Assembly: GCF_026898115.1 (NCBI RefSeq)
Contig: NZ_CP114036.1
Span: 186,001-250,000, forward strand
Direction of reading: 5' to 3'
DNA: 64,000 bases
DNA from: Streptomyces sp. S465
GTDB taxonomy: Bacteria; Actinomycetota; Actinomycetes; Streptomycetales; Streptomycetaceae
Part shown: one piece after another, positions 1 to 64,000 of the stretch
Layout of the letters: each line of letters begins with the position of its first letter
How positions within the stretch are numbered: the stretch's first letter is position 1
Translations under genes and position numbers: made by a program
The notes under the pieces: generated by a model
Told to the model about the DNA's origin: nothing
What the model saw: only the letters and a program-made list of their open reading frames with translations
The model's database searches: none

Positions 1-103
1 ACCGGGTTCGTCATCCTCGCTCCGACTGCCAACGCACGGTATGGGCCAAGCAAGCCGCCCCGCCACACAAGAGCCGGCTCCGGCCGGCCAAGAAAGGACA
101 CTC

Positions 104-856
104 ATGCGCCTGCACGACAAGGTAGCCCTGATCACCGGTGCCTCCAGCGGCATGGGGCGTGCCACCGCCGAAACGTTCAGTCGTGAGGGCGCGACCGTTG
201 TCATCGCCGACATCGCCGACGAGGACGGCGCCTTGGTCGTCGACGGGATCCGGACCGCCGGCGGGCAGGCCCGTTACCTGCACCTCGATGTCACGGACGA
301 GAGCTCATGGACCGCCGCGATCGAGGTGATCCTCGCGGAGTTCGGACGGCTCGACATCCTGGTCAACAACGCGGGGATCAGCGGCACCTTCGACCCCGAC
401 CTGACCAGCACCCGGTTCTTCGACCAGCTCATGCAGGTCAACGCGAAGGGTGTGTTCCTCGGCATCAAGCACGGCGCCGCAGCCATGGCCCGCTCCGGCG
501 GCGGCTCGATCGTCAACCTGTCCTCCATCTCGGCCTCCATCGGCCAGATCGGCGTGCACCTGGGCTACGGCGCGTCAAAGGCCGCCGTGAAGTCGATGAC
601 GACCACCGCGGCGGTGCACTACGCCGATGCCGGGATCCGCGTCAACGCGGTCGCACCGGGCATGCTGCCGGCGATGCGCACCTCCCGCGGCTCCGCGGAC
701 CCGGTGTGGCGGGCCAAGCAGATCGACGGGGTGCCGATGAAGCGGGCCGGGGAGGTACGGGAGGTCGCCGACGCCGTCCTCTTCCTCGCCAGCGAAGAGG
801 CCTCGTATATCACCGGGGTTGAGATTCTGGTCGACGGCGGACTGACCGCCGTCTGA
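104..856 (+). CDS. SDR family NAD(P)-dependent oxidoreductase
   Basis: A 250-residue classical short-chain dehydrogenase/reductase. The cofactor-binding glycine motif TGASSGMG is at residues 11-18, NNAG at 88-91, a catalytic serine near 141, and the active-site pair Tyr155 and Lys159 (YGASK). The C-terminus has the usual ITGxxxxVDGG pattern. The ATG at 104 is chosen because an AAAGGA ribosome site lies just upstream; an in-frame ATG at 41 has no such site. The length is normal for the family, so the protein should be an active soluble alcohol, ketone or steroid-type oxidoreductase, but its substrate cannot be read from the sequence. It stands alone upstream of the monooxygenase-rhodanese gene, 219 bases away. 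Confidence 0.9.
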   Translation: MRLHDKVALITGASSGMGRATAETFSREGATVVIADIADEDGALVVDGIRTAGGQARYLHLDVTDESSWTAAIEVILAEFGRLDILVNNAGISGTFDPDLTSTRFFDQLMQVNAKGVFLGIKHGAAAMARSGGGSIVNLSSISASIGQIGVHLGYGASKAAVKSMTTTAAVHYADAGIRVNAVAPGMLPAMRTSRGSADPVWRAKQIDGVPMKRAGEVREVADAVLFLASEEASYITGVEILVDGGLTAV

Positions 857-1075
857 CGCTCGCCGTCCAGGCCGATCACACCGGACGCCCTGCCGAGGCA
901 GTCCGCATCACCGCGCGCCGTCCGACCGGTTTGCCGGTTCAGCAAAGTACGTTGCCGCCATGGACACATGCGCGCAGGCTGCATCCAGAAAGTGCCGGCT
1001 CATCACCCGGAACCCCTCCGGCTCGAGCGGTACGTCAGAAGCGGCAATTGCGTCACAGAACAGAGGATGCGGCAG

Positions 1076-1756
1076 ATGGAAAACCGCCACGTCGTGATCA
1101 TTCCGATCGAGATCGACGAAGAGAAGGAAAGCGCTTATCTCGACGCCTGGCAGGGCGCTGCGGACGTGATGGCGGCTCAACCCGGTTTCATCCGGACGTA
1201 TATGTTCCGCACGATCGTTCCGGGGAGCACATTCCATCTCGTCAACGTGGCGGAATGGGAGTCCACCGCTCACTGGGAAGAGGCGATGAACGTCTGCCCG
1301 ATGATGGGACAGCAGATAGCCGTCGCCCATGCCTCCAACTACGAGGCGATCCGGACGGTCCTGCCCGCCACGAAGCAGAGCCTGGACTCCGGCGGCGGTC
1401 ACACGCCCGCTGAGCTGTCTCCTGCCGAGGCGTATCGCCGCCTCGCGGACGGGGAACTCACTCTGGTCGATGTCCGCGAGGACGATGAATGGGCAGCGCG
1501 TCACCCGACCGGCGCCGTGCACGCCGCGCTCAGCACGTTGCCGGCCGCGCTGTCGGATCTGCCTGACGGTCCACTGGCCTTCGTATGCCGCACGGGCGCA
1601 CGCAGCGTGCAGGGCGGCGCGCTGGCGATCCGCGCAGGCCGGTCCTCCGTCCACAGCGTGGCGGGCGGCCTTGAGGCATGGGAAGCGGCAGGGCTGCCGG
1701 TCACCACCCCCGACCGCGCGGACGCGGTGAACAACGGCCTTGGGAAACACCGGTAG
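1076..1756 (+). CDS. Antibiotic-biosynthesis-monooxygenase domain fused to rhodanese domain
   Basis: A 226-residue protein with two domains. Residues about 4-95 look like an ABM-type ferredoxin-like fold (a PGFIRTYMFRT strand, then FHLVNVAEWES). Residues about 108-220 are a rhodanese domain with VDVREDDEW and an active-site loop CRTGARS whose cysteine should carry the persulfide. The ATG at 1076 is preceded by AGAGG at a good distance; an ATG at 1067 is the alternative. Rhodaneses move sulfane sulfur, which fits the adjacent persulfide island. The last codons and the stop lie inside the left inverted repeat (1735-1775), so the C-terminus may have been replaced when that repeat arrived. Domain calls are by eye. 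Confidence 0.75.
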   Translation: MENRHVVIIPIEIDEEKESAYLDAWQGAADVMAAQPGFIRTYMFRTIVPGSTFHLVNVAEWESTAHWEEAMNVCPMMGQQIAVAHASNYEAIRTVLPATKQSLDSGGGHTPAELSPAEAYRRLADGELTLVDVREDDEWAARHPTGAVHAALSTLPAALSDLPDGPLAFVCRTGARSVQGGALAIRAGRSSVHSVAGGLEAWEAAGLPVTTPDRADAVNNGLGKHR

Positions 1757-1775
1757 CGGTTAACGCTAAGCCGTT
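1735..1775 (+). repeat. Left inverted repeat of the sulfur island
   Basis: A 41-base sequence starting CGGCCTTGGG and ending AACGCTAAGCCGTT. It matches the reverse complement of 6860-6902 with a two-base gap and about four mismatches. The ACGCTAAG at 1763-1770 is the usual inner end of Tn3-family terminal repeats. The repeat overlaps the last codons and stop of the ABM-rhodanese gene. Confidence 0.7.
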
Positions 1776-1873
1776 GATCTTGCGGGCTCCGTGCGCCGAG
1801 GTGTCCGCCGGTGGCGGGCGTGAGCCGCGTCGTCGTGGTCACGCCTCCGTCAGCGCTGTCTGCGCCGTCCGGG

Positions 1874-2364
1874 TTACTTGGGGCCCTCGCCAGCGGCGGG
1901 GCGCCAGCGGGTGAAGACGCCCGCTTGAGCAGTAGGGTCATGGCTTTGTTCGGCGGTGAAGCCGTTGTTCATGGCCATGTCGACGAGGGTGCCGGGGCCG
2001 TGGCGGAGCGCACACCGATGTTTCGGTCCTGCTCTTCGGTGGCGACCAGCGTCAGGGAGGCGGTGGTCAGGGCCTCGTTCACGGGCCGGTCGGTGAAGGT
2101 GTGGGCGGCGGCGTCGTGGTACGCCTTCGTATCGGTTCCGCCGAACCCGGCGAGCGTGGCGGAGGACGCCGAGCCGTCCTCGATGGCGGCCTACCGGACC
2201 GGGATGATCCTGACGCCGTCGCCGGTGGTGGCCATCTAGCGCGTTCACCGCCTCGACGTCCTGGCCGCGGGTCAGGCGGATGCGGGTGGGCCCTGCCAGC
2301 CCGCTCGGAGGCGGTCGGCGGACAGCGGCGGCGTGTGTCGGGTCTTCTTGGTCGTCTTGTCCAT
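1874..2364 (-). pseudogene. Degenerate reading frame of unknown function
   Basis: A leftward coding remnant. An ATG at 2364 (MDKTTKKTRHTPPLSADRL) follows a GGGGGGAACGA ribosome-site-like stretch. The readable protein then switches frame around 2285 (TRIRLTRGQDVEAVNAL), meets an in-frame stop near 2192, continues as FGGTDTKAYHDAAAHTFTD and NEALTTASLTLVATEEQD, and switches frame again near 1970 before ending at 1874. I do not recognise the family. The pattern of at least two frameshifts and one stop argues for a dead gene that entered with the island. The rest of the stretch, 2365-2604, shows nothing else that I can support. Confidence 0.5.
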
Positions 2365-2604
2365 GGTTTTCGTTCCCCCCCTGGTGCTGGTGCCGGGCTG
2401 TCCGCCGCGCTGAGATGGATCTTGTCCCGGTGGCCGGGTGGCCTACCGCCGGTTTCCGGCCTGAACGAGCGTGGTGTCGCCCCCCCTCGCCCCCACGCGG
2501 TCAGGTTCGGGTGCGGGCGAGGGGGGACGGAAGCCTCATTCCTCTATGCCCCGCCGGGTAGCCGCAAGGCGCCAGGCGACGCCTTGAGCATTTCCGCCCT
2601 TGGA

Positions 2605-2620
2605 ATACCCCCGGGGGTAT
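2605..2620. promoter_or_regulatory. CstR-type operator 1 upstream of cstB
   Basis: A perfect 16-base palindrome, ATACCCCCGGGGGTAT. G/C tracts flanked by ATA and TAT are the known operator form for CsoR/CstR-family repressors. It lies about 60 bases before the cstB start and pairs with a second box at 2642. Confidence 0.8.
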
Positions 2621-2641
2621 AGCTGTTAGAGTGAGCATTCG

Positions 2642-2657
2642 ATACCCCCCGGGGTAC
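2642..2657. promoter_or_regulatory. CstR-type operator 2 upstream of cstB
   Basis: ATACCCCCCGGGGTAC, one arm mismatched. It lies 37 bases after the first box and just before the ribosome site, so bound repressor would block transcription of the cstB operon. Confidence 0.75.
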
Positions 2658-2681
2658 ACCGTTCGAGAGGAGTCGTGAGCC

Positions 2682-4046
2682 GTGTTCTTCGTCGACACCA
2701 TGGAATTCGAGGGCCTGGGCAACCGCAGCTACCTGGCCGGCGGCCCCAGCGCCGCGGTGGCCATCGACCCGCCGCGCGACATCGACCAGGTCATCGCCGC
2801 AGCGGCCCGCCGCGGGGTGCGCATCGCTTTCGTGGCCGAAACCCATATCCACAACGACTACGTCACCGGCGGCCTGGAGCTGGCCCGCGTCACCGGCGCC
2901 CAGTACCTGGTGCCGGCCGGGGCGCACGTGTCGTTCGCCCGCACCCCCGTTGCAGACGGCGACACGGTGACGGTGGACGAGGGCCTGGTGCTGCGCGCTA
3001 TCGCCACTCCTGGGCACACCCCGCACCACACCTCCTACGCCTTGACCGAGGACGGGCGCGGTGTGGCGGCGTTCACCGGCGGGTCACTGCTCATCGGTAC
3101 CGTGGGTCGCCCGGACCTGGTCGAACCAAGGCTGACCGAACAGCTGGCCCGCGCCCAGCACGCCTCCGCCCACCGCCTGGCCGACGAGCTGGACGACGAG
3201 GTCCCGGTGCTGCCCACCCACGGGTTCGGCAGCTTCTGCTCCTCCTCCCAGGCCGAGGGGGACGCGACCACGATCGGCAAGGAGCGCGAGACCAACGACG
3301 CGCTGACCCTGGACGTGGACACCTTCGTCGCCCAGATGCTCGCCGGGCTGGACGACGTGCCCGCCTACTACGCGCACATGGGCCCGGCCAACGCCGCAGG
3401 CCCCGCGCCAGTCGACCTCACCCCGCCGCGGCGTGCGGACGCCGAGGAGCTCGCCTCCCGGCTGGCCGCGGGTGAGTGGGTGGTGGACCTGCGCAGCCGC
3501 ATGGCCTTCGCCGAAGGGCACGTGGCCGGGTCGTTCAACTTCGAGGGCGAGGGCAAGCTCGCCACCTACCTGGCCTGGCTGATCCCGTGGGGCAAGCCCG
3601 TCACCCTGCTGGCCGATACCCCGGAGCAGATCACCGACGCGCAGCGGGAGCTGGCGCGGGTGGGCATCGACCGCCCGGCCGCCGCCGCCACCGGTGATCC
3701 GGCCGCCTGGGTCCGTGAGGGCGAGCAGCTCGCCTCCTTCCCCCGTGCCCGCTTCGCCGACCTCGCCGATGTCCGCAAGCGCGGCGACGGCGTGGTCGTC
3801 CTGGACGTGCGCCGGGACTCGGAGCGTTCGGCCGGCTACATCGACGGCTCGGTCCACATCCCGATCCACGAGTTGCACGGCCGCATCGGCGAAGTACCGG
3901 ACGGGACGGTGTGGGTGCACTGCGCCGGCGGGATGCGCGCAGCGATCGCCGCCTCCCTGCTGGATGCCGTCGGCCGCGATGTGGTCGCCGTGGACGACGG
4001 CTTCGACGCCGCAGTGGATGCCGGGCTGTCCCTGACCTCCGGCTGA
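2682..4046 (+). CDS. cstB: CstB-like persulfide dioxygenase (metallo-beta-lactamase fold) fused to two rhodanese domains
   Basis: A 454-residue fusion laid out like staphylococcal CstB, which oxidises low-molecular-weight persulfides and passes on sulfane sulfur. Residues 1-240 are a metallo-beta-lactamase fold with THIHND (His55, His57, Asp59) and GHTPHH (His112). Residues about 255-345 are a rhodanese fold with no active cysteine. Residues about 355-450 are an active rhodanese with Cys414 in CAGGMR. The GTG start is set by GAGAGGAG ten bases upstream. The position that is the third iron ligand in ETHE1-type enzymes (TGD) is glycine here (FTGGSLL, Gly134), so the metal site may differ. It is first gene of an operon with a rhodanese and a TauE exporter, behind two CstR operators. 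Confidence 0.8.
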   Translation: MFFVDTMEFEGLGNRSYLAGGPSAAVAIDPPRDIDQVIAAAARRGVRIAFVAETHIHNDYVTGGLELARVTGAQYLVPAGAHVSFARTPVADGDTVTVDEGLVLRAIATPGHTPHHTSYALTEDGRGVAAFTGGSLLIGTVGRPDLVEPRLTEQLARAQHASAHRLADELDDEVPVLPTHGFGSFCSSSQAEGDATTIGKERETNDALTLDVDTFVAQMLAGLDDVPAYYAHMGPANAAGPAPVDLTPPRRADAEELASRLAAGEWVVDLRSRMAFAEGHVAGSFNFEGEGKLATYLAWLIPWGKPVTLLADTPEQITDAQRELARVGIDRPAAAATGDPAAWVREGEQLASFPRARFADLADVRKRGDGVVVLDVRRDSERSAGYIDGSVHIPIHELHGRIGEVPDGTVWVHCAGGMRAAIAASLLDAVGRDVVAVDDGFDAAVDAGLSLTSG

Positions 4047-4081
4047 TTTCGGCCGTACCCCCGTAAGGAAGGAAGCGTGTG

Positions 4082-4447
4082 ATGTTCCTCTTTCGCCGAA
4101 ATGGGCCCCGGGTCACGGTCGACGAGGCACGCAGCCGTACCATCGGCGATCAGCCCGACGCGGTCCTGCTGGACGTCCGTGAGAAGCCCGAGTGGACCGC
4201 GGGCCATGCCCCGGGCGCCGTCCACGTACCGCTGACGAAACTGGTTGCCGGCGGCACCCTACCGACCGAGGCGGAGGGTCCGCCGCCGGTGGTGATCTGC
4301 CGCAGTGGACACCGCTCCCAGCAGGCGGCGAAACTCCTCGCTGAGCGCGGAGTGCAGGCGGTGGACGTCGAGGGCGGTATGAACGCGTGGGCCGCCGCCG
4401 GGTATCCGGTGGTCGACGAGCGCGGGAACAGTGGCCGGATAGCGTGA
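4082..4447 (+). CDS. Single-domain rhodanese
   Basis: A 121-residue rhodanese-like sulfurtransferase: LLDVREKPEW near residue 29 and the active loop CRSGHRS with Cys73. It should carry sulfane sulfur between the CstB-like enzyme and acceptor thiols in the cytoplasm. AAGGAAGG lies at the right distance before the ATG at 4082; a GTG at 4079 immediately before it is a possible alternative start. It is 35 bases after cstB, and its stop overlaps the GTG of the exporter gene by four bases, which suggests translational coupling. Confidence 0.85.
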   Translation: MFLFRRNGPRVTVDEARSRTIGDQPDAVLLDVREKPEWTAGHAPGAVHVPLTKLVAGGTLPTEAEGPPPVVICRSGHRSQQAAKLLAERGVQAVDVEGGMNAWAAAGYPVVDERGNSGRIA

Positions 4448-5187
4448 CTGTACTCGTTCTCGCTCTCATCGCCGGGGCCGTCATCGGTCTCGCGCTTGGA
4501 GCCCTCGGCGGCGGTGGCAGCGTCCTTGCCGTGCCGGCACTGATCTACCTGCTCGGCTTCACTCCGGCGGCCGCCACCACGGCCAGCCTGATCATCGTCA
4601 CCGCCACCTCCGCCACCGCCCTGTACGCCCACACCCGCGACGGGAACGTGGCATGGAGGACGGGGACGCTGTTCGCTGCGGCGGGCATCGTGCCCGCCTT
4701 CCTCGCCGGGGCTGTCGCCGGGCGCCTTCCCGAAGCGGTGCTGACGGCGGCGTTCGCAGTCATCGCCGCGCTGGCGGCCCTGCGTATGCTGCGTCCGTCC
4801 GCGTCAGAGCCGCCGGACCGAATCCGTCCCGGCAAGGCGGCCGGTGCCGGTGCCGGACTCGGCGCCGTGACGGGCTTTCTAGGGGTCGGTGGGGGATTCC
4901 TCGCCGTGCCCGCCCTGGTGAGCGTCCTGGGACTGGCCATGCGGCGGGCGGTGGGCACCAGCCTGCTCGTCATCACGGTGAACTCACTCGCCGCGCTCGC
5001 CGCTCGCACCGGCACCAGTGGCGGGCTCCACTGGGAGATCATCGGCCCCTTCACCGGCGCCGCGATCCTCGGCGCCTGGGACGGCAAACGACTCGCGACG
5101 AAGATCTCCGGCACCACCCTTCAGAAAATCTTCGCCGACGTACTGCTGGCGGTGGCGGCCTTCATGCTCGTTGACGTGATCGTCTGA
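4444..5187 (+). CDS. TauE/SafE-family sulfite/anion exporter
   Basis: A 247-residue integral membrane protein with two repeated glycine-rich blocks, LGALGGGGSVLAVPAL near residue 17 and GFLGVGGGFLAVPAL near residue 147. This duplication is typical of TauE/SafE (DUF81) exporters. Seven or eight membrane segments can be drawn. In cst operons this family is thought to export sulfite made by persulfide oxidation. The GTG start overlaps the preceding stop (GTGA), so it is translated with the rhodanese gene. The assigned anion is from context, not from the protein. Confidence 0.85.
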   Translation: MTVLVLALIAGAVIGLALGALGGGGSVLAVPALIYLLGFTPAAATTASLIIVTATSATALYAHTRDGNVAWRTGTLFAAAGIVPAFLAGAVAGRLPEAVLTAAFAVIAALAALRMLRPSASEPPDRIRPGKAAGAGAGLGAVTGFLGVGGGFLAVPALVSVLGLAMRRAVGTSLLVITVNSLAALAARTGTSGGLHWEIIGPFTGAAILGAWDGKRLATKISGTTLQKIFADVLLAVAAFMLVDVIV

Positions 5188-5207
5188 ACACGAGGACCAG
5201 CAACGGC

Positions 5208-5470
5208 TCAGGCCAGGGACAGGGAGAACTTCTCCAGCCGGCTGCGCATCCCGTCACGGTCCTTACCAACATGGCGGCCGCTCTCGAAGCCGGTCAGGCA
5301 CTGCTGCTGGCCGGTGGCGATGATCGCGAAACCCGCCCTGCCCAGTCTCATGAGGCGGCGGCCAGGTGGGTGGCCACCTCTTCGCAGTCTCGCACCTCGA
5401 TCACCCCGGGTCTGCCCCTGCTCGCGGCGCAGCCGATACGGGGCCGCCTTCCGTTCGGCTCCCGTCAGAT
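5208..5470 (-). pseudogene. Decayed second copy of cstR
   Basis: The last 45 or so residues ([17 protein letters not shown]... ending RSRLEKFSLSLA) closely match the intact cstR at 6358-6639. The upstream part survives only in other frames: VIEVRDCEEVATHLAAAS in one frame and RLRREQGQT in another. At least two frameshifts separate these pieces. The copy lies divergent to the 5510 rhodanese, as the intact cstR lies divergent to the decayed rhodanese at 6717, so a cstR-rhodanese pair was duplicated. Confidence 0.75.
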
Positions 5471-5509
5471 CTAGCCCCACCACAACTCCGAAACGCAAGG
5501 ACATCTGCC

Positions 5510-6085
5510 ATGACCACCCCCACGGCCCTCGCCACCAACGAGGCGCGCACCCGCCTGCACGAGTTGACCATCATCGACGTGCGCACCCCCGGCGAATACG
5601 CCGGCGGTCATCTCCCCGGCGCGCTCAACATCCCCTTCGACCGGATCCAGCGCGCGCTGCCCGACATCCGGCACGCCGCTGACCGCGGTGACGTCATGGT
5701 TGTCTGCGCCTCGGGTTCCCGCTCGAAGAACGCCTGCAGGATCCTCTCGGAGAACGGCGTCAGCGCCGCCACCCTGTCGGGAGGCACCGGCGCCTGGGCG
5801 GCCGACGGCCACGAGCTGCACCGCCCCCAGGGCACCTCGCGTGCCACCTGGGGCATGGAACGGCAGGTGAGGCTCACCGCAGGAGTGATCGTGCTGCTCG
5901 GCCTGCTGCTCGGGCTCGTCGTCCACCCCGCCTTCCAACTCGTCTCCGCCGGCATCGCGGGCGGTCTGGTCCTCTCCGCCCTGACCAACACCTGTGGCAT
6001 GGCCGCTATGCTCGCCAAGCTGCCCCACAACCGTCGCCGCGACGCCGGCCTCGACAACACGCTGGCCGCACTGCGCAACCGCTGA
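5510..6085 (+). CDS. YgaP-like rhodanese with C-terminal DUF2892 membrane hairpin
   Basis: A 191-residue protein. Residues 1-105 form a rhodanese domain (IIDVRTPGEYAGGHLPGA; active loop CASGSRS with Cys66). Residues about 120-165 carry two hydrophobic segments of the DUF2892 type, like E. coli YgaP, an inner-membrane rhodanese. The ATG at 5510 follows AAGG. I see no ATACCC...GGGTAT box directly upstream, unlike the other promoters of this island, so the original operator may have been lost along with the decayed cstR next to it. A long hairpin terminator follows immediately. Confidence 0.85.
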   Translation: MTTPTALATNEARTRLHELTIIDVRTPGEYAGGHLPGALNIPFDRIQRALPDIRHAADRGDVMVVCASGSRSKNACRILSENGVSAATLSGGTGAWAADGHELHRPQGTSRATWGMERQVRLTAGVIVLLGLLLGLVVHPAFQLVSAGIAGGLVLSALTNTCGMAAMLAKLPHNRRRDAGLDNTLAALRNR

Positions 6086-6089
6086 GCCA

Positions 6090-6139
6090 CGCGCGAAGGG
6101 GGGAGGGATCCGGAGCCGGATCCCTCCCCCCTTCGCGCG
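6090..6139. terminator. Very long perfect hairpin, probable bidirectional terminator
   Basis: Arms of 24 bases (6090-6113 and 6116-6139) pair without mismatch around a two-base AG loop; the arms contain GAAGGGGGGAGGGATCC. It lies between the convergent ends of the 5510 rhodanese and cstR. Between 6140 and 6357 I see no gene that I can support; a leftward frame there (start near 6354) encodes one hydrophobic helix but breaks frame. Confidence 0.8.
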
Positions 6140-6357
6140 CCAGGGCATGCGGCCAAAAGGCCCGCTACTCGTGCGCAGACGTCTCCTCTTCCGGCGACAG
6201 CTGCGGACCCGCCACGCTCTGCGTGCCCGACGACGCACAGCAGCGCCACCACGGCCACAAGCAGAGCCGCCGTCAGCACCAGCCTGCCGGTCAGCTCAGC
6301 GGACTCCCCGCCATCGTGCCGCCGGCCGTAGGTGATCGGGTGCCGCGGCACCACAGC

Positions 6358-6845
<488 letters not shown>

Positions 6846-6859
6846 GTGGCAGGCGACCA

Positions 6860-6902
6860 AACGGCTTAGCGTTAGCCGTTGTACCGATGTTCCCCAAGGC
6901 CG
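6860..6902 (-). repeat. Right inverted repeat of the sulfur island
   Basis: A 43-base partner of 1735-1775 in inverse orientation. Read on the minus strand it runs CGGCCTTGGGGAACATCGGT and ends in AACGCTAAGCCGTT. The CTTAGCGT at 6865-6872 is the Tn3-like inner end. Confidence 0.7.
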
Positions 6903-7038
6903 AACAACGGCGACCGTGCCCACGCCGCGGTACGTGAGGACTGACGCAAGCGGAACCAGCGGACAGCCGCCGTGTACGTCCGCCGGCATGAGGCCGGTCT
7001 CAGCGGCTTGCGGCCAGGCGGCCTCCTCTCCGCGTGCG

Positions 7039-7911
7039 TCAGCCGTTCGGCTGCCCCTTCAGCTCTTCCCACAGGTCACGGAGCAGGTCCTCGAGTCGGA
7101 GTTCACCCTCTCGGGTGTGGGCGCCGCGTTCGAGGCCGCCCCGGATGAGTTTCTCGGCGGCGGGCAGGGCGAACAGGCCGGCCCACGCCTGGTGCTCGCG
7201 AGTGAATCCCCCGTCCAGGTCCACCGCCGGCACGGCCGCCTTGGCGGCCCCGATGACGCCATCAGGCAGCGCTGCGATGTTCCGAGCGAGCCGGTCGACG
7301 AAGGCGTCGAGCTCGTCAGCGGGCAGTGCGCGGTTGATCCAGCCATAGCGCTCGGCGGTCTCCGCGTCGATCGGGTCGCCGCCGAGCAGGATCTCGAGTG
7401 CGCGATGGCGGCCCAGACGCTGCCCGAGGTACTGGGTGGCGCCCCCGCCGGGTGTGATGCCCATCAGCACTTCGACCTGAGCGAGCCTCGCTTTTTCCCT
7501 GCTGGCGAAAGTCATGTCGGCAGCTGTCACGAACTCGGCCCCACCGCCGCGTGCGATACCCGCCAGCTTGACGATCGTGACCTGTGGCTGGTGCCGCACG
7601 GCCTCGCCGAACGCCTGGAATACGTTCAGTCCCTCCGGTGCCTGCAAAGCCAGTTCGTCAAAGGCCGTCGGATCGTCGATCAGCGTCATGTCGACATGGG
7701 GTATGAAGAATTCCGGATCGGCGCTGCTGAAGACGATGACCCTGACAGAAGAATCCTCGCGAACTTTCTTGAGGAAGTGCAGCACGTCCGTCATGAGCTG
7801 AACGTCGAGTACGTTCACCGGCGGATTGTCGATGACGACATCCGCCACTCCCCGATCCAGCGACACTCGCAGGGTCGGATACTCCTCTGTCGTAGGGAAT
7901 TCTCCGGACAT
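7039..7911 (-). CDS. Enoyl-CoA hydratase/isomerase family protein
   Basis: A 290-residue crotonase-fold protein: VADVVIDNPPVNVLD near the N-terminus, the oxyanion-hole stretch LAGIARGGGAEFVTAADMTFAS, and LMGITPGGGATQYLGQRLGR. Such enzymes hydrate or isomerise acyl-CoA thioesters in the cytoplasm. Typical hydratases have a glutamate in the GITPGxGGT loop region; here GGGATQ suggests a variant chemistry, so the reaction is not assigned. The ATG at 7911 follows GGGAGAG; a GTG seven codons upstream is less likely. It is divergent from an HxlR regulator whose probable operator lies between them. Confidence 0.85.
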   Translation of the reverse strand: MSGEFPTTEEYPTLRVSLDRGVADVVIDNPPVNVLDVQLMTDVLHFLKKVREDSSVRVIVFSSADPEFFIPHVDMTLIDDPTAFDELALQAPEGLNVFQAFGEAVRHQPQVTIVKLAGIARGGGAEFVTAADMTFASREKARLAQVEVLMGITPGGGATQYLGQRLGRHRALEILLGGDPIDAETAERYGWINRALPADELDAFVDRLARNIAALPDGVIGAAKAAVPAVDLDGGFTREHQAWAGLFALPAAEKLIRGGLERGAHTREGELRLEDLLRDLWEELKGQPNG

Positions 7912-7965
7912 ACCAACTCTCCCATTCCACACCCGGGCTACCGAAGACCACGCGAGCGCTTGAAT

Positions 7966-7975
7966 ACTTGTAAGT
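7966..7975. promoter_or_regulatory. Candidate HxlR operator
   Basis: ACTTGTAAGT, a short palindrome in an unusually AT-rich patch between the divergent hydratase and HxlR genes. HxlR/YodB regulators are known to bind TACT...AGTA-like boxes. Assignment is inference from position and shape. Confidence 0.4.
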
Positions 7976-8062
7976 TCCCGATGTATACCTAGGTTGAACT
8001 GGCTGGTCAGAGAACGTCAACTACGCACTTTCACCATCCTAGGGATGCTCAGGGATACCGAC

Positions 8063-8431
8063 ATGACTCACGACGTCGTCTACAGAGCCGACTGTCCGAG
8101 CCGCACCATCCTCGATCAGATCGCGGACAAGTGGTCGATGCTGGTTCTGGCAGTGCTCAGCGAACCGCGACGGTTCAACGAGATCAAACGACGCCTTGAA
8201 GGCATAACGCAGCGCGTTCTCACTCAGACGCTGCGCCGCCTCGAGCGCAATGGGATGATCACCCGGCGAGTCCTGCCCGGGCGACCGCTCGGAGTGGAGT
8301 ACTCGCTCACGCCGCTCGGCCGATCCCTCCAGGGTCCGTTCGGCGAGCTGTACAACTGGACGGTGGAGAACATGGATGTGATCCAGTCGTTTCAGCGCGC
8401 CTACGACAATCGTGGCGAGCAGTCGACCTGA
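8063..8431 (+). CDS. HxlR-family winged-helix transcriptional regulator
   Basis: A 122-residue HxlR protein: CPSRTILDQIADKWSMLVLAVL, RRFNEIKRRLEGITQRVLTQTLRRLERNGMI and YSLTPLGRSL cover the whole winged helix. The conserved cysteine of CPSR is the redox or electrophile sensor in several family members. The ATG at 8063 follows AGGG; an in-frame ATG at 8045 is possible. It is divergent from the enoyl-CoA hydratase, its likely target. Confidence 0.88.
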   Translation: MTHDVVYRADCPSRTILDQIADKWSMLVLAVLSEPRRFNEIKRRLEGITQRVLTQTLRRLERNGMITRRVLPGRPLGVEYSLTPLGRSLQGPFGELYNWTVENMDVIQSFQRAYDNRGEQST

Positions 8432-8454
8432 TCACGTTGGGGGGCCGCGGCGCA

Positions 8455-8488
8455 GGGAGCCGACAGCCGTGATGCCAAGAGGGCTCCC
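8455..8488. terminator. Possible terminator between convergent hxlR and lysR genes
   Basis: GGGAGCC at 8455-8461 pairs with GGCTCCC at 8482-8488 across a 20-base loop, in the 60 bases between two convergent genes. The loop is long, so this is weak. Confidence 0.3.
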
Positions 8489-8491
8489 GGC

Positions 8492-9418
8492 TCAGGCCCT
8501 GGCAGGGCGGGTGGCGATCTGCCGCAGCAGTTCCATCACCGCTCGGGCACGGGCGGTCTGGGTCATACCCGCCACAGAGGAGATCTTGACTTCGAGCGGG
8601 GGGCTTGCGTCCCGCAGCTCCAGTTCCGCGATCTCGCCACCGCCGTAGGTCTGGCTGGTCGCCGGCCGCTGGTTCAGCACGGAGTATCCGAGTCCCCGGG
8701 CCACCAGGGAACGTACGGTTTCGTAGCTCTGGGTGCGGTAGCGGACATCGGGCGCGGTGCCGGTGGCGGCCACCAGCGAGCGGAAGTAGTCGCGGCTGTG
8801 CGGCAGGTCGAGCAGGACGAGGGGTTCCGCGGACAGTTCGGCCAGCTCCACGGTGCCCTGCCGGGCCAGCGGGTGATCGGCCGGGACGATGACGTAGGCC
8901 GGGGCGTGCGCGATCGTCTCGCTGCGCAGGTGCAGTTCGGCCGACAGGCCGAGGTCGTAGGTGAGGGCGAAGTCGATGTGCCCCGCGCCCAGGGCTTGGA
9001 CGAGCTGATCCGTCTCCGCTTCCACCACGTCGATCTCGATGTCCGGGTAGCGGCTGGTGCATTCGCTGAACAGGGGCGGCAGGTAGTACGGGGCCAGCGT
9101 CACGAAGCAGCCGACGGCCACCGGCCCGGAGATGGTCTCGCCGTCTCCCCGGGCCTCCCGCTCGACCTCACGCGCGCGGGCCAGCAGCTCGCGCGCATGC
9201 TGCTGAAGCCTCTCCCCCGCGGGCGTCAGGGTCAGTCCCCGGCCCCTGCGGCGGATGAACAGCTGGACCCGTAGGTCGCGCTCCAGGTTGTGGATGGCCG
9301 CGGACACGGCGGACTGCGCGATGTGGAGCTCCCCGGACGCCTCCGTCATCGAACCGCGCTCGGCGGCGACGAGGAAGTAACGGAGTTGCAGGAGGGTGAA
9401 ACCCACCGGTGACGTCAT
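8492..9418 (-). CDS. LysR-family transcriptional regulator
   Basis: A 308-residue LysR protein. The N-terminal helix-turn-helix reads LLQLRYFLVAAERGSMTEASGELHIAQSAVSAAIHNLERDL (split here only by reading) at about residues 8-48. The rest is a periplasmic-binding-like effector domain (GPVAVGCFVTLAPYYLPPL). The ATG at 9418 follows AAGGG; an earlier in-frame ATG at 9451 has no such site. It lies 60 bases downstream of the MFS gene on the same strand, at the end of the amidohydrolase-aspartase operon, and may regulate it. Confidence 0.9.
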   Translation of the reverse strand: MTSPVGFTLLQLRYFLVAAERGSMTEASGELHIAQSAVSAAIHNLERDLRVQLFIRRRGRGLTLTPAGERLQQHARELLARAREVEREARGDGETISGPVAVGCFVTLAPYYLPPLFSECTSRYPDIEIDVVEAETDQLVQALGAGHIDFALTYDLGLSAELHLRSETIAHAPAYVIVPADHPLARQGTVELAELSAEPLVLLDLPHSRDYFRSLVAATGTAPDVRYRTQSYETVRSLVARGLGYSVLNQRPATSQTYGGGEIAELELRDASPPLEVKISSVAGMTQTARARAVMELLRQIATRPARA

Positions 9419-9478
9419 ACGTGACCCTTGCGCCTGGTGATCCGTGTCCATGCCGACGCCGACCTTACGCGGCGGTGC

Positions 9479-10831
9479 CTAGCGGCGCTCAGGAGGAGTG
9501 TCGGACACGTCCTCGGGGCGCAGCAGGGCGGAACCGGCGGTCTCCTTCAGGGACAGCGCGGCGATGAGGCCGCCGATGGCGAACACCATCAGGTAGGGCC
9601 CGGGCAGCAGGGTGCTGCCGGTCGCGGAGATGAGCACGGTCATCAGGTACGGCACCGTGCCGGCGAACAGGGCGGCGGTGAGGTTGTAGGCGATGGACAG
9701 GCCGCTCTGGCGAGTGCGGGTGGGGAAGATCTCCGCCGACCACACCGCGTAGGTGCCGAGGATCGCGGCGAGGATCACGCCGAGCAGCAGACCGGCGATC
9801 CACGTTCCGGCGAGCCCGGTCCGCATGAGGAGGAACGCGGGGGTGGAGACCACCAGGAGGGCCGCGGTGGCTCCGACGAAGACGGGTTTGCGTCCCACGC
9901 GGTCGGACAGGAGTCCGAACACCGGGACCAGCACCAGCCCCAGCAGCGAGATCACCGTGGACAGCAGGGCGGCGCCGCCGGCCGAGTGCCCCAGGTGGTC
10001 GGTCTCGTAGGTGACCAGGTAGGTCAGCACCATGTAGAAGGGCACGTGCATGGCCGCCATCAGGCCCGCCGCCTGGAGCAGCTGCCGCTTGTGGGAGCGG
10101 AGCAGCTCCCGCACGGGGCTCCGCGGCACGGTGTCGTTGGCTTCGAGTGCCCGGTACTCGGGGGTGTCCTCGATCTTGTTGCGGATGATGAAACCGATGA
10201 TGCCCAGTGGCGCGGAGACGAGGAAGGGGATGCGCCAGCCCCAGGACGACAGCTGGCCCTCCTCGAGCCCCGTGGACAACAGCAGGTAGACGAACGAACC
10301 GGCGAGAAAGCCCAGCAGGGAGCCGACCTCCAGCCAGCTCACACCGAATCCGCGACGGCGCCGGGGGGCGCTCTCGGCGAGGAAGCTCGCCGCGCTGCCG
10401 AACTCACCGCCCGCCGCGAATCCCTGTATCAGGCGGAGAACCACCAGGAGCACCGGGGCGGCGACCCCGATCGACGCGTAGCCGGGAAGCAGACCGATCG
10501 TCAGCGTCGCACCGGACATCATGAAGATGACCAGCGACAGCGTGCGCTTGCGGCCGATCCTGTCACCGAGCGGCCCGAACACCATGGCACCGATCGGCCG
10601 GATGCCGAACGACACGGCGAACACGCCGAACACGGCGAGCAGTCCGGTGGTGCTGTCCTCGGCCGGGAAGAACACGGTCGCGACGGTACCGGCGAGATAG
10701 GCGTAGGCCGCCCAGTCGAACCAGTGCACGAACACGCCGACGGCTCCCGCGGCAACGCTTCTGCGCAGTGCTGCGACGTCGGTGGCCACCTCGGCCTGGG
10801 TCTCCGTGACGTCGATGTGTGAAGTAGGCAT
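9479..10831 (-). CDS. MFS transporter, metabolite:H+ symporter type
   Basis: A 450-residue major facilitator with 12 expected membrane helices. The motif GDRIGRKRTL after helix 2, the RLIQGFAAGGEFGSAASFLAE segment and SDRVGRKP between helices 8 and 9 are typical of the metabolite:H+ symporter group (ProP/KgtP/ShiA), which import carboxylates or betaines. AAGGAGG precedes the ATG. It is the last gene of the flavin monooxygenase-aspartase operon, 66 bases after aspA, and is probably the importer of the pathway substrate. Confidence 0.9.
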   Translation of the reverse strand: MPTSHIDVTETQAEVATDVAALRRSVAAGAVGVFVHWFDWAAYAYLAGTVATVFFPAEDSTTGLLAVFGVFAVSFGIRPIGAMVFGPLGDRIGRKRTLSLVIFMMSGATLTIGLLPGYASIGVAAPVLLVVLRLIQGFAAGGEFGSAASFLAESAPRRRRGFGVSWLEVGSLLGFLAGSFVYLLLSTGLEEGQLSSWGWRIPFLVSAPLGIIGFIIRNKIEDTPEYRALEANDTVPRSPVRELLRSHKRQLLQAAGLMAAMHVPFYMVLTYLVTYETDHLGHSAGGAALLSTVISLLGLVLVPVFGLLSDRVGRKPVFVGATAALLVVSTPAFLLMRTGLAGTWIAGLLLGVILAAILGTYAVWSAEIFPTRTRQSGLSIAYNLTAALFAGTVPYLMTVLISATGSTLLPGPYLMVFAIGGLIAALSLKETAGSALLRPEDVSDTPPERR

Positions 10832-10897
10832 GCGCGCCTCCTTGGGGAATGGGTGGAACGAGCCGGAGCTGTGCGGGTGCCGCCGGGTGCCGTGCCC

Positions 10898-12340
10898 TCA
10901 GTGCGCGGGCCGGCCGGTCAGGGAGGCGGGGCTGGTGAGCACGCGGAGTTCCGCCTCGGTCAGCAGCTCGCGCTCTCGTACCAGGTCGAGCGCGGGCCGG
11001 CCGGAGTGGTGCGCCTCCAGTGCGATGGCGCAGGCGGTCTCGTAGCCGAGTGCGGGGCTGAGCGCGGTGACCAGGCCGGTGGAGGCGGCGACGGCCTGTG
11101 CGAGTCGGTGCCGGTTGGCGGTGATGCCGCGCACACAGTGCTCGGTGAGGACGGCGATCCCCGCGGTGAGGTGGTCGAGGCCGGCGCTCAGGCTCCGGTA
11201 GATGACCGGCTCGAAGGCGTTGAGCTGGAGCTGGCCGCCCTCGGCGGCGAGAGTGACGGTCACGTCGTTGCCGATGATCTCGAACGCGATCTGGTTGACC
11301 GCCTCGGGGATCACCGGGTTGACCTTGCCGGGCATGATGGACGATCCGGCCTGGCGTGCGGGGAGATTGATCTCGCCGAGCCCACACTGCGGTCCCGAGG
11401 ACAGCAGGCGCAGATCGTTGCAGATCTTGGAGAGTTTCACCGCGATCCGCTTGAGCACGCCGGAGAGCTGGACGAAGACCCCGACGTCCTGGGTGGCCTC
11501 GATGAGGTCGGGCGAGGACTGAAGCGTCGGTATGCCCGTCAGCCGGCGCAGGTGCTCCACCGCGCGCTCCCGGTAGCCCGAGCGGGCGTTGAGGCCGGTG
11601 CCGATCGCCGTGCCGCCGAGGTTGAGCTCATGAAGCAGCAGCCTGGCCTCCGAAAGCCGCTGCTCGTCCTCGGCGAGCGTGGCGGCGAACGCCCCGAACT
11701 CCTGGCCCAGCGTCATGGGCACGGCGTCCTGCAACTGGGTGCGGCCCATCTTGAGCACCTCGGCGAACTCTGCGGCCTTGGCTTCGAAGGCCCCGCGCAG
11801 GCGGGCCAGCGCGGCGAGCAGTTCGGCGATGTGCGCGTCCAGCGCCAGTTTCACCGCGGTCGGATAGACGTCGTTGGTGCTCTGCCCGAGGTTGACGTGG
11901 TCGAGGGGGTGCAGGGCGGAGTACTCCCCGCGGCGCCGCCCGAGGAGTTCCAGGGCGCGGTTGGCGATCACCTCGTTGGCGTTCATGTTCGTCGACGTGC
12001 CGGCGCCGCCCTGGATGAGGTCGACCACGAACTGCTGGTGCAGCGCGCCGTCGCGGATCTCGGCACAGGCGTCGGCGATCGCCGACGCGAGGACTCCGTC
12101 CAGCGCGCCGACCTCGGCGTTCGCCAAGGCCGCGGCATGCTTCACCGCCGCCAGGGCGCCGATCAGGTGCGGCCGGGCGGCGAGCGTTTCCCCGGTGAGC
12201 GGGAAGTTGGCCACCGCGCGGGCGGTGTGCGCCCCGTAGTAGGCGTCCGCGGGTACCTCGACGTCACCGAGCATGTCGTGCTCCGTCCGGTGCCCGCCGC
12301 TCGCCGGGGCGGTGTGCTGGGGGCCGGGAGTCAGGGGCAT
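10898..12340 (-). CDS. aspA: Aspartate ammonia-lyase
   Basis: A 480-residue member of the fumarase/aspartase superfamily that should convert L-aspartate to fumarate and ammonia. The superfamily loop GSSIMPGKVNP is at residues 332-342 with the catalytic serine; GGAGTSTNMNANEVIANRALE and LGQSTNDVYPTAVKLAL match aspartases and class II fumarases. Length is normal. GGAGGA precedes the ATG. The start overlaps the 3' end of the FAD-synthetase-like gene by about 10 bases. The operon context with RidA and amidohydrolase suggests that aspartate is a pathway end product. Fumarase C is the main alternative. Confidence 0.85.
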   Translation of the reverse strand: MPLTPGPQHTAPASGGHRTEHDMLGDVEVPADAYYGAHTARAVANFPLTGETLAARPHLIGALAAVKHAAALANAEVGALDGVLASAIADACAEIRDGALHQQFVVDLIQGGAGTSTNMNANEVIANRALELLGRRRGEYSALHPLDHVNLGQSTNDVYPTAVKLALDAHIAELLAALARLRGAFEAKAAEFAEVLKMGRTQLQDAVPMTLGQEFGAFAATLAEDEQRLSEARLLLHELNLGGTAIGTGLNARSGYRERAVEHLRRLTGIPTLQSSPDLIEATQDVGVFVQLSGVLKRIAVKLSKICNDLRLLSSGPQCGLGEINLPARQAGSSIMPGKVNPVIPEAVNQIAFEIIGNDVTVTLAAEGGQLQLNAFEPVIYRSLSAGLDHLTAGIAVLTEHCVRGITANRHRLAQAVAASTGLVTALSPALGYETACAIALEAHHSGRPALDLVRERELLTEAELRVLTSPASLTGRPAH

Positions 12341-13002
12341 CGGTGTCCTCCGAGTCGTCGGGGATCGAGGGGGGCGGCGAACGGCGGGCTCGGACGGGTT
12401 CCGGGAGCGGCGAGACTCCGCGGCAGGCGCGTCCCTGACGCGGTGGTCGTCGGGCTCGTGGCGGTTCCCGCCCGCCCGGGTGGGTCGGCCGTCACCGCGC
12501 ACCGGCCGGGACACGGCCAGGCGAAGCCGGCGTCCGGCACCACGGCGGTGTCCGCGCACGCGGTCACCGGCACCCCGCGCGGGCGGCCGGGCGGCCCCGC
12601 CGCGGGCCAGGGGGGTCCCTCGGCGGCCCCGGAGCGGATCCGCGTGGCGGACACGCGCTCGCCACCCGGAACCACCGTGGGAAGGACGGTCGCCTCCCCG
12701 CCGTACGCACCGCGACGGTCCGCGCGGCGCGCCTCGTCCCGTGGCCCGGTCAGCACCCTCGGCAGGCGGTCCGGTGCGGGCAGGCCGAGCGGGTGGCGCG
12801 CGAAGGTGACCGCACCGGACGGTACGCCGGGGGCGCCGGGGCGCCGCCGGGTGGCCGTGAGCGGCCGCTGGCGGCCGCGGCGCACCCCGGCGAACCGGCC
12901 GGTGGTGACCGCCACCGGGCCGGATCCGGACGGGACACCGCCCAGATCCGTCCACCGCGTACGACCGGCTCGCCGGACCACGGCGGCGATCGCCCCTGTC
13001 AT
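12331..13002 (-). CDS. Degenerate FAD-synthetase-like (RibF nucleotidyltransferase-like) protein
   Basis: A 223-residue frame with very high third-position GC. Its ATG overlaps the amidohydrolase stop (ATGA) and its stop overlaps the aspA start, which argues that it is translated. Residues 30-75 align by eye with the FMN adenylyltransferase domain of RibF: VTTGRFAGVRRGRQ against TIGxFDGVHRGHQ, and VPSGAVTFARHPL against VPSVVVTFDPHPL. Later GERVSATRIR matches the VSSTRIR motif. Both histidines of the HxGH nucleotide-binding motif are arginine and the Asp of FDG is Ala. The FGH loop and most of the riboflavin kinase part are missing. It is either a repurposed or a dying paralogue; adenylyltransferase activity is not expected. 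Confidence 0.55.
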   Translation of the reverse strand: MTGAIAAVVRRAGRTRWTDLGGVPSGSGPVAVTTGRFAGVRRGRQRPLTATRRRPGAPGVPSGAVTFARHPLGLPAPDRLPRVLTGPRDEARRADRRGAYGGEATVLPTVVPGGERVSATRIRSGAAEGPPWPAAGPPGRPRGVPVTACADTAVVPDAGFAWPCPGRCAVTADPPGRAGTATSPTTTASGTRLPRSLAAPGTRPSPPFAAPLDPRRLGGHRCP

Positions 13003-14174
13003 GCCGCCGCTCCCCCGGCCGCTCCCCCAGCCGGCGCGCTCCGGTCCACACCGGTCCAGGCCAGCGCCATCGCCCCGTCGAGCAGGGCCCGCTGGGCCTT
13101 CCCGCCCACGCAGTAGGCGGCGAATTCGTGCTGGTGGTTGGTGGCGGGCAGCGAGCCGATGCCGATGTAGGGGTGGATGGCGGGCACCACCTGCGAGACG
13201 TTGCCCATGTCGGTGGAGGCCCGGTTCATCCGGGCGGCCTGGCCGGGCGGCGCGAACTCCCGCCCCAGAGCGAGGGCGTTCGCACGGTAGTGCCCGAGTG
13301 CGGTCTCGTCCGTGCGGAACTCCGCGTACGGCTTGCTCTCCGGTTCGATCTCCAGCTCGCACCCGGTCGCCAGCGCCCCCGCCTCGAAGGCCCGCATCAC
13401 CCGTGGCTCCAGCTCGGCCAGTTCGGCCAGGCTCTCCGCCCGGACGTACCAGCGGCCGGTGGCCCGCTCCGGGATGGCGTTCGGCGCGTCCCCGGCGTGG
13501 GTCACCACACCGTGCACCCGGGCCGAGGCCGGCAGCTGCTGACGCAGCAGCCCGATCGCGACCTGGGCCACGGTGAACGCGTCGGCCGCGTTGACCCCGG
13601 CCTCCGGGTAGGCCGCGGCGTGCGCGGACTTACCCGTGTAGGAGATCTTGGAGTGGCTGACCGCGAACGGCCGTGCCTCGGCGACGTCGACCGGCGCCGG
13701 GTGCACCATCATCGCGAGATCCACCCCGGCGAAGGCGCCGCGGTCGAGCATCTCGATCTTTCCGCCGCCGCCCTCCTCCGCCGGGGTGCCGTAGACCTCG
13801 ACGGTGAGGCCGGCGTCGTCGGCGACGGCGGCCAGGCCCAGCGCGGCGCCGACCGAGCTGGCCGCGATGAGGTTGTGTCCGCACGCGTGACCCAGGCCCG
13901 GCAGCGCGTCGTACTCGGCGCACAGCGCGATCCGGACGGGCCCGCCGCCGAACCGGGCGCGGAAGGCGGTTTCCAGACCCAGGTAGGAGGAGGTGACCTC
14001 GAACCCGGCGCGGTCCAGCAGCTCCGGTACGGCGGCCGCTGCCCGGTGTTCCTCCCAGGCGGTCTCCGGGTCGGCGTGCAGCCGCTCGGAGAGGCCGATC
14101 AGCTCCTCGGCGTGCCGGTCGATCTCGTGCCGGGCGGCCTCTTTCAGCGCCCCCATCACGGACAGCGCACCCAT
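12999..14174 (-). CDS. M20-family amidohydrolase/carboxypeptidase
   Basis: A 391-residue M20D-type amidohydrolase: ALCAEYDALPGLGHACGHN (metal-site region about residues 85-103), YGTPAEEGGGGKIEML with the catalytic glutamates, and a lid domain around SGKSAHAAAYPEAG. The family hydrolyses N-acyl or N-carbamoyl amino acids and p-aminobenzoyl-glutamate. The ATG at 14174 overlaps the preceding stop (TGATG); a GTG one codon upstream is possible. In this operon it probably releases an amino acid, plausibly aspartate for AspA. The substrate is inferred. Confidence 0.88.
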   Translation of the reverse strand: MGALSVMGALKEAARHEIDRHAEELIGLSERLHADPETAWEEHRAAAAVPELLDRAGFEVTSSYLGLETAFRARFGGGPVRIALCAEYDALPGLGHACGHNLIAASSVGAALGLAAVADDAGLTVEVYGTPAEEGGGGKIEMLDRGAFAGVDLAMMVHPAPVDVAEARPFAVSHSKISYTGKSAHAAAYPEAGVNAADAFTVAQVAIGLLRQQLPASARVHGVVTHAGDAPNAIPERATGRWYVRAESLAELAELEPRVMRAFEAGALATGCELEIEPESKPYAEFRTDETALGHYRANALALGREFAPPGQAARMNRASTDMGNVSQVVPAIHPYIGIGSLPATNHQHEFAAYCVGGKAQRALLDGAMALAWTGVDRSAPAGGAAGGAAA

Positions 14175-14848
14175 CACAGATCGCCGGGAACGCCGTAGGA
14201 GGGCGCGGAGTCGGGGTCGAGCCCGCGGCGCACGTAGTCGTCCCGCTGCGGCAGCCAGACCGCGAGGAGCTCGGCGAGCCGGTCGACCGGGTCGTCGGCC
14301 CAGTCCACGCGCAGGTCGGTCACCCGCCAGTCCACGTCCGCGACGACCGCCAGGCCCGCGGAGTGCACCGGCCCCTCCTCACCGCCGGCCGCGACGGCGG
14401 CCTTCAGGGCGGTGATCAGCCGCTCTTCCAGCTCCCCCGTGGCGGCGGAGTACGCGTCGATCAGGACGCCGGGGATGTGCTCACCGCACAGCATGTTGCC
14501 GGCCGCCACCGCCCCCTCCGCGGTGGCCGAGGCGTGCTTGCCCAGGGTGCGCGAGCCGCTGTAGGCGAACCCGGGCCCGGAGCGGCCCAGCACGGTCAGC
14601 TGACGGTAGGCGATGGACGTCGCGTTCCGCGCCGCGCCGGTGACGTCGGCCAGCGCGCGCCGTGCGTCGCCGTGCTCCGCCAGCCCCTCCAGCAGCCTTG
14701 TGCCGAGCGTGGGGTCGGTGACGTTCTGCGAGGCCGCCGCGCCGACCCCGGGTCGCAGATGGGCGACCCGGGCGGCGACCGCCGGACTCGACGAACTGGC
14801 CGCGATGCCAAACCGCTCGCCGTCGCGGACCACCAGGGAGAACGTCAT
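14174..14848 (-). CDS. DUF1028 family protein (predicted Ntn-hydrolase)
   Basis: A 224-residue DUF1028 protein: MTFSLVVRDGERFGIAASSSSPAV at the N-terminus, HLRPGVGAAASQNVTDPTLG, and RTLGKHASATAEGAVAAGNML in the middle. The family is placed by fold prediction among N-terminal-nucleophile hydrolases and is often found next to RidA and amidohydrolases. The ATG overlaps the RidA stop (ATGA) and the stop overlaps the amidohydrolase start, so all three are coupled. The reaction is unknown. Confidence 0.85.
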   Translation of the reverse strand: MTFSLVVRDGERFGIAASSSSPAVAARVAHLRPGVGAAASQNVTDPTLGTRLLEGLAEHGDARRALADVTGAARNATSIAYRQLTVLGRSGPGFAYSGSRTLGKHASATAEGAVAAGNMLCGEHIPGVLIDAYSAATGELEERLITALKAAVAAGGEEGPVHSAGLAVVADVDWRVTDLRVDWADDPVDRLAELLAVWLPQRDDYVRRGLDPDSAPSYGVPGDL

Positions 14849-15315
14849 GCCTGGCCCTCCTCGGGGATCACGGCGACGGCGTCGATCTCGCACAGCCACT
14901 CCGGCCGGGCCAGGGCCGACACCACCAGGCCGGTGGAGATCGGGTGGACGCCCTTGGTCCAACGGCCCACGGTGCGGTACACCGCCTCGCGGTAGCGCGG
15001 GTCGACCAGATAGATCGTCAGCTTGACGAGGTGCTCCATGCGGCTGCCCGCCTCTTCGAGCAACATCTTGATGTTCGCCATCGCCTGCTCGGCCTGGGCC
15101 CCGGCGTCGCCGATGCCGACCGACTCGCTGGTGTCGAGGTTCTGGCCGATCTGGCCCCGGACGTACACCGTGTTGCCGGCCACGACGGCCTGGCAGAGGT
15201 CGTTGTCGAGGTTCTGCTCGGGATAGGTGTCGCGGGTGTTGAACGGGCGGATCCGGGTGTGTCCGCCGGCGACGATCGGGGCCTTCACCTGGCGGCCCTC
15301 GTTCGTGGAGGTCAT
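14845..15315 (-). CDS. RidA/YjgF-family enamine/imine deaminase-like protein
   Basis: A 156-residue RidA-family protein: VVAGNTVYVRGQIGQNLDT, QAEQAMANIKMLLEEAGSRMEHLVKLTIYLVD (read in two parts) and RPEWLCEIDAVAVI. RidA proteins hydrolyse reactive enamine/imine intermediates. The canonical arginine of RxxxRxxV-type sites is not obvious, so it may be one of the Rid subgroups with other chemistry. GAGGAG precedes the ATG. It lies between the flavin monooxygenase (12 bases upstream) and DUF1028, which suggests that the monooxygenase makes an imine-type product. Confidence 0.87.
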   Translation of the reverse strand: MTSTNEGRQVKAPIVAGGHTRIRPFNTRDTYPEQNLDNDLCQAVVAGNTVYVRGQIGQNLDTSESVGIGDAGAQAEQAMANIKMLLEEAGSRMEHLVKLTIYLVDPRYREAVYRTVGRWTKGVHPISTGLVVSALARPEWLCEIDAVAVIPEEGQA

Positions 15316-15326
15316 CGCTTCGCTCC

Positions 15327-16610
15327 TCAGTTCTTCCGGGTCGCCGGCGTGGCGCCGGGCCGGTCGGTGGTGCCGTACGCGAGGTAGCCCCGCTGGGTCG
15401 TGATGTGGTCGGCGACGTAGCGCGCGTCGTGCCAGACACCCCAGATGAAGCTCGACCCGCGGCGGGACAGCCAGGGCAGGCCCAGGAAGTAGACGCCGGG
15501 CTCGGAGGACACGCCGCGCCGGTGGTCCGGCCGGCCGTTCTCGTCGAACGCGTCGACCTCGAGCCAGCTGTAGTCGGTGGCGAAGCCCGTCGCCCAGACG
15601 ATCGAGGTGACGCCGGTCCCGGCCAGGTCGAGCTCCAGCCGGGGGTCGGCCAGGCATTCCGGGTCCGGCCCGAGGATGTGGGCCTGTGGCTCCTCGGGGA
15701 GGTCGAGCCCATTGCGCTCGACGTACTCATCGGCCGCCCGGAGGAGCTCGAGGTACTTGGCGTCGCCGAGCGCGATGTTCGTGGCGAGATCCGGCGCGAA
15801 GCGCAGCACGCCGTCGTCGTAGGACGCGGTCAGACCGACCAGCTCGATACCGTCGGCGGCCAGGGCGCGGAAGTCCACGGTGTGACCGCCGTGGGCACCG
15901 CTGACCGCGATGGTGACGTGTTCGGCACCTTGCGGGGGCGTCTCCGCGTCCCAGCGCCCGAGCACACCGAGCCACCAGCAGAAGTCACGTCCGCGGTACT
16001 GGCGGGGAGGACGGTCGTGCGGACCGACGGAGAGGAAGACCCGGCGACCGGACCGGCGCAGCTCGTCGGCGATCTGGACCCCCGAGGAGCCGGCCCCGAC
16101 CACGAGGACCGCGCCCTCGGGCAGCTGCTCCGGGTTGCGGTAACCGCTGGAGTGGATCTGCACCGGGACGGCACCGTCCGGGACGATGGGCGGGATCACG
16201 GGCCGCTGGAACGGTCCGGTCGCCGCCACGACGAAGCGCGCGTCGATGGCGCCCTCCGACGTCTCGACCCGGAAGCCGGGCCGGCCGGTGTGCTTCCGCA
16301 CGGAGGTCACCTCGACACCGCACCGGATCGGGGCACCTATCTTCTCGGCGTACGCGACGAAGTAGTCCGCGACCTGCTCCTTCGAGGCGAAGGCATCGGG
16401 ATCGACGTCGGAGAACTCCAGCCCCGGGAACCGGTCGTGCCACGCGGGCCCATTCGCCACCAGGGAATCCCACCGCCCCGAGCGCCACCGCTCGGCGATC
16501 CGGTGCCGCTCCAGGACGATATGCGGTACGCCGTGGGCTCCCAGGTGCTCGCTCACCGCCACGCCCGCCTGGCCCGCCCCGACGACGACTACCTCAGTCT
16601 CTTCACTCAA
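15327..16610 (-). CDS. FAD-dependent flavin-containing monooxygenase
   Basis: A 427-residue flavin monooxygenase of the FMO/CzcO type. The FAD site GAGQAG is at residues 11-16, the NADPH site GAGSSG lies near 174, and ATGF occurs near 360. Between them the protein reads WRSGRWDSLVANGPAWHDRFPG. Start is TTG at 16610 with GGAGG seven bases upstream; no ATG fits. It should hydroxylate a nucleophilic N or S or insert oxygen into a ketone. It is the first gene of a seven-gene leftward operon (to 9479), whose promoter carries two TCTGT-N3-ACAGA palindromes. Confidence 0.88.
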   Translation of the reverse strand: MSEETEVVVVGAGQAGVAVSEHLGAHGVPHIVLERHRIAERWRSGRWDSLVANGPAWHDRFPGLEFSDVDPDAFASKEQVADYFVAYAEKIGAPIRCGVEVTSVRKHTGRPGFRVETSEGAIDARFVVAATGPFQRPVIPPIVPDGAVPVQIHSSGYRNPEQLPEGAVLVVGAGSSGVQIADELRRSGRRVFLSVGPHDRPPRQYRGRDFCWWLGVLGRWDAETPPQGAEHVTIAVSGAHGGHTVDFRALAADGIELVGLTASYDDGVLRFAPDLATNIALGDAKYLELLRAADEYVERNGLDLPEEPQAHILGPDPECLADPRLELDLAGTGVTSIVWATGFATDYSWLEVDAFDENGRPDHRRGVSSEPGVYFLGLPWLSRRGSSFIWGVWHDARYVADHITTQRGYLAYGTTDRPGATPATRKN

Positions 16611-16696
16611 CGTTCAGCCTCCACTCAGGCGGTAGTCCATCCCGGTGTCGCGTTGACCGTGCTACCGCATGAGGAATCCTTGGACACGCCCGTAAT

Positions 16697-16709
16697 TCTG
16701 TCCAACAGA
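16697..16709. promoter_or_regulatory. Palindromic operator A (TCTGT-N3-ACAGA)
   Basis: TCTGTCCAACAGA, a perfect 5+5 palindrome in the AT-rich patch between the divergent monooxygenase operon and the acetyltransferase gene. Its centre is 31 bases (three helical turns) from that of the second copy. Confidence 0.6.
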
Positions 16710-16725
16710 TGTTTCCGCTGTAGGC

Positions 16726-16742
16726 AATCTGTTTTACAGATT
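16726..16742. promoter_or_regulatory. Palindromic operator B (TCTGT-N3-ACAGA)
   Basis: AATCTGTTTTACAGATT, arms of seven bases around TTT. It shares TCTGT-N3-ACAGA with operator A. The TGT-N-ACA core is common for GntR/TetR-type and some LysR regulators. Which protein binds is unknown; the LysR at 8492 is a candidate. Confidence 0.65.
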
Positions 16743-16776
16743 CAGACCCCCTCATGAATCGGGCATGATCAGCGGT

Positions 16777-17328
16777 ATGACCACTGAGCCAGCCATCCTC
16801 GACGCCATGGAACTGACCTCCGACCCGGAGCTGGGAGTCCGGTTTGCGGAGTCGGCCCACCAGATCCTGGCGGACCTGGTCAGGGGAGGTGCCGCGCTGG
16901 GCTGGGTCGAACCACCCGCGCGGGATGAGGTGGCGGAACTTCTTGGCCACGTCGTCTCTGCGGTGCAGGCCGGGGATGCGGCCTTGCGGGCCGCCTACCT
17001 CGGCCGTCGGCTTGTCGGGTTGGGGTACTGGCTCCGCTACGCCCGTCCGACCCATCGGCCACACGCCGACCTTGAGAAGATCGCGGTGGATGCCGCTGCC
17101 CATGGTCGGGGTATCGGCCGGGCGCTGACCGCTGCCTTGATCGCTGACGCCCGCGAGACGGGGATCGAGGTCCTCACCCTGGACGCCCGTGGCGACAACA
17201 CCACTGCCCTGCGCCTCTACCGGTCGCTGGGCTTCACCGAATACGGCCGCCTGCCCGGCTTCGTCGCCGTCGGCGAACACCGCTACGACAAGGTCTTCTA
17301 CATGCTGGACTTCCGTCAGCAAAGCTGA
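16777..17328 (+). CDS. GNAT-family N-acetyltransferase
   Basis: A 183-residue acetyltransferase. The acetyl-CoA binding block IAVDAAAHGRGIGRALTAALI near residues 106-126 holds the Q/RxxGxG/A motif (RGIGRA), followed by LTLDARGDNTTALRLYRSLGF and YDKVFYMLD at the end. The substrate is unknown. No good ribosome site precedes either ATG (16765 or 16777), so the mRNA may be leaderless; 16777 is chosen by the usual family N-terminus. It is divergent from the monooxygenase operon and shares its operator region. Confidence 0.85.
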   Translation: MTTEPAILDAMELTSDPELGVRFAESAHQILADLVRGGAALGWVEPPARDEVAELLGHVVSAVQAGDAALRAAYLGRRLVGLGYWLRYARPTHRPHADLEKIAVDAAAHGRGIGRALTAALIADARETGIEVLTLDARGDNTTALRLYRSLGFTEYGRLPGFVAVGEHRYDKVFYMLDFRQQS

Positions 17329-17447
17329 TCAGACCTGTGTCCTTTTGTGGTTTGTTGTGTTGACATGTGTCGCCATGCGTGTGACGGTTGCGGAGCCTGC
17401 TCCTGGCCTGGATGTGCACTGTTCGTTCAGCAACGAAAGTGAGAGTC

Positions 17448-20375
17448 ATGAGCTCAGGAATACGGCGCCGCAGCGTCCTGTCCGCGGCCGCTTCGGCAAG
17501 CGCGGTCGGTTCGCTCGCTCTCTCCGCGCCGGCGTCGGCGCAGCCGGCCCTCGGCGCCGGACCGTCGACGGCCGCGCTGCCCGCCGAGGACGGGTACGAC
17601 CTGTGGCTGCGGTACCGGCAGGTGGAGGATTCCGGTCAGCTCAAGCGGTACCGGGCCGCCCTGGGGACCCTGGTCCGGCAAGGCGGCGGCCCGCTCCAGC
17701 AGTCGGCGGTGGACGAGTTGGTCCGCGGGCTCACCGGTCTGCTCGGTACACCGGTGGTGCCCCGCGCCACCGCCCCTTCCGGCGCGGCGCTCGTGGTGGG
17801 CACTCCGACGAGTTCCGCCCTGATCCGAGAGCTCGTCCCCGCGGCCGACCTGGCCGGGCTGGGTGACGAGGGCTACGTCATCCGCCGGGTCACCAAGCGC
17901 GGCAGGGACCGCACCGTGGTGGCGGCCCACGCCGACCGCGGTGTGCTCTACGGTGCGTTCCACCTGCTGCGGCTCGTACAGACCCGACAGCCGCTGGAGC
18001 ACCTCGACCTCACGGAGCGCCCGGCCGCCCCGCTGCGCGTGGCCGACCACTGGGACAACGCGGACGGTTCGATCGAGCGCGGCTACGCGGGCCAATCCTT
18101 CTTCGACTGGGAGGAACTGCCGCGACTCGACGACCGGTACACGGACTACGCGCGTGTCCTGGCCTCGATCGGCATCAACGGCGCCGTGATCAACAATGTC
18201 AACACGCCCGCGGACTACCTCGCCGAGCCGTTCCTCACCAAGCTGGCCGCACTCGCCGGTGTGCTGCGCCGCTACGGCGTCACGCTGTACGTCACGGCGA
18301 ACTTCGCCGCCCCCATCGACCTGGACGGGCTGGACACCGCCGATCCCTTCGACCCGGGGGTGCGCGGCTGGTGGACGAAGAAGGCCGAGGAGATCTACGG
18401 CAAGATCGAGGACTTCGGCGGCTTCCTGGTGAAGGCCAACTCCGAAGGCCGCCCCGGGCCGTTGGACTACGGACGCACCCACGCCGACGGGGCCAACCTG
18501 CTGGCGGACGCACTGAGACCGTACGGCGGGATCGTGATGTGGCGGGCGTTCGTGCACGACGGTGACGAGAAGTGGGACCGGCAGGCCTACCTCGACTTCA
18601 CACCGCTGGACGGGAAGTTCGCGGACAACGCCGTGGTGCAGATCAAAAACGGACCGATCGACTTCCAGGTCCGCGAGCCCGCCCACCCCCTCTTCGGCTC
18701 GCTGCCGCGTACCAACTCGATGATCGAACTCCAGGTGACGCAGGAGTACACGGGGCACGCCACCCATCTGTGCTATCTGGTTCCGCAGTGGAAGGAAGTC
18801 CTGGACTTCGACACGCTCAAGGCCGGCGAGGGCAGCACCGTGGCCCGTGTCGTGACCGGCCGGGTGCACTCCTCCGCACACTCCGGATTCGCCGGTGTGA
18901 TGAACTTCGGCGATGCCAGGAACTGGACCGGCTCACACCTGGCCGCCGCCAACACCCACGGCTACGGACGGCTCTCCTGGAACCCGGACCTGTCCGCGCA
19001 GGACCTGGCCGCCGAGTGGACCCGGATGACCTTCGGCAACGACCCCCACGTCGTCACCACGGTCTCCGCCCTGCTTCTGGACTCCTGGCGCACCTACGAG
19101 GACTACACCTCGCCGCTGGGCACGGGATACCTCACCCATCCGCCGGACGGCTCGGTGACGGGGCACTTCGACCCCAGCCCGACGACGACCACCCAGTTCC
19201 ACAAGTCGAACCGCGAGGGCATCGGCTACGACCGCACCGCCGCCACCGGCAACGGCTACACCAGGCTGTACGCGGCGGCGACACGGGACGCCTACGAGTC
19301 GCTGGAGAACTGCCCCGAGGAACTGCTCCTCTTCCTGCATCATGTGCCGTACACCCACCGGCTGGACAACGGCAAGACCGTGATCCAGCACATCTACGAC
19401 ACGCACTTCTCCGGAGCGGCGCGGGTGGCGGACATGCGCACCGACTGGGAGGGACTGCGCCGCCGCGTCGACCACCGGCGGTTCACCGAGGTGCACCGCC
19501 AGTTCGGGGAGCAGATCGCCAAGGCCGCCCAGTGGCGGGACACCCTGGTCGCCTACTGGTTCGAGCTGAGCCGGATCCGCGACGAGCGCCGCGGCTGGCT
19601 CCAGGCGGTCGTCGCCCCGGCCGACACGGTGCTGCTGGGCGGGGAGCGCAACGAGCTGCCCGTTCAGATCGTCAACGCCACGGGCTCCGGGCTGCGCACG
19701 GTGACCACGCTGGATGTGCCCGAGGGCTGGCGGTCCGAGGAGGTGACCCGCTACGTGGCCGCGCGGGAGGACGAGACGGTGAAGATGCCCGTCGTGCCAC
19801 CGCCGAGCCCCGCGCTCGCCACCCTGCACGCGCGCCCGAGGTCGGGCGCGGTGCGGGTGCTCCACTCCTCGCTGCGCAGCCTGGCCAGAACCGTCGTCGT
19901 GCCGCCCGCCGCGCGATGCGTACACGCGCTGGACGCCGGGCCCGCCTCCGCGCCGGTGCTGAAGGACTACACCCGTCTCTCACCCGCCGACACCTGGCAC
20001 GAGGGCGCCGGCTTCGGCTGGGTCGGCAGCACACCCGATGCCACGGACACCGGACTGTTCGATGTCATCCGCCGGGACTACGTACGCGACGGCGCCCCGG
20101 CCGTGCTGCGGCTGAAGCTGCCCGCCGGACGCTGCACCGCGCACCTGCTCACCGGCGACCCCAACACCTTCAACAGGTCGCTGATCGTCCGTGCGGACGG
20201 GATCGAGAAAGCCCGGAGCGAGCAGCTCGACGGCCGGGAGTTCACCTGGCTCCGGATCCCGCTGGACGGCGGGTCCTCGGGACGCGAGGTGGACCTGGAG
20301 CTGTCCGCGAAGGAGGGCCAGACCTGGCATCTCAGCGCCTGCGTCGTCCTGGCGGACGACCAGGAACGGGCCTGA
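17448..20375 (+). CDS. Secreted GH67 alpha-glucuronidase with long C-terminal extension
   Basis: A 975-residue glycoside hydrolase family 67 enzyme, which removes 4-O-methylglucuronic acid from xylo-oligosaccharides. A twin-arginine signal (RRRSVLSAAASASAVGSLAL, then ASA) opens the protein, so export by Tat is likely. The catalytic residues can be placed by spacing: acid Glu333 in KANSEGRPGP, and Asp405 and Glu433 in IKNGPIDF and VTQEYTG. About 300 residues beyond the usual GH67 length form beta-rich domains, the last (about 830-975) like a carbohydrate-binding or esterase-linked galactose-binding fold. The start at 17448 is set by the signal peptide. A TTGACA at 17360 is a possible -35. It is a single-gene unit. 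Confidence 0.9.
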   Translation: MSSGIRRRSVLSAAASASAVGSLALSAPASAQPALGAGPSTAALPAEDGYDLWLRYRQVEDSGQLKRYRAALGTLVRQGGGPLQQSAVDELVRGLTGLLGTPVVPRATAPSGAALVVGTPTSSALIRELVPAADLAGLGDEGYVIRRVTKRGRDRTVVAAHADRGVLYGAFHLLRLVQTRQPLEHLDLTERPAAPLRVADHWDNADGSIERGYAGQSFFDWEELPRLDDRYTDYARVLASIGINGAVINNVNTPADYLAEPFLTKLAALAGVLRRYGVTLYVTANFAAPIDLDGLDTADPFDPGVRGWWTKKAEEIYGKIEDFGGFLVKANSEGRPGPLDYGRTHADGANLLADALRPYGGIVMWRAFVHDGDEKWDRQAYLDFTPLDGKFADNAVVQIKNGPIDFQVREPAHPLFGSLPRTNSMIELQVTQEYTGHATHLCYLVPQWKEVLDFDTLKAGEGSTVARVVTGRVHSSAHSGFAGVMNFGDARNWTGSHLAAANTHGYGRLSWNPDLSAQDLAAEWTRMTFGNDPHVVTTVSALLLDSWRTYEDYTSPLGTGYLTHPPDGSVTGHFDPSPTTTTQFHKSNREGIGYDRTAATGNGYTRLYAAATRDAYESLENCPEELLLFLHHVPYTHRLDNGKTVIQHIYDTHFSGAARVADMRTDWEGLRRRVDHRRFTEVHRQFGEQIAKAAQWRDTLVAYWFELSRIRDERRGWLQAVVAPADTVLLGGERNELPVQIVNATGSGLRTVTTLDVPEGWRSEEVTRYVAAREDETVKMPVVPPPSPALATLHARPRSGAVRVLHSSLRSLARTVVVPPAARCVHALDAGPASAPVLKDYTRLSPADTWHEGAGFGWVGSTPDATDTGLFDVIRRDYVRDGAPAVLRLKLPAGRCTAHLLTGDPNTFNRSLIVRADGIEKARSEQLDGREFTWLRIPLDGGSSGREVDLELSAKEGQTWHLSACVVLADDQERA

Positions 20376-20438
20376 CAGGATTCCGTCGGGCCCGGACCGT
20401 GGGCGACGGACCGGCGATCACCAGGCGCATGGCGCCGG

Positions 20439-21563
20439 TCAGGCCACGCGGTACCGCCCGAGCCTGCGCAGCAGCCGGTGCATCGCCTCCGCGGACTCGG
20501 TCATGGCGGCCAACGAGCAGGATTCATCGGTGACATGGGCCTGATCCGGGTCGCCCGGTCCGTACACCACCACCGCGGGATCGCCGAGCCGGCCGGTCAG
20601 CACCGAGGCATCGGTGAAGTAGGTCGCGTACTCGGCCGGGCGGGCCGAGGAACCGGGAGCCAGGATCTCCCGCGCTTCGGCGGCCGCCGACGGATCGGTG
20701 GCGACGCCGGGCAGGTCCAGCAGCCGCTCGAGGCTGATGCCGTCGCCGCACAGCCGGGAGATCTCCGCGACCGCCTCATCCCGTCCGAAACCGGGAACGG
20801 TACGCACGTCCAGCCGCATCTCGGCGCGGTCCGGCACCAGGTTGGGCTGCTCGCCCGCGTGGAACGTGCCGATGTTGACCGTTGCCGGGCCGTGTGTCGG
20901 GCTCACCGGCCAGTCTTCGTGCCCGTGGAGCCTGACCGCCGCGGCGGCGAGCGCGGCGATCGCGTTGCGGCCCAGTTCCGGACGGGAACCGTGCGCGGAG
21001 ACCCCCCTGGCCGTCGCGGCGAGCCACAGGACGCCCTTGTGTCCGAGGACGGTCCGGTTGCCGGTCGGCTCGGCCACGATGAGCAGGTCGGTGGGGGTGA
21101 GGGAGGCCGCGGCGATCTCTTCGGCCCCCTCGCAGCCGGTCTCCTCACCGAAGGTGAAGATCAGCTGCACCGCGGTGTCCCGCGGGTTTTCGCGGGCGGC
21201 CCGTATCGCCGCCTCGACCTGGCAGGCGACGCCGGCTTTCATATCGCTGCTGCCGCGGCCGAGCAGCCGGCCGTCGCGCAGTTCCCCGCTCATCGGGTCG
21301 AACGACCAGCCCGACGGGTCGGCGGGCACGGTGTCCAGGTGTCCGGTGAAGGTGACCGGCACCCGCGGTACGACGGGTCCGAACCGGGCGACGACATTGG
21401 CCCGGCCGGGTACCGGCTCCTCGACCCGGACCTCGAACCCCGCGCCGTCCAGCCGGTCCGCGACCAATGCGGCGGCCGGTGCCTCCCGGCCGCCCCGGGT
21501 GTCGATCCGCACCAGTCGCCGCGCGAGGTCCGTCACACCGTGCCATGCGTCCGCGTCGCCCAT
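20439..21563 (-). CDS. M20-family deacylase (ArgE/DapE type)
   Basis: A 374-residue zinc peptidase-like deacylase: TFTGHLDTVPAD near residue 72, GRGSSDMKAGVACQVEA near 102, IFTFGEETGCEGAEE with the catalytic glutamate pair, and AEPTG. This is the acetylornithine deacetylase/succinyl-diaminopimelate desuccinylase group. GAGGAGG precedes the ATG at 21563. An earlier ATG at 21599 overlaps the LacI stop, so the two genes are probably one transcript. Its place in the LacI unit suggests it removes an acyl group from the imported compound, by inference. Confidence 0.85.
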   Translation of the reverse strand: MGDADAWHGVTDLARRLVRIDTRGGREAPAAALVADRLDGAGFEVRVEEPVPGRANVVARFGPVVPRVPVTFTGHLDTVPADPSGWSFDPMSGELRDGRLLGRGSSDMKAGVACQVEAAIRAARENPRDTAVQLIFTFGEETGCEGAEEIAAASLTPTDLLIVAEPTGNRTVLGHKGVLWLAATARGVSAHGSRPELGRNAIAALAAAAVRLHGHEDWPVSPTHGPATVNIGTFHAGEQPNLVPDRAEMRLDVRTVPGFGRDEAVAEISRLCGDGISLERLLDLPGVATDPSAAAEAREILAPGSSARPAEYATYFTDASVLTGRLGDPAVVVYGPGDPDQAHVTDESCSLAAMTESAEAMHRLLRRLGRYRVA

Positions 21564-21595
21564 CGGGGCCCTCCTCGGGTTGGGGTGAGTTGCCG

Positions 21596-22633
21596 TCATG
21601 TGCGGTCCCGGGGCGCTTGCGTGGCCCGGGTGCTGTCGCGCACCACCAGGGTCGGCACGAGGGAGATGTGCGCGTGCGGGCCGCGCTCGGTGTCCTTGGC
21701 CAGGCCCGCCGCGGCCAGCAACCGTACCGCCTCCGCGGCGATCCGGTCACGGGGCTGATGGACCGTGGTCAGGGCCGGCTCGGCCAGCCGGGAGAACTCG
21801 ATGTCGTCGTAGCCGGTCACCTGCACCTGCCGGGGCACCGCGAAACCGTGTGCCCGGCAGGCGCGCGTGGCCCCGAGCGCGATCAGGTCATCGGCGCATA
21901 CGATCGCGTCCGGCAGGCCACCCTCCGCGACCAGCCGGGCGACGGCGGCCTCGCCCCACTCCACGCTGTAGTCGCCGAGCAGCACCTGATCCGGCTTCAC
22001 CTCGATGCCCAGTTCCTCGGCGCGCCGCCGGAACCCGGCGAACCGCTGCTCGGTGGAGGAGTGCGTCATCAGCGAGCCGATGAAGGCCGCCGACCGCGCC
22101 CCGCCGTCGTGGAGGTGGTCCATGACCTGCCGCATCGCGGCGACGTCATCGACGCCCACCCAGTCGGTGGTGGTGCCGTCGACGAATCGGTCGAGCTGGA
22201 CGAGCGGCAGCCGGTCCGCGGTCTGCTGCACGGCGGGCCGGCTGTCGGTGCCGTGGCTCGGGCTGACGATGATGCCGTCGACGTTGCGCGCGGCGAGCGA
22301 GGCCAGCCGGCGTGCCTCGATGCGCGGGTCGGAGCGCGCGTCGCACAGGAACAGCTCCTTGCCCTCCTTGCCCAGGGCGTGTTCCACGCTCTCCACCAGG
22401 GAGGTGAAGAACGGGTTGGTGATGCTGGGCACGACCATCCCCACGGTGTCGGTACGGCTGTTGCGCAGTGCCCTGGCGATGACATTGACCTGGTAGCCCA
22501 GCTCATCGGCGGCGCGGCGGACCTTGCGTTCGACCGCGGCGGAGACCTGGCCCCGGCGGGAGAGCACCCGCGACACGGTGGCGGTCGAGACACCGGCCCG
22601 TTCGGCGACCTGAGCGATCGTGACCCGTTGCAA
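21596..22633 (-). CDS. LacI-family transcriptional repressor
   Basis: A 345-residue LacI/GalR regulator. Residues 3-24 hold the helix-turn-helix VTIAQVAERAGVSTATVSRV; the hinge and sugar-binding domain follow (VGMVVPSITNPFFTSLVESVE, CADDLIALGA, VTGYDDIEFSRLAEPALTTV). The TTG start at 22633 has AGGAAGG seven bases upstream, and it fits the family N-terminus (MQRVTIAQ) exactly. One of its two presumed operators overlaps this start codon, so strong autorepression is expected. The second lies before the divergent transport and catabolic operon. Confidence 0.92.
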   Translation of the reverse strand: MQRVTIAQVAERAGVSTATVSRVLSRRGQVSAAVERKVRRAADELGYQVNVIARALRNSRTDTVGMVVPSITNPFFTSLVESVEHALGKEGKELFLCDARSDPRIEARRLASLAARNVDGIIVSPSHGTDSRPAVQQTADRLPLVQLDRFVDGTTTDWVGVDDVAAMRQVMDHLHDGGARSAAFIGSLMTHSSTEQRFAGFRRRAEELGIEVKPDQVLLGDYSVEWGEAAVARLVAEGGLPDAIVCADDLIALGATRACRAHGFAVPRQVQVTGYDDIEFSRLAEPALTTVHQPRDRIAAEAVRLLAAAGLAKDTERGPHAHISLVPTLVVRDSTRATQAPRDRT

Positions 22634-22641
22634 TCGATTAC
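22629..22641. promoter_or_regulatory. LacI-type operator 1, overlapping the repressor start codon
   Basis: TGCAATCGATTAC, a 13-base sequence whose reverse complement occurs at 22763-22775. The core AATCGATT is a perfect palindrome with the central CG typical of LacI-family operators. It spans the TTG start of the repressor gene. Confidence 0.8.
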
Positions 22642-22762
22642 CTTCCTGCCGGGAAACCTGGCCGTCACATGGCTCCAACACCGATGTGACCTGGCGCGTT
22701 GATTAAGCATAGAGCCTTGACACGGCTCCCGACCCCTGCCTACGGTCCACCGCAACTCAGCT

Positions 22763-22775
22763 GTAATCGATTGCA
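22763..22775. promoter_or_regulatory. LacI-type operator 2, upstream of the btpA-like operon
   Basis: GTAATCGATTGCA, the exact reverse complement of operator 1. It lies just before the GAGGTGG ribosome site of the first rightward gene. The two centres are 134 bases apart, compatible with looping. Confidence 0.85.
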
Positions 22776-22788
22776 CCGAGGTGGCGCG

Positions 22789-23673
22789 ATGAAGACATCC
22801 GGGAGCACAAACGACCTAGGGGTGTTCCCACCCCGGCCGAACGCGATTGAGGAACTGTTCGGCACCTCGAAGGTCGTCATCGGCGTGGTACATCTGCCAC
22901 CGCTGCCCGGCAGCCCGCATTACCAGGGCGTCCCGCTGGACGAGATCTGCGCCTTCGCGGTCGAGGAGGCGCGGGCCTATCTGGAGGGCGGCTGCCACGG
23001 GCTGATCGTGGAGAACCACTGGGACATCCCGTTCCTCAAACCGGGCGAACACGGCTACGAGACATCGGCGGCGATGGCCGTGGTGACCGACCGGGTGCGG
23101 CACTCCCTGCTGGAGGGCGCCGGCGGCAGGCTGGGGGTCAGCGTGCTGTCCAACGCCGCCGAATGCGCGATCGCCTCCGCCTGGTCCGGCGGCGGCGGGT
23201 TCGTACGGGTCAACCAGTGGGCCAATGCCTATGTCGCCAACGAGGGCATCATCGAGGGCCAGTCGGCACACGCCACCCGCTATCGCAGCCGGATCGGCGC
23301 CGGTCCGGTCAAGGTCTTCGCCGATGTGCACGTCAAGCACGGTTCGCACGCCATCGTCGCCGACCGCACGCTGGCCGAACAGACGGAGGACGCCGAGTTC
23401 TTCGGCGCCGATGTGCTGATCGCCACCGGCTCCCGGACCGGGGACGCCGCCTCGCTGGAGGAGGTCGAGGGCATCGCCGCCCACACCACCCTGCCGGTGG
23501 TGATCGGCTCCGGTATCACCGCGGACAACATCGGCGGCCTGCTGCCCGCCTGCGACGGTGTGATCGTCGCGTCCTCGGTGAAGGACAACGGCCGCTGGTG
23601 GGGCCGGGTCGACCAGGCCAAGGTCCGCGCGCTGACCGCCGCGGCGGCCAAGGCCGGAGTGGTGCTCCCGTGA
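22789..23673 (+). CDS. BtpA/SgcQ-family TIM-barrel protein
   Basis: A 294-residue BtpA/SgcQ protein: VVIGVVHLPPLPGSPHYQG at the N-terminus, GLIVENHWDIPF, VNQWANAYVANEGIIEG and VIGSGITADNIGGLL at the C-terminus, a beta/alpha barrel with phosphate-binding loops. Family members include the E. coli SgcQ putative nucleoside or sugar-phosphate enzyme and the photosystem I assembly factor BtpA; the reaction is unproven. GAGGTGG precedes the ATG. It heads an eight-gene operon under a LacI operator and overlaps the kinase gene by four bases. Confidence 0.85.
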   Translation: MKTSGSTNDLGVFPPRPNAIEELFGTSKVVIGVVHLPPLPGSPHYQGVPLDEICAFAVEEARAYLEGGCHGLIVENHWDIPFLKPGEHGYETSAAMAVVTDRVRHSLLEGAGGRLGVSVLSNAAECAIASAWSGGGGFVRVNQWANAYVANEGIIEGQSAHATRYRSRIGAGPVKVFADVHVKHGSHAIVADRTLAEQTEDAEFFGADVLIATGSRTGDAASLEEVEGIAAHTTLPVVIGSGITADNIGGLLPACDGVIVASSVKDNGRWWGRVDQAKVRALTAAAAKAGVVLP

Positions 23674-24605
23674 TCGTCTTCTGCGGGTACGCCAACATCG
23701 ACCTGACCGTCGGTGTTCCGGAGCTGCCCGCTCCCGGTGCCCGCGTGCAGGCGACCGCCATCCGCCATGGCCACGGCGGGATGGCCGCCAACGCCTCGGC
23801 GGCCGCGGCCCGGACCGGGGCCGATGCGTGGTTCGCCGGCGTGGTCGGACCGGATCCGCGGAGCACGGCGTTCCTCGCCGCACTCGCCGCCGACGGGGTC
23901 CGCACCGACTGGACTGCCCGCACCGGCACCCTCACCACCGCTGTCGTGCTGCTCACCCCGGACGGTGAGCGCGCCGTCATCAGCCAGGACGACGAGTTGG
24001 ACGCCCAGCACATCGTCCGCACGGCGCGGGCGGCGCGTGAGGCCGGGGCGGACTGGCTCTACCTCGACGGCTACCGCTTCCCCGAGGCCGCCGCCGCGCT
24101 GGCCGAGGCCGCCGCCGGCGCCCCGGCCGGGGAGCCCGGACCCGGCCTGGTGGTGGACCTCGACGGCTGCGACCGGGTCGAGGCCCTGCGCACCGCGCTG
24201 GCCACGGCCGATCACGTCGTCATCGGCCGGCCGCTGGCCGTCGCGCTGCTCGGCGGAGAGCCGGCCCTGGCCCGAGCCGCCGCCGAGATGGACGTCCATC
24301 TGGTCGTGACCGACGGTTCGCGCGGCTGGACACTGCTGACCCCGGCCGGCGAACGCCACGACGGCCCGGCGATCGAAGTGGACACGGTCGACGCCACCGG
24401 GGCCGGGGACTGCTTCACCGGCGCGTACTGCGCCGAACTGGACCGGGGCCGGCCCCCGCTGGAGGCGGCGCGCTTCGCCGCCGTCGCCGCCGGCCTGTCC
24501 TGCACCCGGCCCGGCGCCCGGGACGGGCTGCCCGACCGGCGGGCCATCGACTCCTGGCTCGAAGCCCACGCCACTTCTGACCCGGAGCGGGCCCGCTCCC
24601 AGTAG
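23670..24605 (+). CDS. PfkB-family carbohydrate kinase
   Basis: A 311-residue ribokinase/PfkB kinase. HGHGGMAANASAAAARTGADAWF matches the first family signature, and DTVDATGAGDCFTGAY near residues 232-247 is the second, with the catalytic aspartate of GAGD. The GTG start overlaps the previous stop (GTGA). It should phosphorylate a sugar or nucleoside with ATP after import. The substrate cannot be read. Confidence 0.9.
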   Translation: MIVFCGYANIDLTVGVPELPAPGARVQATAIRHGHGGMAANASAAAARTGADAWFAGVVGPDPRSTAFLAALAADGVRTDWTARTGTLTTAVVLLTPDGERAVISQDDELDAQHIVRTARAAREAGADWLYLDGYRFPEAAAALAEAAAGAPAGEPGPGLVVDLDGCDRVEALRTALATADHVVIGRPLAVALLGGEPALARAAAEMDVHLVVTDGSRGWTLLTPAGERHDGPAIEVDTVDATGAGDCFTGAYCAELDRGRPPLEAARFAAVAAGLSCTRPGARDGLPDRRAIDSWLEAHATSDPERARSQ

Positions 24606-24618
24606 ACAAGGAGAGCAG

Positions 24619-25629
24619 ATGCGCCAGACAGTGACGGCCGTGGTCGCGCTGGGCCTGCTGCTGACGACCGTCGGCTGCGACACCCAGGCCCGCCGCGAGA
24701 TGGCGGCCGAGAAGAAGAACACCGAACAGGGCCCGCCGCCGCCCGCGGAGGTCGCCGACTCCTGTACCGTCCGCGGCCACACTCCGAAGATCGGCATCGT
24801 CCCCATCAACCTCCAGGCGCTGTTCTTCAACCAGATCAACACCGGCGCCCGGACCGTGGCCCGCAAGGCCGGTGTCACAACCCAGATCGTCAACGGCAAC
24901 GACGACTCCGCCACCCAGGCCAACGCCATCGACGACCTGGTCGCCAACCACTACGACGCCATCATCGTGGACGCGGTCGACACCGAGGGCATCAAGCCCG
25001 CCATCCGCCGGGCCAAGGCGGCAGGCGTGCCGGTCGTCGCCGTGGACGCCACCGTGGATGACCCCGCGGTCTCCGTCCAGGTCGGCACCGGCAACGTGGA
25101 AGGCGGCCGGCGGATCGGCGAGGCCCTGCTCAAGACCGCCGGCAACCGCGGTGGTGTCGGCGTCGTCGGCGCGCTCAACAGCACCATCCAGAACGAGCGG
25201 CAGAAAGGATTCACCGACACCGTCACCGCCAAGGGCATGAAGATCCAGAACGTGGTCGACGGCCGCAACATCCAGGAGAACGCCCAGACCGCCGCCGAGA
25301 ACCTGCTCACTCGCGACCCCGGCCTGAAGTACGCCTACGCCACCGGGGAGCCCGCGCTGATCGGCCTGGCCGCCGCCGTGGTCAGCCAGCACCGCACCGA
25401 GGACCTCAAGGTCGTCGGGTGGGACCTGTCCAGCCAGGCCGTCGACGGGCTGCGGGCCGGCTGGATCACCGGCGTCCTGCAGCAGAACACCTTCCGGTTC
25501 GGCTACGAGGCCATGAATTCCGCGATCGACCTGGCCTGCGGCCGCGCCACCCGCAAAAACGTGCCCGTTCCCACCCAGCTGGTGACCCCGGACAACGTCA
25601 AGAACTACCTCTACTACCTGGAGAAGTGA
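24619..25629 (+). CDS. Sugar-type ABC transporter substrate-binding lipoprotein
   Basis: A 336-residue periplasmic-binding protein of the RbsB group. The lipobox LTTVGC puts the lipid-anchored cysteine at residue 20. The body holds IGIVPINLQALFFNQINTGA, DDLVANHYDAIIVDAVDTEG and YATGEPALIGLAAAV. AAGGAGAG precedes the ATG. It is the extracellular receptor for the ATPase and permease encoded next; its stop overlaps the ATPase start. Confidence 0.9.
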   Translation: MRQTVTAVVALGLLLTTVGCDTQARREMAAEKKNTEQGPPPPAEVADSCTVRGHTPKIGIVPINLQALFFNQINTGARTVARKAGVTTQIVNGNDDSATQANAIDDLVANHYDAIIVDAVDTEGIKPAIRRAKAAGVPVVAVDATVDDPAVSVQVGTGNVEGGRRIGEALLKTAGNRGGVGVVGALNSTIQNERQKGFTDTVTAKGMKIQNVVDGRNIQENAQTAAENLLTRDPGLKYAYATGEPALIGLAAAVVSQHRTEDLKVVGWDLSSQAVDGLRAGWITGVLQQNTFRFGYEAMNSAIDLACGRATRKNVPVPTQLVTPDNVKNYLYYLEK

Positions 25630-26396
25630 TGGGCGAGAGCGCGCTGGTCTCCCTGAGAGGAATCACCAAATCGTTCGGCGCCGTCCGCTCGCTGCGCGGC
25701 GTCGACCTGACCCTGGCCCCGGGCGAGGTGCTCGGCCTGGTCGGCGACAACGGCGCCGGGAAGTCGACCCTGATGAAGGTCCTGGCCGGTGCGGTCCAGC
25801 ACGACGGCGGGCAGATCTCCATCGACGGCCGCGACGTCCGCTTCACCAGCCCCGCCGACGCCCGCCGCGAGCGGGTCGGCATCGTCTACCAGGACCTCGC
25901 CCTGTGCGACACCCTCGATGTGGCCAGCAACCTGTTCCTCGGCCGTGAACCGCGCAAAGGCCCCTTCATCGACCGCGCGACGATGCACGCCCGAGCGGCC
26001 GAAACCCTCTCCGAACTGCACGTCCGGGTGAAGTCCACCTACCAGGAGATCGGCGAGCTGTCCGGAGGACAGCGGCAGGCCGTGGCGATCGCCCGAGCGG
26101 TGTCCTTCCGCCCGCGCGTGCTGATCCTGGACGAGCCCACCGCCGCGCTCGCCGTCGCCGAGGTGCGGCAGGTGCTGAAGATGATCCGCGACGTCGCCGC
26201 CCAGGGCGTCGGCGTCATCCTGATCACCCACCGGTTGCAGGACCTGTTCGAGGTGTGCGACCGGATCACCGTGATGTACGAGGGGCGCAGCGTCGAGGAC
26301 GCCCCGATCTCCGAACTCGACATCGAACGGCTCGTCGCCATGATCACTCGATCCGACGTCGCGACCGGCGGGCCCGGCACCACGGAGGTGGCCTGA
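25629..26396 (+). CDS. ABC transporter ATP-binding protein (single domain, ribose-type)
   Basis: A 255-residue ABC ATPase: Walker A GDNGAGKST near residue 39, signature ELSGGQRQAVAIARA, Walker B VLILDEPT, and ITHRL switch. It has one nucleotide-binding domain, unlike the double-domain RbsA, so it should act as a dimer. The ATG overlaps the receptor stop (TGATG). It powers the permease encoded two bases downstream. Confidence 0.92.
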   Translation: MGESALVSLRGITKSFGAVRSLRGVDLTLAPGEVLGLVGDNGAGKSTLMKVLAGAVQHDGGQISIDGRDVRFTSPADARRERVGIVYQDLALCDTLDVASNLFLGREPRKGPFIDRATMHARAAETLSELHVRVKSTYQEIGELSGGQRQAVAIARAVSFRPRVLILDEPTAALAVAEVRQVLKMIRDVAAQGVGVILITHRLQDLFEVCDRITVMYEGRSVEDAPISELDIERLVAMITRSDVATGGPGTTEVA

Positions 26397-26397
26397 G

Positions 26398-27417
26398 ATG
26401 AGCGCCGACACCGCGATGCGCACCACCGCCGTACTGGGCCGGCCCCCGGGCCGCTGGCAGCGCGCCAACAAGGCCACCGTGGCCATGCTCGGCGTGGGCG
26501 TCGCACTCTTCCTCGGCTTCGGTATCGCCGCCCCCAACTTCCTGACCTTCACCAACCTGTCCAACCTGGCCACCCAGGTGGCGATCACCCTGATCGTGGC
26601 GGTCGCCATGACCTTCGTGATCAGCACCGGGCAGATCGACCTGTCCGTGGGATCGATCCTCGCGTTCACCGCCACCTGCACCGCCGAGATGCTCCAGGCC
26701 GGCTGGGACTCCTCCGTGGTGATCGTGGTGGCGCTGCTCGCCGGGCTCTTCTGGGGCGCCGTCAACGGATGGCTGTCGGCCTATCAGAAGATCCCCCCGT
26801 TCATCGTCACCCTTGCCACCATGTCGGTCGTCCGCGGCCTGGCACAGCTGTGGACGAAGGGGTTCTCCGTCCCCATCGACGCCCGGCTCTTCGTCGCCAA
26901 GCTCGGCGACGCCTCCTTCCTCGGACTGTCCGCGCTGGCCTGGATCGCCCTGGCGGCGGTCGCCATCGGAGCGGTCCTGCTGTCGAAGCTGCCGTTCGGC
27001 TCCTATGTCAACGGCATCGGCTCCCAGGAGGAGTCGGTGCGGCGAGCCGGGGTGAACACCGCCCGGATCAAGATGATCACCCTGATGCTGACCGGTGTGG
27101 CCGCCGGCGTCGCCGGGCTGCTCACCGCGGCCCGGCTGGGCTCCGGCTCCGCCAACTCCGGGCAGGGCTTCGAACTCACCGTGATCGCCGCGGTCGTGCT
27201 CGGTGGCACCAACCTGTTCGGCGGCCGGGGCACCGTGCTCGGCACCGTCATCGGCGCCCTGATCACCGGAGTCATCGCCAACGGCCTCAACTTGCTCGGG
27301 GTGAGCCCGTTCCTCACCCCCATCGTCACCGGACTGGTGCTGCTCGCCGCGATCTGGCTGAACCTGCGCGGCCGGGCGATGGCCGATCTGTTCGCCCATC
27401 TGACGGGCCGCTCATGA
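26398..27417 (+). CDS. Ribose-type ABC transporter permease
   Basis: A 339-residue permease of the RbsC/BPD_transp_2 family. AVAMTFVISTGQIDLSVGSILAF, PPFIVTLATMSVVRGLAQL and AAVVLGGTNLFGGRGTVLGTVIGAL are the conserved segments; 8 to 10 membrane helices are expected. It forms the importer with the preceding ATPase and lipoprotein. Its stop overlaps the next ATG (ATGA). Confidence 0.92.
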   Translation: MSADTAMRTTAVLGRPPGRWQRANKATVAMLGVGVALFLGFGIAAPNFLTFTNLSNLATQVAITLIVAVAMTFVISTGQIDLSVGSILAFTATCTAEMLQAGWDSSVVIVVALLAGLFWGAVNGWLSAYQKIPPFIVTLATMSVVRGLAQLWTKGFSVPIDARLFVAKLGDASFLGLSALAWIALAAVAIGAVLLSKLPFGSYVNGIGSQEESVRRAGVNTARIKMITLMLTGVAAGVAGLLTAARLGSGSANSGQGFELTVIAAVVLGGTNLFGGRGTVLGTVIGALITGVIANGLNLLGVSPFLTPIVTGLVLLAAIWLNLRGRAMADLFAHLTGRS

Positions 27418-28472
27418 GCGGCGGCCCCCTCCCCCGCACGGTGACCACGGTGACCGGACCCGTGCCCAGCACCGGGCTCGGTCTCACCCTCACCCATGAG
27501 CATCTGCGCAACGACGTCCGCAAGGCCGTCACCACCCCGGCCGGCCCCGGGCTCGGCCATCTGCGCGACGCCCGCACCACACCCGAACTGGCCTGGCTGC
27601 TGCGCGAGCAGCCCTACGCCTGCCTGGACCACTGTGTGCTCGACGACACCGAAGGGATGCTGGCCGACCTGCGCGCGTTCGCCGCCGGCGGGGGCGGCAC
27701 GATCGTCGATGTCACCCCGGGCGGACTGGGCCGCGACCCGGAGGTGCTGCGCGCGCTCTCCGAAGACAGCGGAGTACGTGTCGTCATGGGCTGCGGCTGG
27801 TACCTGGAGCCCTACCACCCCCGCCCGTTGTCCCCGGCGGACGAGCGCCGGCTCGCCGTCGCCTTGCTGGCCGAGTTCACCGAGGGCGCCGACGGCACCG
27901 GGATCCGGCCGGGCGTCATCGGCGAGATCGGAGTCTCCCCACGGTTCACCGAGGGTGAGCGCACCGCGCTGCGCGCCGCCGCGCGTACCCAGCGCGAGAC
28001 CGGTGTCCCCCTCTACGTCCACCTGCCCGGCTGGCAGCGCCGCGCCCACGAGGTCCTCGACCTGGTGCTGGGAGAGTACGGGGTGGCGCCGGCCGCCGTG
28101 GTGCTGTGCCACATGGACCCCTCGCACGCCGACCCGGACTATCAGCGGTCGGTCGCCGACCGCGGCGTCTGGCTCGAGTTCGACATGATCGGCATGCCGT
28201 TCCGCTACCCCGGGGAGGGGCAGTCCCCGGCACCCCACGAGACCGCGCACGCGATCGCCGGGCTCATCGCCCGCGGCCACGGTGACCGCCTGCTGCTCAG
28301 CCACGACGTGTTCCTCAAGAGCATGCTCACCGCCTACGGCGGCAACGGCTTCCGCTATGTGCCGGAGCTGTTCCTCTCCCGGCTCGTCGAGCACGGCGTT
28401 CCCCAGCGGACCGCCGCGGACCTGCTGCGCGCCAACCCGGCCCGGCTGTTCGAACACGCCGCCTCGTCCTGA
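27414..28472 (+). CDS. Phosphotriesterase/lactonase-family metal hydrolase
   Basis: A 352-residue amidohydrolase-superfamily protein of the phosphotriesterase group. The first metal pair is His28 and His30 (LTHEHLRND). GVIGEIGVSP supplies a glutamate where many members have a carbamylated lysine. VHLPGW and CHMDPSH supply later histidines, and LSHDVF the catalytic aspartate. Such enzymes in sugar operons are often lactonases. The ATG overlaps the permease stop. The substrate is unknown. Confidence 0.88.
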   Translation: MSGGPLPRTVTTVTGPVPSTGLGLTLTHEHLRNDVRKAVTTPAGPGLGHLRDARTTPELAWLLREQPYACLDHCVLDDTEGMLADLRAFAAGGGGTIVDVTPGGLGRDPEVLRALSEDSGVRVVMGCGWYLEPYHPRPLSPADERRLAVALLAEFTEGADGTGIRPGVIGEIGVSPRFTEGERTALRAAARTQRETGVPLYVHLPGWQRRAHEVLDLVLGEYGVAPAAVVLCHMDPSHADPDYQRSVADRGVWLEFDMIGMPFRYPGEGQSPAPHETAHAIAGLIARGHGDRLLLSHDVFLKSMLTAYGGNGFRYVPELFLSRLVEHGVPQRTAADLLRANPARLFEHAASS

Positions 28473-28517
28473 CCACCGTCCCAGCGTTTCCCCCGATCCC
28501 GCACCAAGGAGCACCCC

Positions 28518-29264
28518 GTGAGCCGTGTCCTGATAGCCGGTGAGAGCTGGATCTCCCAGTCCACGCACATCAAGGGAGTCGACTCGTTCACCACCAGTAC
28601 CTATGTGACCGGCGTCGAACCGTTGCGCCGGGCGCTGGAGGGCCGCGGGCACCAGGTCGCGCACCTGCCCGCGCACCTGGTACCCGGGCAGTTCCCGGGC
28701 GACGCCGAGGCACTCGCCGCCCACGACGTCGTCATACTCTCCGACATCGGGGCGAACTCCCTCCAGCTCGCCCCCGAGGTGTTCGAGCAGGGAACGCCGG
28801 GTGCCGACCGGATCGACGCACTGCGCGGGTGGGTCGGTGACGGCGGCGGGCTGCTGATGGTCGGCGGCTACCTCTCCTTCACCGGTTTCGAGGGCAAGGC
28901 CGCCTACCGCAACACCGCGCTGCACGAGGTGCTGCCGGTCGAGCTGCTGCCCGAGGACGACCGCGTCGAACTCCCCGCGGGCGGCCGCCCGTCGGCCGTC
29001 GGCACCGGCCATCCCGCCCTCGGCGGTGTGACCGGCGAGTGGCCACTGCTGCTCGGCTACAACCGCGTCCGGCCACGTCCCGGCGCCGAGGTCCTGGCCA
29101 CCCTGGGCGGCGATCCCCTGGTGGCGGTGGCCGAGTACGGCTCGGGACGGTCGGCGGTCTTCACCTCCGACTGCTCCCCGCACTGGGCGCCCGCATCGTT
29201 CTGCGAGCAGTGGGACGGCTACGCCCAGGTGTTCGGCGGCCTCGTCGAATGGCTGTCCCGATGA
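28518..29264 (+). CDS. Putative glutamine-amidotransferase-like protein
   Basis: A 248-residue protein with a class I glutamine-amidotransferase-like fold: VLIAGESWISQSTHIKGVDSF, HDVVILSDIGANSLQLAPE, LRGWVGDGGGLLMVGGYLSFTGFEGK and VFTSDCSPHWAP. The nucleophile elbow reads GGYLS, with no cysteine, so it lacks standard glutaminase chemistry. AAGGAG lies before the GTG at 28518. It follows the hydrolase gene by 45 bases and overlaps the next gene. Confidence 0.7.
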   Translation: MSRVLIAGESWISQSTHIKGVDSFTTSTYVTGVEPLRRALEGRGHQVAHLPAHLVPGQFPGDAEALAAHDVVILSDIGANSLQLAPEVFEQGTPGADRIDALRGWVGDGGGLLMVGGYLSFTGFEGKAAYRNTALHEVLPVELLPEDDRVELPAGGRPSAVGTGHPALGGVTGEWPLLLGYNRVRPRPGAEVLATLGGDPLVAVAEYGSGRSAVFTSDCSPHWAPASFCEQWDGYAQVFGGLVEWLSR

Positions 29265-29893
29265 GCCGGAGCCGGTCCGAGCAGCTCCTCGAGGCCGCTG
29301 CCCCGACCATGGACCGGGCGCTGCGCATGCGCTTCGTCATGGAGGTCACGGCCGGCACGATCGGCGACGCCGACTACGCCGACTACCTGGAGATCGAGGC
29401 CGCGTTCGTGGAGACGGCCGCCCGACTGCACGGACTGGCCGTGTGGGGCGCCCCCAACCGGACGGCGCTGGAGCGCAACGCACGGGCGGTCCACGCGCTG
29501 ACCACCACCCAGGCGGACTACTTCCGCGAAGCCCGCGCCGCCTGGCCCGTCCCCGCCCGGCCGGACGCCGCCCGGCGGGGCGAGGTGTTGTCGCGCTACG
29601 CACTCGACGTGGCACGGGAGGGCGGGTACCCGGCGGTGATGACGATGCTGTTCGCCGCGGAGAGCCTGTACCTCACCTGGTGCACCCGGGCACATGAGCG
29701 CGGCACCGTCCCCGAGGGCGCGATGAGCGCATGGGTGTCGCTCCACGCCGACCAGACGTTCCGGGACGGGGTACGGGCCCTGGCAGCGGAGGTCGACGCC
29801 CTGCCGGACGACCTACCCCAGGAACGGCTGACCCGCTGGTTCACCGGCATGCTCGAGGCCGAAATCGCCTTCCATGACGCCGTGTTCGGGTAG
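29261..29893 (+). CDS. TenA/thiaminase-II-family protein
   Basis: A 210-residue all-helical TenA-like protein: MRFVMEVTAGTIGDADYADYLEIEAAFVETAARLHGLAVW (continuous family pattern near residues 22-61), then AMSAWVSLHADQTF and EAEIAFHDAVFG at the end. Thiaminase-II proteins use a cysteine near residue 135; the CTRAHE cysteine may or may not fill that role. The ATG overlaps the previous stop (ATGA), so it is the last gene of the LacI-controlled operon. No thiamine gene is nearby, so a different amino-pyrimidine-like or other role is possible. Confidence 0.75.
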   Translation: MSRSRSEQLLEAAAPTMDRALRMRFVMEVTAGTIGDADYADYLEIEAAFVETAARLHGLAVWGAPNRTALERNARAVHALTTTQADYFREARAAWPVPARPDAARRGEVLSRYALDVAREGGYPAVMTMLFAAESLYLTWCTRAHERGTVPEGAMSAWVSLHADQTFRDGVRALAAEVDALPDDLPQERLTRWFTGMLEAEIAFHDAVFG

Positions 29894-29907
29894 CCGAAAG
29901 GTCGTGC

Positions 29908-30615
29908 TTACCGGGTCGCGGCCGCCGCGTTGCGGATCCAGCTGCGGAATTCGATGGCCAGGTGTTCGCAGTGCCCCTCGATCATCGAATCCGGGGCGGC
30001 GGACGGATAGATGACGCGTACGACGACATCCGCGCCGGTATCGGTGTCCCGCGCTTGGTGCAGGCAGTACGCGAAGGGGGTGCCGTCATCCAAGCTGAGG
30101 AGAGCGTTCATCAGCGTCACCGGGTAGGACGCGTCGAGGTACGCGCCGACCGGAGCAGGCAGTTCGTGGGCCACCGAGACCTTGAACCGGGTGAGGTGGC
30201 CGCCGATCGTCTCCACCATCCCTCCGGTGTAGTTCGGCGGCTCCACGTAGTGCTCGGGGTGCGCGTTGACGAGCGACATCTTGTCCTGGAAGCGGCCGGT
30301 GCCGGCCTGGGCGTGGAACCAGTCGGCCAGGTCGGTGCCGCTGAGTCCGCGAACGTGGAATTCCGTGCGCGACTCACGGTAGGTGCCGCCCGAAGCCGAG
30401 ATGAGCTCCTTCTGGTAACGGTCTCCGGCGTCTATCTGCTCGGCAAGGAGGTCCATCATCACCTGACCACTGGCTACCGTCTTCAGGTTCTTCAGGGCTC
30501 GCCGTGCGGCCTTCAGCTCCCACTGGTCGATTACGGACTCGTCGAAGGTGCGGCCCATCGTGTGCACTTCGACTGTCACCGAGGTGGACGATTGCACGTC
30601 GGCACTGGCGCTCAA
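29908..30615 (-). CDS. Hypothetical protein, divergent from TetR regulator
   Basis: A 235-residue protein that I do not recognise. It has no signal peptide or membrane segment. Visible features are a charged helical N-terminal third (WELKAARRALKNLKTVASGQ), a middle with FHVRGLSGTDLADWFHAQ, and a C-terminal IEGHCEHLAIEFRSWIRN with several histidines and a cysteine. The start is TTG at 30615 with AAAGGAAA upstream. It is divergent from a TetR gene whose operator lies about 100 bases upstream, so it is the probable target of that repressor. Confidence 0.7.
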   Translation of the reverse strand: MSASADVQSSTSVTVEVHTMGRTFDESVIDQWELKAARRALKNLKTVASGQVMMDLLAEQIDAGDRYQKELISASGGTYRESRTEFHVRGLSGTDLADWFHAQAGTGRFQDKMSLVNAHPEHYVEPPNYTGGMVETIGGHLTRFKVSVAHELPAPVGAYLDASYPVTLMNALLSLDDGTPFAYCLHQARDTDTGADVVVRVIYPSAAPDSMIEGHCEHLAIEFRSWIRNAAAATR

Positions 30616-30717
30616 TGCGTTTCCTTTCGTGACGCGACGCATCGCACCGGTGCGGTGGCGAAGTGACCGGCGCGCGAGATGCGTTGACCTGCTTGTCGCA
30701 GGGCTGACACCGACCCT

Positions 30718-30737
30718 AAGATGCATTCATGCATCTT
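30718..30737. promoter_or_regulatory. TetR operator overlapping the tetR start codon
   Basis: AAGATGCATTCATGCATCTT, a 20-base palindrome with nine-base arms around TC. The tetR ATG at 30729 lies inside it and no ribosome site precedes it. Confidence 0.8.
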
Positions 30738-31325
30738 GCAAGGTCGGAATCCACTCCCCGCCGTCGTCGGCATGGCGCAGCGCTCAAGGCCGCGCTGCTC
30801 GACGCCGCATGGCAGGAACTGATGGAACGCGGGTACGCGGGTCTCACCTTCGCCGCGGTCGCGGAACGCGCCGGCACCAGTCGGCCGGTCGTCAACCGCC
30901 ACTGGGCGACCAAGGACATGCTCGTTCGTGATGCCATCGGCCGTGCCAGCGATCAGTTCTCGCTCATCGACCCTGACACCGGGTCCCTGCGCGATGACAC
31001 GATCGCGCTGCTCGAACAGCTCAACGGGGCGTTCACCATGTTCGCCGTGGCCATGACCGCACAGTTGGCCGCCTACTTCGAGGAGACGGGAACAACGCCC
31101 GCCGAGCTGCGTGCGTCCTTGATCGATCAGAGGTGGGCGCTGATCGAGTCTGTCACGCACCGCGCCGTCGAACGAGGGGAGATCGACGGTGCGAAGCTGA
31201 CCTCACGCATCGCGCGGTTGCCCTACGACTTGCTCAGACACGAAGTGCTCATGGACCTGAGGCCGGTGTCTTCCCAAGCCATCCAGGAGATCGTCGATAC
31301 CATCTTCATCCCAGTGGTCACCTGA
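30729..31325 (+). CDS. TetR-family transcriptional regulator
   Basis: A 198-residue TetR protein. The N-terminal DNA-binding domain spans about residues 18-64 (LLDAAWQELMERGYAGLTFAAVAERAGTSRPVVNRHW, read in two parts). The C-terminal half (ALLEQLNGAFTMFAVAMTAQL) is the ligand domain. There is no ribosome site and the ATG sits in the operator, so translation from a leaderless mRNA is likely. A perfect hairpin terminator follows the stop. Confidence 0.88.
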   Translation: MHLARSESTPRRRRHGAALKAALLDAAWQELMERGYAGLTFAAVAERAGTSRPVVNRHWATKDMLVRDAIGRASDQFSLIDPDTGSLRDDTIALLEQLNGAFTMFAVAMTAQLAAYFEETGTTPAELRASLIDQRWALIESVTHRAVERGEIDGAKLTSRIARLPYDLLRHEVLMDLRPVSSQAIQEIVDTIFIPVVT

Positions 31326-31337
31326 GTTGAAGCGCAA

Positions 31338-31367
31338 CGAGCCCACTCCGCATGCGGAGTGGGCTCG
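31338..31367. terminator. Perfect 30-base palindromic terminator after tetR
   Basis: CGAGCCCACTCCGCA at 31338-31352 pairs fully with 31353-31367, without a loop beyond the turn itself. It starts 13 bases after the tetR stop codon. Confidence 0.8.
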
Positions 31368-31403
31368 TCTCCTGAGCGCTGGGCAGGCCTTGCACCTGCA
31401 TCT

Positions 31404-31420
31404 CCCCGCAGGAAGCGGGG
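31404..31420. terminator. Hairpin CCCCGC-AGGAA-GCGGGG, probable terminator
   Basis: A six-base GC stem with a five-base loop followed on the plus strand by TGTCTTTCCTT. It lies between the convergent tetR and MFS genes. It resembles half of a type I-E CRISPR repeat, but it is single. Confidence 0.5.
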
Positions 31421-31550
31421 TGTCTTTCCTTGGACCACCAACGCGCGACCGGCTGCCCGGAGTTCGGGCGGCCGCGACAAGATCAAGCATAGCGCACGGC
31501 ACCGACCAGCCGCCTCCGCCTCCGCGACGCCGTCCCTTCGCCGACGCCGT

Positions 31551-32729
31551 TCACGGAGTACGTGCGGGGCGGGCGGCAGGCGTGGCGAAGGATGCGGCCA
31601 CCACGATGATCAGGACCAGGAACAGCGCGTTGCGGAGTCCGAAGCGCTCGCCGAGATGGCCGAGTGAGGGCGGTCCCACGAGGAAGGCGACGTAGCCGAG
31701 GGTGGCGGCGAGGGAGACCCTCGCCGCGGAGTCGTCGCCGGAGCCGCCGGCCGCGGAGAGCGCGACGGGGAAGCCCAGCGACGCGCCGATGCCCCACAGC
31801 ACGGCGGCTGTCGCCGCGACGGCCTGGTTGTCGACCAGGATCACAAGTGCGATGCCGACGGCGCCGATGACCGCGCTGGCGCACAGGGCGGCCGCGTGTC
31901 CGTAGCGGTCGACGAACCGGCCGCCCGCGAAGCGGCCCACGGTCATCGAGGCCGCGAAGACCGCGAACACGGCCGATCCGAGCGCGGGGTCGAAGCCGTG
32001 GCCGTCGACCATGACCAGTGGCAGCCAGTCGTTCGCCGTTCCCTCGGCCATGGCAAGGGCGAGGATGATGCCGCCGATGAGCAGCAGTTTCGGTTCCCTC
32101 CACACCGCGGGGCGCGCGGGGTCCCGCGTGTGCGTTCCGCTGTCCTGGCCGGTTCGTCGGCCCACCCCGGCGGGAACGTAGCGGATCATCGGCACCAGTA
32201 CGGCCAGTACCACGGCGGCGACGACGGCGAGATGCCACAGGACGGGGAACGAGATGGCGGTGAGCGTCATGCCGACGACCGCGCCGGCCACCGTGCCGAG
32301 ACTGTAGAAGCCGTGCATCGCGGGGAGGGTGGACCGGCCGAGCAGCCGTTCCACCTCCGCCCCTTCGACGTTGAGGGCCACCTCACCGCCGCCCATCCCG
32401 AGGCCGATGAGTCCGAGCCCGAGGGCGACGACCGGATCCGCGCCCGCCGCGGCCCCCACACCGATGACGCCGGATCCCGCGGCGGTCGCCAGCGTTCCGG
32501 CCGCGATGACGGGCCGGGCGCCCCAGCGGGACACCAGCGGCCCCGAGCACAGGATGCCCACCATGGACCCCACCGAGAGCCCGAACAGGACCAGGCCCAT
32601 GCGCCCGGTGGAGGCCCCGAGCAGGTCGCGCACGTCGGGGGTGCGCGTCACCCAGGACGCCATGGCCACGCCGGGCAGGAAGAACAGGGCGAACACGGCG
32701 ATCCGACGCCGACCGAGACTGACCGTCAC
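31551..32729 (-). CDS. MFS transporter
   Basis: A 392-residue major facilitator with about 12 helices: FFLPGVAMASWVTRTPDVRDLLGAS at the N-terminus, LVSRWGARPVIAAG after helix 2 and LGLIGLGMGGGEVALNVEG. This pattern matches the YbjJ-like group. The start is GTG at 32729 behind GGAGG. It is divergent from a TetR gene with an operator between them, so a drug or metabolite efflux role under TetR control is inferred. Confidence 0.88.
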   Translation of the reverse strand: MTVSLGRRRIAVFALFFLPGVAMASWVTRTPDVRDLLGASTGRMGLVLFGLSVGSMVGILCSGPLVSRWGARPVIAAGTLATAAGSGVIGVGAAAGADPVVALGLGLIGLGMGGGEVALNVEGAEVERLLGRSTLPAMHGFYSLGTVAGAVVGMTLTAISFPVLWHLAVVAAVVLAVLVPMIRYVPAGVGRRTGQDSGTHTRDPARPAVWREPKLLLIGGIILALAMAEGTANDWLPLVMVDGHGFDPALGSAVFAVFAASMTVGRFAGGRFVDRYGHAAALCASAVIGAVGIALVILVDNQAVAATAAVLWGIGASLGFPVALSAAGGSGDDSAARVSLAATLGYVAFLVGPPSLGHLGERFGLRNALFLVLIIVVAASFATPAARPARTP

Positions 32730-32765
32730 AGGGATGCCTCCAGCAGATGGCCGAACACACGAGTC

Positions 32766-32779
32766 TGTACGAGCGTACA
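32766..32779. promoter_or_regulatory. Operator between MFS and TetR genes
   Basis: TGTACGAGCGTACA, six-base arms around AG. It is central in the 86 bases between the divergent genes. Confidence 0.65.
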
Positions 32780-32815
32780 CACTTGGCCGGAGTTCCGTTG
32801 TGACACATTGGAGGC

Positions 32816-33397
32816 GTGAGCGGCACACGGCGTGAGATCCCCAACGATCCCGGGCGCAGGGACCGGATCCTCGACGCCGCCCTCGACGTCATCGCCGAGG
32901 GCGGCGTTCACAAGACGACCCATCGCAAGATCGCCTCACGGGCCGGCGTGCCCCTGGGCTCGCTGACGTACTACTTCGACGGCATGGACGATCTGCTGGC
33001 GCTGGCGTTCGCCCGCCTCGCCGACACGATGTCCCAGCTCTACCGCCGCACCCTGCACAGCGCCGGGTCGACCGCCGAGGCCGAGGCCGCCGTGGTCGAG
33101 CTGATCTGCGGACCGGCCTACGCCACCGACCGCGACATGACGCTCATCTTCGAGATGTACGCGTACGCCAACCACAACACCGCGGTAGCCGCGACCACCC
33201 GCTCCTGGCTGGCGCGCAGCCGCGAGAGCCTGGCCCTGCACTTCACTCCCGGAGTGGCCCGAGCCCTCGACGCCCTGATCGAGGGCTGGCCCATGCACCG
33301 CCGCTTCGACGCCGCCCCCCTCAACCGGCAACTCGTCGCCGGGGTCGTGCACGCCGTCGTGACCGCCGCGCCCCACCTCCCCGACGAACAGCTCTGA
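32816..33397 (+). CDS. TetR-family transcriptional regulator
   Basis: A 193-residue TetR protein: RRDRILDAALDVIAEGGVHKTTHRKIASRAGVPLGSLTYYFDG covers the DNA-binding domain near residues 14-56. The GTG start at 32816 is the only in-frame choice, yet GGAGG ends only one base before it. This spacing is too short for a normal ribosome site; a leaderless or inefficient start is likely. It probably represses the divergent MFS gene. It converges on the LysR gene with only 23 bases between. Confidence 0.87.
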   Translation: MSGTRREIPNDPGRRDRILDAALDVIAEGGVHKTTHRKIASRAGVPLGSLTYYFDGMDDLLALAFARLADTMSQLYRRTLHSAGSTAEAEAAVVELICGPAYATDRDMTLIFEMYAYANHNTAVAATTRSWLARSRESLALHFTPGVARALDALIEGWPMHRRFDAAPLNRQLVAGVVHAVVTAAPHLPDEQL

Positions 33398-33420
33398 TCT
33401 CTTCGCCTTCCTACCGGCGG

Positions 33421-34293
33421 TCAGCTGCCTGCCGCGGCCGTGAGAGCCGCGTCGAGGAAGCGTCGCAGCATGGCGGAGTGGGTGTTGGGGTGGTAGGCGA
33501 GGCGGACGGGGATGGGCGGTGCGTCGTCCAGTGGGACGAAGCGCAGCGCCGGGTGGTGGATGCGGCGCTGGGCGGTGTCGGGAACGATGCCGATACCGCG
33601 GCCCGCGGCCACTGATTCGAGCCACTCGTCGAAGTTCGCGGTTTCCACGATGTGTCGGGGGCCGTCTCCGGCGGGCCAGGACCAGGGGCCGGTGGTACCG
33701 CTGGCGGTGTTGACCACCAGCGTCCACTGGTGGGCGTCCTTCCAGCTCAGGTGGTCGGCGATGGCCGGTTCGCCGCCGCGAGAGCACACGGCGGTGCGCT
33801 TCTCGTCGTACAGGTGCACCGTGCACACGGGCGGGGGCACGGGCTGGGTGCCGCGCAGGAGGGCGACATCGACGCCGAGACGGTCCAGGTCGTCGAGCGG
33901 GTCGTCGCTGCGGACCAGGGTGATGCGGGCGCCGGTGTCCCGCTCGAAACGGGCGATCGCGTGCTGGGCCCAGGGATCGGGCAGCAGCCAGCTGAAGCCG
34001 AGCCGCAGCACCGACTCGCCTTGGGCGGCGGCCAGGGCCTGGTCGAAGGCGGCCAGGGTGCGCTCGGCGTGGGGGAGGAACCTGGCGCCCGCGTCGGTCA
34101 GGTCCACGTGGCGGGTGGAACGGTCCAGCAGCCGTACGTCGAGGGCGGTCTCCAGTTGCGCGACGGTACGGCTCAACGCCGGCTGGGCGATCAGCAGGTG
34201 TTCGGCGGCCCGGGTGAAGGAGCGATGGCGGGCCACCGCGGCGAATGCCCGCAGATGTCTCAGCTCGATACCGCTGCCGTGCGCCGCCGTCAT
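33421..34293 (-). CDS. LysR-family transcriptional regulator
   Basis: A 290-residue LysR protein. The N-terminal helix-turn-helix is RHLRAFAAVARHRSFTRAAEHL with AQPALSRTVAQLE. The effector domain follows (LRLGFSWLLPDPWAQHAI, LLRGTQPVPPP, VAAGRGIGIVP). The ATG at 34293 is chosen; an ATG at 34305 is possible. It is divergent from an MFS/nitronate monooxygenase pair, its probable target. Confidence 0.9.
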   Translation of the reverse strand: MTAAHGSGIELRHLRAFAAVARHRSFTRAAEHLLIAQPALSRTVAQLETALDVRLLDRSTRHVDLTDAGARFLPHAERTLAAFDQALAAAQGESVLRLGFSWLLPDPWAQHAIARFERDTGARITLVRSDDPLDDLDRLGVDVALLRGTQPVPPPVCTVHLYDEKRTAVCSRGGEPAIADHLSWKDAHQWTLVVNTASGTTGPWSWPAGDGPRHIVETANFDEWLESVAAGRGIGIVPDTAQRRIHHPALRFVPLDDAPPIPVRLAYHPNTHSAMLRRFLDAALTAAAGS

Positions 34294-34410
34294 CGCTGCC
34301 CCCATTCATGCCGCTGCCGCATATGTGCAGCGTAACCGGTATTTCTCAGCGCCGTGCGGGCGGCCTAGCGTCAAGGGCACCTCATCGTCAACGAAAAGGT
34401 GATCACAACT

Positions 34411-35625
34411 ATGGTGCTCGCGCCCGCCGGCTCCTCGGCGGCCTCACCCTGGCCGACCGTCGCACGCGCCGCGGCGGCCCTGGCCGCCGCGATGGGAGTG
34501 GGCCGGTTCGCGTACACGCCGATCATGCCGCTCATGCACACGCAGGCCGGACTGTCGGACGGCTCGGGGGCATCCCTGGCCACGGCCAACTACATCGGCT
34601 ATCTGATCGGCGCACTGCTCGGCATCGCCCTGCCCGCCCTCGTCCGGTCGGCGACCGCGCTGCGCTACGGGCTGCTCCTCCTGGCGGCCACCATGGCCGC
34701 GATGCCCCTCACCCATGACCCCGGCGCCTGGTGGGCGCTGCGGCTGGTGGCGGGCGCCGCCAGCGCCCTGGTGTTCATGATCGCCGTGAGCGCCCTGCTG
34801 ACGGGGCTCGCCGCGCACGCGCAGCACATGGCCGGCTGGGCGTTCGGCGGGGTCGGCGCGGGCATCGCCCTGTCCGGTCTGCTGGTGGCCGTACTCCAGC
34901 AGATCGGCTCCTGGCAGGCCGCCTGGCTGGCATGCGCGGCACTGACGGCAGTCCTGGCCGCCGGCACCTGGCGTCTCGCGACGCCACCGACTCCGGCCCC
35001 GGCTCCTCCCCCGGCTCCGGCCACGCCCGCCGCGGATGGGGTACCGGCCCGACCGCGCACCCGCCGCTGGTTCTTCGCCCTGATGGCCAGCTACACCCTG
35101 GAGGGCATCGGTTACATCATCGCCGGAACCTTCCTGGTCGCCGCCATCCAGCAGGGCGCGCCCGGCTGGATCGGCAACAGCGCCTGGATCGTGGTGGGCC
35201 TGGCCGCGCTGCCCTCCTGCGCCCTGTGGATGCGCCTGGCCCGCCGCTTCTCCCGCCCTGCCCTGCTGATGGTGTCGCTGTCGCTCCAGGCCGCCGGCAT
35301 CGCCCTGCCCGCCCTCTTCGCCGGCAGCACCCCCGCCCTCGGCGCGGCCGTGCTGTTCGGCGCCACCTTCATGGGCGTGAGCACCATGGCCCTGGCCATC
35401 GGCACCCACCTGCGCATACCGCGCGCCGTCGCCCTCCTCACCGCCGGCTACAGCATCGGACAGGTCCTCGGTCCGCCCCTGGCCGCACCGCTGCTGCGCC
35501 ACGGCTACCACCAGGCGCTCCTCCTCGCCGCCGCCCTGGTCCTGGCAGCTGCCTGCGGCGCCGCCGCCTGCTGCATCCGTTTCCCCCACCACCTCGCCCA
35601 CGCCACGTCACCATCCGCCGCCTGA
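34411..35625 (+). CDS. YbfB/YjiJ-type MFS transporter
   Basis: A 404-residue membrane protein of the YbfB/YjiJ group: AAMGVGRFAYTPIMPLM, ANYIGYLIGALLGIALPALV, and MASYTLEGIGYIIAGTFLVA after a Pro/Ala-rich central loop (about residues 190-210). Eleven to twelve helices are expected. AAGGTG precedes the ATG at 34411; a GTG at 34399 is an alternative. It is followed after 17 bases by a nitronate monooxygenase gene, so both are probably co-transcribed under the divergent LysR. Confidence 0.87.
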   Translation: MVLAPAGSSAASPWPTVARAAAALAAAMGVGRFAYTPIMPLMHTQAGLSDGSGASLATANYIGYLIGALLGIALPALVRSATALRYGLLLLAATMAAMPLTHDPGAWWALRLVAGAASALVFMIAVSALLTGLAAHAQHMAGWAFGGVGAGIALSGLLVAVLQQIGSWQAAWLACAALTAVLAAGTWRLATPPTPAPAPPPAPATPAADGVPARPRTRRWFFALMASYTLEGIGYIIAGTFLVAAIQQGAPGWIGNSAWIVVGLAALPSCALWMRLARRFSRPALLMVSLSLQAAGIALPALFAGSTPALGAAVLFGATFMGVSTMALAIGTHLRIPRAVALLTAGYSIGQVLGPPLAAPLLRHGYHQALLLAAALVLAAACGAAACCIRFPHHLAHATSPSAA

Positions 35626-35642
35626 CCCCCGGGAGCTTCCGC

Positions 35643-36674
35643 ATGCCCCGCGACCTGTCGTCGCTGAAGACGCCCCTGCCCGTCTGGGCCGCCCCGATGG
35701 CCGGCGGCCCCAGCACCCCCGCCCTCGTCAAGGCCGCCGCCCGCGCCGGAGGCATCGGCTTCCTCGCCGGGGGCTACAAAACCCCGCACGACCTCGCCGC
35801 CCAGATCGCCCAAGTCCGCGACGACGGCCTGCCCTTCGGCGTCAACCTCTTCGCCCCCAACCCCGTGCCCATCGCCGCGGACCACTACCGCGCCTACGCC
35901 CGCGCGCTACAGAAAGAAGCCGACCGTTACGGTCTCACCCTCCCCACGGAGCCGCCCGCGGAAGACGACGACGCCTGGACCGGGAAACTCGACCTGCTGC
36001 TCGCGAACCCCGTGCCCTTGGTCTCCTTCACCTTCGGGCTGCCCGCTCCCGACACCGTCCGTGCCCTCCAGGAGGCGGGCACCCTCGTCGCCCAGACCGT
36101 CACCTCCCCCGCCGAAGCCCTCGCCGCGGCGAACACCGGCGCCGATCTGCTGATCGTCCAAGCCCCCGCCGCCGGCGGCCACTCCGCGACCCTCACCCCC
36201 GACCGCCTCCCCCGTCCCATCCCCCTGCCCGACCTGGTCAGCGACGTACGCCACACCACCCACCTCCCGGTCATCGCCGCAGGAGGCATCGCCACCGCGG
36301 CCGACACCGCGGCCGCCCTGAAAGCCGGTGCCCACGCCGCCATGGCCGGCACCGCACTGCTGCGCACCCACGAAAGCGGCGCCTCGGCCGCCCACAAAGC
36401 CGCTCTCGGCGACCCCGCCTTCACCACCACCGTCACCACCCGCGCCTTCACCGGCCGCCCCGCCCGCGCCCTGCGCAACCGCTTCATCGACGACTACGAA
36501 TCCATCGCCCCACTGGGCTACCCCGCCCTCCACCACCTCACCAGCGCCCTGCGCAAGGCCGCCACCGCAGCCAATGACACCGGCCTCATCCACCTGTGGG
36601 CAGGCACCGGCTACCGCCACGCCCGAAGCGAACCTGCCGCCCAAACCCTCACCCGCCTCGCGGCCGGCCTGTGA
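35643..36674 (+). CDS. Nitronate monooxygenase/NAD(P)H-dependent flavin oxidoreductase
   Basis: A 343-residue FMN-dependent TIM-barrel enzyme of the nitronate monooxygenase family. LPVWAAPMAGGPSTPALVKAAARAGGIGFLAGGY covers the N-terminal signature (in two parts), VQAPAAGGHSA holds the conserved histidine loop, and VIAAGGIATAADTAAALKAGAHAAMAGTAL the FMN phosphate site. It oxidises alkyl nitronates or reduces quinones. GGGAG lies before the ATG. Confidence 0.9.
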   Translation: MPRDLSSLKTPLPVWAAPMAGGPSTPALVKAAARAGGIGFLAGGYKTPHDLAAQIAQVRDDGLPFGVNLFAPNPVPIAADHYRAYARALQKEADRYGLTLPTEPPAEDDDAWTGKLDLLLANPVPLVSFTFGLPAPDTVRALQEAGTLVAQTVTSPAEALAAANTGADLLIVQAPAAGGHSATLTPDRLPRPIPLPDLVSDVRHTTHLPVIAAGGIATAADTAAALKAGAHAAMAGTALLRTHESGASAAHKAALGDPAFTTTVTTRAFTGRPARALRNRFIDDYESIAPLGYPALHHLTSALRKAATAANDTGLIHLWAGTGYRHARSEPAAQTLTRLAAGL

Positions 36675-36706
36675 TCGGTCCTCAGGATCGTGCCCGCCAA
36701 CGCCGG

Positions 36707-36732
36707 GCGGCGGCACCAGCCGGTGCCGCCGC
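36707..36732. terminator. Hairpin terminator after the nitronate monooxygenase gene
   Basis: GCGGCGGCACC at 36707-36717 pairs with 36722-36732 around AGCC, 33 bases after the stop. Confidence 0.7.
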
Positions 36733-36957
36733 TCCTCGTACGTATGGCCCTGACCCGCCGTCGGCCGTGGCGGTACGGTCGTGAACAGACCCCCCGGAAG
36801 CGAGCGGTGACTCCCACCTGCGCGCGCATCACCACGGCCTGCGTGTGCGGCATCGACCCGCACCCCTACCACTCGAGGCCTGCATCCGACGGTCCAGTAC
36901 GCATGGGCTGTCGCCGAGACGGGCCGGCGTTGCACTCGGACACCCTTCGCCCGCCGT

Positions 36958-36987
36958 CCGTACGGCAAAAGTACGCTGTCCGTACGG
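36958..36987. promoter_or_regulatory. Paired CCGTACGG palindromes upstream of tap
   Basis: CCGTACGG occurs at 36958-36965 and 36980-36987, centres 22 bases apart (two helical turns), within longer matches GTCCGTACGG. They lie 35-64 bases before the tap start, where an autoregulatory protein could bind; Tap itself has an Xre-type DNA-binding domain. Confidence 0.55.
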
Positions 36988-37021
36988 TTGTTGCGATAGG
37001 GTGCCGACCCGGAGGTGTCCC

Positions 37022-39265
37022 ATGTCCGAGTTGTTCGACGCGGTCGACGCACTGGTCGCGTCCCGCTCGCCGCTGCCGCCGGCAGAGGAGCGCAAGCGGC
37101 TGCGCCAGGCGCACGGCCTGACGCTGGACGAAGTGGCCGCCGCCCTGAAGGTGCGCCGGGCGACGGTGTCCGGCTGGGAGTCCAGCAAGAAACCCACCGA
37201 GCCGCGCGGGCCGGAGCGTGAGGCGTACGCACGGCTGCTGAACAAGCTCGCGGAACTCTACCCCGCGCCGGCGACGCCGCGGGAGCCGACGGCCGCGCCG
37301 GCGCCGGCCGCGTCCCCCCACACGCCTGCCCCGGCGGAGCGGGCCGTGTCCACCGGCCCGGCCCCGGAGGCCGCGGCCATGACGGCAGCCCCTGGAAACG
37401 CCCGGCCCGCCCCCGCTCCGCCCGCCCCCGCTGCTGCCGCTGCGCCGCGTCCGGCGCGCACCGCAAGGACGTCGTCGACGTCGCGCCACCCGGACGTGAA
37501 GAAGGCGGCCCCGGCCGGCACCCCGGCGCCGGTCGCCGCGCGGTTCGAGAACGGACCGCTCGCGGTCGTCGACGTCGAGGACGGCCAGGTGCTGGCGTAC
37601 TGCCCCGGCGGCCTGGTTCTGGACGTACCCGCCAAGTCCCTCCCGGCCCTGGTGGACTGGACGCTGCGCGAGGCGAGGCTCGGGCAGCCGAAGCTGTCCG
37701 GGCCGGGCAAGGACGCCGACCCGCTGCTCGTGCTCACCGAGGCCGCGCTGGAGCGCTACGGGCTGCCGGTCACCCTCACGGAGGAGGAGCGGCTCGCCGG
37801 GCGGATCCCGGAGGGGCACAAGGTCATCAAGCAGCTGAGCCGCGCCGACTGGAAGCTCACCCAACGCGGGTTCGGGCCGTGGGCGCGGGTCTACCGCCCC
37901 GCGCAGCGCTCGGAACGGACCTGCGTGCAGCTGTGCATCCCGTCCTGGCACGCGCTCGACTCCCGGCACTGGGGCCAGGCCGGCCAGCTTCCGCCGCCGG
38001 AACTCGCCCGGCTCCTGGGGGTGTACGCGTCCCGGGTGATGACGCCGCGCGGCTCCACCGCCGTCACCGGCCTGGAACTGATGACCGCGCTCCACCCGGC
38101 GACCCGCGCCTCCGAACCGGACGCCGACGGCAAGCGGCACTCCGAGCACAACCCCGGCTCGCTGGGCAAGGACCCGGTGGACTGCGCTCCGTGCGAGGCA
38201 CCCGACGGGCATCCCCTGCTGGCGGACCTGCCGCGCTTCCACGTGCGCGGCCCGGCGGAGAAGCTGTTCGAGGAGGCGTACGACTGGGCACGGCCCATGA
38301 CCGACGCCGAATGCACCCTGCGGCACCTGGTGGGCATCGACGTGAACATGGCCTTCGCCGCCGGAGCGAACGGCCTGGTCGTGGGCCTTGGCGCGCCGAC
38401 GCACGTCAAGGCGCCGGTGTTCGACGCGAAACTGCCCGGATCGTGGCTGGTCGACCTGTCCCATGTCGACCTGTCCCGGGTGAAGATCGCCAAGGACACG
38501 TGGGCGGACCTGGACAGCAGTCTGCTGCCGAGCCCGTTCACGCCGAAGGGCGAGCGCCCCGACGGCCCTGCCTGGTACGCGACACCCACCGTCGCCTACG
38601 CCCAGGAGCTGGGGTACCAGGTGCGCCCGATCGAGGCGTGGGTGCGCCACGACAACGGCCGCTATCTGGACGCCTGGTACAACCGGTTGCGCGATGCCTA
38701 CCTCGCCACGATGGCCGACCTCGGCGTCGACGCGAACCTGGCACCGGCGGACTTCCTGACGGCCATGGACGGCTACCAGCAGCGCGACCCGGAACTGGCG
38801 ATCGTGGTTTCCGCGATCAAGGCGACGGTCAAGGGCGGCCTGGGCAAGCTGCGCGAGCGGCCCCGCGGCGAAGGCTGGCGGCCGGGCCGGCCGTGGCGGG
38901 CCCTCGCCCGTCCCACGTGGCGGCCGGACATCCGCGCAGCGGTCATCTCCCGCACCCGGATCAACCTGCACCGCAAGATCCTCAAGCATGCGGCGTTCAC
39001 CGGTCAGTACCCGGTCGCGATCCTCTCCGACTGCGTGGTGTACGCGACCGACGGCACCACACCGCTGGACTTCCTGCCCTACCGGGACGGCAAGCCACTG
39101 CCGGGCGGCTTCAAGCTCGGGGTCAACCCGGGCCTGGTGAAGTGGGAGGGCACCCAGACCGTCCTGTGGGGCGAAGAAGTCCGCGACCGGTTCGACGCCC
39201 CAGCGCTCAACCTGGCCCGGTACATCAAGGACGGCACCGTCACCGACGCCGACAACGGGGAGTAG
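37022..39265 (+). CDS. tap: Telomere-associated protein Tap
   Basis: A 747-residue Streptomyces Tap, which binds telomeric 3' overhangs and recruits the terminal protein for end patching. Residues 25-60 form an Xre-type helix-turn-helix (LRQAHGLTLDEVAAALKVRRATVSGWE); 82-170 is an Ala/Pro-rich linker. The rest contains, in order, VEDGQVLAYC (186), GIDVNMAF (Asp440), a helix-rich AWYNRLRDAY block (551), IKATVKGGLGK (Lys600) and VAILSDCVVY (Asp670). I read these as counterparts of exonuclease I, motif A, TPR-like, motif B and motif C of protein-primed family B polymerases. GGAGG precedes the ATG. tpg follows after 7 bases. The identity as Tap is firm; the polymerase reading is inference. Confidence 0.92.
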   Translation: MSELFDAVDALVASRSPLPPAEERKRLRQAHGLTLDEVAAALKVRRATVSGWESSKKPTEPRGPEREAYARLLNKLAELYPAPATPREPTAAPAPAASPHTPAPAERAVSTGPAPEAAAMTAAPGNARPAPAPPAPAAAAAPRPARTARTSSTSRHPDVKKAAPAGTPAPVAARFENGPLAVVDVEDGQVLAYCPGGLVLDVPAKSLPALVDWTLREARLGQPKLSGPGKDADPLLVLTEAALERYGLPVTLTEEERLAGRIPEGHKVIKQLSRADWKLTQRGFGPWARVYRPAQRSERTCVQLCIPSWHALDSRHWGQAGQLPPPELARLLGVYASRVMTPRGSTAVTGLELMTALHPATRASEPDADGKRHSEHNPGSLGKDPVDCAPCEAPDGHPLLADLPRFHVRGPAEKLFEEAYDWARPMTDAECTLRHLVGIDVNMAFAAGANGLVVGLGAPTHVKAPVFDAKLPGSWLVDLSHVDLSRVKIAKDTWADLDSSLLPSPFTPKGERPDGPAWYATPTVAYAQELGYQVRPIEAWVRHDNGRYLDAWYNRLRDAYLATMADLGVDANLAPADFLTAMDGYQQRDPELAIVVSAIKATVKGGLGKLRERPRGEGWRPGRPWRALARPTWRPDIRAAVISRTRINLHRKILKHAAFTGQYPVAILSDCVVYATDGTTPLDFLPYRDGKPLPGGFKLGVNPGLVKWEGTQTVLWGEEVRDRFDAPALNLARYIKDGTVTDADNGE

Positions 39266-39272
39266 GTAGCCG

Positions 39273-39830
39273 ATGACCATGTTCGGGGACGGCCTCGACG
39301 CCGCGGTGCACAAGGCGTTCACCCGCCCGGCGCCCAAGAGCGCGGGCGCGCGGATGCGGTACCTCGTCAGGCAGCTCAAGGGCACCATGCCGGTTGCCGA
39401 GCTGCTGGGGGTCTCCCAGCGCACCGTCGAGCGGTACGTGAAGGACCAGATCAAAAAGCCCCGCCCGCGGCTCGCCGCGCGCCTGGAGCGCGAGGTGAAG
39501 AACAGGTGGCAGCCGCAGATCCGGGCCAAGGCCCGGCAGAAGGCAGCCACGACCGGTGGCATCGTCATCGACACCCGCGCCCGCCTCGGCTACACCGCAC
39601 CGATCGGCTCCACGGACCAGGACCGCATCCGGCACCTGACCCTCGCCCTGCCACCCCGGTACGCCGCCCGCCTCTTCGAGGCCCAGGAGGCCGGCGCCGG
39701 CGACCAGCAGCTGCGGGAGATCGCCGCCGAAGCGCTCAAGGAGGTGTACTTCCAGGACAACGGCCGCCGCGCCGGCCAGCTGGAAGAGGTGCGCTTCACC
39801 GATATCGAGCACCTGGAATTCGAGCTGTAG
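39273..39830 (+). CDS. tpg: Telomere-capping terminal protein Tpg
   Basis: A 185-residue terminal protein, the size of Streptomyces Tpg (184-185). It is covalently attached to 5' DNA ends and primes end patching. The N-terminus FGDGLDAAVHKAFTRPAPKS is typical; LLGVSQRTVERYV at 44-56 is a helix-turn-helix. Thr114 (IGSTDQD) coincides with the threonine I recall as the nucleotide-linked residue in characterised Tpg proteins. It lies 7 bases after tap, and the pair is an operon. It is strong evidence for a linear replicon. Confidence 0.95.
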   Translation: MTMFGDGLDAAVHKAFTRPAPKSAGARMRYLVRQLKGTMPVAELLGVSQRTVERYVKDQIKKPRPRLAARLEREVKNRWQPQIRAKARQKAATTGGIVIDTRARLGYTAPIGSTDQDRIRHLTLALPPRYAARLFEAQEAGAGDQQLREIAAEALKEVYFQDNGRRAGQLEEVRFTDIEHLEFEL

Positions 39831-39978
39831 CAGCCACGCCCTGATCAGTCCGCGAGCCCGGATGTGCCTGAGCGCTTCAGTCGGCCGGTGAGCGTGTGCG
39901 CCGGCCGGCGCCGCAGGACCGGCAGGCTGAAGGCGCCGAGGCGGCTTTCGGCCCACTGCGAGATCGGCGATCATCGGG

Positions 39979-40926
39979 TCAGATCCGGGCCTGGGGCGTG
40001 GCCGCGGCGGCCCGCGCGGCCAGGACCCGGGTGGCGCGCGCCAGTTCCGGAGGGCCTTCGACGCGGTAGGGCAGGCCCACCGAGGCGAGGGCGCCCGCCA
40101 GCCAGTCCCAGTCGTCCGCGCCGGTGAGATACCGGCAGCGGTCCGGGCCGGTCGGCTCCAGTGTGCCCGCCCGAGCGGTCAGCCGCCGCGCGACCGCGCC
40201 GGCCGGCGCCAGGAACAGCACCGCGCCCTTCGGCTCCCCCGGGCGGGGGAAGAGCCCGGCGGACTCCTCGGGGACCGGGCGCGGCGAGAACGTCGTACCC
40301 GGCACCCGCAGACCGGCGATCCGGTCCGCCCGGAAGGTGCGCCAGTCCGCGCGGTCCTCGTCCCACGCCAGCAGGTACCAGCGGTGCGCCCAGAGCACCA
40401 AGCGGTGCGGCTCCGCGCGGCGCTCGCCGGCGCCGCCGTCACGGGCGGCGTAACGGAAACGCACGTGGAAGCGCAGGTGTGTGGCGGTGGCCAGTCGTTC
40501 CACGGTGCCGAGATCGTCTGCCCGGCCCGGTCCGGGCGGCACCTCCGTGGCCGCCAGTAGCCCTTCGATCCGGCCGCGCAGCCGGACGGGCAGCGCCTCC
40601 TCGAGCTTGTGCAGGGCGGTGTCGACCGGACCGGGCCCGTCGCCTCCGTACGCCGCGGCGGCGTGCCGCAGTCCCACCGCCGTGGCCACCGCCTCCTCCT
40701 CGGACAACAGCAGTGGCGGCACTTCCTGCCCGGCGGGCAGCCGGTAGCTGCCTCCGGTGCCGCGCGCCGACTCCACCCGGTAGCCCAGGCGCCGAAGCCG
40801 CTCCACGTCCCTGCGCAGCGTGCGCGGTGAGACGCCGAGCCGGGCCGCGAGGTCCGCCCCCGGGCGCGGTACCCCGGCAGCCAGCAACGACAGCAACTCC
40901 AGCATCCGGGCGCTCGGGTGATTCAT
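39979..40926 (-). CDS. WYL-domain transcriptional regulator
   Basis: A 315-residue DeoR-like helix-turn-helix protein with WYL domain. The N-terminus LELLSLLAAGVPRPGADLAARLGVSPRTLRRDVERLRRLGY binds DNA (in two parts); residues about 145-230 are the WYL domain (RRAEPHRLVLWAHRWYLLAWDEDRADW). The likely ligand is a nucleotide or nucleic acid. It is divergent from the NmrA-like gene, its probable target, 90 bases away. Confidence 0.88.
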   Translation of the reverse strand: MNHPSARMLELLSLLAAGVPRPGADLAARLGVSPRTLRRDVERLRRLGYRVESARGTGGSYRLPAGQEVPPLLLSEEEAVATAVGLRHAAAAYGGDGPGPVDTALHKLEEALPVRLRGRIEGLLAATEVPPGPGRADDLGTVERLATATHLRFHVRFRYAARDGGAGERRAEPHRLVLWAHRWYLLAWDEDRADWRTFRADRIAGLRVPGTTFSPRPVPEESAGLFPRPGEPKGAVLFLAPAGAVARRLTARAGTLEPTGPDRCRYLTGADDWDWLAGALASVGLPYRVEGPPELARATRVLAARAAAATPQARI

Positions 40927-41016
40927 GCGCCCAGCCTCGCACCCTTGCGGTCAGGTTCCGGCCGCAAGGGCGGTTACGGTGCCGCGCACACAGCTCCACG
41001 ACACCGAGGAGACCCG

Positions 41017-41928
41017 ATGACCATCGTCGTCACCACACCTACCGGCCAGGTCGGCTCGCGGGTGGTCCGGCTGCTGCTCCAGGCCGGCGCGCGGCCCCGC
41101 GTCCTGCTGCGCGACCCGGCGCGGCTGAAGCCGGACGTCCGGGCGCGGGTGGACGCCCGCCGTGGCGACCTCACCGATGCCGGCTTCGTCCGCGCAGCGA
41201 TGGCGGGTGCCACTGCCGCCTTCCTGGTGGACCCGACACCGCACACCGTCCAGGACCCGGTGGACACATCGCGCCGCACCGGAGCCGTGATGGCCGCGGC
41301 CGTGCGGGAAGGCGGTGTGCGACGCGTGGTGTTCCTCAGCAGTGTCGGCGCGGAAATGCGGCACGGCGCCGGCCACATCGACGGGCTGGCCGCCATCGAG
41401 GAACAACTCGACGCCACCGGCGCCGACGTACTGCATCTGCGCTGCGGCTACTTCTTCACCAACCTGCTCGCCGCTCTCGACGACCTCGCCGCCGGCCGGC
41501 TGACCACCGCCGACGGCCCCGACCGGACCCTGCCATGGGTCGACCCCCGCGACATCGGCGACATCGCCGCCGCCCGGCTGCTGAACGACACCTGGCACGG
41601 CCGCACCGCTCAGGGCGTCCACGGCCCCGAGCACCTGTCGTGGCGGCGGGTCGCGGAGATCCTCACGGTGGCGCTCGACCGCGACATCCGGCTGCGGGTG
41701 GTGTCGGACGACGACATCCGTCATACGCTCACCGCGGCCGGCCTGCCGCCGCGTGCGGTCGCCGGCATCATCGGCATGACCGCGGGCACCCGCAACCTGA
41801 CCCCCGAGCAGCCACGGGACGAGGACACCACCACGCCTACCACCTTGGCCAGTTGGGCCCACGCGCACCTGCGCCCCCTGCTCGCCGCGCACCGGACCGA
41901 ACCCGCGCCGAGGCGCAGCACGCGCTGA
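41017..41928 (+). CDS. NmrA-like NAD(P)-binding protein
   Basis: A 303-residue atypical SDR of the NmrA/HSCARG type. The N-terminal TPTGQVGSRVVRLLLQAG is the nucleotide-binding motif, GVRRVVFLSSVGAE lies near residue 104, and the C-terminal half has WVDPRDIGDIAAARLL. Such proteins sense or use NADPH, or reduce quinones. GAGGAG precedes the ATG. Divergent from the WYL regulator. Confidence 0.87.
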   Translation: MTIVVTTPTGQVGSRVVRLLLQAGARPRVLLRDPARLKPDVRARVDARRGDLTDAGFVRAAMAGATAAFLVDPTPHTVQDPVDTSRRTGAVMAAAVREGGVRRVVFLSSVGAEMRHGAGHIDGLAAIEEQLDATGADVLHLRCGYFFTNLLAALDDLAAGRLTTADGPDRTLPWVDPRDIGDIAAARLLNDTWHGRTAQGVHGPEHLSWRRVAEILTVALDRDIRLRVVSDDDIRHTLTAAGLPPRAVAGIIGMTAGTRNLTPEQPRDEDTTTPTTLASWAHAHLRPLLAAHRTEPAPRRSTR

Positions 41929-42120
41929 CGGCCGCCGACCAAGGCTCGACCGGCCAACCGAAGCACCCGGGCACAGCCGGCCGGTCCGGGCTCGGCGGTG
42001 TGCCGATCACCGTGTCGGTGGAGGTGCTGGTCATCGACACGGTGTCGCTGCGGCACGCCCCGCTCGGGACGCGCTCGGCAAGCGGCCGGTTCGCCGCGCT
42101 CCGGGCATGCGCTCCACGCG

Positions 42121-42858
42121 CTACGCAGCGGCCCGTGGAGTCAGTGACGCGGGGTGGAACTGCTCGACGCGGTCGCGCTCGGTGTACATGTTCCAGTAGT
42201 GCTCGGCAAGGTCGTCCGGGTCGACGACCGGGAAGTGCGGGCCGTCGGCCGCCGATGCGAAGGCGGCCTGGGCCGCGGCGGTCACCTCACTGCGGGCGAT
42301 CAGGGACGCGATGGTCAGCACGCCGACGTAGACACCCGCGCCGGCCAGCTCGGCGTGGAGGGAGTGCAGGTAGTTACGGGTGGCGGCCATCACCGGTCCC
42401 AGGCCGCTGAGGTGGGGCATCGGCTGCGCCGCCGAGTAACCCTCGGCCAGCAGGAAGGCGCCGTCGCCCCGCTCGGTCCACTCCGGCAGCACGGCCCGGA
42501 CCACCTCGACCGGGGTGAGCAGCAGCAGCGGTAGCAGGCCCTCCAGGGTGACCGCGTCCAGCGCGGCGGCCGGGGTGAAGCTCTGGCTGGTGCTGATCGG
42601 CCCGTACTCGATCACGTCGATCCGGTCGAAGCGGTCACGGATCGCCTCGACGAGGGCGGGCACCCCGGCGGGTTGGGACAAGTCGGCGGGGAAGGCGGTC
42701 GCCTCGATGCCTTCGTCGGCGAGCTCCTCGGCGAGGGCGTCCAGCCGGTCCTTGCGACGGGCCACCAGGGCGACCCGGAAACCCTCACGCCCGAAGCGGC
42801 GGGCCACCGACACGCCCAGACCGGTACCGGCACCGAAGACGGCGATCACTTTGGACAT
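42121..42858 (-). CDS. SDR-fold protein lacking the YxxxK catalytic pair
   Basis: A 245-residue short-chain dehydrogenase-like protein. The cofactor motif GAGTGLGVSVARRF is at residues 9-22. At the place of the catalytic Tyr-x-x-x-Lys, after AEGYSAAQPMPHLSG, the sequence reads LGPVMAATRNYLHSL, with no such pair, so a standard reductase is doubtful. AAGGAG precedes the ATG. It is divergent from a TetR gene and the promoters share two TTGACC-type palindromes. Confidence 0.8.
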   Translation of the reverse strand: MSKVIAVFGAGTGLGVSVARRFGREGFRVALVARRKDRLDALAEELADEGIEATAFPADLSQPAGVPALVEAIRDRFDRIDVIEYGPISTSQSFTPAAALDAVTLEGLLPLLLLTPVEVVRAVLPEWTERGDGAFLLAEGYSAAQPMPHLSGLGPVMAATRNYLHSLHAELAGAGVYVGVLTIASLIARSEVTAAAQAAFASAADGPHFPVVDPDDLAEHYWNMYTERDRVEQFHPASLTPRAAA

Positions 42859-42886
42859 CGGACTGCTCCTTACCGCAACAGCATAC

Positions 42887-42902
42887 TTGACCCGTGGGTC
42901 AA
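42887..42902. promoter_or_regulatory. TetR operator 1 in the SDR/TetR intergenic region
   Basis: TTGACCCGTGGGTCAA, perfect seven-base arms around GT, 28 bases before the SDR start. Confidence 0.75.
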
Positions 42903-42930
42903 CTTATGTCCCGAAACCATAGCAGCTAAC

Positions 42931-42946
42931 TTGACCACGGGGTCAG
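42931..42946. promoter_or_regulatory. TetR operator 2 in the SDR/TetR intergenic region
   Basis: TTGACCACGGGGTCAG, an imperfect repeat of operator 1 (TTGACC...GGTCA), 44 bases further on, near the tetR promoter. Confidence 0.65.
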
Positions 42947-43009
42947 GTTTTCTCGGTCCGGAGATGCGACCATGGAGACCTCAACGCCAGGACCAGGAGG
43001 CACGACCCG

Positions 43010-43642
43010 ATGCGGGCCGACGCTCAACGCAACGCGGAGAAACTGAGAGCAGCCGCCGCTGAGCTCTTCAAGGAGCGCGGCCTCAAGGTGCCCCTCAAAG
43101 AGATCGCCCGTCGGGCCGGCGTGAGCCACGGCACCCTTTACAACCTCTTCGGCACCCGCGAGGCGCTCATCGACGAGGTGGTCACCGACCTGGCCTCGGA
43201 CCGCCTCGGCGAAGCCGCCGAGCACGCCCTGTCCCTCGAGGACGCCTGGGAGGGGTTCGCGTACTACGTCGAGAAGGTCTGCGAGCTCCAGGCCACCGAT
43301 CCCGCGGTCGCCGACGTGGTCAGCGGACGCTACCCGCGCGCCGAGCGGCTGATGACACTCTGCGACCGGGCGCAGGAAGCCGGCTCACAAGTCATCGAGC
43401 GCGCCCAGCAGGCCGGTAGCCTCCGCCCCGACTTCACCAGCGAGGACCTCCTGCTCATCTTCGCCACCAACGCTCCGCTCGCCCGAGCGGCCGCGGACGC
43501 CGCGCCCGACGCCTGGCGCCGCGGACTCGCCTTCGTACTCGACGGACTGCGCACGGAGGCCACGCGACGACCGCTGCCCGTCGCCCCGCTGACCACGGCT
43601 CAGGTATACGACGTGATGGAAAACCTCACGGGTACGCCGTAG
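43010..43642 (+). CDS. TetR-family transcriptional regulator
   Basis: A 210-residue TetR protein: AQRNAEKLRAAAAELFKERGLKVPLKEIARRAGVSHGTLYNLFG covers residues 5-48 (helix-turn-helix). The C-terminal domain resembles SbtR-type TetR regulators. AGGAGG lies nine bases before the ATG. It probably represses itself and the divergent SDR through the two palindromes between them. Confidence 0.9.
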   Translation: MRADAQRNAEKLRAAAAELFKERGLKVPLKEIARRAGVSHGTLYNLFGTREALIDEVVTDLASDRLGEAAEHALSLEDAWEGFAYYVEKVCELQATDPAVADVVSGRYPRAERLMTLCDRAQEAGSQVIERAQQAGSLRPDFTSEDLLLIFATNAPLARAAADAAPDAWRRGLAFVLDGLRTEATRRPLPVAPLTTAQVYDVMENLTGTP

Positions 43643-44273
43643 CGAGCGAAAACCGCCGCCCTCGACCGGGCGCAGCATGCCTCTTTGGCGTGTCTCACCA
43701 CGTCGGCCTGGCCGGTCGCCGGCTCCGGAGCGCGCGCGGCGCTCACCCGCCGCCGGGCGAGGCCGCCAGTGGCTTGCAGGCCGCAGCTCGGCCCGAGTGT
43801 GCTCGCGCTGGCCCGGCGCTGAGATCCGATACGGGGCCCGCCGGGACCAAGCAGGCCGCCTTCCCACACATCACTCGATCGTCGATCTGCGTGTCGTTGG
43901 CCGATACCCGGCGGGCACGGATCGAGCCGTTGCTCCCCCACATGGCCTACATGGCCCACCGCCCCAGATCATCACCACCCGCACGGCACGGACCGATGCC
44001 GACCGGCGGGGAAGACTCAGGGGTTCTCCGTGGCGATGCCGGAGTCCCGGCTGAGCATGCCGGTCAGGCCGTATGCCCGGACGGCCCTTACCCGTCGGGG
44101 ATGACCCACGGCGGCCAGGGCGGACAGCGGACTGCTCCGCCGGTCTTGATAGTCGTCGGCGCGTCAACCACGCCGCAGGCGCTCCGCGCCGACCGACTGC
44201 GTGGCATCATGCGGTTCCTGGAGCCCGGCGCAGCCATGGCGTAGGGCACGCAGTCACCGAGCAGGAGAGCCCA
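43643..44273. other. Intergenic stretch with a possible transposase remnant
   Basis: No intact gene. Near 43895-43942 the plus strand reads SLADTRRARIEPLLPHM, which looks like the LTDAQWARIEPLLP start of IS5-family transposases, but it does not continue. From about 44100 to 44244 there is an open frame with no family I recognise. The rest shows nothing. Confidence 0.35.
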
Positions 44274-45629
44274 TTGGCCACCACAGCCCCGCAAGGCGTC
44301 CCCGTCCCGCCACCCGGGTCCGGTGCCATGCCGCTGCCTCCGGAGCTCGATCCGGAGGCCGTCCAGCGATGGCGCGCTTCCTCGGGAGCGGTGGTCGACC
44401 TGCTCGTCCAAGCGCGCGAGCTCGGCGGGGTCAGCGCGGTGCGCCTCGGCCCGCTCCCCACCGTGCTGGTCACCGACCCAGGGGCGGTGCAGCACGTCCT
44501 CGCCCTTCATCCGGACCGCTACGTCAAGCGCTCGCACCGGGCCCGGGTGCTGGTCGGAGGCGGTGTGCTGTCGGCCACCGGCGAACCGTGGAAGCGTCAG
44601 CGCCGCCTTCTCCAGGCTCAGTTCACCGGCGCCGGGATCCGCCGCTACGAACAGCGGATCGGCGGCGCCGCGCGCCGCGCCGCCGACCACTGGGCGGAGT
44701 GCGCCCGTACCGGCACACCGACCGACGTCGGCGAGGACATGCGCTTCTTCGCCCTGGACACCATCTGGCGCTCCCTGACCGGCCACCCCCTCGACGAGAC
44801 CACGAACCGCGAACTCGCCGCCGTCGAGGCGGTAGGAGCCGCCCTTCCGGCCACCCCCTCCGCGTCGGCCGACGCGGCCGGGCTGCGCGCCGCCGTGGCC
44901 GCGGACCTCGCGAGGATCGACGCCGTCGCCGGACGGGCGATCGCGGCCGCCCGCCGAGAAGAGGCAGGACCGGAAGGCCCCGGCCTGCTGCACGTCCTGG
45001 TGGACGCCGGGAGGACCCACCCCGAATACACCGACCAGCTGATCCGCGATGAGCTGGTCACCCTGCTCGCCGCTGGTCACGAAACCACTGCCAAGACGCT
45101 GACCTGGCTGTATCTGCTGCTCGACCGCCATCCCGAAGCCCGCCGCTGGGCCCTGGGCGCGGGAGCCGCGGGATCGCCCGAGCGGGAGAAGGCCCTCCGG
45201 GCCCTCGTCTCGGAGACCCTGCGGCTCTACCCTGCGGCGTGGCTGATCCCCCGTCACGCCACCGAGGACGACACCATCGCCGGCTACCGCGTGGTGGACG
45301 GCACTGACATCTTCGTGTGCCCGTACCTCACCCATCGCGATCCGGCACTGTGGCCCGAGCCGGAGCGGTTCGACCCCGAACGGTTCACCGCCGCGGGCGA
45401 GGACCGCCGCCCCTCCCGGCACGGCGCGTACTACCCCTTCGGCACCGGTCCCCGGGCCTGCCTGGGCGCGCAGTTCGCCATGCGCGAGACGACCGTGCTC
45501 CTGGAGCACCTGCTCCCCGCCTTCACCCCCTCCTTCCACACCACCCCGGCCTCAGCCGTCTTCGGGCTCACCGTCCGCCCCGACGGCCCGACGCCCGCCA
45601 CCATCACGCCCACTCCGGACGGCTCATAG
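44274..45629 (+). CDS. Cytochrome P450
   Basis: A 451-residue P450. The I-helix AGHETTAKT is near residue 265, the ExxR of SETLRLYPAAWLIPRH near 320, and the haem loop FGTGPRACLGAQFA near 389 with the thiolate cysteine. The length and the PERF-type FDPERF motif suit the CYP family of eukaryote-like or CYP102-like fatty acid or terpene oxidases more than short Streptomyces P450s, an inference. TTG at 44274 follows AGGAG. No ferredoxin gene is adjacent. Confidence 0.92.
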   Translation: MATTAPQGVPVPPPGSGAMPLPPELDPEAVQRWRASSGAVVDLLVQARELGGVSAVRLGPLPTVLVTDPGAVQHVLALHPDRYVKRSHRARVLVGGGVLSATGEPWKRQRRLLQAQFTGAGIRRYEQRIGGAARRAADHWAECARTGTPTDVGEDMRFFALDTIWRSLTGHPLDETTNRELAAVEAVGAALPATPSASADAAGLRAAVAADLARIDAVAGRAIAAARREEAGPEGPGLLHVLVDAGRTHPEYTDQLIRDELVTLLAAGHETTAKTLTWLYLLLDRHPEARRWALGAGAAGSPEREKALRALVSETLRLYPAAWLIPRHATEDDTIAGYRVVDGTDIFVCPYLTHRDPALWPEPERFDPERFTAAGEDRRPSRHGAYYPFGTGPRACLGAQFAMRETTVLLEHLLPAFTPSFHTTPASAVFGLTVRPDGPTPATITPTPDGS

Positions 45630-45739
45630 AACACCCCCGCCGGCGGCGGGCTGGTCCGGAGACCAGAGCCCGGTCCGAGATCGATTGTCAGTGGTGGGTG
45701 AGAAGGTAGGAGCATCGAGAGAGAAAAGGGGGAGCGGCC

Positions 45740-46780
45740 ATGTCCGGAAACCAGAACTACATCAATCACGTTGCTCTTGTACTGGATGCCAGTTCGTCCA
45801 TGTCGCACTTGAGCCGCAAGGTCGTCGAAGTCGCCGACCAGCAAATTGCGTATCTGGCCCGCCGGTCGAAGGAACTGGACCAGGAAACCCGCGTCACAGT
45901 GTACGTTTTCGCGGACAAGGTGGAGTGCGTCATCTACGACAAGGACGTGCTGCGGATGCCGTCCCTGAAGCAGCTCTACCGGGTCGGTGGAATGACGGCT
46001 CTGCTGGCGGCCACACTCAAGTCGCAGCGCGAGCTGGCGCAGACGGCCCAGCTGTACGGCGACCACAGCTTCCTGACGTTCGTGCTGACCGACGGTCAGG
46101 AGAACGCAAGTCATCGCTGCCCGGATGCCCCTACCAAGAACCAGCGTGACCTGGTGCAGGCCGTGGCCAAGATGATCGAGACGCAGGAGGACAACTGGAC
46201 GCTGGCCGTCCTGGTGCCGGACCAGATGGGCAAGCGCGAGGCCATGCAGTGCGGCTTCCCGAAGGACAACGTCGCCATCTGGGACGCCACGAGCACACAG
46301 GGTCTGGAGGAGGCAGGGCAGGTCATCCAGCAGGCCACCGAGAACTTCATGGTGGGCCGGACCCGGGGCATCCGGGGATCGCGGGCGGTGTTCTCCACGA
46401 GCGCGGAAGCGGTCAACAAGGACACTATCGAAGCGGCCGGCCTCACCCCGGTGGATCCCTCGGAATACCAGCTGATTCCGGTGGCTCGCGAAGCGGCGAT
46501 ACGGGACTGGGTCATCGAATGCGGACACACTTACCGCACCGGTTGTGCCTTCTATCAGCTGAGCAAATCGGAGAAGATCCAGGCGCGAAAGCAGATAGCA
46601 GTGCTGGAGAAGAAGACGGACCGGGTATACACGGGTCCGGAAGCCCGATCCCTGCTCGGCCTGCCGGACCAGGAAGTCCGCGTCAGCCCGGACCGCAACG
46701 ACGACTTCACCATCTTCGTACAGAGCACGAGCGTGAACCGGAAACTGGTCCCCCACACCCGGCTCTTGCTCATGATCTGA
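45740..46780 (+). CDS. von Willebrand factor A domain protein
   Basis: A 346-residue protein. Residues 8-215 form a vWA domain with a full metal-ion site: DASSSM (Asp16, Ser18, Ser20), a threonine in GGMTALLAA and VLTDGQEN. A CGHTYRTGCAFYQLSKSEKI stretch follows, with conserved Cys and His that could bind metal. Base composition is visibly lower in GC than neighbours. GGGGGAG precedes the ATG. The gene is alone; a phage or island origin is possible but not shown. Confidence 0.75.
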   Translation: MSGNQNYINHVALVLDASSSMSHLSRKVVEVADQQIAYLARRSKELDQETRVTVYVFADKVECVIYDKDVLRMPSLKQLYRVGGMTALLAATLKSQRELAQTAQLYGDHSFLTFVLTDGQENASHRCPDAPTKNQRDLVQAVAKMIETQEDNWTLAVLVPDQMGKREAMQCGFPKDNVAIWDATSTQGLEEAGQVIQQATENFMVGRTRGIRGSRAVFSTSAEAVNKDTIEAAGLTPVDPSEYQLIPVAREAAIRDWVIECGHTYRTGCAFYQLSKSEKIQARKQIAVLEKKTDRVYTGPEARSLLGLPDQEVRVSPDRNDDFTIFVQSTSVNRKLVPHTRLLLMI

Positions 46781-46869
46781 GAGACCGGAATCCCCACCGG
46801 ACCGACTGGCAATGTGACCTTGAGGCGGCGCGAGCCGGGACCCGAGCCCGGCCCGCCGAGGTGAGCGAG

Positions 46870-46904
46870 GGGGCCGCGGCTCCGCGGTTCGGAGACGCGG
46901 CCCC
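46870..46904. terminator. Strong hairpin between convergent vWA and hydrolase genes
   Basis: GGGGCCGCG (46870) and CGCGGCCCC (to 46904) enclose CTCCG-CGGTT-CGGAG, giving a 14-base stem with one mismatch and a five-base loop. Confidence 0.75.
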
Positions 46905-46944
46905 AAGGCTTCCGCCCCGACTCCCGCGCATCACGCCTCAGCGG

Positions 46945-48591
46945 TCAGAAGCGGTCCGGGGAGCGCTGCGGGAGCGGGCTCCCGGAAGGTACGTCCTGCT
47001 TCCGGTCCTCCCCGGCGTCGGCGTTCGAGTCGGCCGTCGCCTGGCAGGTCAGGTCCTTCGCGGGAAGCTTGCCGGTGGTCAGGTAGCCCGCCACCGTGCC
47101 GTCCGTGCACGCGTTGCCGCTCGGGTAGACGCCGTGGCCCTCGCCGCCGAGGACCGTCAGCATCTTCGAGCCCTTCAGGTCGGCGTGCAGGGCCTGACCG
47201 CTGGGCAGCGGGGTCTGGGAGTCCCACTGGTTCTGCACGACCAGCGAGCCGACCTTGTTGTTCACGACGGTGGCCGGTTCAGCGGACTTGTCCCAGAACG
47301 CGCAGGGCTTGATGCTGGACGCGAAGTCGCCGAAGAGGGGATAGCGGTTCTTGTCCTCGATGGCGTCCCGCCGATAGCTCTCGGGGTCGCGGGACCAGGC
47401 GGCGGAGTTGTCGTTGCACACCACGGTCCAGAAGCTCGCGGTGCCGTTGTCGGCCGGTGTGTCGGAGTCAGCGGCCAGGCGCGCCGTTCCGGCCGGGGCC
47501 GGGAGCTTCTTCGCGGAGGCGGGCTCGCCGGCCGCGGCCTTCTTCAGCTCCACGACCAGTTCGGTGCCGTCCTGCACACTGAAGACCGCGCCGCGCATCA
47601 TGCTCCGGATGTCATCGCCGGTGTAGGTCTGCCCGTCCATCTCGATGGGCGTCTCGTCCGCCTGCTGGACCAGGTCCCAGAACGTCCGGTCGACCTTCTT
47701 CGGAGTGTCACCGAGGCCGTACTTCTCCGAACGCGCCGCGGCCCACTCGGTCCACCGGTCGAACGCGGGCTCGGCGCCCTCCGCCCACCACTGGATCATC
47801 CCCCGCCAGGCGCGCGCCGGATCGACCGCGCTGTCCAGCACGAACCGGTCGGCCCGTTGCGGGAACAGCTGCGTGTAGACGGCGCCGAGGTAGGTCCCGT
47901 ACGAGTAGCCGAGGTATGAGATCTTCTTCTCGCCGAGGATCGCCCGGAGCAGATCCATGTCACGCGCCGTGTTGCGCGTGGTGATGTGCTTGAGCGTGTC
48001 GCCCGACTTCTGGCGGCACTTGGCGGCCACGTCACGCGCCCAGGCGACATCCTTGTCGAACGTCGCTTCCTGGTACGGCCGCAACCAGTTCTCCTCCTCC
48101 GGTTCCAGATTGCAGGTGACGGGCGTGCTCCGGCCCACTCCACGCGGGTCGAAGCCGATGAGGTCGTACTTCTGCCGGGTGGACCCGGGCAGCGCGTCCT
48201 TCATGTGCAACGGCATGTCGAGCCCCGGACCGCCGGGTCCGCCGGGGTTGGAGAGCAGGACACCGTGCCGCTGGTCGGGTGTGGCGCTCTTGATCCGGGA
48301 TATGGCCATGTCGATCCGCTTGCCACCGGGAACCCGGTAGTCAAGCGGCACCTTGATCGTCGCGCACTGATACTCCGCGGGCAGGTCGTCCTGGCACCGC
48401 TGCCACTTCGGCTTCTGCTTGACGTACCAGTCCATGGCGCTCGCGGTGGCGGAGGAGGAGGCGGCGGACGTCGGGGCGGCCGCCTCAACCGTGTCGGCCG
48501 GGGCGGCGCTGGCCGTCGAGGTGGCGAGCACGGGCGCCAGCGTTGCCGTGACACTGACGGCCAGCAGGGGCGCGAGACCTCGTCTACGCAC
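46945..48591 (-). CDS. Secreted alpha/beta hydrolase of the TAP-like (tripeptidyl aminopeptidase) family
   Basis: A 548-residue exported hydrolase. A Sec signal (LAPLLAVSVTATLAPVLATSTASA) opens the protein. GVLLSNPGGPGGPGLDM holds the oxyanion loop, YDLIGFDPRGVGRSTPV is typical of the family, the nucleophile elbow is GYSYG, and GEGHGVYPSGNAC carries the histidine in a C-terminal TAP-like domain. Streptomyces members cleave tripeptides from the N-terminus of extracellular proteins. The start is GTG at 48591 behind AAGGAA. Confidence 0.9.
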   Translation of the reverse strand: MRRRGLAPLLAVSVTATLAPVLATSTASAAPADTVEAAAPTSAASSSATASAMDWYVKQKPKWQRCQDDLPAEYQCATIKVPLDYRVPGGKRIDMAISRIKSATPDQRHGVLLSNPGGPGGPGLDMPLHMKDALPGSTRQKYDLIGFDPRGVGRSTPVTCNLEPEEENWLRPYQEATFDKDVAWARDVAAKCRQKSGDTLKHITTRNTARDMDLLRAILGEKKISYLGYSYGTYLGAVYTQLFPQRADRFVLDSAVDPARAWRGMIQWWAEGAEPAFDRWTEWAAARSEKYGLGDTPKKVDRTFWDLVQQADETPIEMDGQTYTGDDIRSMMRGAVFSVQDGTELVVELKKAAAGEPASAKKLPAPAGTARLAADSDTPADNGTASFWTVVCNDNSAAWSRDPESYRRDAIEDKNRYPLFGDFASSIKPCAFWDKSAEPATVVNNKVGSLVVQNQWDSQTPLPSGQALHADLKGSKMLTVLGGEGHGVYPSGNACTDGTVAGYLTTGKLPAKDLTCQATADSNADAGEDRKQDVPSGSPLPQRSPDRF

Positions 48592-49024
48592 GAAATCGTT
48601 CCTTCCGGTCACGTGTTGCGAACAGGAACGATCATTCAGGTGGCGTGCGTCGGGGAACATCGGCCGTGCGGCCCCAACTCCCCTCCGCCTTGAGAGTGAT
48701 GGGGCGGCTCGTGCCTGGTCCCCTGGTTGTAGCGGACGGGTGCGGGGTGCCCGGTACGCCGTCCCTCGTCAGCCACGGGAAACGGTCGGACGGTCGGCGG
48801 AGCCATGACCGACGTCAACGCCCTGGCCACAGACCGGCGTTGTCCACCCCGGCGTGTCCGGACGCTGTGCGGATTGTGGAACCATCTTGTGAGACTCGGA
48901 CACGTATCCGAACATCACTTGCGACCGGCTTGATATCCAGAGCCGGAGCACCGGGATGTCTTCGAGGCGCAGCCAAAGTCCCCGCGTGACGAACCGCCCC
49001 CACGAACGAACGGACAAGCACACC
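48592..49024. other. Non-coding stretch with an imperfect palindrome
   Basis: It separates two divergent secreted-hydrolase genes. No gene is supported. TCGGACACGTATCCGA at 48896-48911 is a near-palindrome (two mismatches) and a possible operator for the serine hydrolase. Confidence 0.35.
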
Positions 49025-49918
49025 ATGGGCCGACACCGCCGAATATCCCCGTCTCCCCGTACCGCCCTGGCGTCACGCGCGGCGCTGGCCGCGGGAGCGC
49101 TCGTGCCGACGATCGTCGCGGTGGGGTCGGCTCACGCAGCCACCCCGCAGGCGGCGATCTGCACCTCGGACAATCCGGAACTCGCCGACAAGCTCTCCCA
49201 GGACATCAACTCGGCACTGGACGGCTCCCCCGCCACGACCGCGATCAGCCTCCATGACCGCACCACGAACACGACTTGCACTCTGGATGCGGACCGCACG
49301 TTCGACTCGGCGAGCACGGTCAAGGTGACCGTGCTCGCCACACTGCTGTGGGACGCGCAGAAGGAGGATCGCGCCCTGACGCAGGAGGAGAAGGACCGCG
49401 CCACCGCCATGATCACACAGTCCGACAACGATGCCACCACCGCGCTGTGGAAGCAGCTCGGGACGGACAGGATCAGCGGGTTCCTGCAAGCCGCGGGAAT
49501 GACCAACACCACCCTGGACAGCGAAGGTCACTGGGGACTCACCCAGATCACCGCGAACGACGAGGAAAAACTCCTCCACCTGGTCACCCACGCCAACCCG
49601 GTGCTCAACGAGGACTCCCGCGCCTACATCCTGAAGCTGACGAGCGAGGTCATCCCCTCACAGCGCTGGGGAACCCCGGCCGGCGCGCCGAGCGACGCGC
49701 AGGTGCATGTGAAGAACGGCTGGCTGGAGCGGGCCACGAACGGCTGGCGTGTGCACAGCCTCGGCGCTTTCACCGGCGGCGACCACGACTACACCATCAC
49801 GGTGCTCTCGCAGGACAACGCCACGATGGACGACGGCATCGCCACCATCGAAGGCATCGCCCGCGCCGTCCACAAGAACCTCAACGCCCCCGCGTCCAGC
49901 GCTCACTCACCGGGATGA
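49025..49918 (+). CDS. Exported beta-lactamase-fold serine hydrolase
   Basis: A 297-residue protein with a signal peptide (LAAGALVPTIVAVGSAHA). The class A beta-lactamase/penicillin-binding fold is marked by Ser97-x-x-Lys100 (STVK) and SDN at 133-135. The third motif is KNG (VKNGW) instead of KTG, and the ExxLN glutamate of class A enzymes is not seen. A D,D-peptidase or lipoprotein-type hydrolase is therefore as likely as a beta-lactamase. The ribosome site is weak. Confidence 0.85.
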   Translation: MGRHRRISPSPRTALASRAALAAGALVPTIVAVGSAHAATPQAAICTSDNPELADKLSQDINSALDGSPATTAISLHDRTTNTTCTLDADRTFDSASTVKVTVLATLLWDAQKEDRALTQEEKDRATAMITQSDNDATTALWKQLGTDRISGFLQAAGMTNTTLDSEGHWGLTQITANDEEKLLHLVTHANPVLNEDSRAYILKLTSEVIPSQRWGTPAGAPSDAQVHVKNGWLERATNGWRVHSLGAFTGGDHDYTITVLSQDNATMDDGIATIEGIARAVHKNLNAPASSAHSPG

Positions 49919-50289
49919 GCTGGGGGCCTTGCCTTACGACCTGGAGCCCCGGCCGCCGTCCCCGGTGGCGGAGAAGCCAGACAGAGCGCTGACCGTACCG
50001 ATCACCATCGGTATCGCTCTCGGATCGTTCTGGCTGGCCTCCGGCCGCCGGTCAACCCAGACGGCAGCTGGAACCCGCAGTGGGCTGCTGTCGTGGCCTT
50101 CCCCGCACCTGACCAGGAGTCGATGCCGGCGGCTGCCGCCTGCCACGTCCGCCATTCCCAACCGGCCCTCCAGCCGGTGGGCCGGCTGTCGGGCAGGGCG
50201 CAAACGGTTTTATCGATCGCCACACGGTGCCCACGGGCAGTTGCCGGCGAGCCATGAAGCTCGGCGACCCCGAGGCGCCCAGGGCTCGG
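49919..50289. other. Non-coding stretch
   Basis: It lies downstream of the serine hydrolase gene and of the convergent toxin-like gene. I see no supported gene, repeat or terminator in it. Confidence 0.4.
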
Positions 50290-50589
50290 TCAGCGGAACC
50301 AGACCAGCACCGGGATACGGATCTCGCGTATGTCGCGGAGAGCGACGTACTCGAACACGACGGGCTCGCCGGGGCTCTGGAGGCTGTACCGGGTGCCGAG
50401 GTCGTCCATGTCGTCCATCGGGTCACCGGGCGGCCGCCGGTCACGGTCGATCGCGCCACCGACCTCCAGGGCCAACGCGCGCAGGAAGTTGACCACCTTC
50501 TTCGACAGGTCCGGTGGCATGTCGAGCATCGTCTGAGCCGGGATCTCCTCCGTCCAGACGGTCCAGCCGCGGCGCGGGGCGTCGCTCAC
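50290..50589 (-). CDS. Small protein, candidate toxin of a toxin-antitoxin-like pair
   Basis: A 99-residue protein. The C-terminal half (RYSLQSPGEPVVFEYVALRDIREIRIPVLVWF) ends in a beta-strand pattern reminiscent of RelE/ParE-type toxins, after a helical N-terminal half (MLDMPPDLSKKVVNFLRALALEVG). The GTG start overlaps the preceding stop (GTGA), so it is coupled to the 94-residue gene. The toxin reading is inference from size, overlap and this weak resemblance. Confidence 0.55.
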   Translation of the reverse strand: MSDAPRRGWTVWTEEIPAQTMLDMPPDLSKKVVNFLRALALEVGGAIDRDRRPPGDPMDDMDDLGTRYSLQSPGEPVVFEYVALRDIREIRIPVLVWFR

Positions 50590-50870
50590 CGAGCGGCCCC
50601 TTCGAGCTGGTCGGCGAGCTCGTCCACAGACACCAGGCGGCGGCCGGCAGCGGCGTTCGCACGGCTGTCCTCGGCACCAGGGGCGCGATCGAGCATCGCG
50701 GCCTTCCACCAGCTGCGCATGACGCCGGGAACGTCCTCCTCCTCGGCAGCCAGAACCTCGCTGTAGAAGCGGGCCCGCTGCGCACCGCGCAAAGCGTCAC
50801 CGATGGCATTGATCGTGTGCGGGATCGCCGTGACCTGGCGGTCAGTCGGGTGGTCCGGCTGTGCGCTCAT
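50586..50870 (-). CDS. Small protein, candidate antitoxin
   Basis: A 94-residue, mostly helical and acidic protein ([32 protein letters not shown]...). It resembles DUF6247-type antitoxin-like proteins of Streptomyces in size and content, as I recall them. The ATG at 50870 follows a purine-rich AAGGGAACGAGGG. Its stop overlaps the toxin-like start. Confidence 0.55.
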
Positions 50871-51117
50871 CCCTCGTTCCCTTCGTTCCCTCGTCGCTCC
50901 GAGTCTGACGACCGGCGGCCGAACCGTCCAGACCCGCTCGGCACCTCCGATTCTCCCGTACCACACAGCCTGTCCCCGGCCTGTCCCCGGGGCGACGGCC
51001 GGGATGCCGCGGAACGCCCCGCCGACCCCTCGGCAGCTCCTCCGGACCCGCGTCTACTCTGGATACGTCGGCGCGCACCCTGACAGGGACGCGACCTCTT
51101 CACCGAAGGGCAGTACC

Positions 51118-51540
51118 GTGCTGCGCACCATGTTCAAGTCCAAGATCCACCGGGCCACCGTGACCCAGGCCGATCTGCACTATGTGGGCTCCGTGACCGT
51201 TGACCGCGACCTGATGGACGCCGCCGACCTACTCCCCGGCGAACTGGTACATATCGTCGACATCACCAATGGCGCCCGGCTGGAGACCTATGTGATCGAG
51301 GGCGAGCGAGGCACTGGCGTGCTCGGCATCAACGGCGCCGCCGCCCATCTGGTGCACCCCGGTGACCTGGTCATCCTCATCAGCTACGCCCAGGTCGACG
51401 ACGCGGAGGCCCGTACCCTGCGGCCTGCCGTCGTCCATGTCGACGCCGCCAACCGGATCATCGCGCTGGGCGACGACGCTGCCGAGCCCGCCCCCGGCAC
51501 AGACACCGTCCGCCCTCCGCACGCGGCCGCGCACGCCTGA
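51118..51540 (+). CDS. panD: Aspartate 1-decarboxylase
   Basis: A 140-residue pyruvoyl-dependent decarboxylase that makes beta-alanine from L-aspartate for pantothenate. The self-cleavage site Gly24-Ser25 lies in HYVGSVTVD; Lys9, [10 protein letters not shown] and [17 protein letters not shown] complete the family pattern. The GTG start at 51118 follows GAAGGG. The C-terminus is some 15 residues longer than in E. coli. Other pan genes are not adjacent. Confidence 0.95.
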
Positions 51541-51555
51541 GCCATCGCCGCATCC

Positions 51556-51582
51556 GCCGTCGCCGACGATGTCGGCGACGGC
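51556..51582. terminator. Hairpin terminator between panD and marR
   Basis: GCCGTCGCCGAC at 51556-51567 pairs fully with 51571-51582 around GAT. It lies between convergent genes, so it may act on both. Confidence 0.75.
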
Positions 51583-51640
51583 CCGTTCGGCGTCGGACGT
51601 GGCGCTGCGCCCAGGGGGCGGGCGCGCGATCAGTGGACCT

Positions 51641-52102
51641 TCAGTCCCTGACCGCGCCCTCGATCTTGTACGCGATGGCGATGAACGCCTCGACCTCGTC
51701 CGGTGTCAGGTTCGCCACCGAGTCCTGCTCCAGGGTCCGCCACATGGCCGCGATCGGCTGCCGCATGGCGCGGCCCTTCTCGGTGAGGTGGACGACCATC
51801 ACCCGCCGGTCGTGCTCGGCCGGCTCGCGGGTGAGCAGGCCCGCTTCCTGCATGCGGCGCAGCGACTTGGAAACGGTGGAGTGGTCCAGCCCGACGCTTT
51901 CGAGGAGTTCGGACTGGGTCTGGCCGTCCTTGTCGAACAGCTGCATCAGCAGCAGTTCCTGTCCCGGGTGCAGACGCATCTCCCGGAGCATGGCGGCGGC
52001 CCTGCCGCGGTGGGCTCGGGAGAGCTGGAAGACCGCGTAGCTCAGCCGCCCCTCGCCGACCGCGCCTGGGGACTGCGGGATGGGGGAAGCGGGGTCGGTC
52101 AC
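51641..52102 (-). CDS. MarR-family transcriptional regulator
   Basis: A 153-residue MarR protein: LHPGQELLLMQLFDKDGQTQSELLESVGLDHSTVSKSLRRMQEAGLLTREPAEHDRRVMVVHLTEKG spans the winged helix (read as consecutive blocks of helix and wing). GTG at 52102 follows AAGGAGG. It is 14 bases downstream of the old yellow enzyme gene and probably controls it and the quinone oxidoreductase. Confidence 0.9.
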   Translation of the reverse strand: MTDPASPIPQSPGAVGEGRLSYAVFQLSRAHRGRAAAMLREMRLHPGQELLLMQLFDKDGQTQSELLESVGLDHSTVSKSLRRMQEAGLLTREPAEHDRRVMVVHLTEKGRAMRQPIAAMWRTLEQDSVANLTPDEVEAFIAIAYKIEGAVRD

Positions 52103-52116
52103 GGGTGGGTCCTCCT

Positions 52117-53190
52117 TCAGGACGCGAGCGTGGGGTAGTCGGTGTATCCGGCCGCGCCGCCGCCGTAGAACGTCGTCGGGTCGGGGGTGTTGAGGGGTGC
52201 CCCTGAGCGTATCCGCTCGACCAGGTCGGGGTTGGCCAGGGCCGGCGCGCCGACGGTGACGACGTCGGCACGCCCGTCGGCGATGTCCGCCGCGCGGGCG
52301 GCCAGGTCGGCACCGGCCCGGTTGACCAGCAGGGCGGTCGGCCACAGTGTCCGCAGGGTGTCCAGCAGTTCCTCGTCCCCGGCGTGGACGATGTGCAGGT
52401 AGGCGAGGTTGAGCGGGGCGAGCGCGCGGACCAGGGCGGGGTACAGCTCGTGGGTGTCGTCCTCCTCGATGTCGTTGTACGGGTTGGCGGGCGAGATCCG
52501 GATGCCGGTGCGGCCGGCGCCGATCTCCTCCGCCACCGCCGTGGCGACCTCCAGCGCGAAGCGGATGCGGCCCTCGACGGAGCCACCGTAGCGGTCGGTG
52601 CGGCGGTTGGCGTTGGTGGACAGGAACTGGTGCACGAGGTAGCCGCTGGCGCCGTGGATCTCGACACCGTCGGCCCCGGCCTCGACGGCGGCCGCGGCGG
52701 CGCGCCGGAAGTCCTCGACCGTCGCGGCGACCTCCCCGGTGGTCAGCTCGCGCGGCTGTGGCATCGGCTGGGGTCCGGAGGCGGTGAACATGGTGCCCGC
52801 GGGGCGGATCGCGGACGGGGCCACCGGCTGCCGCCCGTGCGGGGTGTTGTCGGGGTGGGCGATCCGCCCGGTGTGCATGAGCTGGATGACGATCCGTCCG
52901 CCGGCCGTGTGCACGGCGTCGGTGACCTTGCGCCAGCCGGCGATCTGCTCCTCGGTGTGGATTCCGGGGGTCAGCAGATAGCCCTGTCCGTCGGCGGAGG
53001 GCTGGGTTCCTTCGGTGACGATGAGGGCGTGCGAGGCCCGCTGGGCGTAGTACTCGGCGTTCAGCCCGGTCGGGACGCCTTCCGGGGTGGAGCGGTCCCT
53101 GGTCATCGGGGCCATGGCCAGCCGGTGCGGCAGGGCGATGTCGCCGATGGCGGTCGGTGTCCACAGGGCGTCCAGTGGGGTGTCGGGCAT
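52117..53190 (-). CDS. Old yellow enzyme-family alkene reductase
   Basis: A 357-residue FMN-dependent NADPH dehydrogenase of the OYE/NemA family. PHRLAMAPMTRDRS is at the N-terminus, QLMHTGRIAH and VEIHGASGYLVHQFLSTNANRRTD carry the FMN and substrate-binding residues (His-Gly near 186), RYGGS follows, and FYGGGAAGYTDYPTL closes the protein. It reduces activated C=C bonds of electrophiles. AAGGAGG precedes the ATG. Confidence 0.92.
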   Translation of the reverse strand: MPDTPLDALWTPTAIGDIALPHRLAMAPMTRDRSTPEGVPTGLNAEYYAQRASHALIVTEGTQPSADGQGYLLTPGIHTEEQIAGWRKVTDAVHTAGGRIVIQLMHTGRIAHPDNTPHGRQPVAPSAIRPAGTMFTASGPQPMPQPRELTTGEVAATVEDFRRAAAAAVEAGADGVEIHGASGYLVHQFLSTNANRRTDRYGGSVEGRIRFALEVATAVAEEIGAGRTGIRISPANPYNDIEEDDTHELYPALVRALAPLNLAYLHIVHAGDEELLDTLRTLWPTALLVNRAGADLAARAADIADGRADVVTVGAPALANPDLVERIRSGAPLNTPDPTTFYGGGAAGYTDYPTLAS

Positions 53191-53287
53191 GAGGATTCCT
53201 CCTTGAGGGGCTGGTCCGACGGGCAAGGGCCACCCCTGCACGCAGGGTCTGGCCCGGCGGGCAAGGGCGGGGCGGCCGGGGCGGGTT

Positions 53288-54202
53288 TCAGGCGACGGTG
53301 AGGACGAGCTTGCCGCGGCCGTGGCCGGCGTCGCTGGCCCGCTGGGCCTCGGCGGCCTCGCCGAGCGGGTAGGTGGCGCCGACCGTGGTCACCAGCCGGC
53401 CGGTGGCGGCCTGACGGGCGAGTTCGGCCAGCCGGGTGGCCGACTTGCGCTGGGGGCCCTCGGCGAAGACGACGCCCAGTTCTCCGGCGCGGAAGTCGGC
53501 GGTGGTGACGATCCGGTCGGTGCCGTCGCGCAGGGTGATGGAGTCCTCCAGCGCACCCTTGCCGGCGGCGTCGAGGACGGCGTCCACACCGTCGGGGGCG
53601 AGGGCGCGGACCCGCTCGACCAGGCCCTCGCCGTAGGTCGTGGCTGTGGCGCCGAGAGAGGTGAGGTACTCCTGGTTGCCGGGGCCGGCGGTGCCGATGA
53701 CGCGTGCGCCGCGGGCGGTGGCCAGCTGGACGGCGATGGTGCCGAGGGCCCCGGCCGCGCCGTGGATCAGCAGGGTCTCCCCGGCCTTGACGTCCAAGAG
53801 GTCCAGGACGCGGTCGGCGGCGTCGCTCGCGACCGGCAGCGCGACCGCATGCGTCCAGTCCAGCCCGGCGGGCTTGGGCGCTATGGCGGCGGGGGTGGTC
53901 AGGGCGTACTCGGCGTAGGCGCCGGTGTCGGACCAGCCGAGCACCTCGTCCCCCACCTTCACCTGGTCGACGCCCTCGCCCAGGGCGTCGACGACGCCGG
54001 CGATCTCACTGCCGGGGGTCGCGGGCAGCGGGACGGGGAAGATGGCCGCCATGCTCCCGGAGCGGATCTTGCCCTCCACCGGGTTGACCCCGACCGCCTT
54101 GATCCGGACGCGGACCTGGCCGGGGCCGGGCTCGGGGATCCCGGTCTCGGCCTCGTGCAGGACCTCGGTGCCGCCGAAGCGGTCGAAAACAATGGCCTTC
54201 AT
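53288..54202 (-). CDS. Quinone oxidoreductase-like (zinc-independent MDR) protein
   Basis: A 304-residue medium-chain dehydrogenase/reductase. PATPGSEIAGVVDALGEGVDQVKVGDEVLGW and the nucleotide-binding GAAGALGTIAVQLATARGARVIGTA mark the NADPH:quinone reductase group; structural zinc ligands are absent. AAGGAG precedes the ATG. It is upstream of the OYE gene by 97 bases, on the same strand, and faces the PAS phosphatase gene across a palindrome-rich region. Confidence 0.9.
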   Translation of the reverse strand: MKAIVFDRFGGTEVLHEAETGIPEPGPGQVRVRIKAVGVNPVEGKIRSGSMAAIFPVPLPATPGSEIAGVVDALGEGVDQVKVGDEVLGWSDTGAYAEYALTTPAAIAPKPAGLDWTHAVALPVASDAADRVLDLLDVKAGETLLIHGAAGALGTIAVQLATARGARVIGTAGPGNQEYLTSLGATATTYGEGLVERVRALAPDGVDAVLDAAGKGALEDSITLRDGTDRIVTTADFRAGELGVVFAEGPQRKSATRLAELARQAATGRLVTTVGATYPLGEAAEAQRASDAGHGRGKLVLTVA

Positions 54203-54239
54203 GGCAACTCCTTGAGCGGAACCTGGGTCGTCGCGCCAC

Positions 54240-54293
54240 TTATGTGGCCGACCACGTAAACATAGCACCGGATTGCGTGGCTAGCCAAGTAAT
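54240..54293. promoter_or_regulatory. Palindromic operator region upstream of the quinone oxidoreductase
   Basis: TTATGTGGCCGACCACGTAA at 54240-54259 is palindromic with one mismatch. TGGCTAGCCA at 54278-54287 is a perfect palindrome inside a longer 22-base imperfect one (54272-54293). The patch is AT-richer than its surroundings. A MarR-type regulator, such as the one at 51641, could bind here. Confidence 0.5.
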
Positions 54294-54300
54294 TGGGTGT

Positions 54301-54320
54301 GGTCCGCTGCGGAGCGGACC
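54301..54320. terminator. Hairpin GGTCCGCT-GCGG-AGCGGACC
   Basis: Perfect eight-base arms, a four-base loop. It lies between divergent promoters, so it may act as a leader attenuator or a regulatory structure rather than as a classical terminator. Confidence 0.4.
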
Positions 54321-54490
54321 GACCGGGGGCTTCCCGCGCTGCTGCACGGCTTCGACGCACCGGCCGAGAGCGCCGCCAGTCGGTCGTTCGAGTACGCGGC
54401 GCCTCCGGCGAACCGACAGGCCACCGCTCAAGGCCGGTCACATGGTCGAGAATCGGTAAGGAGACAGGGGGGACCGGACAGGAGCCCATC

Positions 54491-55732
54491 GTGACCACAC
54501 CGCGGATCGACTACCAGGCAGTGTTCGCCGTGACGCCCAGCCCCTACCTGCTGCTGAGTCCCGACCTGGTGATCGTCGCGGCCAACGAGGCCTATCTGCG
54601 GGCCACGGGCCGGACCAGGGAGGAGCTGATCGGCCGGTACCTCTTCGCTGTCCACCCCGACAATCCGGCAGACCCGCATGCCGACGGGGTGCGCAATCTG
54701 GACGCCTCCCTGCAGCGCGTTCTGCAATCGAAGAGACCGGACACGATGGCGGTGCAGAAGTACGACATCCCTGTCTCCGGCCGCCCGGGAGTGTTCCGGG
54801 CGAAATGGTGGTCGCCCATCAACACCCCCGTCCTCGGGCCTGACGGAGAGGTGCGGTGGATCATCCACCGGGTGGAGGACATGACCGAGTTCGTGCTGAC
54901 CCGCCCTTCTCGCCCACGGCCGGAGGATCCAGGCGGGGAGCGCGAGGCGATGGAGGCAGAACTGTACACGCGGATGCGGGAACTCCAGCGCCTCAACGAG
55001 GAACTCCGCGAAGCCCACGACCGGGAGCGCCGCACGGCCCTCACCCTCCAAGAGGCCATGCTGCACTCCCCCGACCTGGCCGAACACCGAGAGATCGCCG
55101 TGCGCTACATGCCCGCCGCCCGATCACTCAACATCTGCGGCGACTGGTACGACGTGGTGGACCTCTCCAAGGACACCTACACCGTCGCGGTCGGCGACGT
55201 GGTCGGCCACGGACTGGAGGCCGCCACCATCATGGGCATGCTCCGCAGCGCCCTGTCCGCCGCCGTCCGCGCCATCTACGAGCCCGGCAGAGCGATGGAC
55301 GTCCTCAGCCGCTACGCCAGCGCCTTCGAGGGGGCACTGGCCACGACCGCGGTCAAGGCCGTGATCGACACCCGTCATCAGCACATCACCTACACCAGCG
55401 CCGGCCATCCCCCGCCCGTCCTGTCCCGGTCGGACGGCACCGTCGTCCTGCTCGACCAGGCCACCGACCCTCCGCTGGGCGTCTTCGCCGGCCATGACCA
55501 GCGTCCTCAGGCCACGGTGTCCTACACCCCGGGCGACACGCTGGTGCTCTACACCGACGGACTCATCGAACGCCGCGGCGAGGACATCGACGCCGGTCTG
55601 CACCGCCTCACCGACGCCCTCGCCCGCCACACCTGCCTCAGCCCCGACCAACTGGCCGACACCCTGCTCACCCGGCTCGGCGTGGCCAACGGCGGACGCG
55701 ACGACATCGCCTTGATCGTCGTCCGGCTGTGA
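54491..55732 (+). CDS. PAS-domain SpoIIE-type PP2C phosphatase
   Basis: A 413-residue regulatory phosphatase. Residues 8-130 are a PAS sensor (YLLLSPDLVIVAANEAYLRATGRTREEL), about 150-185 a coiled coil (MRELQRLNEELREAHDRERR), and 195-413 a PP2C/SpoIIE domain with GDWYDVV, VGDVVGHGLEAA, YTSAGHPPPVL and YTDGLIERRGEDID, which hold the metal-binding aspartates. It should dephosphorylate anti-anti-sigma factors. GTG at 54491 follows AGGAG. No partner sigma gene is adjacent. Confidence 0.92.
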   Translation: MTTPRIDYQAVFAVTPSPYLLLSPDLVIVAANEAYLRATGRTREELIGRYLFAVHPDNPADPHADGVRNLDASLQRVLQSKRPDTMAVQKYDIPVSGRPGVFRAKWWSPINTPVLGPDGEVRWIIHRVEDMTEFVLTRPSRPRPEDPGGEREAMEAELYTRMRELQRLNEELREAHDRERRTALTLQEAMLHSPDLAEHREIAVRYMPAARSLNICGDWYDVVDLSKDTYTVAVGDVVGHGLEAATIMGMLRSALSAAVRAIYEPGRAMDVLSRYASAFEGALATTAVKAVIDTRHQHITYTSAGHPPPVLSRSDGTVVLLDQATDPPLGVFAGHDQRPQATVSYTPGDTLVLYTDGLIERRGEDIDAGLHRLTDALARHTCLSPDQLADTLLTRLGVANGGRDDIALIVVRL

Positions 55733-55835
55733 CCCCGCGGACGCACACGCCGGCGTTTCGCTGTCCGGTCCGCCGTCGCGCGGCCCCGTGCCGTCGGACA
55801 CGCGGCGATGGCGACGCACGGCGGATCACCGTCAG

Positions 55836-56876
55836 CTACCTGCCGGTCGGTCCGCCGCTCGCCGACGGCACCCCGTGATGGTCGCCGGACCTTCCGGCCT
55901 CGCTCAGGCGGCGTCCGCGGCCGGCGTCCGGATGGAGAGCGCGCGCTTCGGGCGGCTGGACCTGTTCAGCCGTACTTCGCCCGGAACGGCCGCGAGGTGT
56001 CTGGGGCAGGCAGGTGGTGATCACTCCGGCGAAGATCAGTGCGCAACCGGCCCACGCCGAGGGCGAGAGGTGCTCGTGGAGGAGGAGCACGCCGATCAGG
56101 GCCGCGGCCAGGGGTTCGGCGAGGCTGAGCGTCCCGGCCGTGGTCGCCCGCACTCGGCTGAGACCTGTGGTGAACAGCCAGTACGCGGCGGCGGTGGTGG
56201 CTATACCCAGCCAGGCGATCAAGGCGAGGGTGGCCTCGTCGCGCAGCGGGGCGGCATCCTCGGCCAGCCAGGGCAGCAGGGACAGGGAGCCCACCAGCAG
56301 GGAGAGCGCGGAGAGCGTGGGCAGGTGGGTGGCGGGAGCGACGACGGCCAGCTTCTTGGCGAACACCGTGTACAGGCCGTAGCAGGTGCCGGCGGCCACG
56401 GCCAGGAACAGGCCGAGCGGATCCACGTGGGCGCTTCCCGGTGCCAGCAGCAGAGCGCAGCCGGCGACGGCCGCGACCGTGCTGACCAGCCAGGCGGTGC
56501 CCATCCGTTCACCGGTGACCCACCGGGCACACAGGCCGGTCGCCGCAGGGGCAGTGCCCAGGGCGATCACCGTGGCCAGAGCCGCGCCGGTCCGCGCCAC
56601 CGAGGACAGGAAAGCCGCCTGGTAGATGCCCGTCGAGAACGCGCAGATCAGCAACGGGCTCAAGACCGTACGCGCGGCGAGAGCCCGCACCATTTTCGGG
56701 CGCACGGTGAACGCCCCCAGGACCAGCCCACCCGTGAGCAGCCGCCACCCGCCGAGGGCCGCCGGCGTCATGGAACTGGACGCCAGCACTTGGGCGGGAC
56801 CGACAGTGCCCCACAGCACCGCCGCCGCCAGCACCAGACTCGCGCCGAATGCCGGGGCGTTCGTTCGTGTACTCAT
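55836..56876 (-). CDS. EamA-family (DMT) transporter
   Basis: A 346-residue transporter with two EamA repeats of about five helices each: LAAAVLWGTVGPAQVLAS starts the first, ATCYGLYTVFAKKL-like AGTCYGLYTVFAKKL the second. RhtA-type members export amino acids. The C-terminal 50 residues are charged and outside the fold. There is no good ribosome site before the ATG at 56876. Confidence 0.88.
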   Translation of the reverse strand: MSTRTNAPAFGASLVLAAAVLWGTVGPAQVLASSSMTPAALGGWRLLTGGLVLGAFTVRPKMVRALAARTVLSPLLICAFSTGIYQAAFLSSVARTGAALATVIALGTAPAATGLCARWVTGERMGTAWLVSTVAAVAGCALLLAPGSAHVDPLGLFLAVAAGTCYGLYTVFAKKLAVVAPATHLPTLSALSLLVGSLSLLPWLAEDAAPLRDEATLALIAWLGIATTAAAYWLFTTGLSRVRATTAGTLSLAEPLAAALIGVLLLHEHLSPSAWAGCALIFAGVITTCLPQTPRGRSGRSTAEQVQPPEARALHPDAGRGRRLSEAGRSGDHHGVPSASGGPTGR

Positions 56877-57266
56877 GACGAGCGAGACTAAGCAGAAGTC
56901 CGATCCGATACACCGCTGGGCGCACGTCGTTCGGAGAAAGGCGGATTTCACAGAACGTGATGCGCTGGGCCGGGTCGTTCTGCGCGAACCGCGGAACGAT
57001 GCACGGCAGACGACGCGGCCGTCATGGGGTTCGGTGAGCGGGGGCAGCGTCTGGAGCCGGGCGAGTGCCCGACGGTGGACGGCCACGGCGGCGCTCAGGA
57101 CCGTCCGCTGCCCTCGGCGGTGCGGCGCCAGCTGTCACCGCGACCGGCCTCGAGCCACCCGGCGTTCTCGGCGCAGGCCGGAGGCCAGGGCCGCGGCACA
57201 ACGCGGCACGCCGCGCCTGTGGAAATCCTGTCGCTCCCCGGTGCGCGTGGCATTTAGCCTGAGCGC
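56877..57266. other. Non-coding stretch
   Basis: It separates two divergent genes. Open frames exist because of high GC, but none has a start signal or recognisable product. No repeat was seen. Confidence 0.4.
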
Positions 57267-57623
57267 ATGCCTCCCGCGAAGACCTCGTACGTGTGCCTGC
57301 CGTGCCGGGCCTCGTACAAGCAGCCCTACCTCGGTGACCACGACCGGCTCTGCCCGCGCTGCGCGAAGCCGATGATCCACGTGGGGTCCGCCTTCGCCGC
57401 CCCTCGCCGACGGGACACGCAGGGATGGAGGGTACTTTCCGTGCTGCTCCACGCGGGCGTGCGATTCCACAAGAGCTGCTGTGGAGGTCCCGGCTACCGC
57501 CCCCGCACCCTGCACGAGGTACGCGAACGGATGAGGTACGCCCGGACTACCGGGGAGCCGTTCGCCCAGGTGCTCGTCCGCCATGAGCTTCATATGCGGC
57601 GGGACCGGTCACCGCGGAGTTGA
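57267..57623 (+). CDS. Conserved zinc-ribbon-like small protein
   Basis: A 118-residue protein with two CxxC knuckles (CLPCRAS, residues 10-13; CPRCAKP, 29-32) that could bind one zinc. After them come APRRRDTQGWRVLSVLL, a CC pair in HKSCCGGPGYRPRTL and a helical C-terminus with RHEL. Homologues are common in Streptomyces, as I recall, but the function is unknown. No ribosome site is obvious. Confidence 0.7.
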   Translation: MPPAKTSYVCLPCRASYKQPYLGDHDRLCPRCAKPMIHVGSAFAAPRRRDTQGWRVLSVLLHAGVRFHKSCCGGPGYRPRTLHEVRERMRYARTTGEPFAQVLVRHELHMRRDRSPRS

Positions 57624-58391
57624 GCACGGTGCGAACGGGGCCGCGCCCGCCCGCCGTCCGCACCTCCCCTCCAGGACCATCGACGGCTTCGTTCTGTCCC
57701 AGCGTGGCCTCAGCGCGGTCTCTCTTCCCGCAGGTCATGGGATGGGACATCCCATTTTTGCCCCGGACCGGCCGTCTTCCGGTGCGGTAGGGGGCCCAAC
57801 CAGCGAAACTCATTGCTGCGAGCGGGACCGGCACCACCGGCCTCGCTCCTGACGGGGCCCGGGAGGGCCTGGCCGACGCCCCACGGGGGTGGGTATCGGC
57901 CGGGCCCGACCGCCCGGTAAGCCGCCTGCGCGATGAGCGAGTCGAGGGCGGCGTCGAGGCTCCGCCGGCCGGGCGCGGGCTTCCGCGATCCTCCGGTCAC
58001 GCGAAGCCGCCTCGTCGAGGCATCGCAGCGCGAAGCCGAGGGCGGCCTGTTCGCACGACGGCGCACTGGCGGCTCCGCCTCCGTCGGTCAGGGCCACCGT
58101 GCCCGAAGACGGCGTCCGATGACCGCGCATCGTCGGCAGAACCTCGGCGAGAGGTGCCAGGCCACGTATTCGATGCCGAACGATGTGCTCCGGCCTCCTC
58201 CGGCGGGCCATCGGCGTTTCGGCCAACCAGTCCGCGCGGTGCGCTCTTGCGGGACAAGGGTCCATGCATCCGGCACCTTCCGCCATCCGCGCAGCGCCGG
58301 GTTTCACAGACCGGCCGAAAGACAGGTGTTCGAAAGGCGGGCGGCGTCGTTGAACCCGGCGACACCGCCACACCGTCGGGAGGGAGCGACG
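57624..58391. other. Long non-coding stretch with one terminator
   Basis: No gene is supported in these 768 bases on either strand. Apart from a terminator (57737) the only feature is the ribosome site of the ABC transporter. An open frame continues upstream of the transporter start to 57933 but lacks coding character. Confidence 0.45.
57737..57759 (+). terminator. Rho-independent terminator
   Basis: ATGGGATG at 57737-57744 pairs with CATCCCAT at 57748-57755 around GGA, followed by TTTT. It lies 113 bases after the zinc-ribbon gene. Confidence 0.75.
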
Positions 58392-60398
58392 TTGACAACG
58401 GCCGGACCACGCCGCGATACGCCGCAGAACGCGAAAACCACCACAGTCGAGGACGGGATCTCCAACGCGGAGCGCGAGCTCTACGGGGGCAGACTCCGCT
58501 ACGACCAGTCCTATGTGCGCCACGAGGGCCCGCTGACCCGGCTCTCGTTCGGGCACATGGCCGCCGCGCTGCCGCGCATGGCGGGCATGGTGCTGCGCAC
58601 CGGCTGGCGGACGGACCCACGGGCCCTGGCCGGCGTCGTCGCGGCCCAGATCGGGCAGGGGGTGACGGCCGCGTGGGGGCTGGTCGCGGTGAACTCCATG
58701 CTCACCCGGCTGTTCGCGGACGGCCCGACCGCGGACAAGCTCCGCGACGCCCTGCCGGCGCTGACGGTGCTGGCCGTCACCGCGGTGGGCGCGGCGCTGC
58801 TGGCGGCGTGGTCGACGGCGATGTCGGGCCGGCTGGAGCCCCAGGTGGAACGGGCCGTCTCCGCGCGGTACTACGAGGCCGTCACCCGTGTCGAGGTGGA
58901 GGCGACCGAGCGGCCGGAGATCCAGCGCGTCCTGGAGGCGGGCAGGTTCGGCACCGACTCCGCCCGCAGCATGCTCCGCCTGTCGGTGGGAGTGGGCAAT
59001 GTGCTCATCGGCATGGTGGCGGCCGCGGTCGTCCTGGCGTCGCTGCACTGGACCCTCCTGCCGATGCTGCTGGCGATCGCGCTGCCGAAGGGGTGGGGCG
59101 CGGTGCGTTCCGCGCGCCGCGAGTACGTCTCACGGCTGGCCTGGGTCGACCACCGGCGGGCGATCGTCTCGCTGCTGTCGTATCTGACCCGCCCGCATGC
59201 GGCCGGAGAGATCCGCGTGCACGCGGCCGGGAGCAAGCTGCTGTCGAGCTACCAGGAGATGTCCAGGCAGACGGAGGCCGAGCAGCGGCGGCTGGCCCGT
59301 GCGCAGGCCTCCACGGACCTGGTCGCCGGTGGCCTCGCGGGTCTGGCGTCGCTGGCCTGCTACGGGGTCCTGTGGTGGCTGCTGGCGAGCGGTGGACTGC
59401 CGCTCGCCGTCGGCGGGACCGCGGTCATCGCCATCCGTAACTCGACCGCACGGCTCACCTCCCTCGTCCAGCAGGTCAACCGCCTCTACGAGGAACTGCT
59501 GTTCCTCACGGACACGGAGACCGCCATCGAGCTGGCCACCGAGCACGCCATCCCGTCCGCCGGGGCCCCGCTGCCCTCGTCCGTGCGCGCGGTGCGGGTG
59601 GAGGACGTGTCGTTCACCTACCCGGGGGCGGCCTCCCCGTCGCTGACGGGGGTGAGCCTGTCGGTCCACCGGGGCGAGGTGACGGCCCTGGTGGGCGCGA
59701 ACGGCTCCGGGAAGACCACCCTGACCAAGGTGCTCGCCGGGCTGCTGGTCCCCGGCGAGGGGGAGGTGTGGTGGGAGGGTGAGGACGGCAAACGGGTCGA
59801 GCTGCGGGAGGCCGACCGGGCCCAGGTCTTCCGCGCGGTCGGGATGCTGGCGCAGGACTTCCCGCGCTGGGAGATGACGGCCGCCGCGAACGTGGCCATC
59901 GGCGCCGGCGACCGTCCCCGGGACATGGACCGCGTCAAGGACGCCGCACGGGCCGCCGATGTGCTGGGGCTGCTCGAAGGACTGCCGCACGGCTTCGACT
60001 CGATCGTCTTCAAGGGCTACGAGCGTGGTGTCCAGCTTTCGGGCGGGCAGTGGCAGAAGCTCGGCACCGCGCGCAGCCTCTATCGTGGCGCGCCGTTCCT
60101 GTTCGTCGACGAGCCGACGTCGGCGCTCGATCCGCATGCGGAGATCGCGGCGTTCGAAGGACTGCGGTCCCTTGCCCGGGAGGGGTGTGCGGTCGTGCTG
60201 GTCACCCACAGGCTCGCGGCGACCGCGACGGCCGACCGCATCTACGTCCTCGAGCAGGGGCGTGTCGTCGAAGAGGGCACCCATGAAGAGCTGATGGCGC
60301 GCGAGGACGGCCTCTACCGGGGGATGTTCACCGCCCAGGCCGCGCAGTACGGGCACACCGTCCCGTCGGCGGGCACACTGCCGGCCCCACGGGGATGA
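58392..60398 (+). CDS. ABC transporter, fused permease and ATPase (exporter type)
   Basis: A 668-residue half-transporter. Residues about 60-380 hold six membrane segments (for example TVLAVTAVGAALLAAWST). Residues about 395-640 are the ATPase: Walker A GANGSGKTT near 436, signature LSGGQWQKLGTARSLY near 545, Walker B FLFVDEPTSALDP, and VTHRL. Exporters of this form often serve peptides or lipids; no cargo gene is adjacent. TTG at 58392 follows GGGAG, and an extension upstream is not supported by coding features. Confidence 0.88.
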   Translation: MTTAGPRRDTPQNAKTTTVEDGISNAERELYGGRLRYDQSYVRHEGPLTRLSFGHMAAALPRMAGMVLRTGWRTDPRALAGVVAAQIGQGVTAAWGLVAVNSMLTRLFADGPTADKLRDALPALTVLAVTAVGAALLAAWSTAMSGRLEPQVERAVSARYYEAVTRVEVEATERPEIQRVLEAGRFGTDSARSMLRLSVGVGNVLIGMVAAAVVLASLHWTLLPMLLAIALPKGWGAVRSARREYVSRLAWVDHRRAIVSLLSYLTRPHAAGEIRVHAAGSKLLSSYQEMSRQTEAEQRRLARAQASTDLVAGGLAGLASLACYGVLWWLLASGGLPLAVGGTAVIAIRNSTARLTSLVQQVNRLYEELLFLTDTETAIELATEHAIPSAGAPLPSSVRAVRVEDVSFTYPGAASPSLTGVSLSVHRGEVTALVGANGSGKTTLTKVLAGLLVPGEGEVWWEGEDGKRVELREADRAQVFRAVGMLAQDFPRWEMTAAANVAIGAGDRPRDMDRVKDAARAADVLGLLEGLPHGFDSIVFKGYERGVQLSGGQWQKLGTARSLYRGAPFLFVDEPTSALDPHAEIAAFEGLRSLAREGCAVVLVTHRLAATATADRIYVLEQGRVVEEGTHEELMAREDGLYRGMFTAQAAQYGHTVPSAGTLPAPRG

Positions 60399-60417
60399 CC
60401 GGCACATCCTGCTCGGC

Positions 60418-61347
60418 TCAGGCTTCCTCCGCGTCCGTACGGCGACGGGCGAAGTCCACGGTGCGGGCGTAGCAGTCCGTCACCTCCTCGTCGGCCAGGC
60501 CCACCCAGAGGTGGTTGCCGCCGGTGACCAGGTGCAGGTCCGGGTGGTGCCCGGCCGCCCGCAGGGCCTCGGCGAGGCGGACGGACTGCCGGGCGGGCAC
60601 CAGGGCGTCGTCGGTGCCGTGCAGGATGAGGAACGGCGGCGCGTGCGTGCTCACATGGGTGACCGGGCTGGCGTCGCGCGCCGCCTCGGGTCTGTCCGCC
60701 GGGGCCCCGCCGAGCAGCATGGCCTCGAAGGAGGCCGGGTCGTGCGGGTCGTAGGCGCCCGGCGGCCGGTCCTCGGCGAGTCCCGGCAGGTCGGTGGGGG
60801 CGTACCAGGTGACGCAGCCGGTGATGGTGGCGGTGTCGGTACGGGTGTGCCCGGTCAGTGCGGTCAGGGCGGCGAGGTGTCCCCCGGCGGACTCGCCCCA
60901 CAGTACGGTCCGCGCGGTGTCGAGGCCGAGGCCGGCGGCGTGGGTGTGGAGCCAGGCCAGTGCGGCGGCCAGGTCGTCGGCCTGGGCGGGGTGCGGCGCC
61001 TCGCCGCTGAGGCGGTAGTCGGGGCAGGCCACGGCGAACCCGGCCTGGGCCAACCGGGCGAAGGGGCCCGGCCGCCAGTGGCGGAAGCGCGGGCCGAGAT
61101 CGTCGCGCAGGCCCGTGCGCCAGGCACCGCCGTGGACGAACACGACGACGGGCACGCATCCGGCGGCGTCCTCGGGCAGCCACAGGTCGACGGTCAGCGG
61201 GCGGCTGCCGTCCGGTATCGCGTAGACGGCGCCGCGCAGGAGCCGCACGCCCGCGGCGGGGGCGGCCGGCGGGGGCAGGGGCAGGGCCGCCGGGTCGGGC
61301 GGTGCCAGCAGGTGCGGGGGGAGCGGTATGGGGCCGCGGTCGGTCAC
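60418..61347 (-). CDS. Alpha/beta hydrolase (esterase/lipase, HSL-like)
   Basis: A 309-residue hydrolase: VVVFVHGGAWRTGLR holds the HGG oxyanion motif near residue 77, GESAGGHLAALTAL the serine nucleophile near 162, LILHGTDDALVP the aspartate and GGNHLWVG the histidine. It resembles carboxylesterases of the BD-FAE/HSL group. The GTG start overlaps the amidohydrolase stop (GTGA). It is the last gene of the three-gene leftward operon. Confidence 0.9.
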   Translation of the reverse strand: MTDRGPIPLPPHLLAPPDPAALPLPPPAAPAAGVRLLRGAVYAIPDGSRPLTVDLWLPEDAAGCVPVVVFVHGGAWRTGLRDDLGPRFRHWRPGPFARLAQAGFAVACPDYRLSGEAPHPAQADDLAAALAWLHTHAAGLGLDTARTVLWGESAGGHLAALTALTGHTRTDTATITGCVTWYAPTDLPGLAEDRPPGAYDPHDPASFEAMLLGGAPADRPEAARDASPVTHVSTHAPPFLILHGTDDALVPARQSVRLAEALRAAGHHPDLHLVTGGNHLWVGLADEEVTDCYARTVDFARRRTDAEEA

Positions 61348-62330
61348 GAGGGGGACTCCGTAGGTCGGCGGGGAGTGCGGGGCAGGACGCGGCGGGCGTT
61401 GGCGGTGGTCAGCGCCCGCCAGCTCACGGCGCCTTCGGGTGCCGGAGCGGAGTCCAGGCCCGCGATGTGGGCCTGGACCGCGGCGGCTGGGGTCCAGCAG
61501 TGGTCGCTGCCGTACAGGAGCCGGTCGGTGCCCACCAGTCCCAGCAGGGCGGGGAGCTGACGGGGCAGGACGGGTCCGGCGAGGTCGTAGTAGAGCCGGC
61601 CGAGCTGTTCGACGGCGGTGGGCGACTCCGGGCGCGGCGGCATGAACGTGTTCATGAATCCGTCGATACGGTCGGCCAGGACCGGCAGGGCGCCACCGCA
61701 GTGCGGCACGATCACGGTGAGGTCGCGGTGGCGCTCCAGGGTGCCCGCCATGAGCAGGTCGGTGACGCTGCGGGCGGTGTCGAAGATGAACTCGATCATC
61801 GGCCGGGGGCGGCCGAGGGCGGACCGCTCCCAGCACACCGGGGACGTCGGGTGCAGGAAAACCACCGCGCCGCGCCGGTCGAGCTCGGCCCACACCGGCT
61901 CCAGGTCCCCGTTGCCGAGGTAGCTGCCGTGGGTGTTGGTCTCCAGGATCACACCGTCGGCGTGCAGGTCGTCGTAGGCGTAGGCGATCTCCTCCAGGGC
62001 GCCGTCGACGTCCGGCAGGGGCAACGAGGCGAACAGGCCGAAACGGCCCGGGTGCTCGCGTACGGTCTCGGCGCCTGCCTCGTTGACCTCACGGGCCAGG
62101 CGGCGGGCGGCGGTGTCGTCGCCGAAGTGGATGCCCGGGGAGGAGATCGAGAGCATCGCGGTCTCGATGGCGCAGCGGTCCATCAGCTCCAGGTGGGCGG
62201 TGGCCGACCAGGTGGGCCAGGCGGGGACGCCGTCGGGGAGTTCGTGCCCGGCGGCGCGCGCCTGGCGGACGTAGGAGTCGGTGACGAAGTGGGCGTGGAC
62301 GTCGAGGTATCCAGGGGTGTCGCAGGACAT
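61344..62330 (-). CDS. Amidohydrolase-2 family (ACMSD-like) hydrolase/decarboxylase
   Basis: A 328-residue amidohydrolase of the ACMSD group. The metal pair is in YLDVHAHF (His12, His14), LHPTSPVCW gives a later histidine, PHCGGALPVLADRID another, and YGSDHCW the catalytic aspartate. Members decarboxylate or hydrolyse aromatic-ring breakdown products. GGAAGGG precedes the ATG. It is 124 bases after the cupin gene. Confidence 0.9.
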   Translation of the reverse strand: MSCDTPGYLDVHAHFVTDSYVRQARAAGHELPDGVPAWPTWSATAHLELMDRCAIETAMLSISSPGIHFGDDTAARRLAREVNEAGAETVREHPGRFGLFASLPLPDVDGALEEIAYAYDDLHADGVILETNTHGSYLGNGDLEPVWAELDRRGAVVFLHPTSPVCWERSALGRPRPMIEFIFDTARSVTDLLMAGTLERHRDLTVIVPHCGGALPVLADRIDGFMNTFMPPRPESPTAVEQLGRLYYDLAGPVLPRQLPALLGLVGTDRLLYGSDHCWTPAAAVQAHIAGLDSAPAPEGAVSWRALTTANARRVLPRTPRRPTESPS

Positions 62331-62453
62331 GGGCCCTTCCGGTGTCTTCGGCGGACGGTGCGGGGGGGCGGTGCGGGCGACTCGGCACGTGCTACCGGGG
62401 TGTCCGTGCCGATCAGTGGCCGGCGAACGGCGCCTTCGGACAGGCGTGGTCGC

Positions 62454-63014
62454 TCAGCCGCCGGTGCGCCACTGGTGGTCGGGCAGGAAGCGCACGTCGT
62501 ACTGGCGCGGCACGCTGGCGAACGCATGCGGCTCCGGCACGAACGGCTCCTGGGGGAGGCCGAGTTCGGCCGTGGGCGTGCCGAGGTTCTCGAAGAACCG
62601 CTCGAAGGTTCCGCCGGGGCCCGCGGCCACGCCCACGATGCGGCTGTGATGGCGCTCGATGCGGTAGGCGTGCGGGCAGTTCTTGGGGACGAACCCGAAG
62701 TCACCACTGGTGAGCAGCTTCTCGTACTGCTCGCCCGCCAGGTCCTCGACGAACAGGCGCACCGCGCCGTCGGTGATGTAGAAGACCTCGTAGGTGTCCG
62801 GGTGGGAGTGAGCGGGAATGGTGTCGCCCTTGGGGCCCTCGCAGGTGAAGAAGTTGAAGGTGTTTTCGGTCTGCTCACCACCGGCGTAGATGGTGAACAG
62901 GTCCGTGAAGAGGTGGGCGCGGTCCCCCATGCCCTTCTCGATGAAGTAGGGCCGGCCCGGCTCGGGCGGGATGCGGGAGCTCTGGCGGTAACGGGTGGCG
63001 AACTCGATCGTCAT
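62454..63014 (-). CDS. Cupin-domain protein (quercetin 2,3-dioxygenase-like)
   Basis: A 186-residue cupin. HSHPDTYEVFYITDGAVRLF gives the first metal motif (HxH and Glu), and DFGFVPKNCPHAYRIE the second with one histidine. It resembles quercetinase-type dioxygenases but only a single cupin barrel is present, half the length of the fungal enzymes. ATG at 63014 follows GGAAGGA. It is first in a three-gene operon divergent from an AraC regulator. Confidence 0.87.
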   Translation of the reverse strand: MTIEFATRYRQSSRIPPEPGRPYFIEKGMGDRAHLFTDLFTIYAGGEQTENTFNFFTCEGPKGDTIPAHSHPDTYEVFYITDGAVRLFVEDLAGEQYEKLLTSGDFGFVPKNCPHAYRIERHHSRIVGVAAGPGGTFERFFENLGTPTAELGLPQEPFVPEPHAFASVPRQYDVRFLPDHQWRTGG

Positions 63015-63120
63015 GGCGATCCTTCCTGAGGGCGGGTCACGGCTCGTGGGTCGGTGGCGCTTCCCGCCGGCCAATCTAGGACGGGCGGGTGGGAGCGGCC
63101 GGCGTAGACTCGGGCAGGCG

Positions 63121-64000
63121 ATGAAGAAAAACGGACAGATCGCGGCCGACCGAGCGGCGACCGGCATCCCGGCCGTGTCGTACCGCCCGACACCCGGTCG
63201 GCCACCCGGTCTGGAAGTCCTCGACCTTCCCGGACTCGCCGCCCGCGCCGACGAGCGGGGGCTGCCCCTCACCATGCCCGCGCGTCCGGCCTTCCACCTG
63301 ATCGTCGCGGTGCGCGGCGGGCGCCTGGAGTGCTCGGTGGACCTCACCTCGTACACACTGAGCGCGGGCGACTGGCTGTGGGTGTGGCCAGGGCAGGTGC
63401 TCCGGTTCCCGGACGGAGCCGGTGCCGGCGACGCCACCGCGCTGGTCTTTCCGTCCGGCTTCCCCAGTGCGGCGACGGACGCTCTCATCCGGGACGGCGA
63501 GGACATCCCGCACCGTCTCATCACACCGGACCCGCCCCGTCAGGCCGCCTTGCTCGGCCTCCTGGACGCGCTGGTGGCGGAGCACGCCGAGCTGTCCGGC
63601 CTGGCGCTGGAGGCATACCTCGAGACACTGCGCAACCTGCTGTCGGTGATCGTCATCCGGCTGGTCCATCTCGCCGACCCGCGACGGCGGAGGGACTCCG
63701 GCAGCAGCGAACCGTTCCACCGGTTCCGGCGGGCTGTCGAGGAGGACTTCCACCGCACCCACCGCGTGGAGGACTACGCCGCCCGGCTCGGCTACAGCGC
63801 CCGCACCCTCACCCGTGCCACCCGGGCCGCCGTCGGCTGCGGCGCCAAGCGCTACATCGACGACCGGGTGGTGCTGGAGGCGAAACGCCTGCTCGTCCAC
63901 ACCTCGCTGGCGCAGGCCGTCATCGGCGAGCGCGTCGGATTCGCCCTCCCGACGGTCTTCAGCGCGTTCTTCCACCGGCGCACCGGTATGACGCCGACCG
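63121..64000 (+). CDS. AraC-family transcriptional regulator, cut by the window end
   Basis: The reading frame is open from the ATG at 63121 to the last base of the window (at least 293 residues). The N-terminal cupin-like domain has VDLTSYTLSAGDWLWVWPGQVLRFP; the C-terminal part (about 215-293) is an AraC double helix-turn-helix (VEDYAARLGYSARTLTRATRAAVG, RVGFALPTVFSAFFHRRTGMTP), so only a few residues are missing. It is divergent from the cupin operon, its likely target. Confidence 0.9.
   Translation, partial: MKKNGQIAADRAATGIPAVSYRPTPGRPPGLEVLDLPGLAARADERGLPLTMPARPAFHLIVAVRGGRLECSVDLTSYTLSAGDWLWVWPGQVLRFPDGAGAGDATALVFPSGFPSAATDALIRDGEDIPHRLITPDPPRQAALLGLLDALVAEHAELSGLALEAYLETLRNLLSVIVIRLVHLADPRRRRDSGSSEPFHRFRRAVEEDFHRTHRVEDYAARLGYSARTLTRATRAAVGCGAKRYIDDRVVLEAKRLLVHTSLAQAVIGERVGFALPTVFSAFFHRRTGMTPT

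Follow-up and report, generated by a model that had tools for sequence, protein, structure and literature searches.

Which polymerase family, if any, does the telomere protein Tap belong to? The question is raised by a tap-tpg gene pair within a 64,000-nucleotide stretch of Streptomyces sp. S465 DNA (the window; NZ_CP114036.1, positions 186,001 to 250,000), ∼223 kb from one end of the 9.64 Mb contig. A sequence-only reading of the locus proposed that Tap is a phi29-like polymerase and supposed that it was not known as a polymerase at all. The latter belief is outdated. According to a 2015 study, S. lividans Tap and Tpg alone carry out protein-primed synthesis to about 13 nt (PMC4513846), and an earlier paper places the first nucleotide on Thr114 of S. 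lividans Tpg (PMC3572947). The 2015 authors described Tap as a new polymerase class, reported no polymerase motif, and found neither homology between Tap and Tac nor homology to any other protein (PMC4513846). Because no motif was found, the new class came without an active site that could be tested; two likely catalytic aspartates can now be named.

Predicted structure and sequence comparison together indicate that Tap is very probably a divergent, trimmed phi29-type protein-primed family B DNA polymerase, with Tpg as its likely protein primer. The activity had been described before; the assignment to a family, the common descent of Tap and the Tac-like proteins, and the likely active site appear to be new. 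No assignment of Tap or Tac to family B was found among literature titles and abstract openings, a body that leaves out preprints, a 2017 paper on Tap and most subscription papers. The word Streptomyces is absent from the main text of a 2020 survey devoted to B-family polymerases.

The tap-tpg locus

The features of the locus, all on the forward strand, are as follows.

37022..39265, +, tap, 747 aa, encoding a helix-turn-helix, a linker and a polymerase-like core (ATG at 37022, stop at 39265)
37094..37198, +, helix-turn-helix, Tap residues 25-59 (Pfam PF01381, HTH_3, 1.7e-06)
37535..39262, +, polymerase-like core, Tap residues 172-747
37535..38311, +, N-terminal portion of this core, residues ∼172-430, approximate boundary (superposes on the phi29 N-terminal, or exonuclease, domain)
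38333..38356, +, motif A, G438-F445, with D440; aromatic 445 at the position of phi29 Tyr254 (conservation and hhalign)
38357..38665, +, TPR1-like stretch that separates motif A from the fingers, residues ∼446-548, approximate boundary (hhalign)
38819..38845, +, motif B, K600-G608 (K 88/88, G 88/88)
39014..39043, +, motif C, residues 665-674, D670 present (88/88)
39119..39151, +, G700...G704xxK707xE709, paired with the phi29 LGYWAHE segment (conservation and hhalign)
39273..39830, +, tpg, terminal protein, 185 aa (NF047541, 296 bits)
39612..39614, +, Thr114 codon of Tpg (residue 114 is T)

Tap belongs to NCBIfam family NF047542, with 1104 bits against a threshold of >600 bits, and Tpg to NF047541. 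These families, the gene order and Tpg Thr114 are shared with the S. lividans system (Yang 2013, 2015); the difference is that the 2015 paper describes a new, motif-less class, whereas a family is assigned here. Seven bases separate the two genes, and the mechanical open reading frame of tap opens farther 5′, with a GTG at 36845. HTH_3 is the sole Pfam match of Tap above cut-off. Tpg-like sequences, 82 in all, were taken from 78 of the 80 Tap loci L042-L121; the residue aligned to Thr114 is Thr in 75, Ser in six and Gly in one.

A 902-codon open frame lies antisense to tap-tpg (36866-39574) and is probably a side effect of G+C-rich codon usage. The contig ends (1-240 and 9638630-9638869) are identical inverted repeats at 240 of the 240 bases read and contain no archetypal telomere palindrome. 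Archetypal palindrome I has 13 two-mismatch matches in the genome and none closer, versus 24 for a backward control. Possibly the assembled sequence does not reach the true ends, or else this telomere belongs to another type.

Predicted fold and motifs of the Tap core

The best solved-structure match of the predicted Tap model in Foldseek and VIA was phi29 DNA polymerase (PDB 2pyj, 2ex3 and 1xhx), in agreement with the sequence-only reading. Residues 3..575 of the model superpose on phi29 5..535, with a modest TM-score (0.36) and a high rmsd (6.9). The 50 matches that each program listed were all DNA polymerases, and their titles, so far as informative, point to family B; the model is predicted to contain a family B palm and fingers nearest those of phi29 polymerase. 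For both Tap and the Tac-like proteins, the match stops short of the final 40-50 residues of phi29 polymerase, which we take to be the thumb region. Beyond the aligned Gly (G704), Tap continues for 43 residues and phi29 for 94.

Profile comparison with hhalign, in which the 88 Tap cores described below were set against 42 protein-primed family B polymerases (PolBs), also points to this family. The 42 sequences comprised 11 named phages, phi29, Cp-1 and the PRD1 relative PR3 among them, and 31 viral-contig sequences. Tap 438-713 was paired with phi29 244-487 (in that record's numbering), with motif A, a TPR1 segment, the FIDKW segment, motif B, motif C and the LGxW..E segment in collinear order. 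In the TPR1 part, Tap WYATPTVAYAQEL lies opposite phi29 WLSNVDLELMKEH, a segment that presumably belongs to TPR1. The later KLGxWxxE strand had also been claimed, and such a segment does align, but it is G704-L-V-K-W-E709, not K698-L-G, that meets phi29 LGYWAHE. The alignment scored 33.8, or 29.9 when limited to query columns; 200 block shuffles averaged 16.3 and peaked at 27.2, and the controls with Tap or PolB reversed gave 14.8 and 14.9. By itself this pairwise comparison is weak (P 0.004, HH probability 8.5%).

Searches of Pfam, PHROGs and PDB sequences returned no polymerase family for the Tap core. Their hits were HTH and regulator families plus some weak matches, one of them to a tail tape-measure family (E 0.13) in the linker. 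An NCBIfam match to Pol III gamma/tau (E 4.5) was set aside, as it sits in the Pro/Ala-rich linker. Neither PF03175 (DNA_pol_B_2) nor PF00136 (DNA_pol_B) matched in the genome, and the absence of a Tap hit over the curated cut-off of either profile may reflect a limit of profile sensitivity. PF03175 was found in five of 296 genomes of the phylum, in three over cut-off.

Conservation was read from 88 Tap cores, the window's included, drawn from 349 full-length domains at an 80% identity cut after core matches spanning <85% of the model had been removed. Tap hits were limited to the best 120 of 3731, and Rhodococcus-part hits to the best 120 of 251. The sequence-only reading had placed motif A at D440, motif B at K600 and motif C at D670, and these three residues occur in all 88 cores sampled. 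W422, R424, G608 (eight residues after the motif B Lys), G700 and G704 are likewise invariant, while K707 is kept in 87 and E709 in 78. Of the two outcomes that the sequence-only reading had named as refuting it, a predicted structure lacking a polymerase palm and variable motif residues, neither was observed. Residue 445, five positions after D440, is always Tyr (60), Phe (24) or His (4). Motif C was said to retain the second metal-binding Asp and to have lost the first, which the alignment bears out: D670 is universal, and position 668 is Asp in 0/88, Glu in 4/88 and otherwise non-acidic. Primer-independent PolBs (piPolBs), which need neither a protein nor a nucleic-acid primer to initiate DNA, resemble Tap here. 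The first motif C Asp is missing from active piPolBs, so this residue is typical of the family rather than defining (PMC7544198). The two positions retained in Tap are those of the phi29 catalytic carboxylates, given as Asp249 and Asp458 in a phi29 study (PMC4974454).

Motifs A and B are 160 residues apart and B and C 70, against 134 and 75 measured alike in phi29, as the earlier estimate had it. The B-C interval has a median of 59 in the Rhodococcus/Mycobacterium type (the spacing groups take in 83 of the 88 cores) and spans 92-106 in the Tac-like family. A shortened TPR2, which lies within this interval, was considered and dropped: the window's Tap is close to phi29, other relatives are shorter or longer, and the interval gives the mechanism no help.

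The N-terminal domain is a different matter. VEDGQVLAYC had been matched to the phi29 ExoI strand, a match that fails on conservation, since the proposed ExoI residue, D184, is an Asp in 45 cores and a His in 31, and E186 is Glu in only six. The phi29 segment quoted as ExoI (VEDCRVWAYG) itself presumably lacks the catalytic ExoI Asp/Glu. D187 is the only column before residue 350 that is acidic in at least 85% of the 88 cores. An exonuclease function was rejected as unsupported because the carboxylates are not conserved, and their loss predicts no proofreading; judged from these alignments, Tap is probably proofreading-dead. Exonucleases are likewise inactivated in Pol alpha and Pol zeta, so an active site is typical, not defining (PMC7544198). 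A profile of the Tap N-domain alone did not detect the phi29 exonuclease (score 13.7), and the domain's assignment therefore comes from the predicted structure.

Set beside phi29 polymerase, Tap is predicted to share the fold over most of its core, N-terminal domain included, as well as ordered motifs A, B and C, both catalytic Asp positions, an alignable TPR1-like segment, a similar B-C interval and an adjoining terminal protein gene. It differs in its lack of conserved exonuclease carboxylates and, in the superposition, of any counterpart of phi29 536-575, in its single motif C Asp and in its extra HTH. The S. lividans enzyme, moreover, makes about 13 nt, whereas phi29 polymerase makes kilobases.

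Tac-like relatives, alternative readings and a candidate mechanism

Tac, of the Tac/Tpc system of SCP1-type telomeres, was represented by a pSCO2 protein presumed to be Tac, and the Tac-like alignment holds 63 of 64 hits (P0264 omitted). Tap is homologous to this family, published as unrelated: the two profiles align with E 4.3e-10 and a score of 88.4, against a maximum of 29.8 in 150 shuffles. Compared alone with the PolBs, the Tac-like profile is borderline (28.1 as aligned, 30.2 over query columns; shuffle maximum 29.2 of 150). Phi29 polymerase is again the best PDB match of the Tac-like model, and motifs corresponding to Tap A, B and C are present. Tac-like proteins differ from Tap in the motif B Lys, which is Arg in 63/63, in the longer B-C interval and in the N-terminus. 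A second telomere protein, probably Tac, is thus predicted to share the phi29-polymerase fold. Because both are predicted to share it, the Tap and Tac systems are likely of one origin, and proteins reported as unrelated join in one homologous group.

A further relative, P0139, stands for a set of Mycobacterium-type proteins (P0139 and 68 others, 1000-1120 aa) whose N-terminal half is a second, decayed Tap core. This copy aligns with the Tap core at E 4.3e-18 over 395 columns (hhalign), and in P0139, the aligned reference, it retains none of the three catalytic positions. By their sequences, these proteins would be active/inactive tandems, as in Pol epsilon, where the C-terminal half is the inactive one.

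The 2015 paper can be read as saying that Tap is a new polymerase class unrelated to known families and that Tap and Tac arose independently. Its Discussion finds no homology and no polymerase motif (PMC4513846), and Pfam and PHROGs do miss the core. The strength of the Tap-Tac-like match relative to its shuffles, the shared best match of the two models and the invariant motif residues nonetheless make this very improbable. An equally improbable proposition is that Tap descends from a PolB but serves as an inert scaffold for telomere DNA and Tpg, catalysis falling to DinB or a trace host polymerase. Loss of the exonuclease residues, the C-terminal part and the first motif C Asp would fit such decay, as would the degenerate copy in Mycobacterium-type proteins, and the introduction of the 2015 paper states that DinB1 or DinB2 is required in vivo (PMC4513846). 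The paper also reports, however, that Pol I contamination was controlled and that DinB was unnecessary in the assay (PMC4513846). D440, K600 and D670, kept in every core, contrast with the P0139 copy that has lost all three.

Least probable of all is that Tap is an archaeo-eukaryotic-type primase, or that an RT-like active site is split between Tap and Tpg, as discussed in 2015. Among the 50 structural matches listed by each program there is no primase or RT, a result that leaves room for other folds, and Tpg has just weak Pfam matches, below cut-off and mostly to HTH families, to set against the RT thumb motif and hepadnavirus analogy mentioned for it in the 2015 paper (PMC4513846). The title of the 2017 paper reportedly names Tap a primase, perhaps in a functional sense.

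If Tap is a phi29-type polymerase, analogy with S. lividans and phi29 suggests that it would bind the folded 3′ overhang at the telomere. Thr114 of Tpg would enter the primer site, Asp440 and Asp670 would hold the metal ions, Lys600 would meet the incoming nucleotide and the aromatic residue 445 would pack on its sugar. Tap would link the first nucleotide to Tpg and then copy the first palindrome. The exonuclease domain would survive as a shell that lacks catalytic carboxylates, and the phi29 thumb, which helps hold product DNA, would have no counterpart. We infer that, with the thumb missing, synthesis would halt at about 13 nt and another polymerase would extend the starter. In phi29, according to the study cited above, processivity comes from a clamp made up of TPR2 and the thumb, both of which are contacted by the priming domain of the terminal protein (PMC4974454). 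The candidate structural reason stands beside those offered in the 2015 paper, namely tight Tap-Tpg binding and Tap bound on palindromes II and III (PMC4513846).

Distribution among chromosomes and linear plasmids

Relatives of Tap were found by tblastn in 435 plasmid records, mainly of Streptomyces (384) and Rhodococcus (26). Distant ones (26-30% identity) include a 996-aa protein from Pseudonocardia and the C-terminal part of ∼1,790-residue Rhodococcus proteins, some of which carry the annotation 'telomere-binding protein'. Membership of the group extends to Rhodococcus and Pseudonocardia linear plasmids as well as to Mycobacterium and Modestobacter proteins. The viral_contigs set held no Tap relative, and none of 25 pattern matches was confirmed. 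NF047542 matched 140 of 394 genomes of the class, only 23 over cut-off; this count was not used because many others match by the HTH only and 4 of 14 control genomes match too.

On balance, we favour the view that a domesticated phi29-type replicase maintains actinobacterial chromosome and linear-plasmid ends, and that Tap, Tac and the Rhodococcus/Mycobacterium-type 'telomere-binding proteins' all derive from one protein-primed PolB lineage that lost proofreading and thumb. If this is true, a processive genome copier was turned into an enzyme that starts telomeres with 13 nt, and bacteria have their own counterpart of telomerase, taken from a family of virus-like polymerases.

The S465 genome has no Tac-like match, which is uninformative by itself. 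In some one- or two-contig Streptomyces genomes, Tac-like genes lie near contig ends (G729:C1:64957-66636 and 9553085-9554764; G739:C1:5094-6881), so the system is probably not plasmid-borne only. Of the 64 Tac-like proteins (P0245-P0308), 26 have a longest contig of 12-20 kb and just one has a contig above that size; pSCO2 (19.3 kb) encodes a GH25 lysozyme. These source contigs may be small linear plasmids or phage-like elements.

Two large proteins, P0180 (1783 aa, Modestobacter) and that at L034:2568-7943 (Rhodococcus pDK3), carry a Tap core behind a primase-like region and are primase/helicase-Tap core fusions. Residues 2-358 of P0180 match the DNA primase family PHROG 6088 (4.4e-14) and are followed by a stretch that, by eye, is Walker-A-like.
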